Source: Kordiimonas sp. SCSIO 12603 (GTDB taxonomy: Bacteria; Pseudomonadota; Alphaproteobacteria; Sphingomonadales; Kordiimonadaceae). Taken from it: 64,000 bases of DNA. The first letter of the stretch is position 1. Each line of letters opens with the position of its first letter. The notes beneath the pieces were generated by a model, which ran no database searches, had not been told where the DNA came from, and saw only the letters and a list, made by a program, of their open reading frames with translations. The translations under genes and the position numbers were made by a program. This document shows positions 1 through 64,000 of this stretch, one piece after another. Location: assembly GCF_024398035.1 (NCBI RefSeq), contig NZ_CP073748.1, forward strand, positions 2,083,520-2,147,519, in the 5' to 3' direction.

Positions 1-458
1 ATGACGCATCATACCTATACCAAACCGATCATGATGAATTTAATCTGGGTAAAAAATCTATCCAGTGTGGACGCCGGAATGATGCGCTGAAGTTTTGGGT
101 GCTTTGGAAGAGCGTTGGTACAAACGGTTTGGCACAAATCGTTGATAAGCAATTTGAACTGGCAGAGGCTGCAAAACAATATATCAGTGAAAACCCGGAT
201 TACGTTGATTACAGCGTGGATGATACGGTTTCTGTATGCTTCAATTATAAAGGCATACCAGCAGAAGATATCTGTACGCTGCTGTATGAAAAATCAGAAT
301 TATCAGTAGGTTATGGTTCCTCTGAGGGTAATACTTTCATTCGTCTTGTTACTATCAATGCAAACAATGAAAAAGAAGACATCATGAACTTCTTTAAAAC
401 GATTGAAGCCTTTGTTGAAAAGCACAGCCTCGCGCCCAAGCAAGCTGTAAACTACTAA
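1..458 (+). CDS. PLP-dependent group II decarboxylase, C-terminal part (cut by window edge)
   Basis: This is the C-terminal 151 residues of a pyridoxal-phosphate decarboxylase of the glutamate / cysteine-sulfinate / aromatic amino acid family. The gene enters from the left, and its first complete codon is at position 3. Reading back from the first ATG (99) in the same frame gives DASYLYQTDHDEFNLGKKS followed by IQCGRRNDALKFWVLWKSVG. This is the family's conserved stretch just after the PLP lysine region, so the ATG at 99 is internal. The C-terminal small domain follows. The catalytic lysine and cofactor site lie outside the window, so the substrate cannot be told. A second, separate decarboxylase of the same superfamily lies at 4824-6215 on the other strand. 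Confidence 0.88.
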   Translation, partial: DASYLYQTDHDEFNLGKKSIQCGRRNDALKFWVLWKSVGTNGLAQIVDKQFELAEAAKQYISENPDYVDYSVDDTVSVCFNYKGIPAEDICTLLYEKSELSVGYGSSEGNTFIRLVTINANNEKEDIMNFFKTIEAFVEKHSLAPKQAVNY

Positions 459-464
459 GGATTA

Positions 465-487
465 TAGGCGGCCCTGAGGGCCGCTTA
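465..487. terminator. GC-rich hairpin between convergent genes
   Basis: Arms GCGGCCC (468-474) and GGGCCGC (478-484) with a TGA loop form a perfect 7-bp stem, extended by A-T and wobble pairs. It lies between the stop of the decarboxylase (458) and the stop of the convergent membrane-protein gene, which it overlaps. There is no clear T tract on either side, so termination is inferred from position and stem strength only. Confidence 0.5.
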
Positions 488-1060
488 TCCAAGCTCTTTT
501 GCGAGTGTCTGCAACGAGGCAAGGCTGCGCCGGGCACGGTCAATTAAAATGCCTAATGCGATGATAAAACCACTGATATACACGAGTGCGAACACATAGA
601 GGCTTATGGAGGCTTCGTATTCTTCCAAGGTTGGTGTGCTCAGTATGAATTGGTTAAACATTAACCCAGCCACAAATAGGACAGCAGCAGCACATACGAA
701 AACACCGCTCCAGGCCCAGCGGTACCTGCGTTCTGCGATAGTTAGTGCTCGTGCAAGTTCTGCTTTAACAGCTCCTGTAGCCACACTGTGTTCAACAAGT
801 CTGGCCCATAAGCTGAAACCCAGCGCGGTAAGTGAAAAAGCAGTTACGCTCAGGCCAACAAAAAGGCTGCCTTTGATGATGGCTAAATAGAGGCCAAAGC
901 CAAAACCTGCCAATGAAATCATGGTTTCAAGTGCGAATACCCAATATTGAGCCCACAGGGAAAGTCTAACATCTTTACCGGTTATGGTTTCGTCTGAGGT
1001 TTCGTTCGTTTGCCATAACTGAGCAATATCATCAAAATTGTTGGTATCATTTTCAGTCAT
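485..1060 (-). CDS. Four-helix membrane protein, putative anti-sigma partner of the ECF factor
   Basis: A 191-residue protein with a short polar N-terminus and about four membrane segments (roughly residues 38-62, 65-85, 112-135 and 150-172). Its start overlaps the end of the upstream ECF sigma gene by 8 bp, so the two are almost certainly co-translated. Membrane proteins encoded directly after ECF sigma genes are commonly their anti-sigma factors; that role is inferred here. Residues 10-17 (DDIAQLWQ) match DDLQEMWQ in the equivalent protein at 48172-48807, which also follows an ECF gene, so the cytosolic N-terminus may be the sigma-binding element. No zinc-binding anti-sigma motif is visible. 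Confidence 0.72.
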   Translation of the reverse strand: MTENDTNNFDDIAQLWQTNETSDETITGKDVRLSLWAQYWVFALETMISLAGFGFGLYLAIIKGSLFVGLSVTAFSLTALGFSLWARLVEHSVATGAVKAELARALTIAERRYRWAWSGVFVCAAAVLFVAGLMFNQFILSTPTLEEYEASISLYVFALVYISGFIIALGILIDRARRSLASLQTLAKELG

Positions 1061-1586
1061 TTGCGAGTGCCTTTAGATCATGGCGCAACATTTGTTTCGC
1101 GCGAGTTAGTCTGATGGATACTGTATTGGCGTTTTCGCCAAGTACGTCAGCTATCTCTCTCGGGGCAAAACCTTCGAGGGTGAGAGTGATAACCTGCCTT
1201 AGGTTGATTGGGAGCTGATGAACGGCTGCCATAAGTAAGGTTAGCCTGTTTCCTGCCACAGCTTCTTCAAGCGGACTGGGTTGATCGGAAGGAAAGCCGG
1301 GATCAATCTCCACGCTCGTAGGGCTGGAGGCTTCCTTAGCTACATGGCTAAGGCCCCGGTTATGGGCGATACGAGCCAAAAAAGTACTTAGCTTGGAATC
1401 TGACCTGAATTTAGGAAGAGCACGCCAGACGGCTGTCAGTACTTCCTGATGTAATTCCTGCTGCAAATCCGGGTTACGTTCATAGCTACAGGAAATTCGC
1501 CATAAAAGGCCCCCATGCTCTTGAACTACCTCTTCAAATTTAACCGCTTCTTTCACGTTTTCAGCCCTGTGACCTTGTTCCGACAC
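1053..1586 (-). CDS. ECF-type RNA polymerase sigma factor
   Basis: A 177-residue sigma-70 family factor with region 2 (about residues 20-85, containing ELHQEVLTAVWRALPKF and FLARIAHNRGLSH) and region 4 (about 118-172, with the helix-turn-helix FAPREIADVLGENANTVSIR). The length is typical of ECF factors. No strong Shine-Dalgarno precedes the ATG at 1586. An internal GTG (VKEAVKF) would align better with the paralogue at 47686, so the true start may be about 11 residues later. It forms an operon with the membrane protein downstream and is divergent from the amidohydrolase gene. ECF genes are often autoregulated, so the 1587-1676 gap may hold both promoters. Confidence 0.88.
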   Translation of the reverse strand: MSEQGHRAENVKEAVKFEEVVQEHGGLLWRISCSYERNPDLQQELHQEVLTAVWRALPKFRSDSKLSTFLARIAHNRGLSHVAKEASSPTSVEIDPGFPSDQPSPLEEAVAGNRLTLLMAAVHQLPINLRQVITLTLEGFAPREIADVLGENANTVSIRLTRAKQMLRHDLKALAND

Positions 1587-1613
1587 ATTATTAGTCTGCT
1601 GAAGAAAAAAATC

Positions 1614-1627
1614 CTTTCAAATGAAAG
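1614..1627. promoter_or_regulatory. Small inverted repeat in divergent intergenic region
   Basis: CTTTCA-AA-TGAAAG lies between the divergent ECF sigma and amidohydrolase genes. It may be an operator, but six-base arms are short and no -35/-10 pair is convincing around it. Confidence 0.25.
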
Positions 1628-1676
1628 AAACTTTTTTTCGGGCTGACTGTTTTGGGCAGACACGAAGGAGTTAGTC

Positions 1677-3113
1677 ATGAAGTATAAAGCTATAATTTTT
1701 ACCGTGAAAATATGCGTATGCCTATTATCTTTTGCAGTGCGATCAACCGCCATGGATGAACCTGCTCGGAAAGCGAAAGACGATGTGCTTGTTATCACCA
1801 ACGCGCACGTCATCGTTGGGGATGCCAGCGATGTGAAGCAAAATCAGGCTGTTACCATTAGTGCAGGGCGTATACTTAAAATTCAGAGCATGCGGAATTT
1901 TGTCAGAACGAATACAGAGGCAAAAATTCTTGATGCGCAGGGTGGGTATCTTATCCCAGGGTTGATCGATACCCATGTTCATACAGCTGTGGGGCCTGTT
2001 GCGTTAAAGATAGAAGAGGGCATTCCGGTACCGTCCCAGGCACCGTCTCATGCGATTGCAGATTATACGATGGCTTCGCTCTTGAAATACGGTGTGACGG
2101 CTGCTCGCGATCCTGGTGGTAAAACTGAAATTACAGTGGCTACAAAGCTTAAGCAGCAAGCTGGAGAAATTTCTGGACCAATGTTGCAGGTTGCTGGCGA
2201 GGTAATTGACACAACGGTTTTCGAAAATCTGACAACTGCTGTTAAAGATCTTCAGACCATGAAGGATGAAGTTAACCGCCAGGCAGACGCGGGTGTTGAC
2301 TGGATTAAGTTATATAACACATTGCCCGAAGAGATGCTTGGCGCAGGTATTGAAGCAGCCCATGCTCGAAACCTGAAGGTAACTGGTCATTTGCAGGCGA
2401 CAACATGGACAGATGCTGCGGAACTGGGCATCGATTCCATCGTTCATATTATTCCTGCTTCAGCTGAGCTTCTTCCTGCAGCTAAGCGCGATGAGTATCA
2501 TGATGCATCAATGAAAACCACGTCGATCCTGAAATGGTTTGAGCTTGCCGATTTTAACTCGCCAGCTATCAAACAGATGATTGATACCTTAAAGCAGAAC
2601 AACGTTTCTATCGATCCTACACTCGTGTTTTTCCATGCGATGACATACGGAAACGATGATCGCTACATCAAAAATCCGGCGCTTGTAGATGCTGGAACAG
2701 AACTGGTTGATAACTGGACCAATTTCTTCAACGCAAACCTTGGCTGGACTTCAGAGGATTTTGACTATGCAAAAAGCGTTTGGCCGCGGGTGCAAGAATT
2801 TACAAAACTGCTTTTTGATAGAGGTGTAACGCTAACTGCAGGAACAGATGCGAATAACCCTTGGGTTGTTCCGGGTGAGAGTTTGCATACGGAACTGGAA
2901 CTGTTAGTGGCAGCGGGTATCAAGCCGCGTGATGCTATTACAATTGCCACCAAAAATGGCGCAGCCCTACTTGGCTTGAGCGATCAAATCGGCACTGTTG
3001 AGGCAGGTAAAAGAGCTGATTTGGTACTTTTGAAAGACAATCCATACGCGGATATCAGGGCGACGAGGGGCATTTTGTGGGTGATGCAAAATGGTCACCT
3101 GGCAGGCCAATAA
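1677..3113 (+). CDS. Secreted amidohydrolase, imidazolonepropionase-like family
   Basis: A 478-residue metal-dependent hydrolase of the amidohydrolase superfamily. It has an N-terminal signal peptide (about 1-25), then the small beta domain (VLVITNAHVIVGDAS), then the TIM barrel starting with the metal-binding DTHVHT motif (about residue 98). Further family motifs are YGVTAARDPGG, GHLQATTWTDAAELGID and the conserved Asp in TAGTDANNP. The C-terminal EAGKRADLVLLKDNP returns to the beta domain. A strong Shine-Dalgarno (AAGGAG) stands 8 bases before the ATG. Related secreted enzymes act as dipeptidases (prolidase-like) or on cyclic amides; the substrate cannot be read from sequence. It is transcribed away from the ECF sigma gene and may be part of its regulon, which is inference. 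Confidence 0.86.
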   Translation: MKYKAIIFTVKICVCLLSFAVRSTAMDEPARKAKDDVLVITNAHVIVGDASDVKQNQAVTISAGRILKIQSMRNFVRTNTEAKILDAQGGYLIPGLIDTHVHTAVGPVALKIEEGIPVPSQAPSHAIADYTMASLLKYGVTAARDPGGKTEITVATKLKQQAGEISGPMLQVAGEVIDTTVFENLTTAVKDLQTMKDEVNRQADAGVDWIKLYNTLPEEMLGAGIEAAHARNLKVTGHLQATTWTDAAELGIDSIVHIIPASAELLPAAKRDEYHDASMKTTSILKWFELADFNSPAIKQMIDTLKQNNVSIDPTLVFFHAMTYGNDDRYIKNPALVDAGTELVDNWTNFFNANLGWTSEDFDYAKSVWPRVQEFTKLLFDRGVTLTAGTDANNPWVVPGESLHTELELLVAAGIKPRDAITIATKNGAALLGLSDQIGTVEAGKRADLVLLKDNPYADIRATRGILWVMQNGHLAGQ

Positions 3114-3228
3114 TCAAGCCAAAAACTATCCGAAAATTCAAACGTTAACTTAACCGCCCGTAGAGCCAGATTTACTCGAAAGAGTGTTCGCCATGGGCAT
3201 TGTGAACCCAAAAAAGAAGAGACGAATT

Positions 3229-3471
3229 ATGCTTAAGAAGAAAATTATCCTTATCGCGGCAGCTGTTGTAACAGGTATTATGTGGTGCGCTATGATTGCC
3301 GGATTACTGTTAGATTTAGATGATCAAACTGTCATCTATTTGGTTACAGCGACAGCGATTGTAACAGAGATTGGCTTTTGGATAGCGGCATCTGTTTTCG
3401 GTGTTGCAGTGTTTCAGGCACGCCGGAAAGTATTAGCAGCATTTATGAGGCCTTTTCGTTCGGCGCAATAA
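3229..3471 (+). CDS. Small two-helix inner-membrane protein
   Basis: An 80-residue protein starting MLKKKIILI, with a basic N-terminus and two hydrophobic segments (about residues 5-25 and 33-60) containing TEIGFWIAASVFG, then a basic tail. I prefer the ATG at 3229, preceded by AGAAGAG; an in-frame GTG at 3184 and ATG at 3193 would add 12-15 charged residues. The E-x-x-FW pattern in the second helix resembles the short proteins named transporter suffix domain; that is a weak resemblance. No partner gene is adjacent. Confidence 0.55.
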   Translation: MLKKKIILIAAAVVTGIMWCAMIAGLLLDLDDQTVIYLVTATAIVTEIGFWIAASVFGVAVFQARRKVLAAFMRPFRSAQ

Positions 3472-3579
3472 TGCTATCTGACTATTGAAGCACAGGAGCT
3501 TAAGGCCTTCTGACGTCCGCAGGAATAGTATTTCCCGCGGGCGTTTGTTGTGATGTTTATTAAGAATGTCAGAGCGAAC

Positions 3580-3627
3580 TTGTTATTTTCATCGAAATAC
3601 TAACTGCAAGCTTGATGAAAATAACAA
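3580..3627. repeat. Perfect 14-bp inverted repeat with 20-nt loop
   Basis: TTGTTATTTTCATC (3580-3593) is matched exactly by its reverse complement GATGAAAATAACAA (3614-3627). It lies in the 370-bp non-coding stretch 3472-3841 between a small membrane-protein gene and a convergent unrecognised gene. It has no poly-T tail, so it is not an obvious terminator. The rest of that stretch shows nothing I can name. Confidence 0.6.
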
Positions 3628-3841
3628 TCTCTATGATTAATAACCCTGAGATGCCATTAATACTGGTGTTATACATAGGATATTATCCAAAAGCAGAACT
3701 TTTCACTGAGTTCAATAAGATACAGTTCCATCATATATACATATCAGGCTCATAAACTGACATTTGGCTAACGCCACATATCAGCCACCTAACCAGCTTG
3801 ACCATTCGCTCACAAGGGGCTCAAGTCTTCATGAGTTTATT

Positions 3842-4507
3842 TTATTTGCTTATAGATGTACCACTGATACGAGGGTAATCTTCAGCAGTTACCATTCTTC
3901 TGACATCTAAGACTACAAACTCGTCTGCTGCGGCTTCATAACTCATTAAAATAGTTTCGCCGAAGCTTCTTCGCTCAATCATCTTGGATACAAAACTCTC
4001 CTCAATGCTGCCTTCGTTTAGGGCAATGATGAATGCTGTAATTCTATCGATAGCTTTTTGTGCGTCGTCAGTATTCATCTCTTCTTCAAAAAGAAATTTG
4101 ATTACACCAAGATTGTGAGTTTGGAAAAATAGTGATAATCCGAGGCTATATTGCTTGTCGGATGAAATTTTTTTCTTAGACCCTGAACTGGCTATTTTTT
4201 TAATTTTGTATTTGTATGCTTCACTAAATAAATACTTAAGGCCCTTCTTTAGGAGCTGGTAATGGTCTTTGCCCATCTCTTTCAAGAAAGATTCAAAATA
4301 TGGTTTTGTAATATATAGAACTATAGCGGTGGGTATAAACCACTCGGTTGTTGCAAACATTTCGGCATGTTCACGACGTTTCTTTTCTAAGCTTAACCCT
4401 TTATTGTTTATGATATCTGCAAAATTTGATGCCGTGCTTTGTTCAATAATAGATGAGGTTTCAATTAAAATATGAGGAAGAGTACGTTCGGTGGGCTTCG
4501 GTGTCAT
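3842..4507 (-). CDS. Unrecognised 221-residue protein in AT-rich patch
   Basis: I do not recognise this family. The protein is soluble or peripherally membrane-associated: an alpha-helical N-terminus (IIEQSTASNFADIINNKG), one moderately hydrophobic stretch around residues 53-67 (TEWFIPTAIVLYITKPYF), a lysine-rich centre (YKYKIKKIASSGSKKKISS), then a mixed alpha/beta C-terminus. No cysteine pair, nucleotide-binding or catalytic motif is visible. It stands alone, with AT-rich DNA on both sides, and its composition is lower in GC than its neighbours, which suggests recent acquisition. A defence or toxin role cannot be supported or excluded from sequence. Confidence 0.6.
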   Translation of the reverse strand: MTPKPTERTLPHILIETSSIIEQSTASNFADIINNKGLSLEKKRREHAEMFATTEWFIPTAIVLYITKPYFESFLKEMGKDHYQLLKKGLKYLFSEAYKYKIKKIASSGSKKKISSDKQYSLGLSLFFQTHNLGVIKFLFEEEMNTDDAQKAIDRITAFIIALNEGSIEESFVSKMIERRSFGETILMSYEAAADEFVVLDVRRMVTAEDYPRISGTSISK

Positions 4508-4823
4508 AATTGTATCTATAATTTTGTTAATATATGGATTTTTATAGAACGTATTATACAGCTTATCGGAGTGTATTGTTATTAATAATATTAAAGCAGG
4601 TGTTATTTAATATTGCCAGTTAGAACTATGAAACTCACACAAAAATTCTTAATAAAATAAATTATATATTAATATCATATATTTAAATATGTATCGATCA
4701 GGCTTACAACCTGAAGCGCTTTGCCCTTCTTTTATTCACCCGGCCCACACGCCTTCGGAGATAAATTATCCGGCCCAAATGAACTGATTGCTTTTCGTAT
4801 CTGGGGTTATATGAATATATAGG
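4508..4823. other. AT-rich non-coding stretch
   Basis: About 315 bases, very AT-rich between 4510 and 4690, with no ORF of note. It presumably carries the promoter of the leftward gene at 3842-4507. I see no repeat, tRNA or terminator that would mark an insertion boundary. Confidence 0.5.
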
Positions 4824-6215
4824 TTATTTCGTAAGCAGTTTGATCAGACCAGTGATATCAGAAGAAGTTGTTCTACCATTTGTCAAGCATGCACGAAGAA
4901 CAGGACGGCTTTCGAATTGAGCGACCGAAACCCAGTATTGTCCACTTTCTTGTACTCGGGAAACATATTGTTGCACAGCACCTGAGCCTTCAGGGGGAGT
5001 CATGCAAGCCACACCCATCTGGGAATCGTTTTCTCTAGTCCAACCACAAGCTATTAGGCCAGCAGTCAATTCGTTGATTAATTGAATTGAATGGTTAACG
5101 TGATCTGAATATCCTGCCCAACCTGCGGCTCCTAGTGATAAAAACAATCTTAGACCAACGAAGCGTCGAGACCATTGCGCACTATTTACGTAAAAATCGT
5201 TTTGTGCGTCACTTTCTGGCATATAACTCGCCTTCACTCGAAAGACTTCGGCTAAAACATTAGGTCTGGATGTAAAGAACATGCCAGCCCCCATCGTTGT
5301 GGCAAACCATTTGTGGGCGTCGATCGTAACGGAAGTTGCTTTTTCTATTCCCGCCAAAATATGCCGATTTTCTTTGCAGGCAATGATTGCGCCGCCCCAT
5401 GCTGCATCAACATGAAACCAAACATCATACTGGTTGGCTATTTCTGCGCACTCAGGTAACGGGTCGACCATACCAGCATTTGTGGTACCAGCTGTAGCGG
5501 CGATCATTGTAGGAACATGTCCTGCGGCAATATCAGATTTGATTTCTCGTTCCAACGCCGCTGTATCCATGCGACCAGCACCATCGGTAGATATTAACCG
5601 AACAGATTGTCTTCCTATTCCAGCCGTATGTGCAATTTTAAACCATGCAAGGTGACTTTCGGCAGACGCGTAGATGATTGGACGGCCAGAAAACGCACCC
5701 ACACCTTTCTCGCCATATTCAGGGCATTTAGCCGTTAAGGCGCTTAGTACGGAAGTAGAATTTGCTTCTGCTCCACCACTAGTAAAGTGACCGTCAGCCC
5801 CATCAGGTAGTCCAATTCTCTTTGTTAACTGCCTAATTACATGTTGTTCAATTTCTACAGCTTTAGGCGCATGTGACCAAACGCAAATTTGAGGATTAAA
5901 AGCAGAAACAATTCGGTCAGCGCATTCGGAGGGAAACGTTGGTGCAGGATTAAACAAACCTAGATAACCAGGATGCGTCATTTGAACAATGCCATCATCG
6001 AGAGATGAAAGCACCCAATCCATTAATTCATCGAGGCTTGTTGCTTGGTCGAAAGTAAAGTCTGCAAGAATTGACCGCCATGTTTCAGATGGATTATTAG
6101 GCGTGGCAGAGCGGCCCCTAGGTGCAGATCTTAGTTTCTGTAATTTCTTTGTTAGCTGATTTTCCACTACATCCATATTCTCAAAACTCGGAAATAATGC
6201 TGTATTATTCGTCAT
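4824..6215 (-). CDS. PLP-dependent amino acid decarboxylase (aromatic-L-amino-acid decarboxylase-like)
   Basis: A 463-residue group II PLP decarboxylase that appears full length. Visible motifs are THPGYLGLFNPAPTFPS at the N-terminal substrate side, GHFTSGGAEANSTSVL (cofactor phosphate binding), ESHLAWFKIAHTAGIG, VDAAWGGA (the Asp that pairs with the pyridine nitrogen), and DAHKWF, whose lysine forms the Schiff base. The C-terminal small domain ends with RACLTNGRTTSSDI. Family members decarboxylate tryptophan, tyrosine, DOPA or other amino acids, and some are amine-lyases or aldehyde synthases; the substrate is not determined. It has its own promoter region to the right, is unlinked to a transporter, and is not a close copy of the fragment at 1-458. 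Confidence 0.85.
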   Translation of the reverse strand: MTNNTALFPSFENMDVVENQLTKKLQKLRSAPRGRSATPNNPSETWRSILADFTFDQATSLDELMDWVLSSLDDGIVQMTHPGYLGLFNPAPTFPSECADRIVSAFNPQICVWSHAPKAVEIEQHVIRQLTKRIGLPDGADGHFTSGGAEANSTSVLSALTAKCPEYGEKGVGAFSGRPIIYASAESHLAWFKIAHTAGIGRQSVRLISTDGAGRMDTAALEREIKSDIAAGHVPTMIAATAGTTNAGMVDPLPECAEIANQYDVWFHVDAAWGGAIIACKENRHILAGIEKATSVTIDAHKWFATTMGAGMFFTSRPNVLAEVFRVKASYMPESDAQNDFYVNSAQWSRRFVGLRLFLSLGAAGWAGYSDHVNHSIQLINELTAGLIACGWTRENDSQMGVACMTPPEGSGAVQQYVSRVQESGQYWVSVAQFESRPVLRACLTNGRTTSSDITGLIKLLTK

Positions 6216-6530
6216 GTTTCTGATCTCTATACCCTGATTATGTTATCCAAATTGCCGTGTATGCGATGCGCTAGACATTATTACCAGAAAACGCAGCTAG
6301 CACTTATTTTGTGAATTAGGGGTCCGTTAATGGCGAGATGGTGACCTTTAAACTTACACCTGTTCACTTTAAATCCCGTATTTGTCGGTGAGCAGATGAT
6401 ATCGCTACCACATGTCTATCAGCTTTTAACTGTTATCTAGTGAAATTGGGTGCGCGTAAGGATTAGTATCATTAGAGGTACGTATAACTATGATACACCA
6501 CGTTTGTGTTTACGAGCCGAATATTTTTAC
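6216..6530. other. Non-coding region between divergent genes
   Basis: About 315 bases between the decarboxylase start and the arsR-type promoter. It must hold the leftward promoter of the decarboxylase; the best weak Shine-Dalgarno is GAGAT just before its ATG. No repeats or RNA structures stand out. Confidence 0.4.
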
Positions 6531-6574
6531 TTGACTCAATGGTAAGTTGTTGCTTACCGTAAGTCATGGCTTAC
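6531..6574 (+). promoter_or_regulatory. ArsR-family promoter with two tandem operators overlapping the start codon
   Basis: A candidate -35 TTGACT (6531-6536) is followed 18 bases later by a weak -10 TACCGT (6555-6560). Two inverted repeats of the same type follow in tandem: GGTAAG-N6-CTTACC (6541-6558) and GTAAG-N6-CTTAC (6559-6574). The second contains the ATG at 6566. There is no Shine-Dalgarno before that ATG, so the transcript may be leaderless. Dimeric ArsR repressors bind such dyads, so autorepression is the natural reading. Confidence 0.6.
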
Positions 6575-6877
6575 CAAGAAATATTCACAGCACTGGCTGA
6601 CCCAACCCGTCGGCATATTTTTGAAACACTTCGCAGTGAACCGAAAACTGTCAGTGAACTGGCTAAATTACAGCCGGTAAGCAGGCCTGCGGTTTCCCAG
6701 CATTTAAAGGTGCTGCAACAAGCAAACCTAGTGGATGTGGAAGCCAGAGGTACAAAACGTCTTTATTCCATTAACCGGGCAGGGCTCAAGGAGCTGAGAG
6801 AGTATCTGGATAGCTTCTGGAATGATGCCTTAAGCGCCTATCAGGCCGAAATAGAACGCCGGATGAAAACCAATTAG
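6566..6877 (+). CDS. ArsR-family winged-helix repressor
   Basis: A 103-residue DNA-binding protein with the compact ArsR winged helix over most of its length. It has the start MAYQEIFTALADPTRRHIFETL, the recognition helix region SRPAVSQHLKVLQQANLV, and the wing EARGTKRLYSIN. It lacks the metal-binding CxC of true arsenic or cadmium sensors and belongs to the group paired with SRPBCC (AHSA1) proteins. Just such a gene follows 9 bases downstream, though broken. Length and start match the family. It is likely autoregulated through the twin repeats over its own start codon. Confidence 0.9.
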   Translation: MAYQEIFTALADPTRRHIFETLRSEPKTVSELAKLQPVSRPAVSQHLKVLQQANLVDVEARGTKRLYSINRAGLKELREYLDSFWNDALSAYQAEIERRMKTN

Positions 6878-6886
6878 GAGACTTTT

Positions 6887-7357
6887 ATGTTCGATCCTAT
6901 CGTTAAGCGTATTGAAGTTCCGTGTAGCCAAGAAAAAGCATTTAATATTTTTGTAGGTGAAATGATAACTTGGTGGCCTGTTGACCGTTTCACTACCTCT
7001 GCCATGAGCGGGAAAAAAGTAGAAGATATCCGAGTGGAAGCGAAGGAAGGTGGTACAATCACCGAGGTAAGTTCAGACGGCAGTGAAACTCATTGGGGCC
7101 GTATAAAAACCTATGATCCGTTTGGCTAGGTCGCTATGGATTTTCATATCCCAAACCCGAAAGATATACGCGATGAAGCAAGCCTGGTGGAAGTAACTTT
7201 CACAGTTCTTGATGCTCAGCGCACGATGGTAGAGCTTAAGCAGAGCAATTGGGAGGCGTTTGGTGATAAAGAGCGCGCCGAGGGTATCTGGGGTGGTTAC
7301 AATTTTGGTTGGGGCCTTATCTTCGAGCAAGGTTATAAAGCCGCATGTGAGAGCTGA
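6887..7357 (+). pseudogene. SRPBCC / AHSA1-like protein interrupted by in-frame amber codon
   Basis: A single reading frame encodes a typical SRPBCC (START-like) ligand-binding protein of about 156 residues. A TAG at 7127-7129 interrupts it between IKTYDPFG and VAMDFHIPNP. Both halves are in the same frame, and the joined product aligns sensibly: N-terminal half with FVGEMITWWPVDRF, C-terminal half with IWGGYNFGWGLIFEQGY. One base change (TAG to TTG, TGG, CAG or AAG) would restore it. It follows the ArsR gene in an apparent operon. It could be a recent pseudogene, a sequencing error, or a read-through site; an internal restart at the ATG at 7136 would give only the C-terminal half. Confidence 0.8.
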
Positions 7358-7915
7358 TCAGTTTCCATCTTTATGATGAGCGCAGATAAGCTCAAGCTCT
7401 GTGCTTAGTAGAGGTTCACCAGTCAGTGTGCAGATACCGCCCTTTGGGCCAGTTTTGAAATAGCGGCATGAAGGGCAGGTACCAAAGCTTTTGTTCTCAT
7501 TCAGCTTTTGAAACTGTTTGAGAAGAGTTTGAAGGCTCTCATTAATCTCTAATTGCTGATCTGCTGGCAGGGCAGCATTCAGTGATGACCATAAGGTTTG
7601 TTGTTCTTTTTTGATAGAAATGCCTTTATCTGTAAGGCGCAGATGAGATTTCCGTTTATCATCAGGATCGGTGATTTTCTCAAGTAAACCTTTATCCTGC
7701 AGTTTATCAACTGATTTGGAAACTGTGCCTCTGGTTTGCCCCAGATATTCACACAGCATCAAAAATGTGTCGCTGTAACGATTACAGCGCCCAAGATAGC
7801 TGATGATCTGCATATGAATGTGCTGCAGACCATGCGCATTGGCGATGGGTTTATCTGCCATCTTAAGCTTTAACGCTAAAGCTTCGAGAAAATTTTCCAG
7901 CCGTTTTTCATTCAT
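7358..7915 (-). CDS. MarR-family regulator with C-terminal four-cysteine segment
   Basis: A 185-residue regulator with a MarR winged helix (about residues 25-140). It includes FLMLCEYLGQTRGTVSKSVDKLQDKGLLEK as the recognition region and DPDDKRKSHLRLTDKG as the wing. Unusually for MarR it carries an extra tail, residues 145-185, with CPSC, a third Cys in GICTLTG and a fourth in ICAHH. These could bind zinc or an Fe-S cluster. It diverges from the SPW-type membrane-protein gene; two near-identical 17-bp palindromes in the gap are the likely operators. Redox or metal sensing is inference from the cysteines only. Confidence 0.87.
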   Translation of the reverse strand: MNEKRLENFLEALALKLKMADKPIANAHGLQHIHMQIISYLGRCNRYSDTFLMLCEYLGQTRGTVSKSVDKLQDKGLLEKITDPDDKRKSHLRLTDKGISIKKEQQTLWSSLNAALPADQQLEINESLQTLLKQFQKLNENKSFGTCPSCRYFKTGPKGGICTLTGEPLLSTELELICAHHKDGN

Positions 7916-7952
7916 ACCAAGGGCTTAGCGAGGCTGTGACACTTTGTCAATA

Positions 7953-8017
7953 AGTTTCGATACGAAACTATATTGACATTTGTGATGTAGTGACAATATT
8001 AGTTTTGTATCGAAACT
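7953..8017. promoter_or_regulatory. Twin MarR operators and promoter for the SPW-type gene
   Basis: Two 17-bp palindromes lie 48 bp apart: AGTTTCG-ATA-CGAAACT (7953-7969) and AGTTTTG-TAT-CGAAACT (8001-8017, one mismatch between arms). The second is further flanked by TTA/TAA. A rightward promoter TTGACA (7973-7978), 18-bp spacer, TATTAG (7997-8002) sits between them, and its -10 overlaps the second palindrome. This fits repression of both divergent genes by the MarR protein. Confidence 0.7.
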
Positions 8018-8035
8018 AAATTATGGATAATGATC

Positions 8036-8407
8036 ATGGCAACTCGTTTTATCACCCCTACCATCCACGGTTTTCTGGATTATGCAGCCGCCCTTGGGCT
8101 GATTATTCTGCCGTTCGTATTTTCACTTGCTGATGTGTCACCACTTGTTCACTGGTTTTCAGTGGTAACGGGTGTTGGCCTTATCGCCTATAGCCTGCTG
8201 ACAGACTATAAGTTCAGTATGAAAGGCCTGTTTTCCTATAAAATGCATTTAATATTTGATGCCCTTGCTAGTGCGGCTTTCATCTTGCTGGCGTTCCTGC
8301 ATGAAGGAACAATTTTTACCATGGGGTATTGCCTGTTTATGGCGAGTGGGGTGCTTGCGGTGATCGCTCTGTCTGGTGATGAAGAGCAGGTTGTTGCAGC
8401 ACAATAA
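8036..8407 (+). CDS. SPW-repeat-like small membrane protein
   Basis: A 123-residue inner-membrane protein with four hydrophobic helices. It opens with ITPTIHGFLDYAAALGLIILPF and has YSLLTDYKFSMKGLFSYKMHLIFD in the middle, which resembles SPW-repeat membrane proteins (a His-x-x-x-Asp-Tyr opening and a central L-T-D-Y). I prefer the ATG at 8036, 8 bases after GGA, over the ATG at 8030. It is controlled by the divergent MarR through the palindromes upstream and ends in an intrinsic terminator. Function is unknown. Confidence 0.65.
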   Translation: MATRFITPTIHGFLDYAAALGLIILPFVFSLADVSPLVHWFSVVTGVGLIAYSLLTDYKFSMKGLFSYKMHLIFDALASAAFILLAFLHEGTIFTMGYCLFMASGVLAVIALSGDEEQVVAAQ

Positions 8408-8428
8408 GCTAACCAGGGCTAATTAATG

Positions 8429-8455
8429 AAAGGCAGCCTTTCGTGGCTGCTTTTT
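8429..8455 (+). terminator. Intrinsic terminator after SPW-type gene
   Basis: The stem AAAGGCAGCC / GGCTGCTTTT (one G-U pair) with loop TTTCGT is followed by T residues to 8455. It ends the preceding rightward gene. Confidence 0.85.
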
Positions 8456-8650
8456 CCTTGGGGTTGTCTAGCGGCGCTTTGTTTTCACCGTGCCTGCATT
8501 TAATGCCTTAGCGAAACTTCCTATAGTTTTATTGCCCGCTAATTGGGAATGCTCAATTACCCGTGAAGAGATTATATTTCTCCTTAATAAATATTGATAT
8601 GATATAACATATTATGTATTAAAGAAGCTTATTTAAAAGGGGGATAGTAT

Positions 8651-9925
8651 ATGCGGTATGTTCTAGGCGGCCTTGTGGCTGCCATTAGTGCTTTTGTAAT
8701 TATGGCGCTCATTGTTGCAAATGCAGTTTTTGGCTGGACACGAACAGCTATTGCGCCAAGCGGTGATGCGCAAGCATTTGTTAGCGCAGCTTCTGAATAT
8801 ATGAACATGGAGAACCGGGGCAATGCTGTCATGATGCTTCTGGAAGACGGAGCAATAGTCGGTGAATATTCCGTGGCAAAGGGCGAAAAGGTTGACCGTC
8901 ATACTCATTTTCAGCTCGCATCGCTCAGTAAGTGGGTTTCTGCTTGGGGGGTGATGACGTTGGTGGAGGCAGGGAAGCTTGATCTAGATGCTCCTGTGGC
9001 ACGGTATTTGAGCCGGTGGTCTTTGCCTTCGAGTGATTTTGATCATGATAAAGTCACTATTCGTCGCCTGTTGAGCCACACGGCAGGTTTAACCGACGGA
9101 CTGGGGTATTCAGGCTTCAGTGCAGATGAAGCTATACAGTCACTTGAGGAGTCTTTGACGCAGGCAAGGGATAAACCAGACTATACGGACGGCAGGGTGC
9201 GCGTAGGTATTGAGCCGGGAACTGTGTATAATTACTCAGGAGGTGGTTTCACGCTGTTACAGCTCGTAATTGAGGAGGTGAGTGGGCAATCCTTCAACAG
9301 TTATATGCGGGAGAAAGTACTTATTCCCTTGGGGATGGAGCGCTCAACATATGTGTTGAGTGAGGATAATGATAATCTCGCGCAGTTCTTTGATGAAAAT
9401 GGCCAGATTGCCCCTCATTATCGTTATACAGCTTTGGCAGCTGCCTCGTTATATGCACCAGCATTGGATATTGTCCGCTTTCTTCAGGCACATGCGGTAG
9501 GCCCTAACGGGGAACCTGTGGGCAGAAACATACTATCGCCAGAAACGCTGGAAATAATGCGCATGCCTATGGGGTACAGCTTTGGGTTTGAAGTATATGG
9601 TGTCGGAGTTGGACTGTACGGAACAGATAAGGCAGGTGAATATATTATTGGCCACGATGGCAGCAATCGTCCAGCAATTGGCACGACAGCCAGAATAAAC
9701 CCATCGACGGGAGATGGGATTATCATACTAGCGACGGGACATAGGAATTTAGCCACTAAAATAGCCGGTGAATGGGGTGTATGGAAAACCGGAAAACCGG
9801 ATATTGGTCTTATTTTTAATGAGATACTTGGGACTATAAAGTTAGCACTTGTTATAGGGCTTATCGTCTTTATCTCTATATTAATCTTGTGGTTAAGACG
9901 ACCTGTAAAGAAAGTTTCTGGTTGA
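8651..9925 (+). CDS. Membrane-anchored beta-lactamase-family serine hydrolase
   Basis: A 424-residue protein of the class C beta-lactamase / DD-peptidase / esterase fold. An N-terminal membrane helix (about 5-27) and a C-terminal helix (about 393-415, followed by RRPVKK) should place the catalytic domain in the periplasm. The catalytic S-x-x-K is SLSK at 91-94. The second motif is the Tyr in VYNYSGGGF, and the third (KTG-like position) is GHDGSNRP. A Shine-Dalgarno (GGGGGA) precedes the ATG. It is the first of three serine hydrolases in 5 kb but less similar to the other two than they are to each other. Substrate (peptidoglycan peptide, D-amino acid peptide or ester) is unknown; resistance should not be assumed. 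Confidence 0.85.
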   Translation: MRYVLGGLVAAISAFVIMALIVANAVFGWTRTAIAPSGDAQAFVSAASEYMNMENRGNAVMMLLEDGAIVGEYSVAKGEKVDRHTHFQLASLSKWVSAWGVMTLVEAGKLDLDAPVARYLSRWSLPSSDFDHDKVTIRRLLSHTAGLTDGLGYSGFSADEAIQSLEESLTQARDKPDYTDGRVRVGIEPGTVYNYSGGGFTLLQLVIEEVSGQSFNSYMREKVLIPLGMERSTYVLSEDNDNLAQFFDENGQIAPHYRYTALAAASLYAPALDIVRFLQAHAVGPNGEPVGRNILSPETLEIMRMPMGYSFGFEVYGVGVGLYGTDKAGEYIIGHDGSNRPAIGTTARINPSTGDGIIILATGHRNLATKIAGEWGVWKTGKPDIGLIFNEILGTIKLALVIGLIVFISILILWLRRPVKKVSG

Positions 9926-10013
9926 AATGATGGTATTGCCAAGGCTTGAGCGTGGTGGCGAGTAAGCCTTGGTGTTCTGCAAGCAATATCAAACAAAAAG
10001 TAAGTCGGTTTAG

Positions 10014-10496
10014 CTATAACTTCTTTAATAGGGCGCCAAGTTGTTGTTTTTCTTCTGCTGTAAGCGAAGATAATTCGCTATGCGCCAGGTTAAACCGATC
10101 TACAGCAACTGTTTCGGCCAGTGTAACACCATCAGCTGTCAGGCATGCTAAGTGCACTCTTTTATCTGCTGTGTCTTGAATGCGAGCAATTAAACCTTTT
10201 CGCTCTAGCCTGTCGAGTGCAGTTGTCATCGCGCCCGATGTTAATATCACCGAACGGCAAAGCTCGGTGGGCGTTAAGCGGTAAGGCTTGCCGCTCCGCC
10301 TAAGTGTAGCGATGATATCGAAATCTGTGTATTTCAGGTCGTACTTTTTAAGCGTGCGATTGGCATCGGCTTCAAAGCGGTTCCCCAGATGAAGTATCCT
10401 TCCAACCACTTGCATCGCAGATGTATCCAGCTCAGGGCATTCAGTTTTCCACTGGCTACATAGTTCATCAATCGCATCATTAGTTGGCTTGGTCAT
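10014..10496 (-). CDS. MarR-family transcriptional regulator
   Basis: A 160-residue MarR protein. The winged helix spans about residues 60-130: LTPTELCRSVILTSGAMTTALDRLERKGLIAR contains the recognition helix, followed by DTADKRVHLACLTADG as the wing. Long N- and C-terminal helices form the dimer interface. It diverges from the serine hydrolase / TPR gene, and the 122-bp gap carries paired direct repeats suited to its binding. It probably represses itself and that hydrolase pair. Confidence 0.9.
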   Translation of the reverse strand: MTKPTNDAIDELCSQWKTECPELDTSAMQVVGRILHLGNRFEADANRTLKKYDLKYTDFDIIATLRRSGKPYRLTPTELCRSVILTSGAMTTALDRLERKGLIARIQDTADKRVHLACLTADGVTLAETVAVDRFNLAHSELSSLTAEEKQQLGALLKKL

Positions 10497-10536
10497 ACTA
10501 CATACTTTGTTTGTTATTCATCATTTGGTTGTAATT

Positions 10537-10574
10537 TATCTTGACATCAAAGTAAATACCTTTACATCAAGATA
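10537..10574. promoter_or_regulatory. Probable MarR operator: direct and inverted repeats
   Basis: The direct repeats TTGACATCAA (10541-10550) and TTTACATCAA (10561-10570) start exactly 20 bp apart, about two helical turns. They are framed by inverted arms TATCTTGA (10537-10544) and TCAAGATA (10567-10574). The site sits between the divergent MarR and serine hydrolase genes. TTGACA inside the first repeat could double as a -35. Confidence 0.55.
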
Positions 10575-10618
10575 TGTGCATTAGACACAATAAATAATAA
10601 TATTTGCGAGGATTTATA

Positions 10619-12046
10619 ATGATACAAAGCGCTTACGTGGGCGTTCAGAGGTCTGTGGTCTTTGCCGCTGTACTCTTTATGGCTGCACTATCAGCAGTTT
10701 CACATGCTGAAGATGATGTAACACGCAACCTTACTGAGTTGATGGAAGTGAGCCATGAACGTGGACTCTACAATGGTAATATTCTGATCACTAAGGGTGA
10801 TGAGATACTGTTTGAGAAATCTTATGGGTATTTTAGTGGCGACAAAACCCGGATGCTGGATAGCCAGTCCGTTTTCAGTATAGGCTCAATTGCCAAAGAA
10901 TTTAATGCAGTGGCTATCATGATGCTGGTGGAAGAGGGTAAAATCAGCCTCGAGGACCCGGTATCAAAATATTTCCCGGATCTGCCTGCGTGGGCGACAC
11001 TTGTGAAAGTGAAGCATCTTCTTAACTACACAAGCGGACTACCGCGTGTGAAATGGGGCGAGATTAAAAACCACGGTGATGCTTTTGATGATTTGAAAGA
11101 GCTTGAAAAACTGCCATTCGCGCCGGGGGAGGGCTATCTCTATACTAATAACAATGTATTCCTTCAGCGGATGATCATTGAAAAGGTCACAGGGCAATCG
11201 TTTACGGCCTTTGCAACAGATAATATTCTTAAACCACTGGGCATGACAGGGGCGCTTGTTGACCCTGCTCCCGGTGAAGGGCCTGTTACGGCTTCATTCA
11301 GTAGCGAATTTGTAAATGATGCACACTCGCATCCTCCAATCGAAGGCTGGGTGTTTGTAACCGCTGCAGATATGGTGAAATGGTTTAAGGCACTGCATTC
11401 TCGGCAGTTGATAACTAAAGAGTCTATGAAGACTGTGTTTGCGTCTTTTTCACCACAGCAGCGCGGCGCAATGGGGGAAGGCAGATACGGTTCTGACGGT
11501 GACGTTACCTATCACAGGCATCACGGTTCTCACTCGAACTATGAAGCGCTCGTTACCTACAGAAAAACAGATGATATCTCTATTGTTTTGCTGACAAACA
11601 GCAAAAGCCGGAAAATTGGTGACGTTACAATCGCTGTTGAAAATATCCTGGATGGGAAAGCTTATCGTTCCCCTAAAAAATCATTCAGTACAGTAATTGT
11701 GGATGAATGCGGGAAAGGCGCGACAGCGTGCCTTGCGGCATACGAGAAGCTGAAAGCAAGTGATCCTGATCTCTATGATTTTGATAATGAATTTGCATTA
11801 AATAATGTTGGTTACCATTTCCTTAGCAACGGGGATACCGAAGGTGCGATCCTCATTTTTGAAAAGCTGGTGAGCGAATTCCCGAAAGCAGCCAATCCCT
11901 ATGATAGTTTGGGTGAAGCCTATGCCAAGGCAAAGCGGTTTGATCTGGCACTTAAGAGCTATCAACGTGCTTTTGAACTAAACCCTGAAAACACGCATGC
12001 GGAAGCCATGATTGAGAAAATCAAAGGCTGGATAGAGGGTAACTAG
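10619..12046 (+). CDS. Secreted beta-lactamase-family serine hydrolase with C-terminal TPR
   Basis: A 475-residue protein with a signal peptide (about 1-30, ending AVSHA). The serine hydrolase domain has SIAK at 90-93 as the nucleophile/base pair, YTNNN as the Tyr motif and HHGSHSNYEA near the third motif. It then has a C-terminal tetratricopeptide segment (about 395-470, including YDSLGEAYAKAKRFDLALKSYQRAF). I chose the ATG at 10619, 7 bases after GAGGA, over an upstream TTG. The next gene encodes a shorter relative, so this looks like a tandem duplication in which only one copy has the TPR. Likely regulated by the divergent MarR. Substrate unknown. Confidence 0.86.
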   Translation: MIQSAYVGVQRSVVFAAVLFMAALSAVSHAEDDVTRNLTELMEVSHERGLYNGNILITKGDEILFEKSYGYFSGDKTRMLDSQSVFSIGSIAKEFNAVAIMMLVEEGKISLEDPVSKYFPDLPAWATLVKVKHLLNYTSGLPRVKWGEIKNHGDAFDDLKELEKLPFAPGEGYLYTNNNVFLQRMIIEKVTGQSFTAFATDNILKPLGMTGALVDPAPGEGPVTASFSSEFVNDAHSHPPIEGWVFVTAADMVKWFKALHSRQLITKESMKTVFASFSPQQRGAMGEGRYGSDGDVTYHRHHGSHSNYEALVTYRKTDDISIVLLTNSKSRKIGDVTIAVENILDGKAYRSPKKSFSTVIVDECGKGATACLAAYEKLKASDPDLYDFDNEFALNNVGYHFLSNGDTEGAILIFEKLVSEFPKAANPYDSLGEAYAKAKRFDLALKSYQRAFELNPENTHAEAMIEKIKGWIEGN

Positions 12047-12054
12047 AGATAGCT

Positions 12055-12072
12055 GTGCACTTTCGAGTGCAC
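12055..12072 (+). other. Perfect UUCG-capped hairpin between two hydrolase genes
   Basis: GTGCACT (12055-12061), loop TTCG, AGTGCAC (12066-12072). Seven perfect pairs closed by a UUCG loop lie 9 bases after the upstream stop codon and 40 bases before the next start. There is no T tract, so it is more likely a mRNA stabiliser or processing element than a terminator. Confidence 0.6.
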
Positions 12073-12112
12073 TTACCAACAAAGCTACTTCTAACTATAA
12101 AGCGACACGAAG

Positions 12113-13153
12113 ATGAAATACCTATTTTCTGTTTTGTTACTGCTTGTGTCAGTAACGCTTGGGGGCTGTCAAAGCCACACTTCCATAGCTTCCTATATGG
12201 ATGAACTCGCCGCCGAAGGTGAGTTTAACGGCAATATTCTCGTCATTAAAAACGGTGAAGCGCTTTATGAAAATTCTTTCGGTTTTGCGGATGCTTCTAA
12301 AACCGAACAGCTCACCAGAGAACACCGTTTTGGTTTAGGGTCGATATACAAAGAATTCCCCGCAGTTGCCATCATGCAGCTACAGGAAAAGGGGCTGCTG
12401 AGTGTGGATGATAAGATCGATACCTACTTGAAAGACCTTCCAGTCTGGGCATCAAAAATCTCAATCAGAAACTTACTGCAATATACAAGCGGCCTGCCGA
12501 AAGTGGCATGGGAGAAGTATCTAGAAAGAGGTGAGATAATAACGGATGCAAAAATTCAACAGGACCTCTTCAATGTTGAAGAATTGAACTTTGTGCCTAG
12601 TGAAGATTATTTATACACTAACTATAGCCCTATGCTGCTGGCTCAAATTGTTGAAGTAATTACAGGCCAAACATTCAACGATTATGTATTCCAAAATCTG
12701 TTTCTTCCGTATTCCATAAACAATGCTACAACACATACGGTAATACCGTTTGTGGATAGGCATTTAATGGCTATTCCGTTTGATAAGGCCTTCAAGGAAG
12801 ATGCTTGGAAGCTGGAAATTTCAGGGGCATTATTTTATTTCACCGCGCGTGATCTGTATCAATGGGTAGACCAGCTTCATGCCTATAAAATCATCAGTGC
12901 AGAATCCTTTAAGCTGCTATCCGAAGAAGCAGACTTCTTCGGTAATATTCAAGCGCCTTTGGGGTCGGTTAAGTGGGGCGATGGGAATGTCGTTGAACAT
13001 ACCCACCACGGTGAAAACGGCAATTTTGAAAGCGTTATGCGAAGATATTACAGTGGTGATGATGAGCTCACTATCATCGTATTCTCCAACCAGAAACGTC
13101 AAAACATGTTCGAAATTTCAGATGAAATTAAGAGCATTGTGAAGTTCGATTAG
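12113..13153 (+). CDS. Lipoprotein beta-lactamase-family serine hydrolase
   Basis: A 346-residue lipoprotein. The signal peptide ends in the lipobox LGGC with the acylated Cys at 19. The catalytic domain has SIYK at 77-80, YTNYS as the Tyr motif and HHGENGNFES near the third motif. It parallels the preceding protein closely (FNGNILVIKNGEALYENSFGF against YNGNILITKGDEILFEKSYGY) but stops before the TPR. It is 66 bases downstream of that gene with only a hairpin between, so one transcript is likely. The pair would place one soluble and one membrane-tethered enzyme in the periplasm. Confidence 0.86.
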   Translation: MKYLFSVLLLLVSVTLGGCQSHTSIASYMDELAAEGEFNGNILVIKNGEALYENSFGFADASKTEQLTREHRFGLGSIYKEFPAVAIMQLQEKGLLSVDDKIDTYLKDLPVWASKISIRNLLQYTSGLPKVAWEKYLERGEIITDAKIQQDLFNVEELNFVPSEDYLYTNYSPMLLAQIVEVITGQTFNDYVFQNLFLPYSINNATTHTVIPFVDRHLMAIPFDKAFKEDAWKLEISGALFYFTARDLYQWVDQLHAYKIISAESFKLLSEEADFFGNIQAPLGSVKWGDGNVVEHTHHGENGNFESVMRRYYSGDDELTIIVFSNQKRQNMFEISDEIKSIVKFD

Positions 13154-13162
13154 AGAATGTAG

Positions 13163-13190
13163 AACACCCGGTTTAGCCGGGTGTTTTTTT
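13163..13190 (+). terminator. Intrinsic terminator of the hydrolase operon
   Basis: AACACCCGG, loop TTTAG, CCGGGTGTT, running into a T tract that ends at 13190. Nine perfect pairs. It has no A tract on the other side, so it should work rightward only. Confidence 0.92.
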
Positions 13191-13202
13191 GGGTGTGGCC
13201 GC

Positions 13203-13739
13203 TTAAAGCAAGCTTACCAAGGCGTCTTTCAGTTTTACGGCTAAAGCTTCATTTGAAAGCGCGCCGGTTTCCATATCAAAATTGTCATAGAAACTTGGGA
13301 TAGACAGGCTGGCTTTCACATCACCTGCAAAATGAGGTGCGGATGTTTCAGCTACTGCAAGTACATTGCGTGCACCGCCCGCACCGGGCGATGTGGCCAA
13401 CAGTACCATCGGCTTACCCTGAAATACCTTTGGGTCAATCCTTGAAGCCCAGTCAAACAGGTTTTTGTAAGCTGCCGTGTAGGAACCATTATGTTCCGCG
13501 AAAGAAATGATCACTGCATCCGCCGCGCCGATTTTATCGAAAAAGGCCTGAGCTAGTTCAGGTTTTCCGAGCTGGTTTTCGCGGTCGATGCTGAAAAGCG
13601 GTAGCTCATAATCATTAATATCCAGAATTTCTGTTGTGATATCAGATTGAGCGGTGGCTAGCACTTCCGCTGCATATGTTACCAGTTGTTTGTTAATGGA
13701 TTGGCTGCTGTTTGTTGCTGCAAATGCTAGAATATTCAT
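13203..13739 (-). CDS. NAD(P)H-dependent FMN reductase family protein
   Basis: A 178-residue flavodoxin-fold oxidoreductase. The N-terminal FAATNSSQSINKQL is the FMN phosphate loop. EHNGSYTAAYKNLFDWAS and ATSPGAGGARNVL are the other two flavin contacts of the NADPH-dependent FMN reductase / chromate-azo-quinone reductase family. Length is right for the family. It lies 21 bases after the VOC gene on the same strand and is probably co-transcribed with it. Role likely quinone, nitro or electrophile reduction; the physiological substrate is not shown. Confidence 0.85.
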   Translation of the reverse strand: MNILAFAATNSSQSINKQLVTYAAEVLATAQSDITTEILDINDYELPLFSIDRENQLGKPELAQAFFDKIGAADAVIISFAEHNGSYTAAYKNLFDWASRIDPKVFQGKPMVLLATSPGAGGARNVLAVAETSAPHFAGDVKASLSIPSFYDNFDMETGALSNEALAVKLKDALVSLL

Positions 13740-13760
13740 GGGGTATCTCCTGTCGCGGTA

Positions 13761-14174
13761 TTACTGTTTCAGGCTTTCAAGGCCTGTGTATTCAATGAAC
13801 TCAATAACATTGTCATCAGGGTCCCTCACAAAGAAGGATAAGCCTGTTGAAACCCGGTGTGGCTCACCGCTAAGCGGAATACCAAGATCCGATAACTGGC
13901 TGAGCACAGCACCTGCATCTGTCACCTCAAGCGCAACATGGGTATAGCCTGTATATTTTTGTGGGCCTTCCATCAGGATATTGTTCTTGCTGCCCTGATT
14001 GGCGTTCAGAATGAAATTGATATTAATGCCTGATGGATGCTCCATAATGGCTACAGGTTCAGGCCCGATGGGGCCTGCAATAAATTCAAAGCCTAGTTTG
14101 CTGTAAAAGCTTCTCGCTTTTTCAAGATCACTAACCCTAAGGCCAATGTGGTTCACTCTGGTTAATTCTTTCAT
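13761..14174 (-). CDS. VOC-family (glyoxalase-like) protein
   Basis: A 137-residue single vicinal-oxygen-chelate protein. VNHIGLRVSDLEKARSFYSKLGFEF begins the first beta-alpha-beta-beta-beta unit with its metal His, GYTHVALEVTDAGAVLSQL begins the second with another His, and DPDDNVIEFIEY supplies the Glu. I chose the ATG at 14174, nine bases after GAGG, over an ATG at 14183 and a TTG at 14189. It is divergent from a LysR gene and in an operon with the FMN reductase, a common electrophile-detoxification arrangement. Substrate unknown. Confidence 0.84.
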   Translation of the reverse strand: MKELTRVNHIGLRVSDLEKARSFYSKLGFEFIAGPIGPEPVAIMEHPSGININFILNANQGSKNNILMEGPQKYTGYTHVALEVTDAGAVLSQLSDLGIPLSGEPHRVSTGLSFFVRDPDDNVIEFIEYTGLESLKQ

Positions 14175-14242
14175 CTTACGCATCCTCAATCTGCTGTTCG
14201 TGTCTGTTGATTAAGAATGTATGTGGTTTCGTTTTTGTTGTG

Positions 14243-14281
14243 TAGTTCGAATAACGAACTATATTGTTCTATAAATAGAAC
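14243..14281. promoter_or_regulatory. Two dyads between VOC and LysR genes
   Basis: TAGTTCG-N5-CGAACTA (14243-14261) and GTTCTA-N4-TAGAAC (14266-14281) lie back to back just before the LysR start. Their centres are about 22 bp apart, which fits the two-site arrangement LysR tetramers use to control a divergent gene and themselves. Confidence 0.55.
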
Positions 14282-14302
14282 GTTTGATATGATGAAAGCC
14301 TG

Positions 14303-15196
14303 ATGATGAATTTAAATGATATGGTGCTGTTCGCGAAGGTGGCAGAATGCAAAGGTATTTCATCGGCGGCAAAGGTAATGAATATTCCCAAATCAAGGGT
14401 AAGTCGCAGAATTGCGACCCTTGAAGAAGCCCTCGGCACTCGACTTCTGGAACGCACAACCCGCGCCATTGAGCTAACAGAAATGGGCACCATCTTCCTT
14501 CCGCACTGTAAACGCATTGCTGAAGAAGCAGAAAGCGCACTTGAATCCATCAACCGCCTACAGGAAGCCCCAAGGGGTGTGCTTCGGGTAAGTGCCTCTG
14601 TCGGCACAGGGCAGTATCTTATCGCGCCTTATCTCGGTGAATTTATGGCTGAATACCCTGAAGTGAATGTTGAGCTTGATCTCACCAACAGGCGGGTGGA
14701 TTTAATCACCGAAGGTTATGATCTGGTTATCAGGGTGGGGGAGCTTGAAGACAGTACGTTGATGAGCAAGAAACTCGGGAATGCCAGGGCAGTTATGTGT
14801 GCCTCGCCTGATTATTTGAAGGAACATGGTAATCCTACCTCGATCCGCAAACTCGGTGAGCATAAGAAAATTGTTATGAGCAGCAGCAACAATACTACCG
14901 AATGGGTGCTGGAAAGCACCAGCGGTGAACTTCAGGCTATTGATGTAAAACCAGCAGGCAGTGTGAATGATTTCACGTCGCTCAGAAGTGTGGCAGAGCA
15001 GGGCGGCGGCATCGCCCTTATGCCTGAATATGTGATTGCAGATGCTCTTCAGGCCAAGCGCCTTGTGCGAGTTTTACCAGATTGGCGCAGCAAGTTGATT
15101 TCATATTATATCTTATACCCAAGCAGGAAAGGCCTAACCAAAAAAGCGGAAGCTTGGATCAGCTTTTTTACCAAACGTATCAATGCTGCCGCATGA
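14303..15196 (+). CDS. LysR-family transcriptional regulator
   Basis: A 297-residue LysR protein. The N-terminal winged helix (LFAKVAECKGISSAAKVMNIPKSRVSRRIATLEEALGTRL) is followed by the helical linker and a periplasmic-binding-like effector domain (about 90-290). It belongs to the subgroup that opens MNLNDM. The start could be either of two adjacent ATGs (14303 or 14306). It diverges from the VOC / FMN reductase operon and probably activates it in response to an electrophile or quinone, inferred from the neighbours. Confidence 0.9.
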   Translation: MMNLNDMVLFAKVAECKGISSAAKVMNIPKSRVSRRIATLEEALGTRLLERTTRAIELTEMGTIFLPHCKRIAEEAESALESINRLQEAPRGVLRVSASVGTGQYLIAPYLGEFMAEYPEVNVELDLTNRRVDLITEGYDLVIRVGELEDSTLMSKKLGNARAVMCASPDYLKEHGNPTSIRKLGEHKKIVMSSSNNTTEWVLESTSGELQAIDVKPAGSVNDFTSLRSVAEQGGGIALMPEYVIADALQAKRLVRVLPDWRSKLISYYILYPSRKGLTKKAEAWISFFTKRINAAA

Positions 15197-15259
15197 TAAA
15201 AAGCCGCTCTCTGGCATTTGCGGAAAACGGCTTCATAGCTGATTTAGTATGAGTGCGGC

Positions 15260-15712
15260 TTATTTCGCTAGTGCGAGCACTTCTTCGAACGATAGGCCGC
15301 TCAGTTTGTCTTTGAGCTTATCGTAAACAACCTCTGTTGTATCTTTGCCGGTCGCGAGGCCTGCAGCAGCGCCCGCAAGGCTGCCCACATCGCTCATCTC
15401 CGCTTTCGCAAGGGATTTAAGCGCATCTGTAAGCTGGGCTTGCTGCTCATCACTGAGAGAAGCCTTCATATTTGCCACAGATGATTTAAAGCTCTCTAGG
15501 CTGCTTGTATCAAGCTTCAGCGTTTCAGCGGCCTTCTCAGCCACATCCTTGGCTACTTCCTTCACTGTGTCCATCGCAGCAGATTTTTCAGCCGGTGCTT
15601 CAGCAGCAGGTTTTTCTGCGGCTTTTTCTGCTGTGTTGCTGTTTGAGCTGTCACCACAGCCAGAAAGCATCAGGCCAATGGTTGTTGCGGATAGAATAAG
15701 AGCATGTTTCAT
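15260..15712 (-). CDS. Small lipoprotein with Ala/Lys/Glu-rich linker (DUF6694-like)
   Basis: A 150-residue lipoprotein. MKHALILSATTIGLMLSGCG gives the lipobox LSGC, then a low-complexity Ala/Glu/Lys linker (about 25-65) and a helical C-terminal domain (SFKSSVANMKASLSDEQQAQLTDALKSL). I chose the ATG at 15712, preceded by GGGGGAA; the frame stays open upstream but that part overlaps the purL terminator and is not coding. The C-terminal domain resembles small lipoproteins annotated as DUF6694. Function unknown. Confidence 0.75.
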   Translation of the reverse strand: MKHALILSATTIGLMLSGCGDSSNSNTAEKAAEKPAAEAPAEKSAAMDTVKEVAKDVAEKAAETLKLDTSSLESFKSSVANMKASLSDEQQAQLTDALKSLAKAEMSDVGSLAGAAAGLATGKDTTEVVYDKLKDKLSGLSFEEVLALAK

Positions 15713-15787
15713 AACATTTCCCCCTCTGAATTGGTTACGCAAGCACACTATACCAAAAGTTTGATTTTTTTGTGGCGTTAAATGAAA

Positions 15788-15818
15788 AAAGGCGCTCGGT
15801 TGAGCGCCTTTCTTGTTT
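15788..15818 (-). terminator. Bidirectional-looking terminator of the pur operon
   Basis: AAAGGCGCTC, loop GGTT, GAGCGCCTTT. On the minus strand the stem runs into six T residues, 30 bases after the purL stop. On the plus strand it is followed by CTTGTTTTTT. Both flanking genes are leftward, so its working role is to end purL. Confidence 0.9.
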
Positions 15819-15839
15819 TTTATGCTTAGTGAAAGCTGC

Positions 15840-18044
15840 TTATTCAGCGGCTTTTGCCATATAGTTCGGTAGCCAACCTTCATGTGCGGCGGTTAGCTCG
15901 CTCATTGCAATGCTTACGCCGCCGCTTACTGAAAGTGTATCACCGCCTGTTGTACCGATGACAGCCACAGGGATGCCTGCATCCTTGGCTTCCTTACGGA
16001 TGGTTTCAGCAGTATCAGCATCAGCCGCCACAAGATAGCGGGCCTGACTTTCACTGAAGAGGCTGGTGTGAAGCGGTAGATCGCTTTCAAGCGTTACATC
16101 AGCACCCATGCCGCCAGAGATTGCCATATCAGCAAGCGCCGCGATAAGGCCGCCGTCTGAAAGATCATGGCAGGTGCTTACCTGACCATTTTCAATCAGT
16201 GCACGTACGAAATCACCGTTTCTGCGTTCGATATCCAGATCAACGAATGGAGGTGCGCCCGCATCTTCACCAAGGATTTGTTTCTGGTAAAGGCTTGCAC
16301 CTAGCTCATCTTTAGTTTCACCAATAAGAACAATAGCTTCGCCCGCATTTTTAAATGCGATTGTTGCCATTTTTTCATTGTCTTTCATCACGCCCACACC
16401 GCCGATTGCAGGGGTTGGCATAATGCCGGAACCGTTGGTTTCGTTATAAAGCGATACGTTACCGGATACGATTGGGTAATCAAGCGCACGGCAAGCTTCG
16501 CCCATGCCTTCAAGACAGCCCACAAACTGGCCCATAATCTCTGGGCGTTCAGGGTTACCGAAGTTCAGGCAGTTTGTGATCGCGAGCGGTGTTGCACCCA
16601 CAGCGGTAATATTACGCCATGTCTCAGCAACAGCCTGACGGCCACCTTGCTGCGGATCAGCATAGCAGTAACGCGGGGTAACATCGGTAGAGATCGCCAG
16701 CGCTTTCTCCGTGCCGTGCACACGTACAACAGCTGCATCACCACCCGGGCGCTGGATAGTATCACCCATTACCATGTGGTCATACTGTTCCCAGATCCAA
16801 CGGCGGGAACAAAGGTTTGGGCCACCAATCAGGTCAAGCACAGCTTTATTCAGATCTTGGGGAGCCGCTACATCAGCCGCATCGCGCTTATCTGTATAAA
16901 CATAAGGGCGTTCATATTCTGGTGCATCTTCAACGAGGCTGTTGATTGGCATATCACCAACAACTTCACCGCCGAACTTCAGGGTAAGCTTGCCAGTGTC
17001 GGTAATTTCACCGATTACAGCGAAATCAAGCTCCCACTTCTCGAAGATAGCTTTTGCCATCTCCTCGCGGCCCGGCTTCAATACCATAAGCATGCGCTCC
17101 TGGCTTTCGCTTAGGCACATTTCATATGGTGTCATGTTCGCTTCGCGCTGCGGTACGTTATCGAGGTTCAGTTCAAACCCAACACCGCCCTTGGATGCCA
17201 TTTCAACGCTTGAGGACGTGAGGCCAGCGGCACCCATATCCTGAATAGCGATGATCGCATCTGTTGCCATTAGCTCAAGGCAGGCTTCGATAAGAAGTTT
17301 TTCAGTGAACGGATCACCGACCTGAACGGTTGGGCGCTTTTCTTCGCTGTCTTCTGTGAATTCAGCAGATGCCATAGTTGCACCGTGGATACCGTCGCGG
17401 CCAGTTTTAGACCCCACATAAACAACAGGGTTACCAACGCCCGCTGCTGCACAGTAAAAGATTTTATCTGTATCAGCGAGGCCCACTGTCATAGCGTTTA
17501 CAAGGATGTTGCCGTTATAGGAAGCATCAAAATTGGTTTCGCCACCTACAGTTGGGACACCCACACAGTTACCGTAGCCGCCAATACCTTCAACAACACC
17601 AGATACAAGGTGGCGTGTTTTCGGGTGATCAGGTTCACCAAAACGTAGCGCGTTCATGTTGGCGACAGGGCGTGCACCCATGGTGAATACATCGCGGAGG
17701 ATACCGCCAACACCCGTTGCGGCGCCTTGATATGGTTCAATATAAGATGGGTGGTTGTGGCTTTCCATTTTGAAAATAGCCGCCTGACCATCACCAATAT
17801 CGATTACACCTGCGTTCTCGCCCGGGCCCTGGATAACCCAAGGGGCTTTCGTAGGCAGCTTTTTCAGGTGAAAGCGTGATGATTTATAAGAACAGTGCTC
17901 TGACCACATAACCGAATAGATACCAAGCTCGGTATAATTCGGTTCACGGCCCATCGCAGATACGATGCGTGCATATTCTTCTTCGTTCAGCCCGTGCTCT
18001 TTAACGATTTCAGGCGTGATTTTAATGTCATTCACATTTGTCAT
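15840..18044 (-). CDS. purL: Phosphoribosylformylglycinamidine synthase, subunit II
   Basis: A 734-residue small-type PurL, the catalytic subunit that converts FGAR to FGAM in de novo purine synthesis. It receives ammonia from PurQ and is assembled through PurS. Visible are [23 protein letters not shown] at the N-terminus with the catalytic His, [25 protein letters not shown] (ATP and metal site), [10 protein letters not shown], and the repeated AIRS-type domain ([19 protein letters not shown]; later [17 protein letters not shown]). Length matches the small PurL type that needs PurS, and purS and purQ lie directly upstream in the order C-S-Q-L. Confidence 0.98.
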
Positions 18045-18055
18045 GTCACTAATCC

Positions 18056-18718
18056 TTACCCGAGACGGCTCATTACAGATTCAAACATCACACGACCGTC
18101 CGAACCGCCAAGGGCTGGTTCGATCATCCGTTCCGGGTGCGGCATCATGCCAAGCACATTGCCTTTGGCGTTCATTACACCTGCAATGCGGCGCTGAGCA
18201 CCGTTGATGTCGTCTGCATAGCGGAATGCCACTTGGCCTTCACCTTCAAGGCGGTCAAGCGTATCGGCATCTGCGAAATAGTTACCGTCATGGTGAGCAA
18301 CCGGGATCGTGATCTCTGCGCCTTCATCATATCCATTTGTGAAGAGGCTATCAGTATTTTCCACTTTCAGCTTCACATCCTTACACACGAAATGCAGGTT
18401 TGCGTTACGCATCAAGGCACCCGGCAGTAGGCCAGTTTCCGTAAGGATCTGGAAACCGTTACACACACCAAAAGTTGGTACACCATCTTCCGCGCGCTTG
18501 ATCACTTCTTTCATGATGTGTGAGCGTGCAGACATAGCGCCACAGCGCAGATAGTCGCCATAAGAAAAACCGCCGGGCAGGGCAATGAAATCGACCTTGT
18601 CGAAATCATAATCCTGGTGCCAGACCATAAGTGGCTTTTGCCCTGTAATTTTCTCAAGGGCAACAGCCATATCCCGGTCACAGTTTGAACCCGGGAATAC
18701 AATGACTGCGGATTTCAT
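18056..18718 (-). CDS. purQ: Phosphoribosylformylglycinamidine synthase, glutaminase subunit
   Basis: A 220-residue class I glutamine amidotransferase. [15 protein letters not shown] is the N-terminus, [17 protein letters not shown] the oxyanion region, [12 protein letters not shown] holds the nucleophile Cys, and MMPHPERM holds the catalytic His followed by the region of the Glu. It supplies ammonia to PurL, 11 bases downstream. Confidence 0.97.
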
Positions 18719-18723
18719 ATGCG

Positions 18724-18963
18724 CTACTCCAGCTCGATGCTGTAGTTTTCAATCACAGTGTTCGCAAGCAGCTTGCGGCACATTGCGTCTACTTCTTCTT
18801 GAGCTTTGGCGCGATCAGTTGCCTGAAGGTCAAGCTCGATATATTTGCCTTGGCGTGCTGCATCAACACCGCCGAAGCCCATGTTACCGAGAGCGTGCTC
18901 AATCGCCTTACCTTGTGGGTCCAGAACACCGTTTTTAAGAGTTACAAAGATACGGGCTTTCAT
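18724..18963 (-). CDS. purS: Phosphoribosylformylglycinamidine synthase, PurS subunit
   Basis: A 79-residue Pur[26 protein letters not shown] is the family signature. PurS dimers bridge PurL and PurQ in organisms with small-type PurL. It is placed 5 bases from both purC and purQ, so it is translated in the same operon. Confidence 0.96.
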
Positions 18964-18968
18964 TGGCC

Positions 18969-19733
18969 TTAGCCTTCCTTCTTGTGATCAGCAATTTCTG
19001 TAACATCCGCGTTTGGCAGAATACCAAGGCGGCGGGCAACTTCCTGATAAGCTTCCATTTCACCACCTAGATCGCGGCGGAAACGGTCTTTATCCAGTTT
19101 TTCACCGGTTTTCATGTCCCACAGGCGGCAACCATCCGGGCTGATTTCGTCCGCCAGAACAGTGATAACGTCTTCACCGTCTTCAAGGCGGCCAAACTCA
19201 AGCTTGAAATCAACAAGCGTGATGCCGATGGCAGAAAAAAGCCCTGAGAGGAAATCATTCACTCTAAGGGCATAATAAGACATTTCTTCCAGTTCGTGTT
19301 CCTCGGCCCAGCCAAAGGTAAGAACGTGTTCTTCGGCAATGAGCGGGTCTCCAAGTTCGTCGGATTTATAGCAGTATTCGACGATTGGGTTCGGAAGTTT
19401 GGTGCCTTCCTCAATACCGAGCCGCTTAGACATGCTACCAGCGGCGATATTGCGGACAATTATCTCAACCGGGATAATTTCCACCTTCTTTACCAGCTGC
19501 TCACGCATATTCAGGCGTTCGATAAAGTGAGTTGGGATGCCAATATCGCTGAGCGCTTTAAAGATGTGCTCTGAAATAATGTTGTTCACCACGCCTTTGC
19601 CTGCAAGGGTTCCCTTTTTCTCGGCATTATACGCAGTGGCATCGTCTTTGAAGTATTGAACAATAGTTCCTGGCTCCGGCCCTTCAAACAGAATTTTGGC
19701 CTTGCCTTCATAAATTGTATTGCGGCGGGACAT
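18969..19733 (-). CDS. purC: SAICAR synthetase
   Basis: A 254-residue phosphoribosylaminoimidazole-succinocarboxamide synthase. The N-terminal [17 protein letters not shown] is the ATP phosphate loop, [36 protein letters not shown] is the core, and VDFKLEFGR and [14 protein letters not shown] bind metal and substrate. I chose the ATG at 19733 ([11 protein letters not shown]), preceded by GAGAAAGAG; 18 further in-frame residues upstream are not family-like. First gene of the purCSQL operon; divergent from the DUF1476 gene. Confidence 0.96.
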
Positions 19734-19934
19734 GTGCTCTTTCTCGTCGCTAGGGTTTGTAGTGGTGCGCACTACATAACCGAACATTGAGCCTGCGACA
19801 ATCTTTCTGTAACATTTATTGTGAACATTTCATAACATACGGAAATTACGCAAAGAAATTTCCTGTACCTGTTGAAAGACTATGCTAAATTTATTATGTC
19901 CAAAATAGGAATCGGACGAGAGGAAAAACAACTA

Positions 19935-20261
19935 ATGACAACGTTTGACAACCGCGAAAAAGCCTTCGAAGACAAATTTGCTCATGATGAAGGGATTGAT
20001 TTCAAGGTACGTGCACGCCGTAACCGCCTATTTGGCGAATGGCTGGCTACGGAACTTCTGGGCCTTTCTGGTGATGCGGTAGGGGAATATGCAGGTTCCG
20101 TTGTTACTGCCGATCTTGAAGAAGAGGGCGATGATGATGTGCTCCGTAAGGTTCATGCTGATCTGGAGGCGAAGAATGTTGATCTTTCTGATCACCGCCT
20201 TGAGAAGCGCCTTGAAGAGTTTATGGCTGTTGCCCGTGAGCAAATCGCAAGCGAAGCGTAA
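19935..20261 (+). CDS. DUF1476 protein, F1-ATPase inhibitor (zeta subunit) family
   Basis: A 108-residue acidic helical protein. MTTFDNREKAFEDKFAHDEGIDFKVRARRNRLFG is the family's conserved start, and RLEKRLEEFMAVAREQI ends it. In Paracoccus denitrificans the family member is the zeta subunit that inhibits F1-ATPase; most homologues share that assignment by similarity. The ATG at 19935 follows GAGAGGAAA; upstream in-frame residues are not family-like. Its position back to back with purC is common in alphaproteobacteria. Confidence 0.9.
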   Translation: MTTFDNREKAFEDKFAHDEGIDFKVRARRNRLFGEWLATELLGLSGDAVGEYAGSVVTADLEEEGDDDVLRKVHADLEAKNVDLSDHRLEKRLEEFMAVAREQIASEA

Positions 20262-20291
20262 ATTAAATACAGAGACAGTATAGTAAAATGT

Positions 20292-20318
20292 AAAGGGAAG
20301 CTTTTGCTTCCCTTTTTT
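20292..20318 (+). terminator. Intrinsic terminator after DUF1476 gene
   Basis: AAAGGGAAGC, loop TTTT, GCTTCCCTTT, with T residues to 20318. Ten perfect pairs. Confidence 0.93.
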
Positions 20319-20382
20319 AATTGTACGTTAAGTTGTTTATAGTTAAGTTCTTCTAACCATAAGGTTGTATAAGGGTTGTTAA

Positions 20383-21141
20383 GTGTTGTCCGGGGTAAAG
20401 CTCATATTGATTATACTGCTGACCATCTGTGTCGGAGCGGTAAAGGGCGAAGAGGTATTGAAGGTTGGCTTGCTGACCGAAGACCGCCCTCCATTCTATA
20501 TGGCATCTAGCGAAAAAGGTTCTCTTGAAGGTATTTATATTGACCTGCTAAATGAAGCCTTTGCTGGTACGAACGTTCGCCTTGAATTTCACCGTTTGCC
20601 GCAAACTCGCCTTCGTCTCATGATGGAAGAGGGGGGCCTGGATGTTGAGCCGGGGATCGATATGCGCTGGAGGCAGCGACCTCAGGAGGTTCTTGGGTCT
20701 GTTTATAGTGAACCTTTCATGGAAGATGCAGAGGTTCTTTTATTTGCGAAAGACGCTTACAGGGAAGATTATAATAAAATCTATATGCGTAAGCTGAGGT
20801 TTTGTGGTGTTCGAGGATATGAAATCCCTGATGCGTTGAAAGATTATCTTCCTAGTGAGTATGACAGCGCTAGCCAATTGTATGTTCTCAATGAAGTGCA
20901 GGCACTGCGGATGCTTGAGATGTCGCGGTGTGACTATACATACATTTCAAAGCTACTATACCGATTTTTGAATATCTGGAATGCTTATGAAATTGAAGTA
21001 CATCCACATGCGCTTCAGCATTTCCAACTGCGTTTTCGGTTAAATAGAAAGCATGAAAAACTGCTTGAGCGAATTAACATGAATTTGGCACATATGCAGC
21101 AATCTGGTGAATTGCAGCGCATTATGAAGCGTTACGAATAA
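20383..21141 (+). CDS. Periplasmic substrate-binding protein (SBP_bac_3 family)
   Basis: A 252-residue protein with a signal peptide (about 1-23) and a two-lobe solute-binding fold. LKVGLLTEDRPPFYMAS is the typical opening, GSLEGIYIDLLNEAF the first lobe, and LDVEPGIDMRWR the hinge region. Two cysteines (FCGVRG and SRCDYTY) could form a disulfide. It starts at GTG 20383, with a possible TTG one codon later. No transporter permease or ATPase is next to it, so it may be an orphan sensor-type binding protein rather than part of an ABC importer. Ligand unknown, perhaps an amino acid. Confidence 0.8.
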   Translation: MLSGVKLILIILLTICVGAVKGEEVLKVGLLTEDRPPFYMASSEKGSLEGIYIDLLNEAFAGTNVRLEFHRLPQTRLRLMMEEGGLDVEPGIDMRWRQRPQEVLGSVYSEPFMEDAEVLLFAKDAYREDYNKIYMRKLRFCGVRGYEIPDALKDYLPSEYDSASQLYVLNEVQALRMLEMSRCDYTYISKLLYRFLNIWNAYEIEVHPHALQHFQLRFRLNRKHEKLLERINMNLAHMQQSGELQRIMKRYE

Positions 21142-21196
21142 TCTAATTCGGAAGCCTGTCTTATGAAACAGGCCCTAGTTGTTTAGAAAGCTGAAA

Positions 21197-21781
21197 CTAA
21201 ACGGCTTTTCTTTGGTTCATTCTGTAACCGATAAAGCCAAGGGCCAGAAGAAGTATCAGGAGAGTTCCTGGTTCTGGGGTAGCAACAATATTTACAGTAG
21301 TTGTGTCGTTGCTTGTTAAATGTTGGTTTGAGCTAACATTAAGTATAGTACCGTTTGGCAGTGCAATTGTACCAACACCTGTTATGTTTGAACGCAGGAT
21401 ACGTACAGATAATTTAATTGTATAGACGCCGACTGTTGGAAACACAGTACCAAGACCTGTTGGGACTGTAAGCTGAAGGCCGTCTGCTACAGCGCCATCG
21501 AAATTACTATTATTGAAATCTCTGAACCGGGCATAACGAACGCCGTTAATATCCCATCTTACGCGGAAAGCTGCATAACTGGCGAGGTCACAGAGTGAAA
21601 AACCATTCACAGTGGTCCCACAAGCATCGAGAAGTAAATTATTCCCGATAGTGGTTGGGGTATAAAGGCCAACATCAGTTGTGAGAATGGGAAATGTAGC
21701 TTGCGATGGTGTGCTGACAAGCAAGGAGCAACCTATTGCCGCTAAACATACTTTAACTGTTTTTATAAAGTTTTTCATCAT
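21197..21781 (-). CDS. PEP-CTERM sorted exported protein A
   Basis: A 194-residue exported protein with a signal peptide (about 1-29). The body is beta-rich and contains LLLDACGTTVNGFSLCDLAS and GVYTIKLSVRI. The C-terminal sorting signal is PEPGTLLILLLALGFIGYR followed by MNQRKAV: PEP motif, hydrophobic helix, basic tail. Such proteins are cleaved and anchored by an exosortase, which is not in this window. It is a tandem paralogue of the next leftward gene (21929-22603): both share a Y-x-P, DACG-x-T, C-x-L, G-x-YTI pattern. The first codon may be 21781 or 21778. Confidence 0.85.
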   Translation of the reverse strand: MMKNFIKTVKVCLAAIGCSLLVSTPSQATFPILTTDVGLYTPTTIGNNLLLDACGTTVNGFSLCDLASYAAFRVRWDINGVRYARFRDFNNSNFDGAVADGLQLTVPTGLGTVFPTVGVYTIKLSVRILRSNITGVGTIALPNGTILNVSSNQHLTSNDTTTVNIVATPEPGTLLILLLALGFIGYRMNQRKAV

Positions 21782-21928
21782 TCATGCGCCTTTCAGGCGA
21801 CCCCATATCTATATGGACTATATCCTGTTTCGCCTGAGAAATAAAGAAAATGCAGCTGTTTTGGTAAATCTGACTTGAGGCCGTAAATAAAAACAGCGCC
21901 CAAGCCGGAGCGCCGTTTGTAAATTATA

Positions 21929-22603
21929 TTATGCTAACGTTTTCCGTCTTCGTCTCATGGCTATGAGCAGCGCCGGAATAAGAATAAGGGCAGTCTCTGG
22001 TTCTGGAACTGGTGCGGTAACTGATAAGCTAGCCTGCGCAAAGCTTGTGTTCCGGTATCCGTTAGTTGTGTATCCTGAAGTGGAACACCCAGTACCGGGG
22101 GGGCCATAATGAACGCCGCCAATGTTTACGCCTGGATCACACCATGCTCGAGCAACATTTCCGTCAGGCAGCAGGACATCATTCCAAAACTCTGGAGTGT
22201 GAATTAGAAGGCCGATAGTATAGTTACCAACTTGAGAAATAAGAGTGCCAGCTCCTGTTGAAAATGTGGGTGTAAGACCATGTACAGCATTTGAGCCAGT
22301 ATATTCAGCAAGTGTTGATGTCACGCCATTCTGGCTAATTGACCACGTGAATTCAAAATTCTCCAGTGCTGTGTTGGACAGAGTACAAAAGCCATAAGAA
22401 GGCTGAGAATTTGGTGTGTGAGTGGCTCTGTGAAGAGTGGAGCCGCAGGCATCAACTGTAAGATCTTCACCAAGCGCAATGGGAGAGTAATTGTCTTGTT
22501 GCGCCAAAACATCGAAATAAAAATTGAAAGTTGCTTTGGCTTCTACTGAAATGCCGAGAGCAGAAACCAGCACACCGCAAGCTACTAAGGCTGTTTTTAA
22601 CAT
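21929..22603 (-). CDS. PEP-CTERM sorted exported protein B
   Basis: A 224-residue exported protein with a signal peptide (about 1-24, ending VEAKA). It has the same DACG core as its neighbour (DLTVDACGSTLHRA, then GFCTLSNTALENFEF). An extra insert with CDPGVNIGGVHYGPPGTGC probably forms a disulfide loop. The tail VPEPETALILIPALLIAMRRRRK is a PEP-CTERM signal. It is transcribed away from the large TPR lipoprotein gene. Probably an extracellular or surface matrix protein; no enzymatic motif seen. Confidence 0.85.
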   Translation of the reverse strand: MLKTALVACGVLVSALGISVEAKATFNFYFDVLAQQDNYSPIALGEDLTVDACGSTLHRATHTPNSQPSYGFCTLSNTALENFEFTWSISQNGVTSTLAEYTGSNAVHGLTPTFSTGAGTLISQVGNYTIGLLIHTPEFWNDVLLPDGNVARAWCDPGVNIGGVHYGPPGTGCSTSGYTTNGYRNTSFAQASLSVTAPVPEPETALILIPALLIAMRRRRKTLA

Positions 22604-22938
22604 GATGACCCCATCAACTACTTAAATGACTAACGCGTATTTTAAGTTTAGTTATTCATACATATATTTAATAAATATATAATGAGATAAAATTAAAAAT
22701 GCAAATAATGAACTAGATAACTGTATTTAAATGGAAATTCATTTCATGGGTGGGCTGAGAAGGTTGTATTGATATTTGCCCGGAAACCTTGGTGAAAGCT
22801 CTAAAGGGGCGTAAAATTAGAATAAATACCGCCCATATGTCCGTGTCAGCACTATCTTTGGCTTGAATTATCTGTAAGATATTGTTTTAAATCTTAATTA
22901 AATATTGTTCACCCGAAATAAGTGTTGGTGGGGTTTTG
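22604..22938. other. AT-rich divergent promoter region
   Basis: About 335 bases between the PEP-CTERM B gene and the TPR lipoprotein gene, very AT-rich from 22620 to 22740. It must hold both promoters. I found no sigma-54 type GG-N10-GC element here, although such promoters are known in front of PEP-CTERM genes elsewhere. Confidence 0.4.
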
Positions 22939-25011
22939 ATGAAAAAACTTGGTATATTGGCAACGTGTTCCTTCATGGTTTTAGTCGCCTGTGGGTCTTC
23001 TGAAGAACAGGAACAACAGCAGCAAATAGATTTTTCTGCCTTTGATATCCCCACACTTGAAAAAATTGTTGCGGATGGTGAACCTGTTCAGGCTATTCAG
23101 ATTATCCGCGGTAAAGAACAGCTTAATTTAGCGACGATCGAAGATTTTCTCCTTTCAACAGAGATTTATATCACGCTGTTGAATGGTGTAGCCGCTGAAG
23201 TAGAGCTGAATAAAGCTGTAGAATTGGGGGCAGAAGGGGAACAGGTTGACTTGTTTCGGGCACGCGTTCTTCTGTTGCAAAAGAAGCTGGAAGAAGCGGA
23301 AGAGTTCTTAGCTGAAACAACATTTACCAATGATTTAGCGTATGAAGCGTTATTGCTGCGCGGTGATATTAAAAACGAGCTAAGAGAGTATGAAGCTGCC
23401 AGAGGTTTTTATCAGGCTGCGGTGGATGATAAGCCCGATAATTATTATGGTTATGTTGGATTAGCGCAATTGGAGCTAAATCAGGGCTTTATTGATGATG
23501 CTTTTGCAAATGCCAGCAGAGCGAATGAGCTTCAACCCGATGATCCGATCGTTCTTTATCTTCTCGGGTCCACAAGCCGCTATCTCTTAAAACCAGATGA
23601 AGCAATTGCATATCTTAAGCGCGCACTAGAGCTTAATGGACAACACTATCTGGCGCTTCTTGAACTCGCGGCCATCTATATCGAAAAGAATGAATTTGAA
23701 GAAGCTCGTAAGCAGCTGGATGAAGTTTATGCTCTTTCCCCAGAAGATCGGATGGCGCGTTATTATTCTGCGCTTCTGTTAGCTTCAGAAGGAAAGAATG
23801 AAGAAGCCGAAGAGCTTATGTTGCGCCTTGGGGATTTGCCAAAAATCTACCCTCCGGCAGCTCGGGTATATGGGCATATAGCCTACCGCCTTGGCAAATA
23901 TAGTACGGCGACGCCTTATTTAGAGCAGTTCCTGCGACTTTTACCAGAAGATAGACCTACCCGTCTTGCGCTGGCAGAATCCTATACGCGCAGAGGTAAG
24001 GCGAAAGAGGCACTTCGTCTGCTAAAAGTACTACTTGATGCAAATGAGGCTGACCTGGAGGCTAACTTGCAAGCCGCGGCCGCCGCTGGGATTATGGGGG
24101 ACCGTCAGAAGGTTGGTGAATATGTAACCCGTGCTCAAAATCTCGCAAAAAATGGCAGCGTTGATGATCAGGAATTAATCCGCTCGCTTGGGCGTCGTTT
24201 GGCTATCAATAACTTCCAAAAAGGTAACGATAAGGTTGCTATTGATCAATTGGAAGCAATGGCAGCTGAGGATGATAAGGACCTGTTAACACTAACATTG
24301 ATGGCCAATCTCCAGATGGAGACGGGTGATCTGGAAAGTGCGGAGAAAACAACCAGCAGGCTATTAGCTGTTGCTCCGGATAGTCCTGTAGGGGCCAACC
24401 TTATGGGATCTATCAGATATCGCCAGCGCAAAGTTGATGAAGCCCTTGAGCTTTACAACAAGGCAATTGAACAGAATTCCGAGTATGTTTCAGCGCTTAA
24501 AAACCGAGCTCTTGTTTATCTGGTTCAGGAAAAATTCCAGGAAGCGCGAGAAGATTTGGCAAAGGTAGTTGCCGCTAATCCAAGAGATGCACAGGCGAGA
24601 GGTATGTTTGGTAGAGCGCTCCTTGAAACCGGCGATGCTAAAGAGTCTCTGGGGCATTTTCAGGCTGCTGAGGAAGTTTTTCCGAGATCCGCTATTTTAC
24701 ATGCAGATCATTCAGAGGCCCTTGCAAAACTCGGTTATTATTCTACGGCGATCAAACGTGCTGAGAGAGCTATTTCTTATTCAGGCGGGCACGAAAAGCT
24801 AAATGAATATTTAAATAATCTGATCGCTGAGTGGACCGAAATTGATAAGAAACAACGCGAAGAAGAGGCTAAAGCCAGAGAAGAACGTAAGGCTAAACGT
24901 GCAGAACAGCGCAAAGAGCAGCAAGAGCGTTTAAAAGAGGGGCAGAAAGAAGAGGAAACATCAGATGAAGGTGATGTTGAGCCACCTGAAGATGAACCGC
25001 CCCTTCACTAA
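22939..25011 (+). CDS. Large TPR-repeat lipoprotein, PrsT-like
   Basis: A 690-residue lipoprotein: signal peptide with lipobox LVAC (Cys near 18), a Glu/Gln-rich spacer, then about 14-16 tetratricopeptide repeats across residues 60-630. Examples are EAARGFYQAAVDDKPDNYYG and DEAIAYLKRALELNGQHYLA. It ends with a highly charged coiled tail (about 640-690, Lys/Glu/Arg-rich, ending EPPEDEPPLH). It resembles the TPR protein PrsT of PEP-CTERM / exopolysaccharide systems, and two PEP-CTERM genes lie next door, but it is shorter than typical PrsT. I chose the ATG at 22939 after GGTGGGG. Likely a scaffold for export or sorting at the outer membrane, by inference. Confidence 0.75.
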   Translation: MKKLGILATCSFMVLVACGSSEEQEQQQQIDFSAFDIPTLEKIVADGEPVQAIQIIRGKEQLNLATIEDFLLSTEIYITLLNGVAAEVELNKAVELGAEGEQVDLFRARVLLLQKKLEEAEEFLAETTFTNDLAYEALLLRGDIKNELREYEAARGFYQAAVDDKPDNYYGYVGLAQLELNQGFIDDAFANASRANELQPDDPIVLYLLGSTSRYLLKPDEAIAYLKRALELNGQHYLALLELAAIYIEKNEFEEARKQLDEVYALSPEDRMARYYSALLLASEGKNEEAEELMLRLGDLPKIYPPAARVYGHIAYRLGKYSTATPYLEQFLRLLPEDRPTRLALAESYTRRGKAKEALRLLKVLLDANEADLEANLQAAAAAGIMGDRQKVGEYVTRAQNLAKNGSVDDQELIRSLGRRLAINNFQKGNDKVAIDQLEAMAAEDDKDLLTLTLMANLQMETGDLESAEKTTSRLLAVAPDSPVGANLMGSIRYRQRKVDEALELYNKAIEQNSEYVSALKNRALVYLVQEKFQEAREDLAKVVAANPRDAQARGMFGRALLETGDAKESLGHFQAAEEVFPRSAILHADHSEALAKLGYYSTAIKRAERAISYSGGHEKLNEYLNNLIAEWTEIDKKQREEEAKAREERKAKRAEQRKEQQERLKEGQKEEETSDEGDVEPPEDEPPLH

Positions 25012-25042
25012 TCAGTTGAATGATTTTTAAACTTCATTACAA

Positions 25043-25078
25043 AAAGCGCACTATACTTTCTTAGTGCGCTTTAGTTTT
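25043..25078 (+). terminator. Intrinsic terminator after TPR lipoprotein gene
   Basis: AAAGCGCACTA (25043-25053), 8-nt loop, TAGTGCGCTTT (25062-25072), then AGTTTT. Eleven perfect pairs. Confidence 0.88.
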
Positions 25079-25089
25079 GTGAAAAGAAT

Positions 25090-26262
25090 ATGCCGTTTCT
25101 GTTTCTAATCATATTTTCTGTAATGGCAGGGTTCGCTGTTCTCTTACCCACCATTGTATATCATTTGGAAAATCTTGGTGCGACAAGTGCTGAGGCGACG
25201 CAAATTCTTGCATGCTATAGTTTTGCACAGTTTTTTAGCGGTACACTTCTTGGGCGTCTATCAGACCGGATAGGTAGAAAGCCAGTTCTTGTTGTCGGGC
25301 TATTTGGTGCTTTTGCTGCTTATGGGTTTCTTCATCTATATGCTTTTGATCTGGTAAGCACGTTAGCAGGGCTCGTACTCGCGGGCTTTTCATCTGGTAT
25401 TGTGGCGGTAGTATTTGCTTCAGTCACTGATATGACACTTCCTGAAAACCGAGCAAAGGGTATGGGGGCAATGGGAGCAGGCATTGGTCTTGCTTTTACA
25501 TTGGGGCCTGCTATTGGCGCGTTCCTGGGGGCGGCAAATGCTACAGAAGCAACTATTCAAACACCGGTTCTTGCATCACTAGGGTTTGTGGTTTTGGGGC
25601 TTCTGAGCGCTATCAGATTGAAAATTGTTGTTCTCTCTACTGATAATCAGGAAGAAGAGATAGGTGGCTGGAAGTTGGTGGCAGCCAAGCCTGTTTTAAT
25701 GCAAATGGCATTTTTGATGTTTTTGTTTACTGCTACAACAGCACTTACAGAACCTATTATGCCACTGCTGCTTGATTACCGTTATGGATGGGGACCTAAA
25801 GAGCTTGGAACTGTCTTCGGGTATGTAGGGCTGATTATTATCCTCGTTCAGGGAGGTTTAGTGGGCCCGCTCGCGAGAAGGTACGGTGAACGAAACTTGG
25901 TGGTAACTGGTGTTTTATTGCAGTTCGTTGGGCTTATGATTTTGATCTACACGCCTGTATCATTCGGTATATTCGTGGGATTAGCCTTCACAAGTGTTGG
26001 TGGTGCGCTCTTCAATACTAATGTTCTGGCTATAGCATCCATGCAAGCACAGGAAAGCCGGCGGGGCGTAATTCTTGGGGCGTTTCAGTCAATGATGTCT
26101 GTTGGCCGTTCAACGGGTCCATTAGCTGCAGGACTTCTGTTTACAATGAACCCAGATATGCCAATGTTTGTTGGTTCTGCAGTTTCTGTTGTCGTTTTAA
26201 TGTGGCTTGTATCACTTTTATGGATTTCCCGTGAGCACTTGAAGTTGGCCTCCGATGATTGA
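25090..26262 (+). CDS. MFS transporter
   Basis: A 390-residue, 12-helix major facilitator. The conserved loop-2 motif is GRLSDRIGRKPVLV. Loop-5 GAGIGLAFTLGPAIGAFLG resembles the antiporter motif C of drug exporters of the TetA type. The N-terminus is short, with the first helix starting at residue 2. The stop overlaps the start of the epimerase gene by 8 bp, so the two are coupled. With that partner it may import or export a dipeptide or muropeptide-derived substrate rather than a drug; this is inference from linkage. Confidence 0.87.
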   Translation: MPFLFLIIFSVMAGFAVLLPTIVYHLENLGATSAEATQILACYSFAQFFSGTLLGRLSDRIGRKPVLVVGLFGAFAAYGFLHLYAFDLVSTLAGLVLAGFSSGIVAVVFASVTDMTLPENRAKGMGAMGAGIGLAFTLGPAIGAFLGAANATEATIQTPVLASLGFVVLGLLSAIRLKIVVLSTDNQEEEIGGWKLVAAKPVLMQMAFLMFLFTATTALTEPIMPLLLDYRYGWGPKELGTVFGYVGLIIILVQGGLVGPLARRYGERNLVVTGVLLQFVGLMILIYTPVSFGIFVGLAFTSVGGALFNTNVLAIASMQAQESRRGVILGAFQSMMSVGRSTGPLAAGLLFTMNPDMPMFVGSAVSVVVLMWLVSLLWISREHLKLASDD

Positions 26263-27238
26263 AGGAAGAGCGATCACCGAAAGTTGGGAACTAAAAGTTC
26301 CTTTTGTTATCTCTCGGTCAAGTCGAACTCATGCGACGGTTGTTTATCTCGAAATTACTAATGGTACATTTGTTGGTCGGTCCGAATGTCAGCCAAATAC
26401 ACGGTATGATGAAACACCTGATAGTGTGATTGATGAGTTAAATGCGCTGTTTCCTGCTACGCTTGAAAATCTAGTGGAAGCTATTGGTGGTTTGCACAGT
26501 ATAGCTGCTCGAAATGCACTTGATTGCGCGCTTCTGGATCTGGAAGCGAAAATGAAGGGCGTGAGCGTTTCCGAGCGACTTCTCTTACCTCCGGCTTCTT
26601 CCGTACAATCTGTTTATACCATATCGGTTGGAACACCCGATGATATGGCGGTTCAGGCTAGAAAATTGTTTGGTGAGGGTATTCGGTACGTCAAGCTGAA
26701 ACTGGCAGGTGATGGTGACGGTGAACGGGTTAAGGCTGTGAGGGCCGCTGTACCTGAGTTGAGCATTATTGTGGATGCGAATGAAGCTTGGGATGAACCG
26801 CTATACCGACGTTACATGCCTGTAATGGCTGCGTGCGGTGTAGAGCTGGTGGAGCAACCTTTTCCTGCTGACGCCGACCAGATACTATCAGAACTTCCCA
26901 GAGATGTTCCTGTATGTGCTGATGAAAGTTGCCATGTTGCAGCCGATGTTGCGCGACTTAAAAATCGCTATGATGCTGTGAATATCAAGCTTGATAAGGC
27001 CGGAGGGCTGAGGGAAGGGCGCAGTTTGATGCATGCCGCCCGCGCTGAAGATATGAAAATAATGGTTGGCTGTATGCTTGGTACCAGCCTTGCTATGGCT
27101 CCCGCCTACTATCTGGCGTCACAGGCTGATTATGTTGATCTAGATGGACCAGCGCTTCTGAAAAAAGACCGCAAAAGCGGTCTTAAAATTTCTGACGATG
27201 TAAAAATCTATTGTCCGGATGTAAAGCTCTGGGGTTAG
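26255..27238 (+). CDS. Dipeptide epimerase, enolase superfamily (L-Ala-D/L-Glu epimerase-like)
   Basis: A 327-residue enzyme of the muconate-lactonizing subgroup of the enolase superfamily. A capping domain (1-115) precedes the barrel. The base K-x-K is VKLKLAG. Metal ligands are in IIVDANEAW (Asp), LVEQPFP (Glu) and CADESCH (Asp), and the second base is in NIKLDKAGG. The C-terminal GCMLGTSLAMAPAYYLA is typical of L-Ala-D/L-Glu epimerases, which act in murein tripeptide recycling. Other dipeptide specificities occur in the family and cannot be excluded. Translationally coupled to the MFS gene. Confidence 0.86.
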   Translation: MIEGRAITESWELKVPFVISRSSRTHATVVYLEITNGTFVGRSECQPNTRYDETPDSVIDELNALFPATLENLVEAIGGLHSIAARNALDCALLDLEAKMKGVSVSERLLLPPASSVQSVYTISVGTPDDMAVQARKLFGEGIRYVKLKLAGDGDGERVKAVRAAVPELSIIVDANEAWDEPLYRRYMPVMAACGVELVEQPFPADADQILSELPRDVPVCADESCHVAADVARLKNRYDAVNIKLDKAGGLREGRSLMHAARAEDMKIMVGCMLGTSLAMAPAYYLASQADYVDLDGPALLKKDRKSGLKISDDVKIYCPDVKLWG

Positions 27239-27514
27239 TTAAATCCCATCAGGGCCTGTAGCTGGCGTGTCATCGGTAAACGCGTTTAGGCCAATAATAG
27301 TATATGTATCTTTTACACCAGCCACTGTTTGTACGGTATTTGCAATAAAACGGCCGATCTCCTGATCGCTTCCTAATTGAAACTGCGCAAGAAGGTCGTA
27401 GTTTCCTGATGTAGAATATACGCTCCGGACCTCAGGGATGTCATCAGCAATAGTAGCAGCAACATTATATGTTTTGCCCAGTTCGCACTTAATCATCACA
27501 AATACTGTTTTCAT
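27239..27514 (-). CDS. Stand-alone Lrp/AsnC ligand-binding (RAM) domain protein
   Basis: A 91-residue protein matching only the C-terminal alpha/beta sandwich of Lrp/AsnC regulators (VFVMIKCELGKTYNVAATI, then EVRSVYSTSGNYDLLAQFQL). There is no helix-turn-helix. Such single-domain proteins oligomerise and bind amino acids; they may modulate true Lrp proteins. The stop abuts the stop of the convergent epimerase gene. Confidence 0.85.
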   Translation of the reverse strand: MKTVFVMIKCELGKTYNVAATIADDIPEVRSVYSTSGNYDLLAQFQLGSDQEIGRFIANTVQTVAGVKDTYTIIGLNAFTDDTPATGPDGI

Positions 27515-27938
27515 TTTCGAATCCCAATGTTTGATTTTCTATCTTCTAACCAATTGAACGGCAGTTGTGAAGGATTTGAATGTGCTTCGTAACATTTTGA
27601 TAGGTAACTATTAATGTCTGATGCATAGGTGAAATTAGAAGTTTAAAATTAACTTATATCGAGTAGGTGGTCACAATATGATTACTCATTGTGTTTGCTA
27701 CGTAATTAGATGTTGACGTTCCCTTCCTGTTAAATATGGTTAATCCACCTAAGTGTGTGTTTGCTGCTTTGGTATGAACTTATTTTTTGCTTACTTATTG
27801 TAAGTAAACGGTTTTATTTTTGAATTTTAATAAAATTTTTTCGAAATCGTCAGTCATTGTTAAAACTCGGTTAACGATTAGAGCATATTTTCAACGTAGG
27901 TGTGGAATTCACAATATGCGTGAAAAACGGAAGTTATT
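27515..27938. other. Long leader region in front of the chemotaxis operon
   Basis: A 424-bp non-coding region, AT-rich. Apart from the CtrA-type site at 27860-27875 there is a small dyad CTTAC-N5-GTAAG (27790-27804). It also carries the leftward promoter of the Lrp-like gene. No sigma-28 (TAAAG-N-GCCGATAA) or sigma-54 element is evident. Confidence 0.4.
27860..27875 (+). promoter_or_regulatory. CtrA-type binding site upstream of the chemotaxis operon
   Basis: TTAA (27860-27863), seven bases, TTAAC (27871-27875): an exact match to the alphaproteobacterial CtrA consensus TTAA-N7-TTAAC. It is 63 bp before the first start codon. A possible -10 CATATT (27884-27889) lies 18 bp after TTAAAA (27860-27865), so the site would cover the -35, as in CtrA-activated promoters. 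CtrA control of motility and chemotaxis is well known in this class. Confidence 0.6.
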
Positions 27939-28244
27939 ATGACGAATAGTCAGGATACCTCTGCGCGAGAGGTAAAGCTACCAAGGGAATTAGATCTGTT
28001 GGCTGCTGAATCTCTCAAGGAAACATTGCTTGCTGAACTGGATGAAGGTGAGGGCCTTCTTCTGGATGCATCTGATGTTGAACGGGTATCTACCCCTTGT
28101 ATCGAAGTGCTTGTCTCCGCGCAAAAAACATGTGTGGCAACAAGCCAAAGTTTCCAAATTTCTAATTCATCTCAAGTGCTGGTTGATGCGTTTAGTGCGC
28201 TTGGTCTGGATGAACAGTTTAAAGGTTGGAGAACAATCCAATGA
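27939..28244 (+). CDS. STAS-domain protein, first gene of the chemotaxis operon
   Basis: A 101-residue single STAS domain, the fold of anti-sigma-factor antagonists. At the usual phosphorylation loop (consensus DSSG) it reads ERVSTPCIEVL. The canonical Asp-Ser is therefore replaced by Ser-Thr-Pro, so phospho-control may be altered or lost. Its stop overlaps the cheY start (ATGA). STAS proteins are sometimes found at the head of che operons of alphaproteobacteria; their partner is seldom known. Compare the canonical STAS at 38795. Confidence 0.85.
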   Translation: MTNSQDTSAREVKLPRELDLLAAESLKETLLAELDEGEGLLLDASDVERVSTPCIEVLVSAQKTCVATSQSFQISNSSQVLVDAFSALGLDEQFKGWRTIQ

Positions 28245-28606
28245 GCAAAAAAATTCTGGCAGTAGATGATAGTAAGACCATGCGTGACATGGTTTCATTT
28301 ACACTGAAAGGCGCGGGGCATGATGTGCTTCTGGCTGATGATGGTGTGAATGCTCTATCTGCTTTGACCGGTGAAACTGTTGATCTCATTATTACTGATA
28401 TCAACATGCCGAATATGAACGGAATTGAATTGGTGGAAAAGCTTCGCGCAGATCCCCGTTTCCGTGCAACGCCTATTCTTATTCTAACAACAGAATCTGA
28501 CGATGGTTTGAAGCAGCGTGGCCGTGCTGCTGGCGCTACCGGTTGGATCGTGAAGCCTTTTGTACCTGAAAAGCTTTTGAAGGTTGTTGATAAGGTTTGT
28601 GCTTAA
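28241..28606 (+). CDS. cheY: Chemotaxis response regulator CheY
   Basis: A 121-residue single receiver domain: acidic pair in ILAVDDSKTMRDM, phospho-Asp in DLIITDINMPNMNG, switch Thr in ILILTTES, and conserved Lys in GWIVKPF. No output domain, so it acts by binding the flagellar switch or as a phosphate sink. Start chosen at 28241, overlapping the STAS stop by 4 bp. Confidence 0.95.
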   Translation: MSKKILAVDDSKTMRDMVSFTLKGAGHDVLLADDGVNALSALTGETVDLIITDINMPNMNGIELVEKLRADPRFRATPILILTTESDDGLKQRGRAAGATGWIVKPFVPEKLLKVVDKVCA

Positions 28607-28662
28607 GTTTTAACTCGTTTTAGTGCTGAGTTTCCCTGAATTTATTAATATGTAGGTGCTAG

Positions 28663-30957
28663 ATGCTTCCTGCCATGACAGATGACCCATTTGCTCAGTT
28701 TAAGCTGACATTCTTCGAAGAATGTACAGAGCTGCTGACAGATATGGAGCAAAATCTGGGGCTTGTTGAAAGCGGCAGTTTTGACAATGAAACCCTGCAT
28801 GCGATTTTCCGTGCTGTTCATTCCATTAAAGCTGGTGCGGATGCATTTTCCTTTAAACGCATGGTTGCTTTTACGCACAGGTTTGAGTTTTTGCTTGATT
28901 TGCTGCGGGAAGAAAAGCTGGCGGTAGATGAGCCACTTGTTGATACACTTTTTAAAAGCTTTGACGTTCTTTCTGATCTTGTAAGTTTTGCGCAAAACGG
29001 GGAAGAACCTGATGCGGAATATGGGCAGGATGCGCTTGCGGCAATTGAGGGTTACCTAAGCGGTGATGTTGGAAGCCAACCAGCGGCGGAAGCAACAACA
29101 GATAAACCTGTTGTCGAAGAAAAAACGGATCAGGCTGTCGTCGAAACAGCGGATGTTCAATCGAAAGAAGAGGGCATCAACCACTTCCGTATTGAATTTA
29201 CACCTAAAGAAGCGATGTATCGGCACGCTAATGAGCCACTGCTTATTATTCGTGAGCTTATGGAACTTGGCGAAATTACGACCACAATCGATACAGAACG
29301 CCTTCCAGAGCTTGCCAAGCTCGAACCTGAAGATGCTTATTTCAGTTGGGTGTTTGAGCTAAAGACCCGCTATGGCCGAGATGATGTCGATGAAGTATTT
29401 GAGTTCGTGATTGATGACTGTGATCTTACTATCGTTACCCTTGGTGATGATAATGAGGTTGTAAGCGTTGATGTAAGTCCGGGACATGATAGTGACGACG
29501 ATGATGATTTTGGTTTCTTTGTTGATGATGAGGCCCTGAAATCCGGCGTTGTGGATGCTAATCCGAAGCCTGTTGAAGAAGCTGTAGCCGAAACCAAGCC
29601 TGCTGAAGTTAAAGCTCCTGCTGCCGCGGCCCCAGCCGCAACAACACCTGCTGCGCCGACTGGCCCCGCAGCAAAAGCCGCTATGCCTAAGAGTGCTTCT
29701 ATTCGTGTTGATGTGGATAGGGTCGACCGGCTTGTAAACATGGTTGGTGAGCTCGTGATCACGCAGTCTATGCTTGCGCAGGAAGTCAATAATAGTGCGA
29801 TGGACCAAAGCAGCAATGTAACGAACGGTATGGAAGAGCTTTCCATGCATATCCGTGAGTTGCAGGAAAATGTAATGTCTATTCGTATGCAGCCTGTAAA
29901 ATCAGTGTTTGCACGCATGCCCAGAATTGTTCGGGATGTTTCTAAGAAAGTTGGCAAGAAGGTCAAACTCATTACAGAAGGTGAAACAACGGAAGTTGAT
30001 AAAACTGTAATTGAGGAATTGGCTGACCCGCTTACACATATGATCCGTAACTCGCTTGATCACGGCCTTGAGACACCAGAAGAACGGCTTGCGGCAGGTA
30101 AGGGTGAAGAAGGTACAATTCGCCTCTCTGCTGAGCATCGTGGCGGCAGAATTGTGATTGAAATCACAGATGATGGCCGCGGTATTAACCGTGAAAAGGT
30201 TCTTTCGCTCGCCAAGGAAAAAGGCATCGTCGCTGAGGATGCTTCTTTGAGTGACGAAGAAATAGATAACCTTATCTTTGCTCCAGGCTTTTCCACAGCA
30301 GATGAGGTTACTGACCTTTCTGGCCGCGGTGTAGGTATGGATGTGGTGCGCAGAAATATTCAAGCACTGGGTGGCCGGGTTTCTGTGACCTCTACACCAG
30401 GCGTTGGAGCGCGTTTTCAGCTAACTCTTCCACTTACGCTGGCTGTACTTGATGGCATGATCGTCGGTGCATCAGATGAAAAATATGTAATTCCAATCAA
30501 CAATATTATTGAAACTGTACGTCCGCCTTCAAGCGACGTGGAAACACTCATTGATGGTAACAAGGTTATCCGCATTCGTGGTGAATATATCCGTGTAGTT
30601 TCAGTGGCGCGTATGTTTGGCGATTTGAACGCGTCAAACGATCCATCCAAGGGATTGGTTGTGCTTGTAGAAGCAGATGGCGGTAAAGTGATTGGCCTTC
30701 ACGTTGATATGCTAGCAGGTCAGCAACAGGTGGTGATTAAATCCCTTGAAACTAATTACCGGGCCGTCAAAGGCATTGCTTCGGCAACAATCCTTGGTGA
30801 CGGCAGTGTATGCCTCATTCTTGATATTGATGCGCTCGCCCGTATGGAAGTACCAAAAATAAAGAAACCAGAGCTGATGGCAGACAGCTTCGTTCCTAAA
30901 CAGACCGAACAAACAGAGATGCCATCCGCTGAACATTTAGAAGCAGTCACTGCTTAA
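28663..30957 (+). CDS. cheA: Chemotaxis histidine kinase CheA
   Basis: A 764-residue kinase. P1 (HPt) is at the N-terminus with the phospho-His in RAVHSIKAGADAFSF (His 53). A P2-like region spans about 165-270, then an acidic and Ala/Pro-rich linker to about 345. The P3 dimerisation helix pair spans about 345-410. P4 ATPase has DPLTHMIRNSLDHGLE (N box), ITDDGRGIN (G1) and SGRGVGMDVV (G2). P5 is the CheW-like domain (about 600-740). An alternative ATG at 28675 would remove four residues. It is in the same orientation as cheW and the MCP genes. Confidence 0.96.
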   Translation: MLPAMTDDPFAQFKLTFFEECTELLTDMEQNLGLVESGSFDNETLHAIFRAVHSIKAGADAFSFKRMVAFTHRFEFLLDLLREEKLAVDEPLVDTLFKSFDVLSDLVSFAQNGEEPDAEYGQDALAAIEGYLSGDVGSQPAAEATTDKPVVEEKTDQAVVETADVQSKEEGINHFRIEFTPKEAMYRHANEPLLIIRELMELGEITTTIDTERLPELAKLEPEDAYFSWVFELKTRYGRDDVDEVFEFVIDDCDLTIVTLGDDNEVVSVDVSPGHDSDDDDDFGFFVDDEALKSGVVDANPKPVEEAVAETKPAEVKAPAAAAPAATTPAAPTGPAAKAAMPKSASIRVDVDRVDRLVNMVGELVITQSMLAQEVNNSAMDQSSNVTNGMEELSMHIRELQENVMSIRMQPVKSVFARMPRIVRDVSKKVGKKVKLITEGETTEVDKTVIEELADPLTHMIRNSLDHGLETPEERLAAGKGEEGTIRLSAEHRGGRIVIEITDDGRGINREKVLSLAKEKGIVAEDASLSDEEIDNLIFAPGFSTADEVTDLSGRGVGMDVVRRNIQALGGRVSVTSTPGVGARFQLTLPLTLAVLDGMIVGASDEKYVIPINNIIETVRPPSSDVETLIDGNKVIRIRGEYIRVVSVARMFGDLNASNDPSKGLVVLVEADGGKVIGLHVDMLAGQQQVVIKSLETNYRAVKGIASATILGDGSVCLILDIDALARMEVPKIKKPELMADSFVPKQTEQTEMPSAEHLEAVTA

Positions 30958-30975
30958 AAGCAAAAGGAAGTCGAC

Positions 30976-31536
30976 ATGACAGATGATGTTGCTGAAGGAC
31001 AGCAGGTACCGGCGGGTTTTGATCCCCGGCTGCTTGGTAAGGCACAGTCAGATGTGGATGAGCAAGATGTTCAGCGTGGAAAGCTCGTTCAATATGTTTC
31101 GTTCAAGGTAGACGATAGCGAATACGGCATTGATATTATGGCGGTTCGTGAAATTCAGGGGTGGGTAACTGTAACTACTCTTCCTAACACTCCTGAGTAT
31201 GTACGCGGGGTTCTTAACTTGCGTGGTACAATTGTTCCGATTTTTGATTTGAGATGCCGTTTCGGTAACGGCCTCACAGACGCTACTCCCCTTCATGTTG
31301 TGATTATTGTAGCTGTTGGAGAACGCATCATGGGCCTGCTCGTAGATGCTGTATCTGACATCTTAACCATCGGTACTGAAGAAATTCTTCCTGTCCCTGA
31401 GATTGAGGCACGCTCTGATCAGCGTTTCCTTAATGGGTTGATTACAGTTCAGGACCGTATGGTGGCGCTTCTTCAAATTGAGAAGCTTTTTGATATTGAC
31501 GAGCTGGTTGCTCGCGTGGGTGCTGCTGCTGAATAG
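30976..31536 (+). CDS. cheW: Chemotaxis coupling protein CheW
   Basis: A 186-residue CheW with an extra acidic N-terminus of about 35 residues before the SH3-like fold. Visible are YVSFKVDDSEYGIDIMAVREIQGW, the conserved YVRGVLNLRGTIVPIFDLRCRFG (receptor and CheA-P5 interface), and GLLVDAVSDIL. It links receptors to CheA. The Shine-Dalgarno AAAGGAAG precedes the ATG. Confidence 0.95.
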   Translation: MTDDVAEGQQVPAGFDPRLLGKAQSDVDEQDVQRGKLVQYVSFKVDDSEYGIDIMAVREIQGWVTVTTLPNTPEYVRGVLNLRGTIVPIFDLRCRFGNGLTDATPLHVVIIVAVGERIMGLLVDAVSDILTIGTEEILPVPEIEARSDQRFLNGLITVQDRMVALLQIEKLFDIDELVARVGAAAE

Positions 31537-31585
31537 CAGACCACGTGGAATAGACTTTAGATTTGTAAGCCCTTAGGAGGCAAAA

Positions 31586-34500
31586 ATGGCGGATATTAGT
31601 GTTTCAAATGTGGGCGAACAGGAAACTGGCAGTTTCCTAAGTTCTGCTTCAGCGAGAGCATGGTTGATTATGATCGTGGCTTTTGTTGTGATTGCGGTAG
31701 CATTTACAACGTTCAATGAGCAACTTGGTACGTTCGGTACGCTGGCAGTTATTGCTGGTGTTATTGGTACGGCGGCCTTTTTTGTAGGCGCTAGTGGTAC
31801 TGGTTCATCTGGTGGCAACGCTTTACACCTTCGAGATATGGAAGGGCAGGTTAATGCGATTAAAAAATCGCAGGCTGTTATCGAATTTAACATGGACGGT
31901 ACGATCATTACCGCCAATGAAAACTTCCTGAATGCCATGGGGTATAGCCTCTTTGAAGTTCAAGGTAAGCATCACAGCATGTTTGCAGAGCCAGCTTATG
32001 CGGCAAGTGCTGAATATCGGGCATTTTGGGAAAAGCTAGGTCGTGGTGAATTTGAAGCTGGTGAGTTTAAGCGCCTTGGTAAAGGCGGTCGTGAAGTTTG
32101 GATCCAGGCGTCTTACAACCCGATTTTTGATGAAGAAGGGCGACCGTTCAAGGTTGTGAAATATGCGTCTGATGTAACTGATCAGAAAAAACAGTCTGCT
32201 GACTTCGAAGGTCAGATTGATGCTATCGGCAAATCTCAGGCCGTTATCGAATTCAACATGGATGGAACGATCATTACCGCCAATGATAACTTCCTTCAAA
32301 CCATGGGCTATGCGCTTCACGAAATTCAGGGCCAACACCACCGAATGTTTGCCGACCCAATTCTGGCAGCAAGCCCAGAATATGCGGCTTTTTGGGAAGC
32401 TTTGAACCGAGGTGAATTTGCATCTGGTGAATATAAGCGCCTTGGTAAAGGTGCTAAAGAAGTATGGATTAACGCTTCCTATAACCCGATTATGGATTTG
32501 AATGGTAATCCGTTCAAGGTTGTGAAATATGCATCAGATATCACGGCACAAAAGCTTCAGGCTGCGAAGGATGCATTTAATGCCCGTATTAAGGTGGCAC
32601 TGGATAGCGCAACAACGAATGTGATGCTTGCCGATACTAACTTCAACATCTTCTACATGAATGAAAGCATGGTAGCGATGATGAAGAATGCGGAAGCTGA
32701 TATCCGTACTGAGTTGACGAATTTCGATGCTGATAGCCTGATCGGAACCAATATTGATGTGTTCCATAAAGACCCAAGCCATCAGCGTGGTATGGTAGGT
32801 AAGCTTACTGATACCTATGCTACTCAGATTACTGTTGGTGGTCGTACGTTTGATTTGATTGCAAACCCTGTGTTTGATGAAGGTCACAACCGTATTGGTA
32901 CCTCAGTTGAGTGGGCGGATATTACTGAAAAACTAGCGCAAGAACGTGCTGCTGAGGCTCTTGCGCAGGAAAATAGCCGCATTAAAACAGCACTTGATGG
33001 TGCTAAAACCAACGTGATGCTGGCAGATAATGATTTCAACATCATTTATATGAATACCAGTATGAAGGCGATGATGAAGAACGCAGAGGCCGACCTGAAA
33101 AAGGATCTGCCGAACTTCAACGCCGATGCCCTTATTGGTTCTAACATTGATGGCTTCCATAAAGACCCGAGCCACCAGCGCAGTCTGGTTGGTAAACTAG
33201 ACCAAACCTATGAAACGCAGATTAAAGTTGGTGGCCGCACGTTTGATTTGATTGCTAACCCTGTAATGGGCGAAGACGATAACCGTATTGGTACATCTGT
33301 TGAATGGGCGGATATCACCGAACGATTGGCGCGTGAGTTACTTGAAAAGAAAGAAGCAGCTCAAAACGCACAAATTAAGCAAGCACTTGATAAAGTAACT
33401 GCAAACGTAATGGTGGCCGATGCTGAGATGGGCATCTCTTATATGAATGAGAGTATGCAATCGATGTTTAAGGCGGCGGAAACTGATATTCGTCAGGTTC
33501 TACCAAGCTTTGACGCATCAAACCTTATCGGGCAGAACCCTGATATCTTCCACCAAAATCCTGCACACCAACGTGGTTTGATTACAAACCTAGCTGCAAC
33601 GCACAGCACTGAAATCAGTGTTGGTAGCCGGAAATTTACGCTTATTGCGAACCCTGTTCATAATGCTGAAGGCGAACGTCTTGGTACAGTTGTGGAGTGG
33701 GGTGATGTTACAGCTGAACGTAATGTTGAAAGCGAAATTAACGCAGTGGTAGATGCTGCCGTTGCAGGTGATCTCTCGCAGCGCGTTGACCTGAACGGTA
33801 AAGATGGTTTCCTTCTGAACGTATCGAAAGGTATCAACGAATTTGCTGAAACATGTGCACAAGGCCTCGGTGATGTTGCCCATATGCTTGAAGCAATGGC
33901 GATGGGTGATCTAACCAAACGTATTACCAATGAATATCATGGTACATTTGACGAGTTGAAACGCAATTCTAATGAAGCTGCTGAGAAGCTTTCTGAGGCA
34001 TTATCACAGATTTCTATCGGTGCAGATGAAGTTAGTAATGCATCAACAGAAATCGCATCTGGAAGTGCTGATCTATCCCAGCGTACCGAACAACAAGCTT
34101 CTTCACTCGAAGAAACAGCGGCTTCTATGGAAGAAATGGAAGGTGCGGTTAAAACCAACGCAGACAATGCCAAAGAAGCTAACTCCCGTGGTCTTGCGGC
34201 CCGGGGTGTGGCTGAAAATGGCGGCGCTGTGGTTGATAAAGCCGTATCAGCGATGTCTCGCATTGAAGAATCTTCGCAGAAGATTTCTGATATTATCGGT
34301 GTGATTGATGAGATTGCCTTCCAGACTAACCTGCTTGCATTGAACGCTGCTGTTGAGGCTGCGAGAGCAGGGGATGCTGGTAAAGGCTTTGCTGTGGTGG
34401 CTTCTGAGGTTCGGGCTCTGGCTCAACGTTCTTCTGAGGCTGCGAAGGATATTAAGTCACTCATCGTGGATAGTAACACTCAAGTTAAGGACGGTGTGGA

Positions 34501-34897
34501 GCTGGTAAACGAGGCTGGTACACAGCTTCGCGAAATTGTGGACTCCATTAAAACGGTAACTGAACTTGTTTCAGAGATTGCTTCTGCGAATCAGGAACAA
34601 GCCACAGGTATTGCGGAAATCAACCGTGCCGTTGCTGAAATGGACGAAATGACCCAGCAAAACTCTGCTCTGGTAGAGGAAACAGCTGCTTCTGGTCGTT
34701 CACTAGAAGAACAAGCAGAGCTCATGCGTGAGCGTGTTTCTTTCTTCAGAATTGAGGGTATTGAGCAGCCGAAGATTGTTTCTCCGGTTTCAAGACCAGC
34801 CCCAAGCCAGCCGGCACCAGTGAGGGCCGCTCCGGCACCTAAGCCAACACCTGCGGCAGCTGCGCTGGATGATGACGATGATTGGGCTGAATTCTAA
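31586..34897 (+). CDS. Methyl-accepting chemotaxis protein with five PAS units
   Basis: A 1103-residue receptor. Two close membrane helices (about 25-42 and 50-69) leave no periplasmic sensor domain. Two BdlA-like PAS domains follow (about 87-205 and 209-325, repeated every 122 residues), then three copies of a second PAS type (starting 334, 465 and 596, repeated every 131 residues, each with NVM-A-D and NPVH/F/M). A HAMP-like segment spans about 715-830. The MCP signalling hairpin is near 905-960 ([21 protein letters not shown]). The tail is Pro/Ala-rich and ends DDDDDWAEF, close in style to the NWETF peptide that tethers CheR. It probably senses an internal signal such as redox state or oxygen through PAS-bound FAD or haem; which one is not shown. 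Confidence 0.93.
31844..33715 (+). repeat. Internal tandem PAS repeats within the MCP gene
   Basis: Two units with a 366-bp period (31844 and 32210) are followed by three units with an exact 393-bp period (32585, 32978, 33371). Copies share long identical protein stretches, for example [11 protein letters not shown] in the first pair and [12 protein letters not shown] in the first two of the second set; the third of that set is more diverged. Confidence 0.9.
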
Positions 34898-34923
34898 GAA
34901 CTGTCTGATTTAGATTGAAGAAG

Positions 34924-34941
34924 AGCGGGGTACGCCCCGCT
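34924..34941 (+). other. Hairpin between MCP and cheR genes
   Basis: AGCGGGG, loop TACG, CCCCGCT. Seven GC-rich pairs lie 27 bases after the MCP stop and are not followed by a T tract. It may cause partial termination or set mRNA stability, separating the large receptor gene from cheR. Confidence 0.55.
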
Positions 34942-34961
34942 TGCTTATTTTGATGGGGTAG

Positions 34962-35825
34962 ATGGAATTCATGACTAATCGCGAATTTACATTTCGAAAA
35001 TCTGAATTTAATGCGCTGCGTGAAATTGTTTATGCGCGTACAGGAATTCATCTTAAAGAAACCAAATTCGAAATGGTTTACAGCCGCCTGGCTCGTAGAA
35101 TTCGCGCGCTCAAAATGCAGGATTTCGCAGAATATCTTGAATATATTAAAAGTCCAGAAGGTGATGCGGAAGCTGGTGATTTTGTTAATGCAATGACAAC
35201 AAACCTAACGCGGTTTTTCCGTGAGGGTCACCATTTTCAGTATCTCCGCAATGATGTCATCAAGCCAAAAGTTGAAGGTGCAAGAAAAGGACTGTTTGAC
35301 CGAAAGCTACGCATCTGGTCTGCTGGATGTTCTTCAGGCATGGAACCTTATTCAATTGCTATGACGGTGAAGGCTTCATTGCCATCCAATGAAAAGTGGG
35401 ATGTAAAAATCCTCGCTACCGATATTGATACCAATATGTTGAATACTGGTAGAGCTGGGCTTTACCGCGACCGTGACTGTGAAAGTATCCCACCTAAGCT
35501 TCTAAAGCGGTTTGTAGATATTCAGCCGGACGGTAAAGGGCAGATGAATAGTGACCTGCGATCGTTGATTAGCTTTAAGTACCTTAATTTGATGGAAAGT
35601 TGGCCAATTAAAGGGCCGTTTGATGCTATTTTTTGCCGGAATGTGATGATTTATTTTGACGTTCCCACCCAACAGAAGCTTGTTACGCGTTATATGGATT
35701 TACTTGGGCCTGAAGGCCTGATTTTTGTTGGGCACGCGGAAGCTCTGGTTGCCAACCACCCCTCCCTAATTTCTGTTGGACGATCCAGTTTCCGGGTAGC
35801 TGATGATTATAGGAAGAGCGCATAA
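34962..35825 (+). CDS. cheR: Chemotaxis protein methyltransferase CheR
   Basis: A 287-residue SAM-dependent methyltransferase that methylates receptor glutamates. An N-terminal helical domain (about 10-85) precedes the Rossmann domain. LRIWSAGCSSGMEPYSIAM binds SAM, KILATDIDTNML follows, and PFDAIFCRNVMIYFD is a hallmark of CheR. TTNLTRFFREG is the conserved N-terminal arm. A second ATG at 34971 is possible. It joins cheD through a TAATG stop-start overlap. Confidence 0.95.
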   Translation: MEFMTNREFTFRKSEFNALREIVYARTGIHLKETKFEMVYSRLARRIRALKMQDFAEYLEYIKSPEGDAEAGDFVNAMTTNLTRFFREGHHFQYLRNDVIKPKVEGARKGLFDRKLRIWSAGCSSGMEPYSIAMTVKASLPSNEKWDVKILATDIDTNMLNTGRAGLYRDRDCESIPPKLLKRFVDIQPDGKGQMNSDLRSLISFKYLNLMESWPIKGPFDAIFCRNVMIYFDVPTQQKLVTRYMDLLGPEGLIFVGHAEALVANHPSLISVGRSSFRVADDYRKSA

Positions 35826-36460
35826 TGGCTGTAACAACAAATGAACGCAGACTCGCTGCAAGAAATCAGCCTGAAATTAAGCGATATTTTGATAGTAAAT
35901 ATAAGCATATGGTTGTGAAGCTCTTGCCGGGTGATCATTATGTTTCCGGTGAACCCAGCGAAATGTTGGTGACCGTATTGGGTAGCTGTGTTGCGGCATG
36001 TATTCGAGATCCTGAAACAGGTATTGGCGGTATGAACCATTTCATGTTGCCTGCTGGTGATGCGAATAGCTGGAGCGCATTAAATGCAGCCATGCGCTAC
36101 GGCAACCATGCAATGGAAGTGCTTATCAACGAAATGATGCGGCTTGGCTGCCCGCGCGAGAGAATGGAAGTTAAAGTATTCGGGGGCGCAAATGTTATTG
36201 GCGCTGGTGGGGATGTAGGCCACCGGAATGCAACGTTTGTGGAAGAGTATTTGGCAAATGAAGGCTTCACGCCAGCGGCAGTGGATTTACGCGGTAGTTA
36301 TGGACGGCGTATTCATTATTTCCCGGCTACAGGCAAGGTGAAACGGCTTTTGCTCAGAAGAGCATCAGATCGTAAGGTCTTCTCAAGTGAAAGCAAATAC
36401 CAACAAAATATGAAACCGTCGGAAGAATCTTCTGGTGGTGATATTGAGTTATTTGATTAG
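35825..36460 (+). CDS. cheD: Chemoreceptor glutamine deamidase CheD
   Basis: A 211-residue CheD. The catalytic Cys is in TVLGSCVAACIRDPETGIGGMNHFMLP, which also holds the His. KVFGGANV and DLRGSYGRRIHYFPATGKV are further conserved parts. It deamidates receptor glutamines and can aid CheY-P control in some systems. An unusual C-terminal extension of about 35 residues ends GGDIELFD, similar to the end of the soluble MCP-like protein at 37584 (NIELF). Confidence 0.94.
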   Translation: MAVTTNERRLAARNQPEIKRYFDSKYKHMVVKLLPGDHYVSGEPSEMLVTVLGSCVAACIRDPETGIGGMNHFMLPAGDANSWSALNAAMRYGNHAMEVLINEMMRLGCPRERMEVKVFGGANVIGAGGDVGHRNATFVEEYLANEGFTPAAVDLRGSYGRRIHYFPATGKVKRLLLRRASDRKVFSSESKYQQNMKPSEESSGGDIELFD

Positions 36461-36469
36461 AGATTTTTG

Positions 36470-37510
36470 ATGTCTGAGAAGAAAATAAGAGTATTGATTT
36501 GTGATGATTCCGCTCTCGTAAGGCAGATACTGAATAGTGTTTTTGAGAGTGATCCTCAGATTGAAGTAGTAGGAACTGCTTCTAATCCTTTGATTGCACG
36601 CCAAAAAATTAAACAACTCAATCCTGATGTGCTTACACTTGATATTGAGATGCCAGAAATGGATGGTCTCACCTTCTTAGAGAAAATCATGACGCTGCGC
36701 CCGATGCCAGTTGTTATGATCTCTTCTCTAACACAGCAGGGAACCGCTCAAACCCTTCGTGCTTTGGAACTTGGCGTGTGTGATATTGTTGGTAAGCCAA
36801 CAAGTGATCTTCAGACCAACTTCCAGACGATGAAGCATGAAATCATCACAAAGGTAAAGGCAGCGGCTAGTGCACGTATCCGGCCTCCTATGGCAATGCG
36901 ACGTGAAGAAAAAACGGCAAGTAAAGGCCGTTCCGCAGTTGAACTTATTGCTTTCGGTGCCTCAACAGGCGGGGTTGTGGCATTAAAAGAAGTATTACCT
37001 GAATTCCCGATCGATAGTCCTCCTATCGTTATTGTTCAGCATATGCCGGAAGCATACACTCCTGGGTTTGCTGAACGCCTGGATATTGCGGCCAGAGTTA
37101 ACGTCGTTGAATCTGAAGACGGTATGGAACTTAAGCCCGGCTGTGCATATTTGGCGAATGGCGGGCAGCATATGAAAATCGTGAAGCGCGGAACGAAAAT
37201 GTATATCGAGCAGTGTGATGCCGAAGCTGTTTCCGGGCACAGGCCAAGTGTTGATGTAACCTTTGAATCCATTGCTGAAAACATTAAAGGCAAAGTGGTT
37301 GCTTCAATCCTTACAGGTATGGGCCGTGATGGTGCCCGAGGTATGCTGGCTCTTCGAAGAGCAGGGGCTCTGACCATTGGTCAATCCGAAGATACTTGCG
37401 TGGTATATGGCATGCCGCGAGTGGCATTTGAAGTTGGCGGGGTGGAGAAGGTGCTACCCCTTTCTAAGATCGGGACAGAGGTTCAAAAAGCTTGCTGGCC
37501 AGGGGCTTAA
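36470..37510 (+). CDS. cheB: Chemotaxis methylesterase CheB
   Basis: A 346-residue two-domain protein. The receiver domain (about 1-120) has the acidic pair VLICDDSALVRQ, phospho-Asp in DVLTLDIEMPEMDG and the conserved Lys in VGKPTSD. The methylesterase domain (about 155-345) has the catalytic Ser in AFGASTGGVVALKEVL, the His in IVQHMPEAYTPGFAERL and the Asp in TGMGRDGARGMLALRRAGA. It demethylates receptors under CheA control. The ATG at 36470 is preferred to the TTG before it. Confidence 0.96.
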   Translation: MSEKKIRVLICDDSALVRQILNSVFESDPQIEVVGTASNPLIARQKIKQLNPDVLTLDIEMPEMDGLTFLEKIMTLRPMPVVMISSLTQQGTAQTLRALELGVCDIVGKPTSDLQTNFQTMKHEIITKVKAAASARIRPPMAMRREEKTASKGRSAVELIAFGASTGGVVALKEVLPEFPIDSPPIVIVQHMPEAYTPGFAERLDIAARVNVVESEDGMELKPGCAYLANGGQHMKIVKRGTKMYIEQCDAEAVSGHRPSVDVTFESIAENIKGKVVASILTGMGRDGARGMLALRRAGALTIGQSEDTCVVYGMPRVAFEVGGVEKVLPLSKIGTEVQKACWPGA

Positions 37511-37583
37511 TTAATCTGGCTTTGTTAACCTTATGATAAGGCTAAGTTGTAAGTATAGAACAATAATTTAAATCGGATACAAC

Positions 37584-38777
37584 ATGTCATCAATTAATAG
37601 CTTGGAAACACAACCAGTGTCTGAAGGCGTTTCAGCTAGTATTTTGGAAGGTAGTTCTTTGGAGGCGTCTCTAAAGAAATGGTTGGAACTGCGCCATATT
37701 CTAGGCCGTAGTTATTCAACATTGGGCGGTGAAATTGATTTAGTTGCGGCGCTTGTTGCAACAAGCACTGATGAACTTTCAGAGCTGTTTCATAATCTTG
37801 TAGGCAATGCTCAAAGCCAGAGCCAGAGTATGGAGCAGATTATTCATTCTGCTTCCCGTATCACTCTGGATAGCGAAGAACTCACTTTGCAGGAAGTTGT
37901 AGGCTTTCTGGAAGAGGTTTTCTCCGAAGGTATTATGAATGTGCTTGAGCTTGCACAAACGGCTATGAGCCTTGTGTATGCGCTTGATGATGTTGTGATT
38001 GATGTAAATGAAGTTGTTAAAAACATCAAAGAGATCGAGCAGATCAACAAACAAACTAACCTTCTGGCCCTGAATGCGAAAATTGAAGCAACGCGGGCAG
38101 GCGAGGCAGGCAAAGGCTTTGGTGTTGTCGCTGATGAAGTACGCCAGCTCTCCAAAGATATCAATAATATGTCTACTACTCTGAGAACCAGAGTTGATGC
38201 GGTTCATAAAGGTATTGAGAACGGACACGAAAAGCTTCAATCCATTGCCAGCCTTGATATGAGCAGCAACCTTCAAGCTAAAGACCGTATTGAAGGTATG
38301 ATGCATGCTCTTATTTCTCAGAATGAAGACTTTACCCGTCGTCTTGAACACTCAACGGAACTTTCCAGGCAGCTACAAAATGATATGTCTTCTGTTATTC
38401 AGAAGTTCCAGTTCCAGGATAGAGCACAACAGCAGCTTGATAGTATCAAGATTACAATGGGTGTTCTAAATGATATCACAGAAGACTTGGCCGTAGAGAC
38501 CATTACGGAGAACAGCATTGAAGATGTTGAAAATACGTCTGAAAATATGCAGGGCTGGGTCGATACAGTAATTAAAAAATGTACACTTGGAGAAGTGCGT
38601 CAGCGTTTTGTACAGGGCGTGTTGCTAAGTACTGACGGCAGCAATAAGATTGTTGAAATTTCGAGCGCGTCCGATGATGATGAGATTGAGATGTTTGATG
38701 CTGCTTTAGGGGATATCAGTCAACCATCCGTTAGCTTAGATGATGAAGACGATGACGATAACATTGAGCTATTTTAG
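37584..38777 (+). CDS. Soluble MCP-like protein with atypical signalling hairpin
   Basis: A 397-residue, wholly helical, cytosolic protein with no membrane helix, PAS or HAMP domain. The receptor hairpin tip is present and well conserved ([33 protein letters not shown]) near residues 150-185, but the flanking bundle is short. A later segment, [12 protein letters not shown] (near 275), contains a D-x-x-x-Q pattern such as CheZ uses for CheY-P dephosphorylation. The acidic tail carries EIEMFD and ends DDDDNIELF. It may act as a cytosolic array component or a CheY phosphatase; both are inference. It sits between cheB and the partner-switch genes. Confidence 0.82.
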
Positions 38778-38794
38778 ATTGGGAGAAAGTCACG

Positions 38795-39094
38795 ATGGAT
38801 TATAAAATTAATAATAACGGCGGTAGTGCAACGGTAGTTTTTTCTGGCGATATTACGTTTTCAGAAAATGTAAGTTTCCGCCAACTGTTGAAAGATATTG
38901 CTGAACAGCAAGTCGAGAGCTGTGTTTTTGATCTTTCCTCAGTAGATATGGTGGATTCCGCAGGCCTTGGTATGTTTTTGATTGCCCGCGAGCAAGCAGA
39001 AACAGCTGGTTGGAAGCTTTCTGTATCTGGTGCACAAGGCCATGTTGCAAGCATGTTAAAGCTTACAAAACTATCTGATTTACTTGATGGTTAA
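38795..39094 (+). CDS. STAS-domain anti-anti-sigma type protein
   Basis: A 99-residue STAS protein with the canonical phosphorylation loop CVFDLSSVDMVDSAGLGMFL, in which the Ser of DSAG is the expected target of an RsbW-type kinase. The two genes that follow encode a PP2C phosphatase and an RsbW-like ATPase, the two enzymes that would dephosphorylate and phosphorylate it. This makes a complete partner-switch set. Confidence 0.9.
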   Translation: MDYKINNNGGSATVVFSGDITFSENVSFRQLLKDIAEQQVESCVFDLSSVDMVDSAGLGMFLIAREQAETAGWKLSVSGAQGHVASMLKLTKLSDLLDG

Positions 39095-39126
39095 GCTTTT
39101 GGAATTTTGCAGCTTGGTAAGTGTGT

Positions 39127-40347
39127 ATGAATAGCTCTGAAAATAGTTCGGTCGGTGGTAATGATCGTGACCAGGAGTTGGTTGCAGGCGTAAAAGCCGC
39201 AAAAATCCTTATTATTGATGATATGGCACTGATGAGAAAAATCATCGGTGTCTGCCTTTCCCGCGGAGGTTATGAGAACCTTCTTTATGCGGAAGATGGT
39301 GAAGAAGCTCTTCAAATGGTGGAAGAGCATAACCCGGATATCCTTATTCTCGATTTGAATATGCCGAAGGTGAATGGCTATGAAGTATGCCATGCACTTC
39401 GAGCAAATGAGAAATATAAAAGCCTACCAATTCTAGTGCAGTCTGCCTCTGAAACTGATGAGGAAAGAGTGCAGGTTTTTGCTTCTGGTGCTACAGACTT
39501 CGTTTCCAAACCTATCAACCAGCCAGAATTGCTTGCACGAGTGCAAATGCATCTCGAGAATAAGTTAATGATCCATAGCCTTTCAGATTTCCGAAAACGC
39601 ATGGAGACAGAATTGGTTATGGCACGCGAAATGCAGCAATCTTTGCTGCCTGAACGGCCTGTTATCAAAGAAATTGAAAAGCGCACCAACGCCACAATTG
39701 AGAGCTTCTATAGAGCTTCTTTTGAACTGGGCGGTGACCTTTGGGGGTGTTGGGAACTGCCTGATAATAAAATTGGCATCTATGTTCTCGATATTACAGG
39801 GCACGGTGTGGGCTCGGCCCTTAATACCTTCAGGGTGCATGCTACAATGGCGCGTTTCAAACGCTCAAAGAATGATCCCGCTGCCTTTTTAACTGATTTG
39901 AACCGTGTTCTACAGCCAAGCTTCCCGCTGGGGCAGTTTGCGACCATGTTTTACGGCGTGCTTGATTGCGCCACTCATGAATTGACATATGCAGGCGCAG
40001 GTGCGCCAAGACCAATGGTTATATCTAGTGATGATGTTCGTTTGCTGGACAGTAGCGGTTACCCTGTTGGGATTGCGCGGAAGCCAGAGTATGTAAATCT
40101 CAAAGATAAACTGCTGCCCGGCGAAAGTCTTTTCTGTTATTCAGATGTACTAGTTGAGGCTCCTCAAGAGGAGGGCGGCTTCTTAGGTGAAGAAGGATTG
40201 GTTTCCTGGGTTAAGGAACTTTCTCAGGAAGTTGAACGTCCTAAATTGGTGTCACGTTTGCTCAAACGTTTCTTTTCTGTTCAATCTGATTTGCTACCTG
40301 ATGATTTAACAGCGGTAGCGATACACAGAAAGGATGTTGATGAATAG
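39127..40347 (+). CDS. Response regulator with PP2C (RsbU/SpoIIE) phosphatase output
   Basis: A 406-residue protein. The receiver (about 15-135) has acidic residues in ILIIDDMALMRK, phospho-Asp in DILILDLNMPKVNG and Lys in DFVSKPINQ. A coiled coil (about 145-175, RKRMETELVMAREMQQSLLPER) leads to the phosphatase. The phosphatase has the metal-binding motifs FELGGDLWG, LDITGHGVGSAL and LLPDDLTAVAI, all with intact Asp residues. Phosphorylation by CheA would be expected to switch the phosphatase toward the STAS protein. The ATG at 39127 is preferred to the GTG at 39121. It overlaps the next gene by 8 bp. Confidence 0.92.
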   Translation: MNSSENSSVGGNDRDQELVAGVKAAKILIIDDMALMRKIIGVCLSRGGYENLLYAEDGEEALQMVEEHNPDILILDLNMPKVNGYEVCHALRANEKYKSLPILVQSASETDEERVQVFASGATDFVSKPINQPELLARVQMHLENKLMIHSLSDFRKRMETELVMAREMQQSLLPERPVIKEIEKRTNATIESFYRASFELGGDLWGCWELPDNKIGIYVLDITGHGVGSALNTFRVHATMARFKRSKNDPAAFLTDLNRVLQPSFPLGQFATMFYGVLDCATHELTYAGAGAPRPMVISSDDVRLLDSSGYPVGIARKPEYVNLKDKLLPGESLFCYSDVLVEAPQEEGGFLGEEGLVSWVKELSQEVERPKLVSRLLKRFFSVQSDLLPDDLTAVAIHRKDVDE

Positions 40348-41251
40348 TTTGGGGGTCACTAGCCGTAAGCCTTCTGTTGTGTTCTTTTCTAGTGTTGAAG
40401 GGGACTTTACGGAGCTTTCTGCTGAGCTTAATGTGGATAAGTATCAGGTTATCGAGATATCTGATCTTATCGAGCTGAAAAAAGTTGCTCATGATAAATC
40501 CTGCAATTTGAGCGCTCTGGTTTTCTCAACCGCTCAAGGTGTTGAGGAAGCGGAAAAGATTATTGAGCAGCTGGACCTCAATTATATGGAAATTGGTGGG
40601 CCTGTTATTGCTGCCGTAAGAGAAGAAGAGCAGCAAAATGAAGAGGCTCTTTTAAATCTGGGGGTTACAAAGGTGTTCCAGCGCAGGCTGGGTATTGAAG
40701 CCCTCAATCTAGTACTTTCCATCGAGATTGATGAATTCGAACGCATTTGTAAATTGCGAGAAGAGCTGCAGCGCCGTGCCTCAGCTATTGGGCAAATTGT
40801 TGACGGCACTTTCCGGTTTAAAACACGCCGTGAAGCACAGAATTTAGCAACGATGCTTTCGCTTACATGCCCTAATCCTATGCCTATTGCCATAGGCCTT
40901 ACGGAATTGTTGATCAATAGCGTTGAACATGGCTGCTTAGGTATTGGGCACGATGAAAAAGGTGCGCTTATTGAACAAGGCACATTGGCGGACGAAATCG
41001 ATCGCCGCCGAGCCAGCCCAGAGTATTGTGATAAATGCGTTGTGGTTAAGTTTGAGCGTAAGCAGAATTGTTTGATTTTTGACGTGTCGGATGACGGTGA
41101 TGGGTTTGATTACAAATCCTATATCGCAGCTGATAAAGGGCATCTTAAAAAGCATGGACGCGGTATTATGATGGCTAAGGGCTGCTTTGAAGAGTTGGAA
41201 TATTTCGGTAACGGAAATCGTGTGCGCGCAGTACACCGTTTTGGTTATTAA
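40340..41251 (+). CDS. RsbW-like ATPase with N-terminal receiver-like domain
   Basis: A 303-residue protein. The C-terminal half is a GHKL ATPase of the anti-sigma kinase type: IAIGLTELLINSVEHGCLGIG (N box) and LIFDVSDDGDGFDY (G1). HLKKHGRGIMMAKGCFEEL corresponds to the lid and G2 region. The N-terminal 120 residues (PSVVFFSSVEGDFTELSAEL and on) look like a receiver fold without the conserved phospho-Asp. No histidine dimerisation domain is present, so it is a switch kinase for a STAS protein rather than a sensor kinase. The ATG at 40340 follows AAAGG at a suitable distance. Last gene of the operon. Confidence 0.85.
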   Translation: MNSLGVTSRKPSVVFFSSVEGDFTELSAELNVDKYQVIEISDLIELKKVAHDKSCNLSALVFSTAQGVEEAEKIIEQLDLNYMEIGGPVIAAVREEEQQNEEALLNLGVTKVFQRRLGIEALNLVLSIEIDEFERICKLREELQRRASAIGQIVDGTFRFKTRREAQNLATMLSLTCPNPMPIAIGLTELLINSVEHGCLGIGHDEKGALIEQGTLADEIDRRRASPEYCDKCVVVKFERKQNCLIFDVSDDGDGFDYKSYIAADKGHLKKHGRGIMMAKGCFEELEYFGNGNRVRAVHRFGY

Positions 41252-42141
41252 TCCCCTGAAAATTTATGTTTGTCTCGTTGTAGTTCCTCTGCGATGAAAT
41301 CATAAACTGCTCTTATCCTTGCGCTCCGGCGTAGATCAGAGTGACAAACCAACCAAATATCAGCATTAAACACGACAAAACCATCAAACAAACGCACTAA
41401 ATTGGGATCATCATGAGCGACAAACCAACTGCACGCACCAACCCCTAATCCTTTTTGAACAGCAGCAGATAAGGCAACAAGGCTATTTGCGCGAATAGCG
41501 GGGGTAAGAGCAGGGCGATCTGTTGCAACTCTGCCCTTGCTTGTGCGAGCCATAATAAATTCATCTGGCATGATGTTTTCGTGGTGCTTCAGGTCACTCA
41601 AAACCTCAGGTTTACCGTGCTCAGCAATATAATCTTTGCTGGCATAATAACTGTAATTCAGTGTGACTGTTTTTTTGGCGATCAGATCATTTTGCTGCGG
41701 CCGGAACATACGGAGCGCGATATCTGCTTCTCTGCGTAAAAGGTCTGTTGCCTCATTATCAATCTTAATTTCAATGGATATACCCGGATACGCTTTCCTG
41801 AGTTTCTTTGCTGTTTTCAAAAGCCACTCAACGCCAATAATTTCAATGCAAGAAATGACGACGGTGCCCTTCAGGCTACTATCATGGCCGGTAATTAGCC
41901 GTTCTGCTGCATGTATGTCATCTCGCATATGTCTGGCGTGTTCAATAAGCTCTTCGCCAAGTGCTGTCAGTTCAAGGCCATTCCGATTTCTTGCAAATAG
42001 ATCGGCGGTGGAGTTTTCCTCCAGCGTAGCCAGCCTTCTTGATAGAGTAGGTTGGCTTACTTTCAATTTTCTGGCCGCAGCCGAGAGGCTGCCTTCTTCT
42101 GCGATTGCCAGAAAATATTTCAGATCATCCCAGTTTAACAT
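41248..42141 (-). CDS. LysR-family transcriptional regulator
   Basis: A 297-residue LysR protein. The N-terminal winged helix MLNWDDLKYFLAIAEEGSLSAAARKLKVSQPTLSRRLATLEE is followed by a periplasmic-binding-like sensor. I chose the ATG at 42141, after AAAGGCGGG; an 11-residue upstream extension is possible. It is convergent with the chemotaxis operon, overlapping its last stop by 4 bp, and divergent from the TPR / MAPEG pair, which it may control. AT-rich dyads, for example TCAACA-N-TGTTGA, lie in the gap 42142-42286. Confidence 0.9.
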   Translation of the reverse strand: MLNWDDLKYFLAIAEEGSLSAAARKLKVSQPTLSRRLATLEENSTADLFARNRNGLELTALGEELIEHARHMRDDIHAAERLITGHDSSLKGTVVISCIEIIGVEWLLKTAKKLRKAYPGISIEIKIDNEATDLLRREADIALRMFRPQQNDLIAKKTVTLNYSYYASKDYIAEHGKPEVLSDLKHHENIMPDEFIMARTSKGRVATDRPALTPAIRANSLVALSAAVQKGLGVGACSWFVAHDDPNLVRLFDGFVVFNADIWLVCHSDLRRSARIRAVYDFIAEELQRDKHKFSGD

Positions 42142-42286
42142 GTTTCCCGCCTTTGAAATTTTAGATCTATTCAAAAATGAATATTTAATATTATAATTTC
42201 AACAGTTTTATTCATAAATGTTGATATTATTTTTGTTCTGTCACTCGCATCTCCCCATTCGCGAGTTTGTAAGACAGGAGAGAAAA

Positions 42287-42766
42287 ATGAATACCGCCCT
42301 TAAATCTATCTTGGTTGCAACATCGCTAGCTCTATCATTTGGCGCTGTTGCTGCCGATAATATTAAAACGTTACATATTCGGGAAAATCATCAGTTCTCA
42401 AAGGGGCAAAATGCTCTTCAGGCTGGAGAGCTATCCAAAGCACGAAACTATTTTAAGCGTGCGCTCAGGTCTAATCTGGCGCTGAACTATCAAGTTGCTG
42501 CTCATAATAATCTTTGTGCTATTGGATATGCGACAGGTAGCCATGATGAAGCACTGAAGGCTTGTATAAATGCGTTAAAGCTTGACCGTAATTTTTGGCA
42601 GGCCCATGTAAATATGGGCAATATCTACAAAGCAGCAGGTGATTTGGAAGCGGCGGAAACAGCTTATAAATCAGCACATGCTATTAATCCAACTAGTCAG
42701 ACTATACAAACCGCCCTATCTTCCCTTCAAGATACTCGAACAAAACAGTTTTCGGAGAATAGATAA
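42287..42766 (+). CDS. Periplasmic TPR protein
   Basis: A 159-residue protein with a signal peptide (about 1-23, ending GAVAA) and three tetratricopeptide-type repeats (GQNALQAGELSKARNYFKRAL; NNLCAIGYATGSHDEALKACINAL; VNMGNIYKAAGDLEAAETAYKSA). A strong Shine-Dalgarno (AGGAGAG) precedes the ATG at 42287. The stop codon is directly followed by the start of the MAPEG gene. Function unknown. Confidence 0.82.
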   Translation: MNTALKSILVATSLALSFGAVAADNIKTLHIRENHQFSKGQNALQAGELSKARNYFKRALRSNLALNYQVAAHNNLCAIGYATGSHDEALKACINALKLDRNFWQAHVNMGNIYKAAGDLEAAETAYKSAHAINPTSQTIQTALSSLQDTRTKQFSENR

Positions 42767-43171
42767 ATGACTGAGGCTCTCTTTTATCCTATGGCTGCGC
42801 AGGCCTTTCTGATTTTTGCAGTCGTCATTCTTCTGGCAAAACGGCGCTTTACCGCTATTGCCAGAAAAGAAAGTGATTTGAAGTATTTCAAATTCTTTCA
42901 GGGTTCTGGAGAGCCTGAACATGTAACTGCTGTACAGCGTAATATGATCAACCAGTTTGAAATGCCGATGCTGTTTTTCTTCGGTTGTTTGGCGGCAACG
43001 GTTTTTGGACGTGTTGATGATGTGTTGTGGGTAGCAAGCTGGGTATATGTTGGCCTGCGCGGCCTTCATGTAATGGTCCACGCGGGCTCTAATAACGTGA
43101 AGCTCAGAGCCCTTGTATGGATGCTTAGCAACTTTGCATTGCTATTTTTCTGGGTTTGGATGGTGCTTTAG
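42767..43171 (+). CDS. MAPEG-family membrane protein
   Basis: A 134-residue, four-helix membrane protein of the MAPEG (membrane-associated eicosanoid/glutathione metabolism) family. The conserved N-x-x-E-x-P motif appears as NMINQFEMPMLFFF, and an Arg-rich loop (VGLRGLHVMVH) follows. Bacterial members are mostly uncharacterised, possibly glutathione-dependent. It begins immediately after the TPR gene's stop. Confidence 0.82.
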   Translation: MTEALFYPMAAQAFLIFAVVILLAKRRFTAIARKESDLKYFKFFQGSGEPEHVTAVQRNMINQFEMPMLFFFGCLAATVFGRVDDVLWVASWVYVGLRGLHVMVHAGSNNVKLRALVWMLSNFALLFFWVWMVL

Positions 43172-44088
43172 GCTTGAGGTACAGGGAAACCACCTGCCTG
43201 AGAAACTGCTGATGGAGCAGGGCGCCCCAGGATGGTTTCAATCCATTTTGCCAGCTCAATCACCTTATCCAGTTCAATACCTGTTTGAACATCAGATTGG
43301 GATAGAAGATACAGTAAATCTTCTGTCCCGATATTACCCGTAGCCCGGGGTGCAAACGGACACCCGCCAAGACCCGCAACAGAGCTATCAAGCACGGTGG
43401 CGCCGCCCTTATAGGCTGCCCATGCATTAGCTATCCCTGTGTTGCGTGTATTATGAAAGTGTGCTCTGAGCGGAATGTGCGGCACTGCATCTTTAATGCT
43501 TGCGAGTATATCTTCCACCTGATTTGGTACGCCCACGCCGATTGTATCAGCAATAGCGATTTCGCGTGGTTCAAACTCTGCGAGCTCTTTGGCCATATCA
43601 AGTACTGTGGAAGCTTGAACCTTACCTTCAAAAGGGCAGCCAAAGGCTGTAGAAACTGTAACCTGTGCACCAACACCATCATTTTTTGCAAGCTTCATAA
43701 TGGCGCCAGCTTCCTGAATAGTTTCAGCGCGGTTTTGTCCCTGGTTCTTTTGCCCAAATGTATCTGACGCTGTCACTACACAGCCTACTTCATCAACGCC
43801 GCGTTTGTTGCCTTCACGTGTTGCGAGGGCGCGAAGATAGCCTCGTTTGTTAAGTACGAGGCCAATGTATTCGATATCAGGGTTATCAGGGAGATCGGCA
43901 ATAACAGCTTCAGCGTCCGCCATTTGGGGAACAAGTTTTGGATGTACAAAGCTTGCTACTTCAAGTCGGCGGATACCTGCATCAACCGCTTTGTTGATGA
44001 GGTTTACTTTCTGCTCGGTAGAAAAATGAACTTTTTCGTTTTGCAAGCCATCACGAGCGCCAACTTCAACAATTTCAACGGTTTTCAT
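43168..44088 (-). CDS. Hydroxymethylglutaryl-CoA lyase family enzyme
   Basis: A 306-residue TIM-barrel lyase of the HMGL-like family. VEIVEVGARDGLQNEKV carries the metal Asp and catalytic Arg. RRLEVASFVHPKLVPQMADA, AHFHNTRNTGIANAWAA (metal His pair) and GLGGCPFAPRATGNIGTEDLLYLL (the flexible catalytic Cys loop) are all present. HMG-CoA lyases cleave HMG-CoA to acetoacetate and acetyl-CoA in leucine breakdown. Usual partner genes are absent here, and related 3-hydroxy-acyl-CoA lyases share the motifs. The ATG at 44088 follows AAGGA. A 4-bp overlap with the MAPEG stop makes the genes convergent. Confidence 0.88.
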   Translation of the reverse strand: MKTVEIVEVGARDGLQNEKVHFSTEQKVNLINKAVDAGIRRLEVASFVHPKLVPQMADAEAVIADLPDNPDIEYIGLVLNKRGYLRALATREGNKRGVDEVGCVVTASDTFGQKNQGQNRAETIQEAGAIMKLAKNDGVGAQVTVSTAFGCPFEGKVQASTVLDMAKELAEFEPREIAIADTIGVGVPNQVEDILASIKDAVPHIPLRAHFHNTRNTGIANAWAAYKGGATVLDSSVAGLGGCPFAPRATGNIGTEDLLYLLSQSDVQTGIELDKVIELAKWIETILGRPAPSAVSQAGGFPVPQA

Positions 44089-44206
44089 ACTGATAATCCT
44101 TTTAACAACATGGCCTTTCCCTACCACAAAATTTAATTTTCAGAAATATTTCGAAAAAAAATTGTAAGCTTTTTTTATAGCCGCTGACTTTAAGGGGGAC
44201 ACTTTA

Positions 44207-45670
44207 ATGGCGAGGAGCATTAAGTTGAAGTTTATAACTCGAGGTACGACAGCGAGCCTTTTGGCCTTTGCAGCGCTAACGCCTGTAACAGCCCAAGAGG
44301 CTCAACAACAAAAGAAATTGCAGATGGAGCCATGCTTCGTCAGCGGAATTACCCGCGGAACCAAGTGTGGCACGATCGAACTGCCAGTGAACTATAACCA
44401 GCCAAATGGTGAGACAGTATCTATTCATGTTGCAATTGCGGAAGCACGCAACACGGAAAAAGAAGCTGATCCACTCTTTATTCTTGCAGGTGGCCCAGGG
44501 CAGGCTGCTGGAGAATATGGCGCGCTCGTAAAGCTGGCTTTTTCTGGTATCAGAGAAAAACGAGATATCGTAATGATCGATCAGCGCGGTACAGGCAAGT
44601 CATATGGCATGAACTGCGAGATGGATGAAAACGTTACTTCCATGGATGAAACGCTTGAGGAACTTGGCAAGTGTCATGCGGGAATGAAGCTGGATACGCG
44701 ACAATTCTCTATGGAAAATGTGCTCCGCGATATGGATACCATTCGTGAAGAACTGGGATACGATAAAATCAACCTGTGGGGCGCTTCGTGGGGTACTCGT
44801 ACGGCTGATGCGTATATCAAGCAATATCCGCAGCATGTGCGTAGCATGGTGTTGGACGGTATTCTTCCATCTGATATAGCGCTCTTTGAAACCGCGCCCA
44901 AAAGTGCACAACGTGCGCTCGAGAAAATTATCGAAGAATGTGAAGCTCAAAGTAGCTGCAATGAAGAGTTTCCAAATTTCCGGGCTCAGGTATTTGACCT
45001 GATGGAAAAGGCCTCGAATGGTGAACTGCACTATAAAGGGTTAAACCCGATTTCTGGCAAAATGATTGATATGCAGGTTGAGCTTACAATGGCGGTTGAA
45101 AGCCTGCGGTCTGTTATGTACCGAGCTGATGGCACAACGCTGTTGCCATTCGTTGTAAATGAGGCTTCTAACGGAAACATTTTCCCAATGTTGTCCCCTC
45201 TCTTCGGCAGCGGCGGCGGTGGTATGTATATCGGGGCTACCCTTTCCATGCTTTGTGGCGATGAAGTTTCCCGCGTAACACCAGAAGAAGCAAAAGCGGC
45301 TGGTGAAGGTAGTTTTGCTAGAGATAGCTATTACGGCGTATGGTCTCAGATGTGTACCAAGTGGAATTATGAAGTGCCAACATGGGATTATAAAACCCCG
45401 GTAGATACAGATATCCCAACGCTGGTTCTCTCCGGTAACCTCGATCCAATCACACCTCCTGAGTTCGGTGACCACTATATGAAAGGTGTTTCAAACGGGC
45501 GCCATATTGTGGTTCAGGGAACTGGCCACAACACGAGCTTTACTGCTTGTATGCCGGAACTTATGACTGAATTTATAACCACTCTTGATGTGGAAGCGCT
45601 TGATACAAGCTGTCTGGATCATTTGAAGCGTATGCCGATTATCATCGGTGCAAACGGCAACGTGAAGTAG
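44207..45670 (+). CDS. Exported alpha/beta-hydrolase, tripeptidyl-aminopeptidase / proline iminopeptidase type
   Basis: A 487-residue exported hydrolase with a signal peptide (about 1-29). FILAGGPGQAAGEY is the oxyanion region, VMIDQRGTGKS is the typical S33 peptidase strand, the nucleophile Ser is in LWGASWGTRTA, the acid in LVLSGNLDPITPP and the His in VQGTGHNTSF. Several cysteines (CFVSGITRGTKC and others) suggest disulfides, as in secreted TAP-type peptidases. It lies 11 bases before an ABC exporter pair, forming an operon. Confidence 0.86.
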   Translation: MARSIKLKFITRGTTASLLAFAALTPVTAQEAQQQKKLQMEPCFVSGITRGTKCGTIELPVNYNQPNGETVSIHVAIAEARNTEKEADPLFILAGGPGQAAGEYGALVKLAFSGIREKRDIVMIDQRGTGKSYGMNCEMDENVTSMDETLEELGKCHAGMKLDTRQFSMENVLRDMDTIREELGYDKINLWGASWGTRTADAYIKQYPQHVRSMVLDGILPSDIALFETAPKSAQRALEKIIEECEAQSSCNEEFPNFRAQVFDLMEKASNGELHYKGLNPISGKMIDMQVELTMAVESLRSVMYRADGTTLLPFVVNEASNGNIFPMLSPLFGSGGGGMYIGATLSMLCGDEVSRVTPEEAKAAGEGSFARDSYYGVWSQMCTKWNYEVPTWDYKTPVDTDIPTLVLSGNLDPITPPEFGDHYMKGVSNGRHIVVQGTGHNTSFTACMPELMTEFITTLDVEALDTSCLDHLKRMPIIIGANGNVK

Positions 45671-45681
45671 GGGGAAGACTT

Positions 45682-46425
45682 ATGATTTCTGTTGAAAATA
45701 TTTCTAAATCCTACGGTGACGTGCAAGCTGTGAAAGGCATGACGTTTCAAGCACAGGATGCTCAGATAACTACACTGTTAGGGGCGAATGGTTCAGGTAA
45801 AACAACTACACTTCGTTCTATTTCAGGTTTGTTGAAGCAGGACGGTGGTGCCGTGAAAGTAGATGGTATTGATGTAAAGCAAGATACCATTGCAGCACAA
45901 AGACGCCTCGGTGTATTCCCCGATAGTTTTGGTCTCTATACACGCCTCACCACGCGTGAACATATGGAATACTTTGCTGAGCTTCATGGTCTTCACGGTT
46001 CTGCATTAGATGCCGCTGTATCTGAAGTTTCCGAGCGTCTTAACCTCGAGGATATTCTGGACCGACGTACTGAAGGTTTCAGCCAAGGTCAGCGTATGAA
46101 GGTGGCTCTATCGCGGGCAATTATGCATAAACCACAGAATATTGTGCTTGATGAACCGACACGTGGTTTGGATGTGATGAATATCCGCTTGCTGCGGCAT
46201 ATTCTTCAGGAACTTAAAGATGCTGGGCACTGTGTACTTCTTTCCAGCCACGTTATGGCAGAGGTAGAAATTCTTTCTGACCATGTGGTGATGATGGCCG
46301 ACGGTGTTGTATGCGCCGAAGGTAGCCCTCAGGAACTGATTGCAAAATCAGGCCAGCCAAATCTTGAGGAAGCATTTGTTGTTCTAACAGGTCAAAAAGA
46401 CCATCAGGAAAGGAATGTAGCATGA
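45682..46425 (+). CDS. ABC transporter ATP-binding protein, NatA type
   Basis: A 247-residue ATPase. Walker A LLGANGSGKTT (about 33-42), Q-loop near FPDSFGLY, signature FSQGQRMKVALSRAI, Walker B NIVLDEPTRGLD and switch His in LLSSHVMAE are all present. It overlaps the permease gene by ATGA. NatA/NatB systems export sodium in Bacillus, but many relatives have other roles. Confidence 0.93.
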   Translation: MISVENISKSYGDVQAVKGMTFQAQDAQITTLLGANGSGKTTTLRSISGLLKQDGGAVKVDGIDVKQDTIAAQRRLGVFPDSFGLYTRLTTREHMEYFAELHGLHGSALDAAVSEVSERLNLEDILDRRTEGFSQGQRMKVALSRAIMHKPQNIVLDEPTRGLDVMNIRLLRHILQELKDAGHCVLLSSHVMAEVEILSDHVVMMADGVVCAEGSPQELIAKSGQPNLEEAFVVLTGQKDHQERNVA

Positions 46426-47591
46426 TCGCTCAGGCCTTAGCAGTTTATAAAAAAGAGATGCGGGATATGTTGCGCGATCGTCGCATGTTGATCGCAGCCT
46501 TTTCCTTTGCCCTTCTTGGGCCAGCTTTTATGGGCTTTATCGCCTTCCTTACAAAGGAAGATGATCCAGTTGAAGTAAAGATTACCGCTGCAGTTAGTTA
46601 TATGGAACAAGCACCTGGTTTGGTTGCTTTTATGGAACGGGAAGGGCTTGTTGTTTCCCCATATACTGGCGACAAAGTCGGTGAAACCTTACCTGAGGGC
46701 GCTGATGCTCTTGTGATGTTACCATCAACATACGCCGAAGATTTGAAATCGGGTAATCCTGTTTCAGTTCAGGTGTTTACAGATGAAAGTTCACGTAAAG
46801 GACTTGAACGTGGCCGTACGATTATGGGCCTTGTTGAAGGGTATAACAGTTATCTAACTGTTCACCGGATGACAGCGCGCGGCATCCCGACTTCGCTACT
46901 AACATCTGTGGTGCCTTCGCGTCATGATATCTCGGAAAAGCATCTGGCAGTGCAGTTGCTTGGTGATGGTTTGGCGATGATGTTTATTCTGGCAACATTC
47001 GTAGGCGGCTTATCTGTGGCTGTTGATACCCTTGCGGGGGAACGCGAGCGCCATAGCATGCAGCCACTATTAGCACAGCCTGTTACTTCTATGGCCGTTA
47101 TACTTGGTAAACTTGGGATGGTGTCCAGCTTTAGTATCATTGGTACAGTGTTAATGGTGACAACAACAATGACGACTATGTCATTCATCCCTGCGGAAAT
47201 GTTACCTCTTTCCATCTACATTGATGCTTCAACAATCACTCTTTTGTTGATGCAGCTTATTCCGTTTGCAATTTTTATTGCAGCTTGTCAGCTCTTTATC
47301 AGCATTCAGGTGAAAAGTTTCAAAGAAGGACAGAGTTATATCTCGATGTTCATGTTTGTGCCGATGTTTGTGGCTTATCTTAAGATATATGGCAGTGCTA
47401 AACTGCCACCAGTTGCGAACTATTTCCCGGTGATGACTGATATGGAAAGCATTAGCAGCCTGCTGTTCACTGGTGAATTTGCAGCGACTAACTTCTTTAT
47501 CTCAGTTGCAATTAGTGTTGTAGGAGCATTGGCGCTTACGTGGTTTACATCGCGTAAACTGCAGAGCGAAGTACTCTTGGACGCAGCGTAA
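46422..47591 (+). CDS. ABC-2 type permease, NatB type
   Basis: A 389-residue membrane protein. One N-terminal helix (about 20-42) is followed by a large external domain (about 45-175) and five or more C-terminal helices. GLSVAVDTLAGERERHSMQPLLAQPVTSMAVILGK is the hallmark of the ABC-2 family, and the protein ends with a helix and short tail. It pairs with the ATPase upstream. With a secreted peptidase as first gene of the operon, a peptide or ion export role is plausible, but the substrate is unknown. Confidence 0.9.
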   Translation: MIAQALAVYKKEMRDMLRDRRMLIAAFSFALLGPAFMGFIAFLTKEDDPVEVKITAAVSYMEQAPGLVAFMEREGLVVSPYTGDKVGETLPEGADALVMLPSTYAEDLKSGNPVSVQVFTDESSRKGLERGRTIMGLVEGYNSYLTVHRMTARGIPTSLLTSVVPSRHDISEKHLAVQLLGDGLAMMFILATFVGGLSVAVDTLAGERERHSMQPLLAQPVTSMAVILGKLGMVSSFSIIGTVLMVTTTMTTMSFIPAEMLPLSIYIDASTITLLLMQLIPFAIFIAACQLFISIQVKSFKEGQSYISMFMFVPMFVAYLKIYGSAKLPPVANYFPVMTDMESISSLLFTGEFAATNFFISVAISVVGALALTWFTSRKLQSEVLLDAA

Positions 47592-47598
47592 AATAATA

Positions 47599-47635
47599 AA
47601 AAGCCAGTTACCTGTTGTAGCTGGCTTTTCTTTTC
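47599..47635 (+). terminator. Intrinsic terminator after the NatAB operon
   Basis: AAAAGCCAG (47599-47607) pairs with CTGGCTTTT (47621-47629), and inner pairing extends the stem. T-rich TTTTCTTTT follows. Confidence 0.88.
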
Positions 47636-47685
47636 TGGTAGATGCAGTTTTATATTCTATCACTGCTTGGATGTGTATTTAAGAT

Positions 47686-48168
47686 ATGAATTTCAAAGGG
47701 ATACTTCAGGAGCATAGCGCTATGCTTGGCCGTATCGTCTCATCTTATGAGGCGGATAAGGCGTTGCAGCAGGAGCTTATGCAGGAAGTGTCATTGGCGC
47801 TTTGGCAAGCGCTACCGAAATTCAAAGGCGAGGGAAGCATGAAGGGATATATTGCCCGTATTGCTCAGAACCGCTGTATTTCACATGTAGGTAAAGCCGT
47901 AAAACAGCCGAAAAGTGCTGAACTTGATACGAATATCCCGTGTGGGAGCGCCTCTATTGTTGAAACTCTTGAGAAAGACCAGCAACGCAGATTGCTTCTG
48001 AATGCCGTGCGGCAACTGCCTCTTTCACTCAGAGAGGTTACAACGCTTGCTCTTGAAGGGTTCTCTCACCGGGAAATCGGTGAGGCACTGAATATCAGTG
48101 AAAATAATGCGATGGTACGTTTCAGTCGTGCGAAGGCCGAGTTGAAGAAAGCTTTGGCAAGAGGATAG
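47686..48168 (+). CDS. ECF-type RNA polymerase sigma factor (second module)
   Basis: A 160-residue sigma factor resembling the one at 1053-1586. Region 2 is QQELMQEVSLALWQALPKF and YIARIAQNRCISHVGK; region 4 is SLREVTTLALEGFSHREIGEALNISENNAMVRFSRAK. It has the same start style (FKGILQEH against FEEVVQEH). A four-helix membrane protein gene follows after 3 bases, as in the first module. Confidence 0.9.
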   Translation: MNFKGILQEHSAMLGRIVSSYEADKALQQELMQEVSLALWQALPKFKGEGSMKGYIARIAQNRCISHVGKAVKQPKSAELDTNIPCGSASIVETLEKDQQRRLLLNAVRQLPLSLREVTTLALEGFSHREIGEALNISENNAMVRFSRAKAELKKALARG

Positions 48169-48171
48169 ACC

Positions 48172-48807
48172 ATGACAGACAATAATAATGATATGAAACC
48201 GATGAACGACGATATGCCGGAATGGGATGACCTGCAGGAGATGTGGCAGGAACAAAGCCCTGATATTGATATGGGTAAACTTGCCCGTAATGCTCGCTTT
48301 GTATGGTGGCGTATGCGTTTCAATTTCATTACTGAGGTTGCAGCTTGTATCTTTGGTTTGGCTGTTTTCGCTACCTTCTTTGATATCAACTCTCTTGCGA
48401 CTACACTGTTTGCCATCTTTGGGGTTAGCTTCTGTATTATAAGCTTGTGGGGCGCAGTTTATATCCGCCGTGGTGCTTGGGGTAAGCCTGACGATACGGC
48501 GCTTTCTCTTCTCAAATTACAGGTCGCAAGAGCAGAATCTGCGATTAGGTACATTGTTGTAAACAAATATATGAGCTACGGCTCAATAGTAATATTAGCC
48601 TTGGGTTATTGGGTCATATATGAAGAACACGGTACGCTTCTTCCCACTGGTAATGATCCTTTCAAGTACTTCTTTCACGGTGTATTGATCGGCCTTGGTA
48701 TTACAGCCCTATTATACCCGGTTTTCGGTGGGTTTTATATTCGTAAAAAAGAAGCGTTGATCGCTGAACTTCAAGCACGGATAGATGAGCTTACTGAGCT
48801 CACCTAA
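48172..48807 (+). CDS. Four-helix membrane protein, putative anti-sigma partner (second module)
   Basis: A 211-residue protein with a cytosolic N-terminus (1-45) and about four membrane helices (roughly 50-72, 76-98, 128-146, 165-185), then a charged coiled tail (KKEALIAELQARIDELTELT). Residues 19-26 DDLQEMWQ match DDIAQLWQ of the partner of the first ECF factor. Anti-sigma function is inferred from operon position and this shared motif. It is convergent with mnmC, overlapping its stop by 4 bp. Confidence 0.75.
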   Translation: MTDNNNDMKPMNDDMPEWDDLQEMWQEQSPDIDMGKLARNARFVWWRMRFNFITEVAACIFGLAVFATFFDINSLATTLFAIFGVSFCIISLWGAVYIRRGAWGKPDDTALSLLKLQVARAESAIRYIVVNKYMSYGSIVILALGYWVIYEEHGTLLPTGNDPFKYFFHGVLIGLGITALLYPVFGGFYIRKKEALIAELQARIDELTELT

Positions 48808-50672
48808 ACTTTCTTTCCTCTAATGATTTGCCGCACCATATAGCGTATAGGGTGCAGACGTTCCTGCACCGGAATAGGCATAGGAACGGGATCTCCGCAT
48901 ATAAGTGCCGCAAGATATTCAGCAGCCAGTGGTGCTTGCTGATATCCTTTAGAACCAAATCCCGTCATAACATAGAGACCCTCTTGATATGGTATTTGGC
49001 CCTCTATTTTCGCCTTCGATGTTTTAGCGAGCGGTTCAAGCAGGTTTTTTGCTGTATCCCAATCCGGTACAGGACCAATGAAGGGCAGATAATCTGGTGA
49101 TGTTGCTCGCAAGCTCTTCCAGGATTTTACGGAGGGGGCCGGATTGAAAGTTATACCGGTATTATCTTTTAATTTCTCAAAGATTACAGCTGTGCTCTCA
49201 TCGCTGTAGTTCAAGTTAGTGCTAGCTTCAAAGGTTGATCCAATGGTTTGATCTCCAGTGATAGGCGCAGTCACATATCCGCCAAATGCTGTGCTGGTTT
49301 GGGGCAGGGCATTATCTTGGTCCATCACCTCAACTTGTCCGGCCTTGGCTGTTAAGCCCAGATGATCACCTACTAAATCAAAAGTAGGAGTATTTGGTCC
49401 TGTTGCCAGAATAACCACATCAAATTCATGGGTCTGCTTTGCGGTGCTAAGGAGCCATTTATCTTTTTTTGTAGCATGTTCAACGGTTTCAGTAATAACC
49501 TTGATATCATTTGTAAGGCTGGAAAGAACTGCTTTGGTCGATAACGAGCCTGATTTAGGGTAAGTGAGCGCTTCATCTTCAAGTTTTAACCAGTACTCGT
49601 CCCACCCAAGCTTTTTTGCCAACTGAGTGAACTTCTCGCGCTCATCAGTGTCTTTGCTAACTAGTTTTACACCTTTGTTTTCAGCAAATGCCGCTACGTA
49701 TGGTGGATAGCTGCAGGCATGAATGAAGGCAGAGGTAATGAAGCGTTCGGCAGGTTGTTCTCCAAGCTGGAAAGCAGGAGCCATAATCGCAGCTGGCACG
49801 TTGCTGCCAGTTGGTGAGGTATCTTTAAAAAGGGTAACATCACGCCCTTTACGTTGAAGGGTTGAAGCCAATGCCGAACCTGCAATCCCTCCACCAATAA
49901 TAGCTATTTCACCTTTTGGTGCTGGTTTTGTAGCCTGCATCCAGTGGGCTCGCTTCGGTTCGACCTGCTGAATGTGCTTATCAAAGGTGCCGACTAATCT
50001 TTCGCGTTTACGGCCGTATCCCTTAGTTTTATCAACTATGAAGCCTCGATCCCTAAGGCCGCGCTTAACGAAACCGGCGGCAGTGAATGTTGCGAATCTT
50101 GTGCCCGGTATTGAAAGACGGGCGATCTGATCGAACACATCATCAGACCACATATCAGGGTTTTTAGCTGGGGCAAAACCATCAAGAAACCAGCCGTTAA
50201 CAGTGGCATCAAGTTCGCTATAACATTTGGCGCTGTCACCAAACATGAGGATTAGTTCGATTTTTCCGTCTTCAAAATAGCGGTGATGAAACCCTTCAGA
50301 AGGTGCGGGCCATGCAGCGCAGAGCGCTTGGGAAAACTCTGCAAGCTCAGGGAAGGTAGCATGAGCTTTTCTAAGAGCCTCTTCAGAAAGCGGATATCCT
50401 TCTACTGAGATAAAGGTGAGTCTGCCTTTGGCGCCTGAGGCGAGAAAAGCTTTGTAGGTGGCAAGAAAGTTTAAGCCAGTACCAAACCCTGTTTCTGCAA
50501 TCACATAATGCTTAGTATCCATCCATATATCAGGGGCGCCAATACCTTTCAGGAAAACAAAATCAGTTTCTGCGAGGCCATCTTCCTCTGAGTAATAAAC
50601 ATCACCAAACGCTGGAGCCACAGGCGCATTGCCGCGCCATTCCAGAGATGCTTCACTGAGTTTTTTTACCAT
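48804..50672 (-). CDS. mnmC: Bifunctional tRNA wobble-uridine modification enzyme MnmC
   Basis: A 622-residue fusion. The N-terminal methyltransferase domain (about 1-235) has AETGFGTGLNFLATYKAF for SAM binding and WFLDGFAPAKNPDMW. The C-terminal FAD oxidase domain (about 250-610) has AIIGGGIAGSALASTLQRKG for FAD binding and GFGSKGYQQAPLAAEYLAALI near the end. Both activities finish 5-methylaminomethyl-uridine at U34 of certain tRNAs. The start at 50672 follows GAGG. Confidence 0.95.
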   Translation of the reverse strand: MVKKLSEASLEWRGNAPVAPAFGDVYYSEEDGLAETDFVFLKGIGAPDIWMDTKHYVIAETGFGTGLNFLATYKAFLASGAKGRLTFISVEGYPLSEEALRKAHATFPELAEFSQALCAAWPAPSEGFHHRYFEDGKIELILMFGDSAKCYSELDATVNGWFLDGFAPAKNPDMWSDDVFDQIARLSIPGTRFATFTAAGFVKRGLRDRGFIVDKTKGYGRKRERLVGTFDKHIQQVEPKRAHWMQATKPAPKGEIAIIGGGIAGSALASTLQRKGRDVTLFKDTSPTGSNVPAAIMAPAFQLGEQPAERFITSAFIHACSYPPYVAAFAENKGVKLVSKDTDEREKFTQLAKKLGWDEYWLKLEDEALTYPKSGSLSTKAVLSSLTNDIKVITETVEHATKKDKWLLSTAKQTHEFDVVILATGPNTPTFDLVGDHLGLTAKAGQVEVMDQDNALPQTSTAFGGYVTAPITGDQTIGSTFEASTNLNYSDESTAVIFEKLKDNTGITFNPAPSVKSWKSLRATSPDYLPFIGPVPDWDTAKNLLEPLAKTSKAKIEGQIPYQEGLYVMTGFGSKGYQQAPLAAEYLAALICGDPVPMPIPVQERLHPIRYMVRQIIRGKKV

Positions 50673-50793
50673 AACAGACCTCATTTTTGCTTTTTAATAC
50701 TCGGTCATTGGGCTTTTGTCTGCTTTGAATTAGATAAACAATAAGGAAAATTACCCAGCTATACGCTGGGACTGGAAGGTAAAGGGGGATTGT

Positions 50794-51318
50794 ATGCTGT
50801 ATTCACTTGAGGGAGTGACACCTGAAATTGCCAAAACTGGGTGGACTGCTCCAACAGCAACAGTGATTGGTAATGTTAGCTTGGCTGAAGAAGCCAGTAT
50901 TTGGTTCAATTGTACCATCAGAGGCGATAATGATCCGATCAATATCGGCAGTCGAAGTAACATCCAAGATAACAGCGTGCTTCACACGGATATTGGTGCA
51001 CCCATCAATATCGGGGAGGGGGTAACAGTTGGCCATAAAGTAATGCTTCATGGCTGTACGATTGGCGAAAACACTCTAATCGGGATGGGGAGTACGATCC
51101 TGAACCACGCAAAAATCGGCGCCAATTCTATTGTCGGAGCCAATAGCTTAGTAACAGAAGGAAAAGAGTTTCCAGAGAATGTTTTAATCGTTGGTAGTCC
51201 TGCTCGCGTAGTGCGTGAACTTAAGCCAGAAGAGCTTGAAATGATTAAGAAATCTGCTCATGTCTATGTAGAGAATGCGAAGCGTTTTCAAACAGAGCTG
51301 AAAGAAGTGAAGATTTAG
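50794..51318 (+). CDS. Gamma-carbonic-anhydrase-like hexapeptide-repeat protein
   Basis: A 174-residue left-handed beta-helix protein. Hexapeptide turns run through residues 20-140 (ATVIGNVSL, PINIGSRSNIQDNSVLH, NTLIGMGSTILNHAKIGANSIVGANSLV). The three metal-ligand histidines of the gamma-class fold are present (His 64, His 81, His 86). It resembles the YrdA/PaaY/CaiE group, for which activity ranges from carbonic anhydrase to thioesterase, so the reaction is uncertain. Confidence 0.88.
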   Translation: MLYSLEGVTPEIAKTGWTAPTATVIGNVSLAEEASIWFNCTIRGDNDPINIGSRSNIQDNSVLHTDIGAPINIGEGVTVGHKVMLHGCTIGENTLIGMGSTILNHAKIGANSIVGANSLVTEGKEFPENVLIVGSPARVVRELKPEELEMIKKSAHVYVENAKRFQTELKEVKI

Positions 51319-51383
51319 CTAGATAGTTCACAAGTTTCGCTTTAAAGGTTAGGTTTGTCTGTACCGTAGTATGCGAGGGGCGT

Positions 51384-52331
51384 GTGTCCGATATTAATAA
51401 TTTGCGCCATTTGGAGCTTAAATCTCGGGAAGAGATTGCAAGCAAGATTGGGCGAATAATTGCATCAGATTCATCGGCTTCCGATAAAGAGGCCGCGTTT
51501 GAACTCGCGCGTACTTTAGTTGAAGATGCTGCGGTGTCTGTGAGGTCTGCTCTTGCGGCGGAACTACGTGTCTGTAATTTCCTGCCCCCTGAACTAGTCT
51601 CATCACTCGTTAATGATGTTGATGAAATATCATTGCCGTTTCTTGTGGCGTCAGATGCTATGGATGATGAGTTTTTAGAGGATATTATCCGCAATTGCGG
51701 AGATAATGCGCAGGAAGCTGTTGCTACGAGGCAAGGTATTTCTGAGGCAGTCAGTTATGCGATTTGTGATGTCGCTTGTAAATCAGCTGTTGAAATCCTC
51801 ATGGAAAATGAGACAGCAGAGGTTTCTGAGCGTGGCAGTGAACGTGTTATGGAGCGTTTCCCGGAAGAGCGCAGTTTGCTGGAAAAACTTTCTCAACGTT
51901 CTGATTTACCCGCCGATTTGGCAGAACGTATTATTTTTAAGGTTTCACGGCAGTTCGGGGAATATCTGGTTAAGAAGTTTCGTATTTCTACAGATTATGC
52001 GTCGTATCTGGCGTCTATCGTAAATCGGCAGGTGTTTAACCAAACGCTGGAAATGGCTCCGCTTTCAGAGGTGGAAAACTACCTCAAACAATTACGTGGT
52101 GAAAATGCACTGAATTCTGACGTTCTTTTGAATTATATGCAGAGCCGAAATGTGCGACTGTTCACAGCAGCAATAGCGGTATTAATTGATAAGCCCTTTT
52201 CCAGCGTGGAACCTGTTCTCGCTCGCGGCGATAAAAAGATAATGGCGCGCCTTTTTGAAACAGCTGGTTTTTCAAAATCCGTTGTTGGTGTGCTGTTGAT
52301 TGCTTACGAAAGGTTGCTGCGGGGGCACTAA
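51384..52331 (+). CDS. DUF2336 helical-repeat protein
   Basis: A 315-residue, wholly alpha-helical, acidic protein with HEAT-like repeats (ASDKEAAFELARTLVEDAAVSVRSALAAEL; IVNRQVFNQTLEMAPLSEVENYLKQLR), matching the DUF2336 family found mostly in alphaproteobacteria. It starts at GTG 51384 after GAGGGG. No catalytic motif; function not known. The aminotransferase gene follows after 16 bases. Confidence 0.82.
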   Translation: MSDINNLRHLELKSREEIASKIGRIIASDSSASDKEAAFELARTLVEDAAVSVRSALAAELRVCNFLPPELVSSLVNDVDEISLPFLVASDAMDDEFLEDIIRNCGDNAQEAVATRQGISEAVSYAICDVACKSAVEILMENETAEVSERGSERVMERFPEERSLLEKLSQRSDLPADLAERIIFKVSRQFGEYLVKKFRISTDYASYLASIVNRQVFNQTLEMAPLSEVENYLKQLRGENALNSDVLLNYMQSRNVRLFTAAIAVLIDKPFSSVEPVLARGDKKIMARLFETAGFSKSVVGVLLIAYERLLRGH

Positions 52332-52347
52332 ATAATTGGAGTGAGTT

Positions 52348-53490
52348 TTGACTATTTCCTGCCAGCGCCATCTTTTCGATATTCCTTCCGATATTTGTTA
52401 TCTTAACGCATCTTACATGACGCCGCTCACTCTTAAGCAGGCGGAAGTGGGCGAGGCTGCCCTCAAACGATGCATGCAGCCCTGGACCGTGAGCCCTCAG
52501 GACTTTTTCGATACTGTCCAGCCGGTGAAAGACCTTTCAGCCCGAATGTTTGGCGTTGATCCTGAAGATATGGCTGTTATTCCTTCGGTGAGTTACGGCA
52601 TCGCAAGCGCCGCGAAAAACATTAAACTGGAAGCCGGACAGAAGATTATACTTCTCGAACATCAGTTTCCCTCAAATGTCTATGAATGGCGTGATTTAGC
52701 TGAAGCACAGGAAGCTTCAATTATCACTGTTCCAACACCAGAAAACCATGACTGGACTTCCGCAATCCTTGAGGTGCTTGCTGAAGAAGGAGAGGATGCT
52801 GGTTTGTTGGCGCTCGCGAATGTGCACTGGTCATCTGGTGCTCTTTTTGACCTGAAAGCTATCTCTGTTGAGTGCAGAAAAAATGGTGTTTCGCTTGTGT
52901 TGGACCTTACCCAATCAGCGGGAGCAGTCCCAATTAATTTGGCGGAAATTGATCCTGATTTCGCGGTGATTGGTAGCTATAAATGGATGATGGGCCCATA
53001 TAGCATGGGGGTAATGTATGTACCGCCACGTAACCAGCAAGGCAGGCCGCTTGAGCAGAACTGGATCGCCCGTAAGGATAGTGAAAATTTCAGCCAACTT
53101 GTTGATTATAAAGATGGATATCAACCGGGTGCCGCGCGGTTTGATATGGGGGAAAAATCCAACTTTATTCTAAGCCCGGTTTATGCAGAGGGTATCCGGC
53201 AGCTTCTTGAGTGGGGTGTGGAAAATATCGCAACTTCAATTGATGCGCTGAATATGAAGCTCGCTGCTATTTGTGTGGCTGCCGGATTTGAACCAATTGA
53301 AACAGCATACCGATCACCAAATATTTTGGGAGTTCACGTGGGAAAACGTGCAGATGAAGTGCTTGGTAAACTTAAAGAAAACAATATTTCGGCTGGTATC
53401 CGCGGGGACATGTTGCGCCTTGCTCCACACCTATGGGTGAATGAAAATGATCTCGATCGTTTTGAAAGTGTTTTCAAAAGCTTGAAATAG
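52348..53490 (+). CDS. Class V aminotransferase family protein (cysteine-desulfurase / kynureninase-like fold)
   Basis: A 380-residue PLP enzyme. The Schiff-base lysine is Lys 212 in IGSYKWMMGPYSMG, the pyridine-binding Asp is 186 in LVLDLTQSAGA with Gln 189, and SYGIASAAKN binds the phosphate. The C-terminal domain ends LRLAPHLWVNENDLDRFESV. It starts with TTG at 52348, eight bases after GGAG; the next Met is inside the conserved N-terminal strand (YLNASYM), so the TTG start is preferred. The reaction is not determined; a desulfurase catalytic Cys loop is not evident. Confidence 0.82.
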   Translation: MTISCQRHLFDIPSDICYLNASYMTPLTLKQAEVGEAALKRCMQPWTVSPQDFFDTVQPVKDLSARMFGVDPEDMAVIPSVSYGIASAAKNIKLEAGQKIILLEHQFPSNVYEWRDLAEAQEASIITVPTPENHDWTSAILEVLAEEGEDAGLLALANVHWSSGALFDLKAISVECRKNGVSLVLDLTQSAGAVPINLAEIDPDFAVIGSYKWMMGPYSMGVMYVPPRNQQGRPLEQNWIARKDSENFSQLVDYKDGYQPGAARFDMGEKSNFILSPVYAEGIRQLLEWGVENIATSIDALNMKLAAICVAAGFEPIETAYRSPNILGVHVGKRADEVLGKLKENNISAGIRGDMLRLAPHLWVNENDLDRFESVFKSLK

Positions 53491-53492
53491 CC

Positions 53493-53561
53493 TGTTTCGA
53501 TCTGAAGCGCTGTTTCAAAATGGTACATATTTCGATTAAAATATCTGTAGTTTTTTGAAAC
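53493..53561. promoter_or_regulatory. TGTTTC-type repeats, possible activator sites
   Basis: TGTTTC occurs at 53493-53498 and 53511-53516 (18 bp apart), and its partial reverse complement GAAAC at 53557-53561. They lie about 134, 116 and 68 bp before the predicted RNA start at 53627, the usual range for enhancer sites bound by sigma-54 activators. Identity of the activator is unknown. Confidence 0.35.
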
Positions 53562-53600
53562 GTATCTAATTAAGATGTTGATATATATGGTTTTTATTTT

Positions 53601-53616
53601 TGGCACGCTTAATGCT
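53601..53616 (+). promoter_or_regulatory. Sigma-54 promoter of a small RNA
   Basis: TGGCACG, four bases, ATGCT: GG at 53602-53603 and GC at 53614-53615 with exactly ten bases between, as sigma-54 requires. The -24 half TGGCACG is a full consensus match, and the -12 half ATGCT differs from TTGCT by one base. With C53615 at -12, transcription should begin at about 53627, one base before the first hairpin. Confidence 0.75.
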
Positions 53617-53626
53617 GTTATATAAG

Positions 53627-53744
53627 TGTCTTGGAAATCTTTGCCTGAGGTGACAAGACGTGATTTGAAGAGCCTGCTTCCATTTTGCCTGAGTGGAGCA
53701 GGCTCGACTTATCAGCGGGCAGGAGCAATCCTGTCCGTTTTTTT
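53627..53744 (+). ncRNA. Putative sigma-54-dependent small RNA with twin identical loops
   Basis: A predicted RNA of about 118 nt. Hairpin 1 pairs GTCTTG (53628-53633) with CAAGAC (53654-53659) around a 20-nt loop. Hairpin 2 pairs GAGCCTGCT (53670-53678) with AGCAGGCTC (53697-53705), plus CCA/TGG pairs, around an 11-nt loop. Both loops contain the same ten bases, TTTGCCTGAG (53640-53649 and 53684-53693). Hairpin 3 is an intrinsic terminator: CGGGCAGGA, GCAA loop, TCCTGTCCG (53716-53737), then seven T (53738-53744). No ORF or Shine-Dalgarno lies within. The repeated exposed loop suggests a base-pairing seed or a protein-binding site. The downstream acyltransferase starts 61 bases after the T tract and is probably not its output. 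I know of no named family with this loop. Confidence 0.7.
53716..53744 (+). terminator. GNRA-capped intrinsic terminator of the small RNA
   Basis: Nine pairs (one G-U) closed by a GCAA tetraloop and followed by seven T residues. It lies too far (226 bases) from the aminotransferase stop to be a simple end of that gene, and it matches the end of the predicted small RNA. Confidence 0.88.
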
Positions 53745-53805
53745 ATTGCCAAATCCCTGTGCAGTAGAATAGCTTCCCTCGCTCGGGGGAAGTGAAGGAA
53801 GTTCC

Positions 53806-54390
53806 GTGAAAAGAAAACTAATCTACGACAACGGTTTTTTCCGTGGTCTTTTGCATGTGATTGCGAAAGCGTTTCTTAGGATGACTGGATGGACTGTAAT
53901 TGGGGAAGCACCAAACGATAAAAAATATGTGGTGATTGCAGGGCCTCACACCAGTAACTGGGATTTCCCTCTTTTTATTGCTGTTGCAGGGTATTTAAAG
54001 CTCAGGCCTTCTTTCCTTGGAAAAGATAGTTTGTTTAAGGGCCTTCATGGGAGGTTTTTCTACTATATGGGCGGTATCCCTGTTTACCGGGAAGGACCGG
54101 AAGCCGCTGATATTGTTGATCAGGCGATAAGAGCTTTTGCTGATAATGATGAACTGATTTTAGGTATTGCCCCGGAAGGTACCAGGTCAAAGGTAGAAAA
54201 GTTAAAATCAGGCTTTTACCGGATCGCAGAAGGGGCGGGGGTGCCTATTCATATGGCCTATCTGGATAGTGAAAAGAAAGAAATTGGTTTTGGTCCGCGG
54301 TATGTACCTTCCGGGGATATGGCGAAGGATATGGAAGAAATCTACCAGTTTTACAAGAGCAAACCCGGTGTAAAGCCTCGGGGTGATTAA
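53806..54390 (+). CDS. PlsC-like 1-acylglycerol-3-phosphate acyltransferase family protein
   Basis: A 194-residue acyltransferase. The catalytic H-x4-D is HTSNWD (His 48, Asp 53). The substrate motif is GGIPVYREG, and the third motif is IAPEGTRSK. It is shorter than PlsC proper and lacks an N-terminal membrane helix, though FFRGLLHVIAKAFLRM is amphipathic. It starts at GTG 53806 after AAGGAAG. Likely transfers an acyl chain to a lysophospholipid or similar acceptor at the membrane surface; the acceptor is uncertain. Confidence 0.85.
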   Translation: MKRKLIYDNGFFRGLLHVIAKAFLRMTGWTVIGEAPNDKKYVVIAGPHTSNWDFPLFIAVAGYLKLRPSFLGKDSLFKGLHGRFFYYMGGIPVYREGPEAADIVDQAIRAFADNDELILGIAPEGTRSKVEKLKSGFYRIAEGAGVPIHMAYLDSEKKEIGFGPRYVPSGDMAKDMEEIYQFYKSKPGVKPRGD

Positions 54391-54410
54391 TTAACTATTT
54401 ATTGGCAGTG

Positions 54411-54438
54411 AAAAAGGGAAGCGTTAGCCTCCCCTTTT
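54411..54438. terminator. Shared terminator between convergent genes
   Basis: The stem AAAAAGGGAAGC / GCCTCCCCTTTT with a GTTA loop has one imperfection. A residues on the left and T residues on the right let it work on both strands, between the acyltransferase gene and the convergent DUF945 gene. Confidence 0.75.
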
Positions 54439-54448
54439 GATAGCATTA

Positions 54449-56004
54449 TTATTTTTTCGCAAGCGCTGTACTTATTTGCGTAATAGGAACACCGTTCACT
54501 GTAACTACATCATTTTCAATAGTTATCCGTGTGTGTAAGTTTCCATCTTGTTGTTTGATTAAACCCATCTGTACATATTGAGCTAGCTGAGCATTTAAAA
54601 CCTGATCAACTTGATCTCTAGTAAGGTTTTGTCCTTGCATACTCATTGCAGACTTTATGAATTGAGTTAGGAATGCATAATCAGCACTGAAGTTACTTTC
54701 ACCTTTGATGGCCTTTGAAAGAACAGTTTGTATAGTTTCTTCGTTGAGGTCTAAATCGCTTGGAATTACGTAGACTGAATCAATATTCATAGAGCCGCCG
54801 CTGTTTTCAGCGCTCAATTCATTTATGTTTATTGAAATGCCAGCTTTTAGTTGCTGTTGCATTACTTCTTCAAGTTGACTGACAGCTTCCTTGCTTTCTT
54901 CTTCGGCAAGTTCCAAGTTTGGGTTTAATAAAGCTTGCCAGCCTAATTGTCCTATCTTTTGCTGAGTTTCCAGAAGGTCAACAAGGATGTTGCCAACGCT
55001 CATATCGGTTTTAATATTCTTGAGCGATAACTCCCCGAAATCAGTTTTAACAAACATTGACGAAAGGTGTGATGTTAGAGCTGCATCAACACTGTTTTCT
55101 GATTCATTACCAATGATAGTTTTAGAACTATAATTGGCCTTGCCGAGGGTAAACTCTATATTTCTAGCGTATTCTTGAAACACAAAATGTATGTTATCTG
55201 TGTCAGCGGTTGCATTACCTGCCCAAAAACTATCGCTAATTTTTGTCATTGAACCGTTGATAGAAACTTCTCCAAGATCAAAGATCACTTTTGTTGGAAC
55301 GGTAGTGTTTGTACCTCCTTCAGTGATGATCTTAGATTCTTCAATTGTTAAAGAAGCACCACCCCAATCTAAAGATATATCTGTGTTGTCAGCCGAATTA
55401 TTCAGGCTCCAGCTAGATGAAAGGGGTTTAATGTCCCAGCTAACACTTATGTCATTTTTATCAGTAGTTTGGCTGGCAAAAGAATGCTGCCCCCTTTAAG
55501 ACTTGAAGTGAAAAGAACTTCGCCGCCGAATGAACTACTTATAGTGTAGGTGCTTTTGAGACTTTCAGCTAAAAGAGTCATAGCTTTTTTTTCTGTGGGC
55601 GAGGTATCGTTTTCTTTTTCGATGAGCTTTTCAAAATCTACTTCAATGTCACCAGACGCATAGGCCGCACCAAAATGAATGCCGTCTTTAAAAATAACTG
55701 GGCCGTGTTGAATATTAGTAGAAAACGTTATGCCAGTTCCGTTTGTATCTGCTTCAAATGGAAGACCGATATCTTGCAGTGGAGCTAATATTGATGGCGA
55801 CAGCGGAAAACGAATTTTAAAGTCTGAACTAAACCAGCCATTATTAAATTCTATTACCTCTAGTGGTATGCTCACTTGCTGGCTATAGGCATTAACGGTT
55901 TTACGGACACCTTCTTCGATTGAAGAACTGATTAATTTTGCTCCGCCAATATAAAACGCAGTACCAGCTAGCAAAACGCCAATAATAATTTTGGAATTTT
56001 TCAC
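54449..56004 (-). pseudogene. DUF945 (YdgA-like) periplasmic protein split by a frameshift
   Basis: Two reading frames make up one DUF945-type protein of about 518 residues. The first (56004 to 55447) has an N-terminal signal-anchor (IIIGVLLAGTAFYIGGAKLI) and NNGWFSSDFKIRF. The second continues to 54449 and contains LVDLLETQQKIGQLGW and ending TVNGVPITQISTALAKK. The frame breaks at a run of five C on the plus strand (55490-55494; GGGGG in the gene). One extra G restores an open frame through the whole 158-bp interval, reading KGGQHSFASQTTDKNDISVS and on into VIFDLGEVSING. It may be a real mutation, a sequencing error in a homopolymer, or slippage. YdgA-type proteins are exported and of unclear function. 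Confidence 0.82.
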
Positions 56005-56068
56005 AAGAACCCTCTTAAATTTAAAGAAAGCACTTATAAGATGTGTACAACTTTAGTTCTAGTTAAAA

Positions 56069-57484
56069 TTAAAAGATTGAGCCAGGGTTCATTATACCTT
56101 TAGGATCAATTGCTTGTTTGATTGCTTTCATCATGGAAAGCGCCGTGTTTGATTTGGTTCTGGCCAGTTCTTCCCGTTTAAGTGTGCCAATACCGTGTTC
56201 CGCAGAAATAGAACCACCATATTTGATCGTGAGATCATGAATAAGCCTGTTCATTTTTTCCCAGTTGGCTAAATACTCAGCTTTATCAGCGCCTTCCGGC
56301 TGCATCACATTAAAGTGGAGATTACCGTCTCCTAAATGCCCGAAAGGGGTAGGGCGACAATTGGGGAAATGTTCTGCAAGCAGGGCTGTGGCTTCCTCAA
56401 TAAAGGCAGGGATTTTGGAAACTGGTACAGAAATGTCGTGCTTGATACTGCCGCCGACATATTTCTGGGCCTCTGACATGCTTTCTCTGAGTTTCCAGAA
56501 TGCTGAAGCTTGATTTTCTGATTGAGCAACAGCACCGTCCTTAATAAGCCCTTGTTCAAAGGCCTTTTCCACCCAATCATCCATGCTTTCTGCAAGTAAC
56601 CTGTCTGCGGCGCTGGTTGCTACTTCCATCAGCACATACCAGTTACATGTTGTATCCAGTGGGTTCTGGGCTCCCTCAATATGCTCAAGAACAAACCCCA
56701 ACCCTGTATGCGGTAGGATTTCAAAAACGGAAACCCGGTCGCCAGATGCCAAGCGGGCACTTGAAAGCAATGAAAGAGCATCTTGCGGTGTGTTAACACC
56801 CAGCCAGAATGTATGTTTCTGCATTTCAGCGGGATATAATTTGAAGGTGATACGGGTGATAACGCCCAAAGTGCCTTCCGCGCCGATGAGGAGCTGGTCA
56901 AGCGCATAGCCGGTGTTGTCTTTCCTGAGCGATGAAAGATCACTGAAAACCTCACCGTTTGGCAGTACAGCTTCAAGGCCTAGTGTTAATGCACGTGTAG
57001 TGCCGTAACGAATAACATGCACACCACCAGCGTTTGTAGATACAATGCCTCCCGCTGTACAGCTTCCCTCAGATGCCAATGACAATGGAAATAGAAGCCC
57101 ATGTTCTGCTGCCGCTGACTGGATGGCGCTAACAGTTACACCTGCATCGACGGTGACCGAGAAATCTTCAGCATCCACACTGATATGTTTGTTAAGGCGT
57201 TTGGTGCTAAGAATAACTTCGTTGCGACCTTCAAGGCCTGCAATACCCCCACCAACAAGGCCTGTGTTCCCGCCTTGCGGTACGATAGCGATGTGGTGTT
57301 CATCACAGTAACGAACGATATTTCGTACGTCTTCTGTGCTGGATGGCATCAAGAGGATAGGGGCCTTGCCAATAAATTTATCCCGCCATTCTCTTACATG
57401 AGGGGAGATAGCTTCCTGATCTGTTGTTGCGCCTTTGGGCCCCAACATATCCGTAAAAGCATCTATATGGCGTTGGTCTAACAT
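56069..57484 (-). CDS. FAD-binding oxidase, GlcD / D-2-hydroxyacid dehydrogenase type
   Basis: A 471-residue flavoprotein. The FAD domain of the vanillyl-alcohol-oxidase fold includes IVPQGGNTGLVGGGI and GSCTAGGIVSTNAGGVHVIRYG. The C-terminal substrate domain has PFGHLGDGNLHFNVM (metal and substrate histidines) and ISAEHGIGTLKR. Family members oxidise D-2-hydroxyglutarate, D-lactate or glycolate; the single-gene form without GlcE/GlcF favours a D-2-hydroxyglutarate-like dehydrogenase, by inference. The start ATG at 57484 shares a base with the tsaC stop (TGATG), so the two are translationally coupled. Confidence 0.9.
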   Translation of the reverse strand: MLDQRHIDAFTDMLGPKGATTDQEAISPHVREWRDKFIGKAPILLMPSSTEDVRNIVRYCDEHHIAIVPQGGNTGLVGGGIAGLEGRNEVILSTKRLNKHISVDAEDFSVTVDAGVTVSAIQSAAAEHGLLFPLSLASEGSCTAGGIVSTNAGGVHVIRYGTTRALTLGLEAVLPNGEVFSDLSSLRKDNTGYALDQLLIGAEGTLGVITRITFKLYPAEMQKHTFWLGVNTPQDALSLLSSARLASGDRVSVFEILPHTGLGFVLEHIEGAQNPLDTTCNWYVLMEVATSAADRLLAESMDDWVEKAFEQGLIKDGAVAQSENQASAFWKLRESMSEAQKYVGGSIKHDISVPVSKIPAFIEEATALLAEHFPNCRPTPFGHLGDGNLHFNVMQPEGADKAEYLANWEKMNRLIHDLTIKYGGSISAEHGIGTLKREELARTKSNTALSMMKAIKQAIDPKGIMNPGSIF

Positions 57485-58440
57485 CAATTGTTCCTTGGGG
57501 CGGCGGCACGTTCCAGCCGGTCATTAAGGGCAATACCGATACCGTGATTGGGAATGGATGTAACGGCGATAGTTTTTGTATTCTTCGCGTCGGCTTCCCT
57601 GAGCGTATTAAACAGGTTTCGTGCAGCCTCGGCAAAGTCGCCGCTTGGGCTCAGGTTAAAGTCACAATCCACATCACCAAAACCAATCAAAGTCTCGCCT
57701 TCTTTTCTTTCCAAAGCATTTAGGCGAACAGCGGAATTAGGGGCATAGTGGCTTTTAAGCTGGCCCGGTGCAGTAATCGTACTGTCTTCCCGGTTATGCA
57801 CTGCCATGCCCATGGTTTCGGCGATATCTTCAGCTGTTAGTGTACCGGGGCGGAGCAGAGTGAGTTTATCACCTTCTACGCCGATGATGGTGGATTCAAT
57901 GCCTACATTTGTAGAACCGCCATCAATAATCATTGCGATCTTACCGCCTAAGCCTTCTTCTACATCCTTTGCCGTGGTTGGCGATAACTTCCCTGATGGG
58001 TTTGCGCTTGGTGCGGCGATAGGGCGATCAAGGTTTTCAATAATACTGCGAGTGGTTTCATTATCCGGGCAACGTACCGCAAGAGTTGGGAGTTTGGCAG
58101 AAACAGTATCAGAAATGCCGTTTTCATCGCGGCGCGGCAGAACCAGCGTAAGAGGGCCCGGCCAATAGTGATTCATCAGTTTTTGTGCATTTTCGTTAAC
58201 GTAAACGTAATGGTCAGCCATCTGAATCGAAGAAACATGACAAATAAGTGGATTATTTGAAGGCCTACCTTTTGCGGTATAAATTTGCTGCACCGCAATA
58301 TCATTGAGAGCATCTGCCGCTACGCCGTAAACAGTTTCGGTGGGAATAGCCACCAATTCACCATCAATTAATTGTTCGACAGCGCGCAAAATCGCCCCAT
58401 CTTCACTGGAGAATACGACTTGAGTTTTCTTTGTTGCCAT
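57484..58440 (-). CDS. tsaC: L-threonylcarbamoyladenylate synthase (TsaC/Sua5)
   Basis: A 318-residue long form with a C-terminal Sua5 domain. The YrdC domain (about 15-205) has IPTETVYGVAADA, YTAKGRPSNNPLICHV, and AAPSANPSGKLSPTTA. The linker has LRPGTLTAEDI and the Sua5-specific APGQLKSHYAPN. It makes threonylcarbamoyl-AMP for t6A37 modification of ANN-decoding tRNAs. The ATG at 58440 (MATKKTQ) is preferred to a TTG two codons upstream. Confidence 0.94.
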   Translation of the reverse strand: MATKKTQVVFSSEDGAILRAVEQLIDGELVAIPTETVYGVAADALNDIAVQQIYTAKGRPSNNPLICHVSSIQMADHYVYVNENAQKLMNHYWPGPLTLVLPRRDENGISDTVSAKLPTLAVRCPDNETTRSIIENLDRPIAAPSANPSGKLSPTTAKDVEEGLGGKIAMIIDGGSTNVGIESTIIGVEGDKLTLLRPGTLTAEDIAETMGMAVHNREDSTITAPGQLKSHYAPNSAVRLNALERKEGETLIGFGDVDCDFNLSPSGDFAEAARNLFNTLREADAKNTKTIAVTSIPNHGIGIALNDRLERAAAPRNN

Positions 58441-58564
58441 GCACAAATCTCAACTGAGGGACAAGGATTACATCAATTCTAACGGCCACAGAGCCGGATA
58501 CAGGTTTATTATGCTGATAGGCCAGCTGTAAAGGGCTGGCAATGCCTTTGTAGGAAGTTTGCAC

Positions 58565-60361
58565 ATGAGCGAATATCGCGCACCACTTGAAGAAATCACT
58601 TTTGCTCTGGAAACTGCTGGCGGAATGGCTGACTGGACAAGCCTTCCTGGCTGTGAAGAAGCGGGGCCTGAACTGGCCTCCGCAGTTCTTGAGGAAGCAG
58701 GAAAACTGGCATCAGAAGTTATCTCGCCCACAAACAAGGTCGGTGATCTTGAAGGCGCTGTTCTGCAGGATGATGGTACGGTAAAAACACCAGATGTCTT
58801 TAAGCCCATGCAACAGGCATTTGTTGAAGGTGGATGGCCAACACTTGCTGCAAATCCTGCTTTTGGTGGGCAGGGACTTCCGAATGCTCTCGCTATTGCT
58901 GTTACTGAAATGATGACATCTGCAAACATGGCCTATAGCCTTCAGCAGATGCTGACAAGCGGTGCGATTGAAGCCATTGAAGCACATGCCACTGCTGAGC
59001 AGTGCGAAAAATACCTTCCCAAAATGGTGTCTGGCGAATGGACAGGTGCCATGAACCTTACTGAACCAAGTGCAGGTTCTGATGTAGGGGCTCTTAGAAG
59101 TAAGGCAGAGCGTCTGCCTGATGGCTCATATAAAGTTAAAGGCCAGAAAATTTTCATTACATGGGGTGATCATGATCTAGCAGAAAACGTGATCCATCTG
59201 GTGCTTGCACGGTTACCGGATTCACCTGCTGGCACTAAAGGCATTTCTATGTTTCTTGTGCCAAAATTCCATGTAAATGACGACGGTAGCCTTGGCGAAC
59301 GTAATGATGTGAAGGTTGCTAGCCTTGAGCATAAGCTCGGCATCCATGCAAGCCCAACATGTGTGATGGCTTTTGGCGAAGAAGATAATTGTATCGGCTA
59401 TCTGGTTGGTGAAGAAAATCAAGGCATGCGCAATATGTTCACCATGATGAACCATGCGCGTATTCAGGTTGGCCTTGAAGGTGTTGCTATTTCAGAGCGC
59501 GCTTATCAGCAAGCAGTTTGGTATGCGAACGACCGTGTTCAGTCAGCAGCGATTGGATCACCATCTCGCGAGCCGGTAACTATTATTCATCATCCGGATG
59601 TTCGCCGTATGCTGATGACTATGCGTGCGCAAACGGAAGCATGCCGAGCTATTGTTTACCGAAATGTTTGGGCGCTGGACCGTGCTCATAAAGCGGAAAG
59701 TGAAGAGGAACGCCGCCAAGGAGCTGCTGAAGCGGACCTATTGACGCCAATTTCAAAAAGTTACTCCACAGATATTGGTGTTGAAATGTCGTCTCTTGGT
59801 GTGCAGGTGCATGGCGGTATGGGCTTTGTTGAAGAAACGGGGGCCGCACAGCATTACCGGGATAGCCGGATTGCGCCAATTTATGAAGGTACCAACGGTA
59901 TTCAGGCGCTTGATCTGGTTGGCCGTAAATTGCGCGCTGATGGTGGTGTGCACTGGCAGGGCCTGATTGCTGAAATGGAAGCATTTGTCAGTGCCCTTGG
60001 TGGGAAGATGGCGGGCAGTAAGGTTGGCCTCGCTGCTGGTGTGGCAGCACTTAAGACTGCGGCTGACGTGCTTGTTGCAAACGGGCATGAAGGTATGGTT
60101 GAAACAGCTGCCGCTGCAACACCATATTTGCGCTTGTTTGGCACTGTCCTTGGCGGTTATATGCTCACTAAACAGGCTGTTGAAGCAGAGCGCAGGTTGG
60201 ATGCCGGGGAAGGTAATCCCCAGTTCCTGAATGCGAAGATGACAACCGCGATATTTTTTGTTGAGCAGTTAGTGCCACAGACGGTGGCGCTGCTGGAGAA
60301 TGTGAAAGCGGGTTCTGCATCCATGATGGCAATGGATAACGACGCATTCGTCCGCAACTAA
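58565..60361 (+). CDS. Acyl-CoA dehydrogenase, long (about 600-residue) type
   Basis: A 598-residue FAD enzyme. An N-terminal helical domain is followed by MNLTEPSAGSDVGALRSKAE (FAD and substrate signature), the middle beta domain, then VGLEGVAISERAYQQAVWYANDRVQ. The C-terminal YRDSRIAPIYEGTNGIQALDLVGRKL carries the family's conserved end motif, with an extra 130 residues typical of the DmdC / AidB-like long subgroup. DmdC acts on methylmercaptopropionyl-CoA in DMSP breakdown, but the subgroup includes ordinary fatty acyl enzymes, so substrate is open. The MBL gene follows 28 bases on. Confidence 0.92.
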   Translation: MSEYRAPLEEITFALETAGGMADWTSLPGCEEAGPELASAVLEEAGKLASEVISPTNKVGDLEGAVLQDDGTVKTPDVFKPMQQAFVEGGWPTLAANPAFGGQGLPNALAIAVTEMMTSANMAYSLQQMLTSGAIEAIEAHATAEQCEKYLPKMVSGEWTGAMNLTEPSAGSDVGALRSKAERLPDGSYKVKGQKIFITWGDHDLAENVIHLVLARLPDSPAGTKGISMFLVPKFHVNDDGSLGERNDVKVASLEHKLGIHASPTCVMAFGEEDNCIGYLVGEENQGMRNMFTMMNHARIQVGLEGVAISERAYQQAVWYANDRVQSAAIGSPSREPVTIIHHPDVRRMLMTMRAQTEACRAIVYRNVWALDRAHKAESEEERRQGAAEADLLTPISKSYSTDIGVEMSSLGVQVHGGMGFVEETGAAQHYRDSRIAPIYEGTNGIQALDLVGRKLRADGGVHWQGLIAEMEAFVSALGGKMAGSKVGLAAGVAALKTAADVLVANGHEGMVETAAAATPYLRLFGTVLGGYMLTKQAVEAERRLDAGEGNPQFLNAKMTTAIFFVEQLVPQTVALLENVKAGSASMMAMDNDAFVRN

Positions 60362-60389
60362 TATTCTAAACTACCGAGGGCCAAGATAT

Positions 60390-61589
60390 ATGACCGAACA
60401 GGATAATCTGGAGAAACCAGAAGCCAAGGCGCAACAGGTTGCGGACCATAGAACCGCACCACAAACATGGTCACGTGGTGATGAAAATCTGGATTATCCT
60501 TTTGGCGAAGATGTACCTGATGCTGAGAATACCTTTGAAATAGCAAAAGGCGTGCACTGGGCGCGTATACCGCTTCCGTGGTCACTTGATCATATCAACG
60601 TTTATTTGTTTGATGAAGGTGATGGCTGGACCGTTGTTGATACCGGCTCACGCGGTGATCGAGGCAGGGAAGCTTGGGAGCAGCTTGAGAAAGGGTTGAT
60701 GGGCGGCAGGCCGATCAAGCGTATCATTGCTACCCACCTACATCCTGATCATTTGGGGCTCGCAGGCTGGCTGGTTGAACGTCACGGCGCTGAATTCTGT
60801 ATTACACAAACTGAATATCTGATGGCGCAGCATCTGTGGATGAGTGCAAGCAGTGATTTCCCAGATGAAGAAATAGATTTCTTCTTTAAGGCTGGCGTGA
60901 ACCCCGATCTTGAACAAATGATCCGCTCAGCGGGTTTTGGGAATTTTAAAAAGGGCGTTCACAAACTACCCTATCAGTACACACGTCTTGAAGATGGCAG
61001 TGAAATCACCATTGGTGGCAGGCGCTGGCGTGTGCTCGTTGGAAGAGGGCACTCGCCAGAGCATGCCTGCCTTCTCTGTATGGATGAGCCATTGATGATC
61101 TCTGGCGATCAAATTCTGCCGCAGATTACCTCTAATGTTTCTGTTTATGCTCGTGAACCTTTGGCAAACCCGCTTGGGCACTGGATCGCCAGCCTTGAAC
61201 GAATGAAGCAGATTGAGATTGATCCTTTGGTAATGCCGTCCCACGGCCCTGTGTTCAGGAACCTGCATAACCGGCTTGATACACTTGTGAACAGCCATAT
61301 TGGTAAGCTTGAAAAACTGTATGAATGGTGCGCTGAAAGCCGAAGTCCAGTAGATACATTCCCAGCACTTTTTAAGCGCAAAATCACTGGGTTTGATTTC
61401 TTTATGGCGCTGGGCGAAGCGATTGCACATTTGCATTTGCTTGAGGCCTTGGGCCTGCTTGAACGTGACTTTGATGGCAGTGTTTATAGCTTTAAGGCGG
61501 CGGGAAACATGGAAGCGACAGATATTGTTGCTGCAACACTGCAGCTTCCCGGTATGGCGCTTAGAAAAATTGAAGAAGCTCTCTCTTAA
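60390..61589 (+). CDS. Metallo-beta-lactamase-fold hydrolase
   Basis: A 399-residue MBL-fold protein. The metal motif H-x-H-x-D-H is ATHLHPDHLGLAGWL, a further His is in VGRGHSPEHACL, and Asp in LMISGDQIL; the final His is in VMPSHGPVF. A long C-terminal domain (about 290-399) is typical of the group linked to acyl-CoA metabolism. It probably hydrolyses a thioester or lactone and is co-transcribed with the acyl-CoA dehydrogenase; the substrate is not shown. Confidence 0.9.
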   Translation: MTEQDNLEKPEAKAQQVADHRTAPQTWSRGDENLDYPFGEDVPDAENTFEIAKGVHWARIPLPWSLDHINVYLFDEGDGWTVVDTGSRGDRGREAWEQLEKGLMGGRPIKRIIATHLHPDHLGLAGWLVERHGAEFCITQTEYLMAQHLWMSASSDFPDEEIDFFFKAGVNPDLEQMIRSAGFGNFKKGVHKLPYQYTRLEDGSEITIGGRRWRVLVGRGHSPEHACLLCMDEPLMISGDQILPQITSNVSVYAREPLANPLGHWIASLERMKQIEIDPLVMPSHGPVFRNLHNRLDTLVNSHIGKLEKLYEWCAESRSPVDTFPALFKRKITGFDFFMALGEAIAHLHLLEALGLLERDFDGSVYSFKAAGNMEATDIVAATLQLPGMALRKIEEALS

Positions 61590-61678
61590 TACCTCCGAAA
61601 CTGCTTTACTGCATGTGGTGAACAGTCCTATATAGGCATCTGAATATATGGGCCTTTCATAACTATTAGGGGATATAG

Positions 61679-61936
61679 ATGAGCGACGTGCAAATCGGCG
61701 GAAAAGCTATTGCAGATCTTTCTTTTGAAGAAGCAATGGGCGCGCTGGAGCAAGTGGTGGCAAAACTGGAATCAGGGCATGCACCGCTGGAGCAATCTAT
61801 TGACCTTTATACACAAGGCACACAGTTGAAAGCGCACTGTGAAGCAAAGCTCAAAGATGCGCAGGCAAAAATCGAGAAAATCACTCTGGATGAAAATGGC
61901 ACTGCCGCTGGCACACAGCCATTTGACGTGGAATAG
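61679..61936 (+). CDS. xseB: Exodeoxyribonuclease VII small subunit
   Basis: An 85-residue XseB. LSFEEAMGALEQVVAKLESGHAPLEQSIDLYTQG is the family core, and a Lys-rich helix plus acidic tail follow. It binds XseA (not in the window) for single-strand DNA degradation. First gene of an xseB-ispA-dxs operon, a common order in alpha- and gammaproteobacteria. Confidence 0.94.
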   Translation: MSDVQIGGKAIADLSFEEAMGALEQVVAKLESGHAPLEQSIDLYTQGTQLKAHCEAKLKDAQAKIEKITLDENGTAAGTQPFDVE

Positions 61937-61945
61937 GCCAAATCC

Positions 61946-62836
61946 GTGGAAGCAGCATTAAAGCAGGCACTTTCGGCAACTTCTGTTGCTGTTGAGAAAG
62001 TTCTGGATCCTATTTTGAGGGTGCCGGAAGGTCCTGAGGCAAAAGTATATGAGGCGATGCGCCACGCTGTGTTTAACGGCGGTAAACGGCTTCGCCCGCT
62101 GTTGGTATTGGCAAGCGCTGAACTGTTTGGAGTTGAACGTTCCTGTGCGCTCCGCGTAGCGGCAGCTATTGAATGTGTTCACTGTTATTCGCTTGTGCAT
62201 GATGATCTACCCGCTATGGATGATGACGACCTGCGCCGCGGCAAACCAACTGTTCATGTCGCATTTGATGAAGCGACAGCTATTCTTGCGGGTGACGCAC
62301 TCCTTACTATTGCTTTTGAAATTCTTTCTGATGAGAAAACTCATCCAGATCCACGTGTCCGCGTAGAACTTGTTAAAGCACTTTCGAAAGCTGCAGGAGC
62401 TGCGGGTATGGTTGGTGGCCAGATGATTGATCTATCCGCGGAAGATCATGATCTTTCCGAGCATGATGTGTTCCGCTTGCAGAACATGAAAACTGGTGCG
62501 CTAATTAGTTTTGCATCTGAGGCAGGGGCCATTATGGCACGCGCCAGCAAACAAGCGCACGCCAGCCTTCAGGGTTATGCCCGTGATGTGGGACTAGCGT
62601 TTCAGATTGCGGATGATCTTCTCGATGTGGAAGGTACAGAAGAAGAGGTTGGCAAGGCTGTTGGCAAAGATGAGGGTGCAGGGAAGGCAACTCTTGTGGG
62701 CATTCTGGGTATTGAACGCGCACGCCAGCAAGCCCAGATATTAGCAGATCAGGCTATTGATCATTTATCGGATTTCGACGATAAAGCCCTGCTTTTGCGT
62801 GCTGTGGCGCATTTTGCTATAAATCGTCGCACTTGA
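61946..62836 (+). CDS. ispA: Farnesyl diphosphate synthase (geranyltranstransferase)
   Basis: A 296-residue polyprenyl synthase. The first Asp-rich motif is VHDDLPAMDDDDLRRG and the second is FQIADDLLDVEGT; NGGKRLRPLLVLAS binds the diphosphate. It condenses IPP with DMAPP and GPP to farnesyl diphosphate. It starts at GTG 61946, nine bases after the xseB stop, and dxs follows. Confidence 0.95.
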   Translation: MEAALKQALSATSVAVEKVLDPILRVPEGPEAKVYEAMRHAVFNGGKRLRPLLVLASAELFGVERSCALRVAAAIECVHCYSLVHDDLPAMDDDDLRRGKPTVHVAFDEATAILAGDALLTIAFEILSDEKTHPDPRVRVELVKALSKAAGAAGMVGGQMIDLSAEDHDLSEHDVFRLQNMKTGALISFASEAGAIMARASKQAHASLQGYARDVGLAFQIADDLLDVEGTEEEVGKAVGKDEGAGKATLVGILGIERARQQAQILADQAIDHLSDFDDKALLLRAVAHFAINRRT

Positions 62837-62909
62837 TAGGCCCTAAGCAAAAGTAGTAATAATAAATATAAGCAGAGGCAAAAAGATCTCTGCAATGAAG
62901 GATTGAAAG

Positions 62910-64000
62910 TTGAGCGTACGCCCCGATACACCTTTGCTGGATAAGGTTCCAACACCCGAAGAGCTTAGAAAACTGCCGAAAGAACAGCTACAGGAATTAG
63001 CTGATGAACTTCGTGCGGAAATGATTAGCGCTGTTTCAACGACCGGAGGCCATTTTGGGGCAGGCCTTGGTGTTGTTGAGCTTACAGTAGCGCTGCATTA
63101 TGTGTTTAACACGCCGGAAGATCGTTTGATCTGGGATGTAGGTCATCAGGCCTATCCTCATAAAATTCTAACTGGTCGCCGTGACCGTATTCGCACCATT
63201 CGCCAGCCGGAAGGCCTTTCGCCTTTTACCAAGCGTGGTGAAAGCGATTACGATCCGTTCGGTGCAGGGCATTCTTCAACGTCTATTAGTGCGGCACTTG
63301 GTATGGCGGTTGCCAATAAAATGGCTGACAAGCCGGGTAAGGCTATCGCTGTTATTGGTGATGGTTCCATGAGTGCGGGCATGGCGTATGAAGCCATGAA
63401 CAATGCCAAGCAGGCTGGCAATCAGCTTGTTGTTATCCTGAATGATAATGATATGTCGATCGCACCAGCTGTGGGCGGCTTGAGCGCATATCTCGCTAAA
63501 ATCATCAGTTCCAAGCCATTTATGGAAATGCGCGACTGGGGCAAGAAGATGATTGAGCTTCTACCGCGCCCACTTGCTGATCGTGCCCGTCAGGCAGAAG
63601 AATATGCCCGCGGAATGGCAACAGGCGGTGGTACGCTGTTTGATGAACTTGGTTTCTATTATGTTGGCCCGATTGATGGCCACAATATGGATCACCTTTT
63701 GCCTGTGCTTGAAAATGTTCGCGATGCCATTGATGGCCCGATCCTTGTGCATGTAGTAACAGAAAAAGGTAAAGGCCATCCGTTTACTGAGCCTAATGTT
63801 GAAAAATACCATGCAGTGCCACAATTTGATGTGGTGACAAAAGAGCGTAAGAAATCAACACCAAAGGCGCCAACTTACACCAATATTTTTGCTGAGGAAC
63901 TTATCCATCAGGCTGGTAAGGATGATAAGGTCGTAGCGATCACTGCTGCGATGCCATCTGGTACGGGGCTTGATAAGTTTGAAAAAGCATATCCGGACCG
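62910..64000 (+). CDS. dxs: 1-deoxy-D-xylulose-5-phosphate synthase, N-terminal part (cut by window edge)
   Basis: The first 363 residues of DXS, the thiamine-diphosphate enzyme that starts the MEP isoprenoid pathway. It starts at TTG 62910, preceded by AAGGA. Visible are [20 protein letters not shown] (catalytic His), [32 protein letters not shown], the ThDP motif [19 protein letters not shown] ending in LNDNDMSIA, and [15 protein letters not shown]. It remains open to the right edge, entering the second (pyrimidine-binding) domain at [23 protein letters not shown]. It follows ispA by 73 bases; the pair supplies farnesyl diphosphate. Confidence 0.95.

Follow-up and report, generated by a model that had tools for sequence, protein, structure and literature searches.

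Three groups of described small RNAs come closest to the one reported here. LuxO binding sites are present at the Qrr genes, as set out in a section of one report (PMC10328515), and the LuxO box of Vibrio is given as TTGCAW3TGCAA in a passage of another (PMC11443567). GlmY of the Enterobacteriaceae has a sigma-54 promoter with upstream QseF/GlrR sites, according to an excerpt of a third (PMC6075780). In the Rhizobiales RNAs SmelA075 and SmelA099, three or four hairpins each carry the loop CCUCCUCCC on variable stems, and neither "rpon" nor "sigma 54" occurs in the main text of the article concerned (PMC3927594).

Here we describe a locus, named sRNA1, that appears from its sequence to encode a conserved small RNA, predicted to be sigma-54-driven and showing the same eight-letter loop twice. 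It lies in a window of 64,000 nucleotides of Kordiimonas sp. SCSIO 12603, whose genome (G000) is a single contig of 3.85 Mb. Pfam assigns the two flanking genes to a class-V aminotransferase (52348-53490) and an acyltransferase (53806-54390). sRNA1 is akin to the LuxO-Qrr and QseF-GlmY systems in its wiring and to the Rhizobiales RNAs in its design, and by the tests run it belongs to none of the three groups. With the Qrr system it shares a sigma-54 promoter with enhancer palindromes, an NtrC-type response regulator, and more than one small RNA under that regulator; with GlmY, response-regulator sites lying upstream of a sigma-54 promoter. It differs from Qrr in its loop word and duplicated-loop design, and neither the Qrr nor the GlmY/GlmZ families of Rfam match it. 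In the GlmY system, IHF is involved, the boxes read TGTC-N10-GACA, and GlmY itself is a decoy for RapZ; Qrr RNAs pair with quorum regulators in an Hfq-dependent manner. The best reading is that the wiring is Qrr- and GlmY-like without membership of either family. The Qrr-like architecture seen in the initial annotation survives. The anti-Shine-Dalgarno RNAs of the SmelA075/SmelA099 type, known as "cuckoo" RNA, likewise display one loop word per hairpin on variable stems, but the word here is UUGCCUGA, not CCUCCUCCC, and there are two hairpins. Our literature search, which covered few subscription journals, returned no description of sRNA1 or of any Kordiimonas small RNA.

Table 1. Coordinates of the sRNA1 locus and of related features elsewhere (window positions unless a genome or locus is named)
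Feature	Position	Strand	Basis or remark
Upstream activating palindrome, weak copy, TGTTTCGATCTGAAGCG	53493..53509	.	11.6 bits
Upstream activating palindrome, strong copy, TGTTTCAAAATGGTACA	53511..53527	.	21.7 bits
IHF-like site, TAAGATGTTGATA	53571..53583	+	fits the consensus YAANNNNTTGATW
Sigma-54 -24/-12 promoter, TGGCACGCTTAATGCT	53601..53616	+	read directly
sRNA1 transcript, predicted start to end of T-run	53627..53744	+	fold z -7.2; relatives; covariation
Hairpin 1, loop motif TTTGCCTGAG at 53640-53649	53628..53659	+	predicted fold, covariation
Hairpin 2, loop motif TTTGCCTGAG at 53684-53693	53670..53705	+	predicted fold, covariation
Intrinsic terminator, 10-pair stem, GCAA loop, T7	53715..53744	+	predicted; two-sided changes in all 10 aligned terminator pairs
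Likely activator gene	G000:C1:1123566-1125008
sRNA2 in G000	G000:C1:3071451-3071495		L360 about 3930-4076; others L255, L256, L258, L366, L367
ParA-like/HerA-like sites	L494 4916 and 13456; L495 6225 and 14471		domains tested in G012 only

The promoter reported in the initial annotation is exact in the window, with GG at 53602-53603 and GC at 53614-53615 forming GG-N10-GC, and places the predicted transcription start at about 53627. The same element stands at the right distance in 29 of the 30 scanned relatives, all but G009, whose GG is changed; G016, whose promoter is identical to that of the window, brings the total to 30 of 31. TGGCAY is found in 28 of the 29 promoters and the final TGC in all 29. 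A strict IHF-like form, YAANNNNTTGWWW (YAANNNNTTG followed by three A/T), is present within 45 nt 5' of the GG in 22 of the 29 promoters, as compared with a mean of 0.5 and a maximum of 3 in shuffled sequences, and starts 31-33 nt before the GG with one further start at 42; a looser form is found in 29/29 (3.3 expected).

Tandem 17-bp palindromes, TGTYYCAWWWTGRRACA, lie 5' of the IHF-like site, one to three per promoter. A matrix built from the 29 promoters, that of the window included, detects 74 sites of at least 9 bits in them and 0-2 in each of 20 shuffles; since it was trained on the same stretches, the weight rests on the independent palindrome sites described below. The whole window contains three sites of at least 10 bits, two of them upstream of sRNA1. 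The palindrome TYYCAW3TGRRA has the CA-W3-TG core and spacing of the LuxO box, a likeness that may reflect the half-site geometry of Fis-type HTH domains rather than kinship; in the form TGTY-N9-RACA it departs from the TGTC-N10-GACA of the GlmY system. NifA, NtrC and GlrR boxes differ from it in spacing or letters. As a sigma-70 promoter, there is a single weak candidate at 53514-53542 (0.8 expected). The predicted sigma-54 control of sRNA1 is near certain from the sequence: to the promoter of the initial annotation are now added its conservation, the IHF-like site, the tandem enhancer palindromes and a co-occurring activator gene.

The predicted RNA begins one base before hairpin 1, as originally noted, and folds with -58.8 kcal/mol, a value equalled by none of 200 shuffles. 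Its terminator (predicted stem 53715-53738, T-run 53738-53744) has the GCAA loop and T7 already described; the nine pairs counted before become 10 when the outer G-U is included. The 10-nt loop attributed to both hairpins needs a similar adjustment, as the word does occur twice with its outer letters weakly paired (U-A, U-G), and the fold leaves UGCCU or GCCU at the hairpin tips. The closing register of the stems relative to the word varies by one among species, with the word constant.

We aligned 26 sequences with MAFFT without structural information and drew the structure by hand. Two-sided changes are observed in 27 of the 31 pairs, and all five covariation measures exceed those of all 500 shuffles (covariation 0.489 vs 0.261). 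Sliding the pairing partners lowers these measures, a control that is biased in favour of the structure because it was drawn from the same sequences. TTGCCTGA does not vary in loop 1 and hardly varies in loop 2, at a mean column identity of 49%; this constancy is partly by construction, most of the 26 sequences having been found through the loop pattern. In all six copies found by synteny or by the covariance model (G008, G010, G023, G040, G054 and G061), both loops contain GCCTGA, and the first loop letters are changed in five of these. Selection on the loop rather than on the stems, as the first reading of the sequence had proposed, is supported; the stems diverge with compensation around a preserved word. 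The linker between the hairpins contains a recurrent GAGTA or GAGTT in several relatives (L013, L016, L023, L025 and L052), with three copies in G008 and none in the RNA of the window. ANTAR dual hairpins were considered and set aside, the loop letters being unlike their consensus. No Rfam family matches at its gathering score in the window, and a scan of 53500-53800 returned four unrelated chance matches with E of 2.4-5.9.

A single copy of sRNA1 was found by blastn in G000 and an identical one in G016. The two-loop pattern matches 44 of the 296 genomes of the order, many of them by chance inside genes, and the reversed pattern matches two. Flank reading and a covariance model retain 31 genomes from four families as carriers of the RNA: 19/19 members of the genus, 7/10 other members of the family, and five in three further families, namely G042 in f2 (1/8 tested with the model), G034 and G040 in f7 (2/2), and G054 and G061 in f6 (2/7). 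Named records with model matches include K. laminariae, K. aquimaris, Pseudokordiimonas caeni and Eilatimonas milleporae. Among the loci inspected, no convincing sRNA1 was seen in the family members G022, G024 and G025 or in the tested genomes of f3 (1), f4 (4) and f8 (10); G056 (f2), which has the promoter and terminator but one loop, was left out of the count. Independently of the loops, 16 genus members were found through the acyltransferase neighbour, and sRNA1 lies beside that gene in 16/16, with the exact pattern in 14 and a longer linker or one changed letter in two.

The covariance model, run on 40 genomes, gave 37 matches in 24 genomes, of which 15 loci were inspected; weak matches outside these include G039:C6 (E 2e-4). 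A class-wide search of 386 genomes, with stricter filters that can miss weak relatives and with the family represented by G000 alone, matched 20 at E <=0.01, and TGCCTGA is absent from all 22 match loci outside G000. No match was detected in phage records. The class-wide matches outside G000 are terminator-like and lack the loop word, as would be expected if the locus were no more than chance hairpins or a stray terminator 3' of the aminotransferase gene; that explanation is, however, already refuted by the promoter, loops, covarying stems and terminator kept in 31 genomes, and we give it practically no weight.

A palindrome search of eight genomes, allowing one mismatch, gave 1-5 sites per genome, while the reversed control gave two matches per strand in G000 (vs three) and none in the other genomes. 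Fourteen further places were read: three are at a second small RNA, sRNA2, three at PEP-CTERM genes and one at the gene of an NtrC-type regulator. One more precedes a small ORF at modA in G034, and another a short ORF of that genome with a promoter and an IHF-like site; for five (L261, L265, L266, L267 and L268, of which two are from G000) neither a promoter nor a related gene is evident.

The regulator gene with this palindrome lies in G008 and encodes receiver, AAA+ and Fis domains. An orthologue is present in 7/7 sRNA1-positive and 0/4 sRNA1-negative genomes, a pattern that partly reflects ancestry in a set of 11 chosen by sRNA1 status; the two-loop pattern is absent from the negatives, in which the model either finds nothing or matches weakly (<=28.5 bits, part of these matches inspected), and the best regulator matches there are paralogues (38-41%). 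The orthologues, about 54-68% identical to the G000 copy, keep D57, GAFTGA or GSFTGA, and the HTH. In five of the seven genomes, a palindrome of at least 12 bits stands approximately 30-70 nt 5' of the start, none such being found before the gene in G013 or G020; this position suggests that the gene may be autoregulated. The regulator is below all NCBIfam cut-offs shown (in G000, NtrC 428 of 558.6 and LuxO 401 of 800 bits). Across five orthologues the LuxO model gives 354-409 bits for a cut-off of 800, too low for LuxO itself, and the protein resembles LuxO no more closely than it does NtrC or AtoC. From the co-occurrence and the palindrome at its own gene, we infer that this regulator is likely the activator of sRNA1, with the palindromes as its predicted binding sites.

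Three PEP-CTERM genes stand 3' of a palindrome (L259 and L262 in G020, L257 in G034), one of them with a clear sigma-54 promoter, which raises the question of whether the activator could instead be PrsR (TIGR02915), the PEP-CTERM response regulator. PrsR is indeed present in G034, G026, G040, G061 and G054. Yet it is absent at E <=1e-120 from G042 and from all 19 members of the genus, all of which carry sRNA1, whereas G038 has PrsR but yielded no sRNA1; PrsR is thereby ruled out for the genus, and overall we consider it very improbable. G020 also lacks PrsR at the threshold used, and another activator may serve its PEP-CTERM genes. In the window, a TPR protein (22936-25011, +) resembles PrsT, which belongs to the exosortase system (218 bits for a cut-off of 312), in a genus that lacks PrsR at that threshold.

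The palindrome led to sRNA2 in G012, G005 and G013, 3' of a modA-like gene (HMM-tested in G012), and the loop pattern GCTGCCAC adds G000, G016, G001 and G003. This pattern matches 35/147 genomes, and as the reversed control also matches many, only sRNA2-like loci were kept. This predicted second sigma-54 sRNA family resembles sRNA1 in layout, with palindromes, a -24 box, two hairpins each displaying GCUGCCAC, and a long terminator whose loop is large and C-rich (TTGCCCCACCTCAATCCGC in three species). Six of the seven loci were read and aligned: two-sided changes occur in 21 of 34 predicted pairs, and the -12 TTGC is replaced by TTGAGT or TTGAAA in two. Rfam returned nothing for the sRNA2 loci. 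The predicted target word for the sRNA2 loops would be GTGGCAGC. The linker of the G013 copy also contains TTTGCCTGAG.

Candidate targets were sought by scanning mRNA start regions for the loop complement, TCAGGCAA. Such eight-letter matches are common: within 14 nt of any ATG there are 71 in G000, 26 in G012, 48 in G001 and 43 in G011. Nearly all of these were retrieved, and 19 of 133 sites (G000, G012 and G001; one counted twice) and 2 of 37 G011 loci passed a crude start filter. In G000, TCAGGCAA stops 5 nt short of the ATG of a tadG-like Tad/vWA gene, hereafter tadG. Two TadE genes come after it, and the stretch also includes an RcpC/CpaB gene. The orthologue in G011 (59% identical) has two tandem sites before its ATG, CTCAGGCAAAATTCAGGCAACCAGACC. 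In G012, CTTCAGGCAAACACAC precedes the ATG of a second gene of tadG type that diverges from the tadG orthologue; that orthologue has two six-letter partial sites only. The tadG evidence comes from these three species; in the fourth, G001, none of the 48 listed sites is at a tadG relative.

Predicted loop-leader duplexes reach -13.5 kcal/mol in G000, -15.8 in G011 and -13.6 at the second tadG-like gene of G012, values equalled by 0.2%, none and 0.25% of 2000 shuffles, respectively; for the G012 tadG orthologue, the duplex is -10.7 kcal/mol and 5% of shuffles are as good. Among 55 ORF starts of the window (at least 150 aa), a PEP-CTERM leader gives -15.3 and the next -12.6, so that -13.5 is high but not unique. 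The word has a probability of 0.00035-0.00095 of arising by chance within the final 25 nt of leaders of this kind, and recurrence of one gene in two species among few credible starts is unlikely by chance, on an estimate made after seeing the data. Pairing of the sRNA1 loop at the tadG start is plausible but thin. The nitrogen, motility or quorum link suggested at the outset was a guess, for which motA offers a candidate in a single genome, and the evidence points rather to surface structures (Tad pilus, PEP-CTERM).

Other mRNAs could be the main targets and tadG incidental. In G000, TCAGGCAA also stands before motA and before a cytidylyltransferase gene, and in both G012 and G001 before a ParA-like and a HerA-like ATPase gene; the PEP-CTERM leader of the window contains CTCAGGCG and forms the best loop duplex among the window starts, and G001 has no tadG site. 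We regard this as rather unlikely, although a serious contender: motA and the cytidylyltransferase gene were seen in one genome only, and among the loci fetched tadG alone recurs in G000 and G011. The ParA-like and HerA-like genes lie approximately 8 kb apart in two species of the genus, each with TCAGGCAA just before its start. The leader of the PEP-CTERM protein gene (21197-21781, -; Pfam and TIGR02595 matches) carries CTCAGGCGAAA and TCGCCTGA, which resemble the sRNA1 loop and its complement and could form a hairpin; its neighbour (21929-22603, -) has a PEP-like tail and no NCBIfam match at E 1e-6. The repeated loop might also be a recognition element for an RNA-binding protein, titrated as in CsrA/RsmY logic, with the tadG matches due to chance. 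One conserved word on two variable-stem hairpins is typical of protein-titrating RNAs as well, and a closing register that varies by one would fit. The loop lacks GGA, however, which is the CsrA motif, and its complement is found where tadG orthologues begin in two species, in duplicate in one of them; such sites favour base pairing, and a protein sponge seems to us distinctly unlikely.

We therefore favour, with confidence a little above even, an activator-sRNA circuit composed of a sigma-54-dependent sRNA1, a dedicated NtrC-type activator, and loop pairing at the ribosome-binding regions of target mRNAs. Conservation supports the promoter, the IHF-like site, the palindromes, the two-loop RNA and the terminator as its predicted parts. 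Upon some signal, the response regulator would be phosphorylated, bind the tandem TGTYYCAWWWTGRRACA palindromes and reach the promoter across an IHF-bent loop, where sigma-54 polymerase would transcribe sRNA1 as a trans-acting RNA. Each hairpin would offer UUGCCUGA for pairing with UCAGGCAA, blocking translation, with tadG of the Tad/Flp pilus as the best-supported target and repression of Tad pili as the outcome; with its two equal loops, the RNA could bind a single mRNA at a pair of sites, as at tadG of G011, or hold two mRNAs simultaneously. This activator apparently would also drive sRNA2 and some PEP-CTERM genes, so that the circuit probably switches a surface or attachment state. More tentatively, and with somewhat less than even confidence, it may be a Qrr-like switch built independently of Vibrio, in which one orphan bEBP controls two sibling double-loop RNAs and PEP-CTERM genes, and a single signal exchanges Tad pili for a different surface coat.

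The locus provides a named promoter, an activator gene, a sibling RNA and a candidate target, which makes a whole sigma-54 riboregulatory circuit testable in a little-studied alphaproteobacterial lineage, and its duplicated loop is a clean system in which to ask why small RNAs repeat one seed. If the circuit is as proposed, the repetition of the word would serve to occupy a single leader twice or to let each RNA reach two targets, and a design of one activator with multiple small RNAs, like that of LuxO-Qrr, would have evolved more than once.
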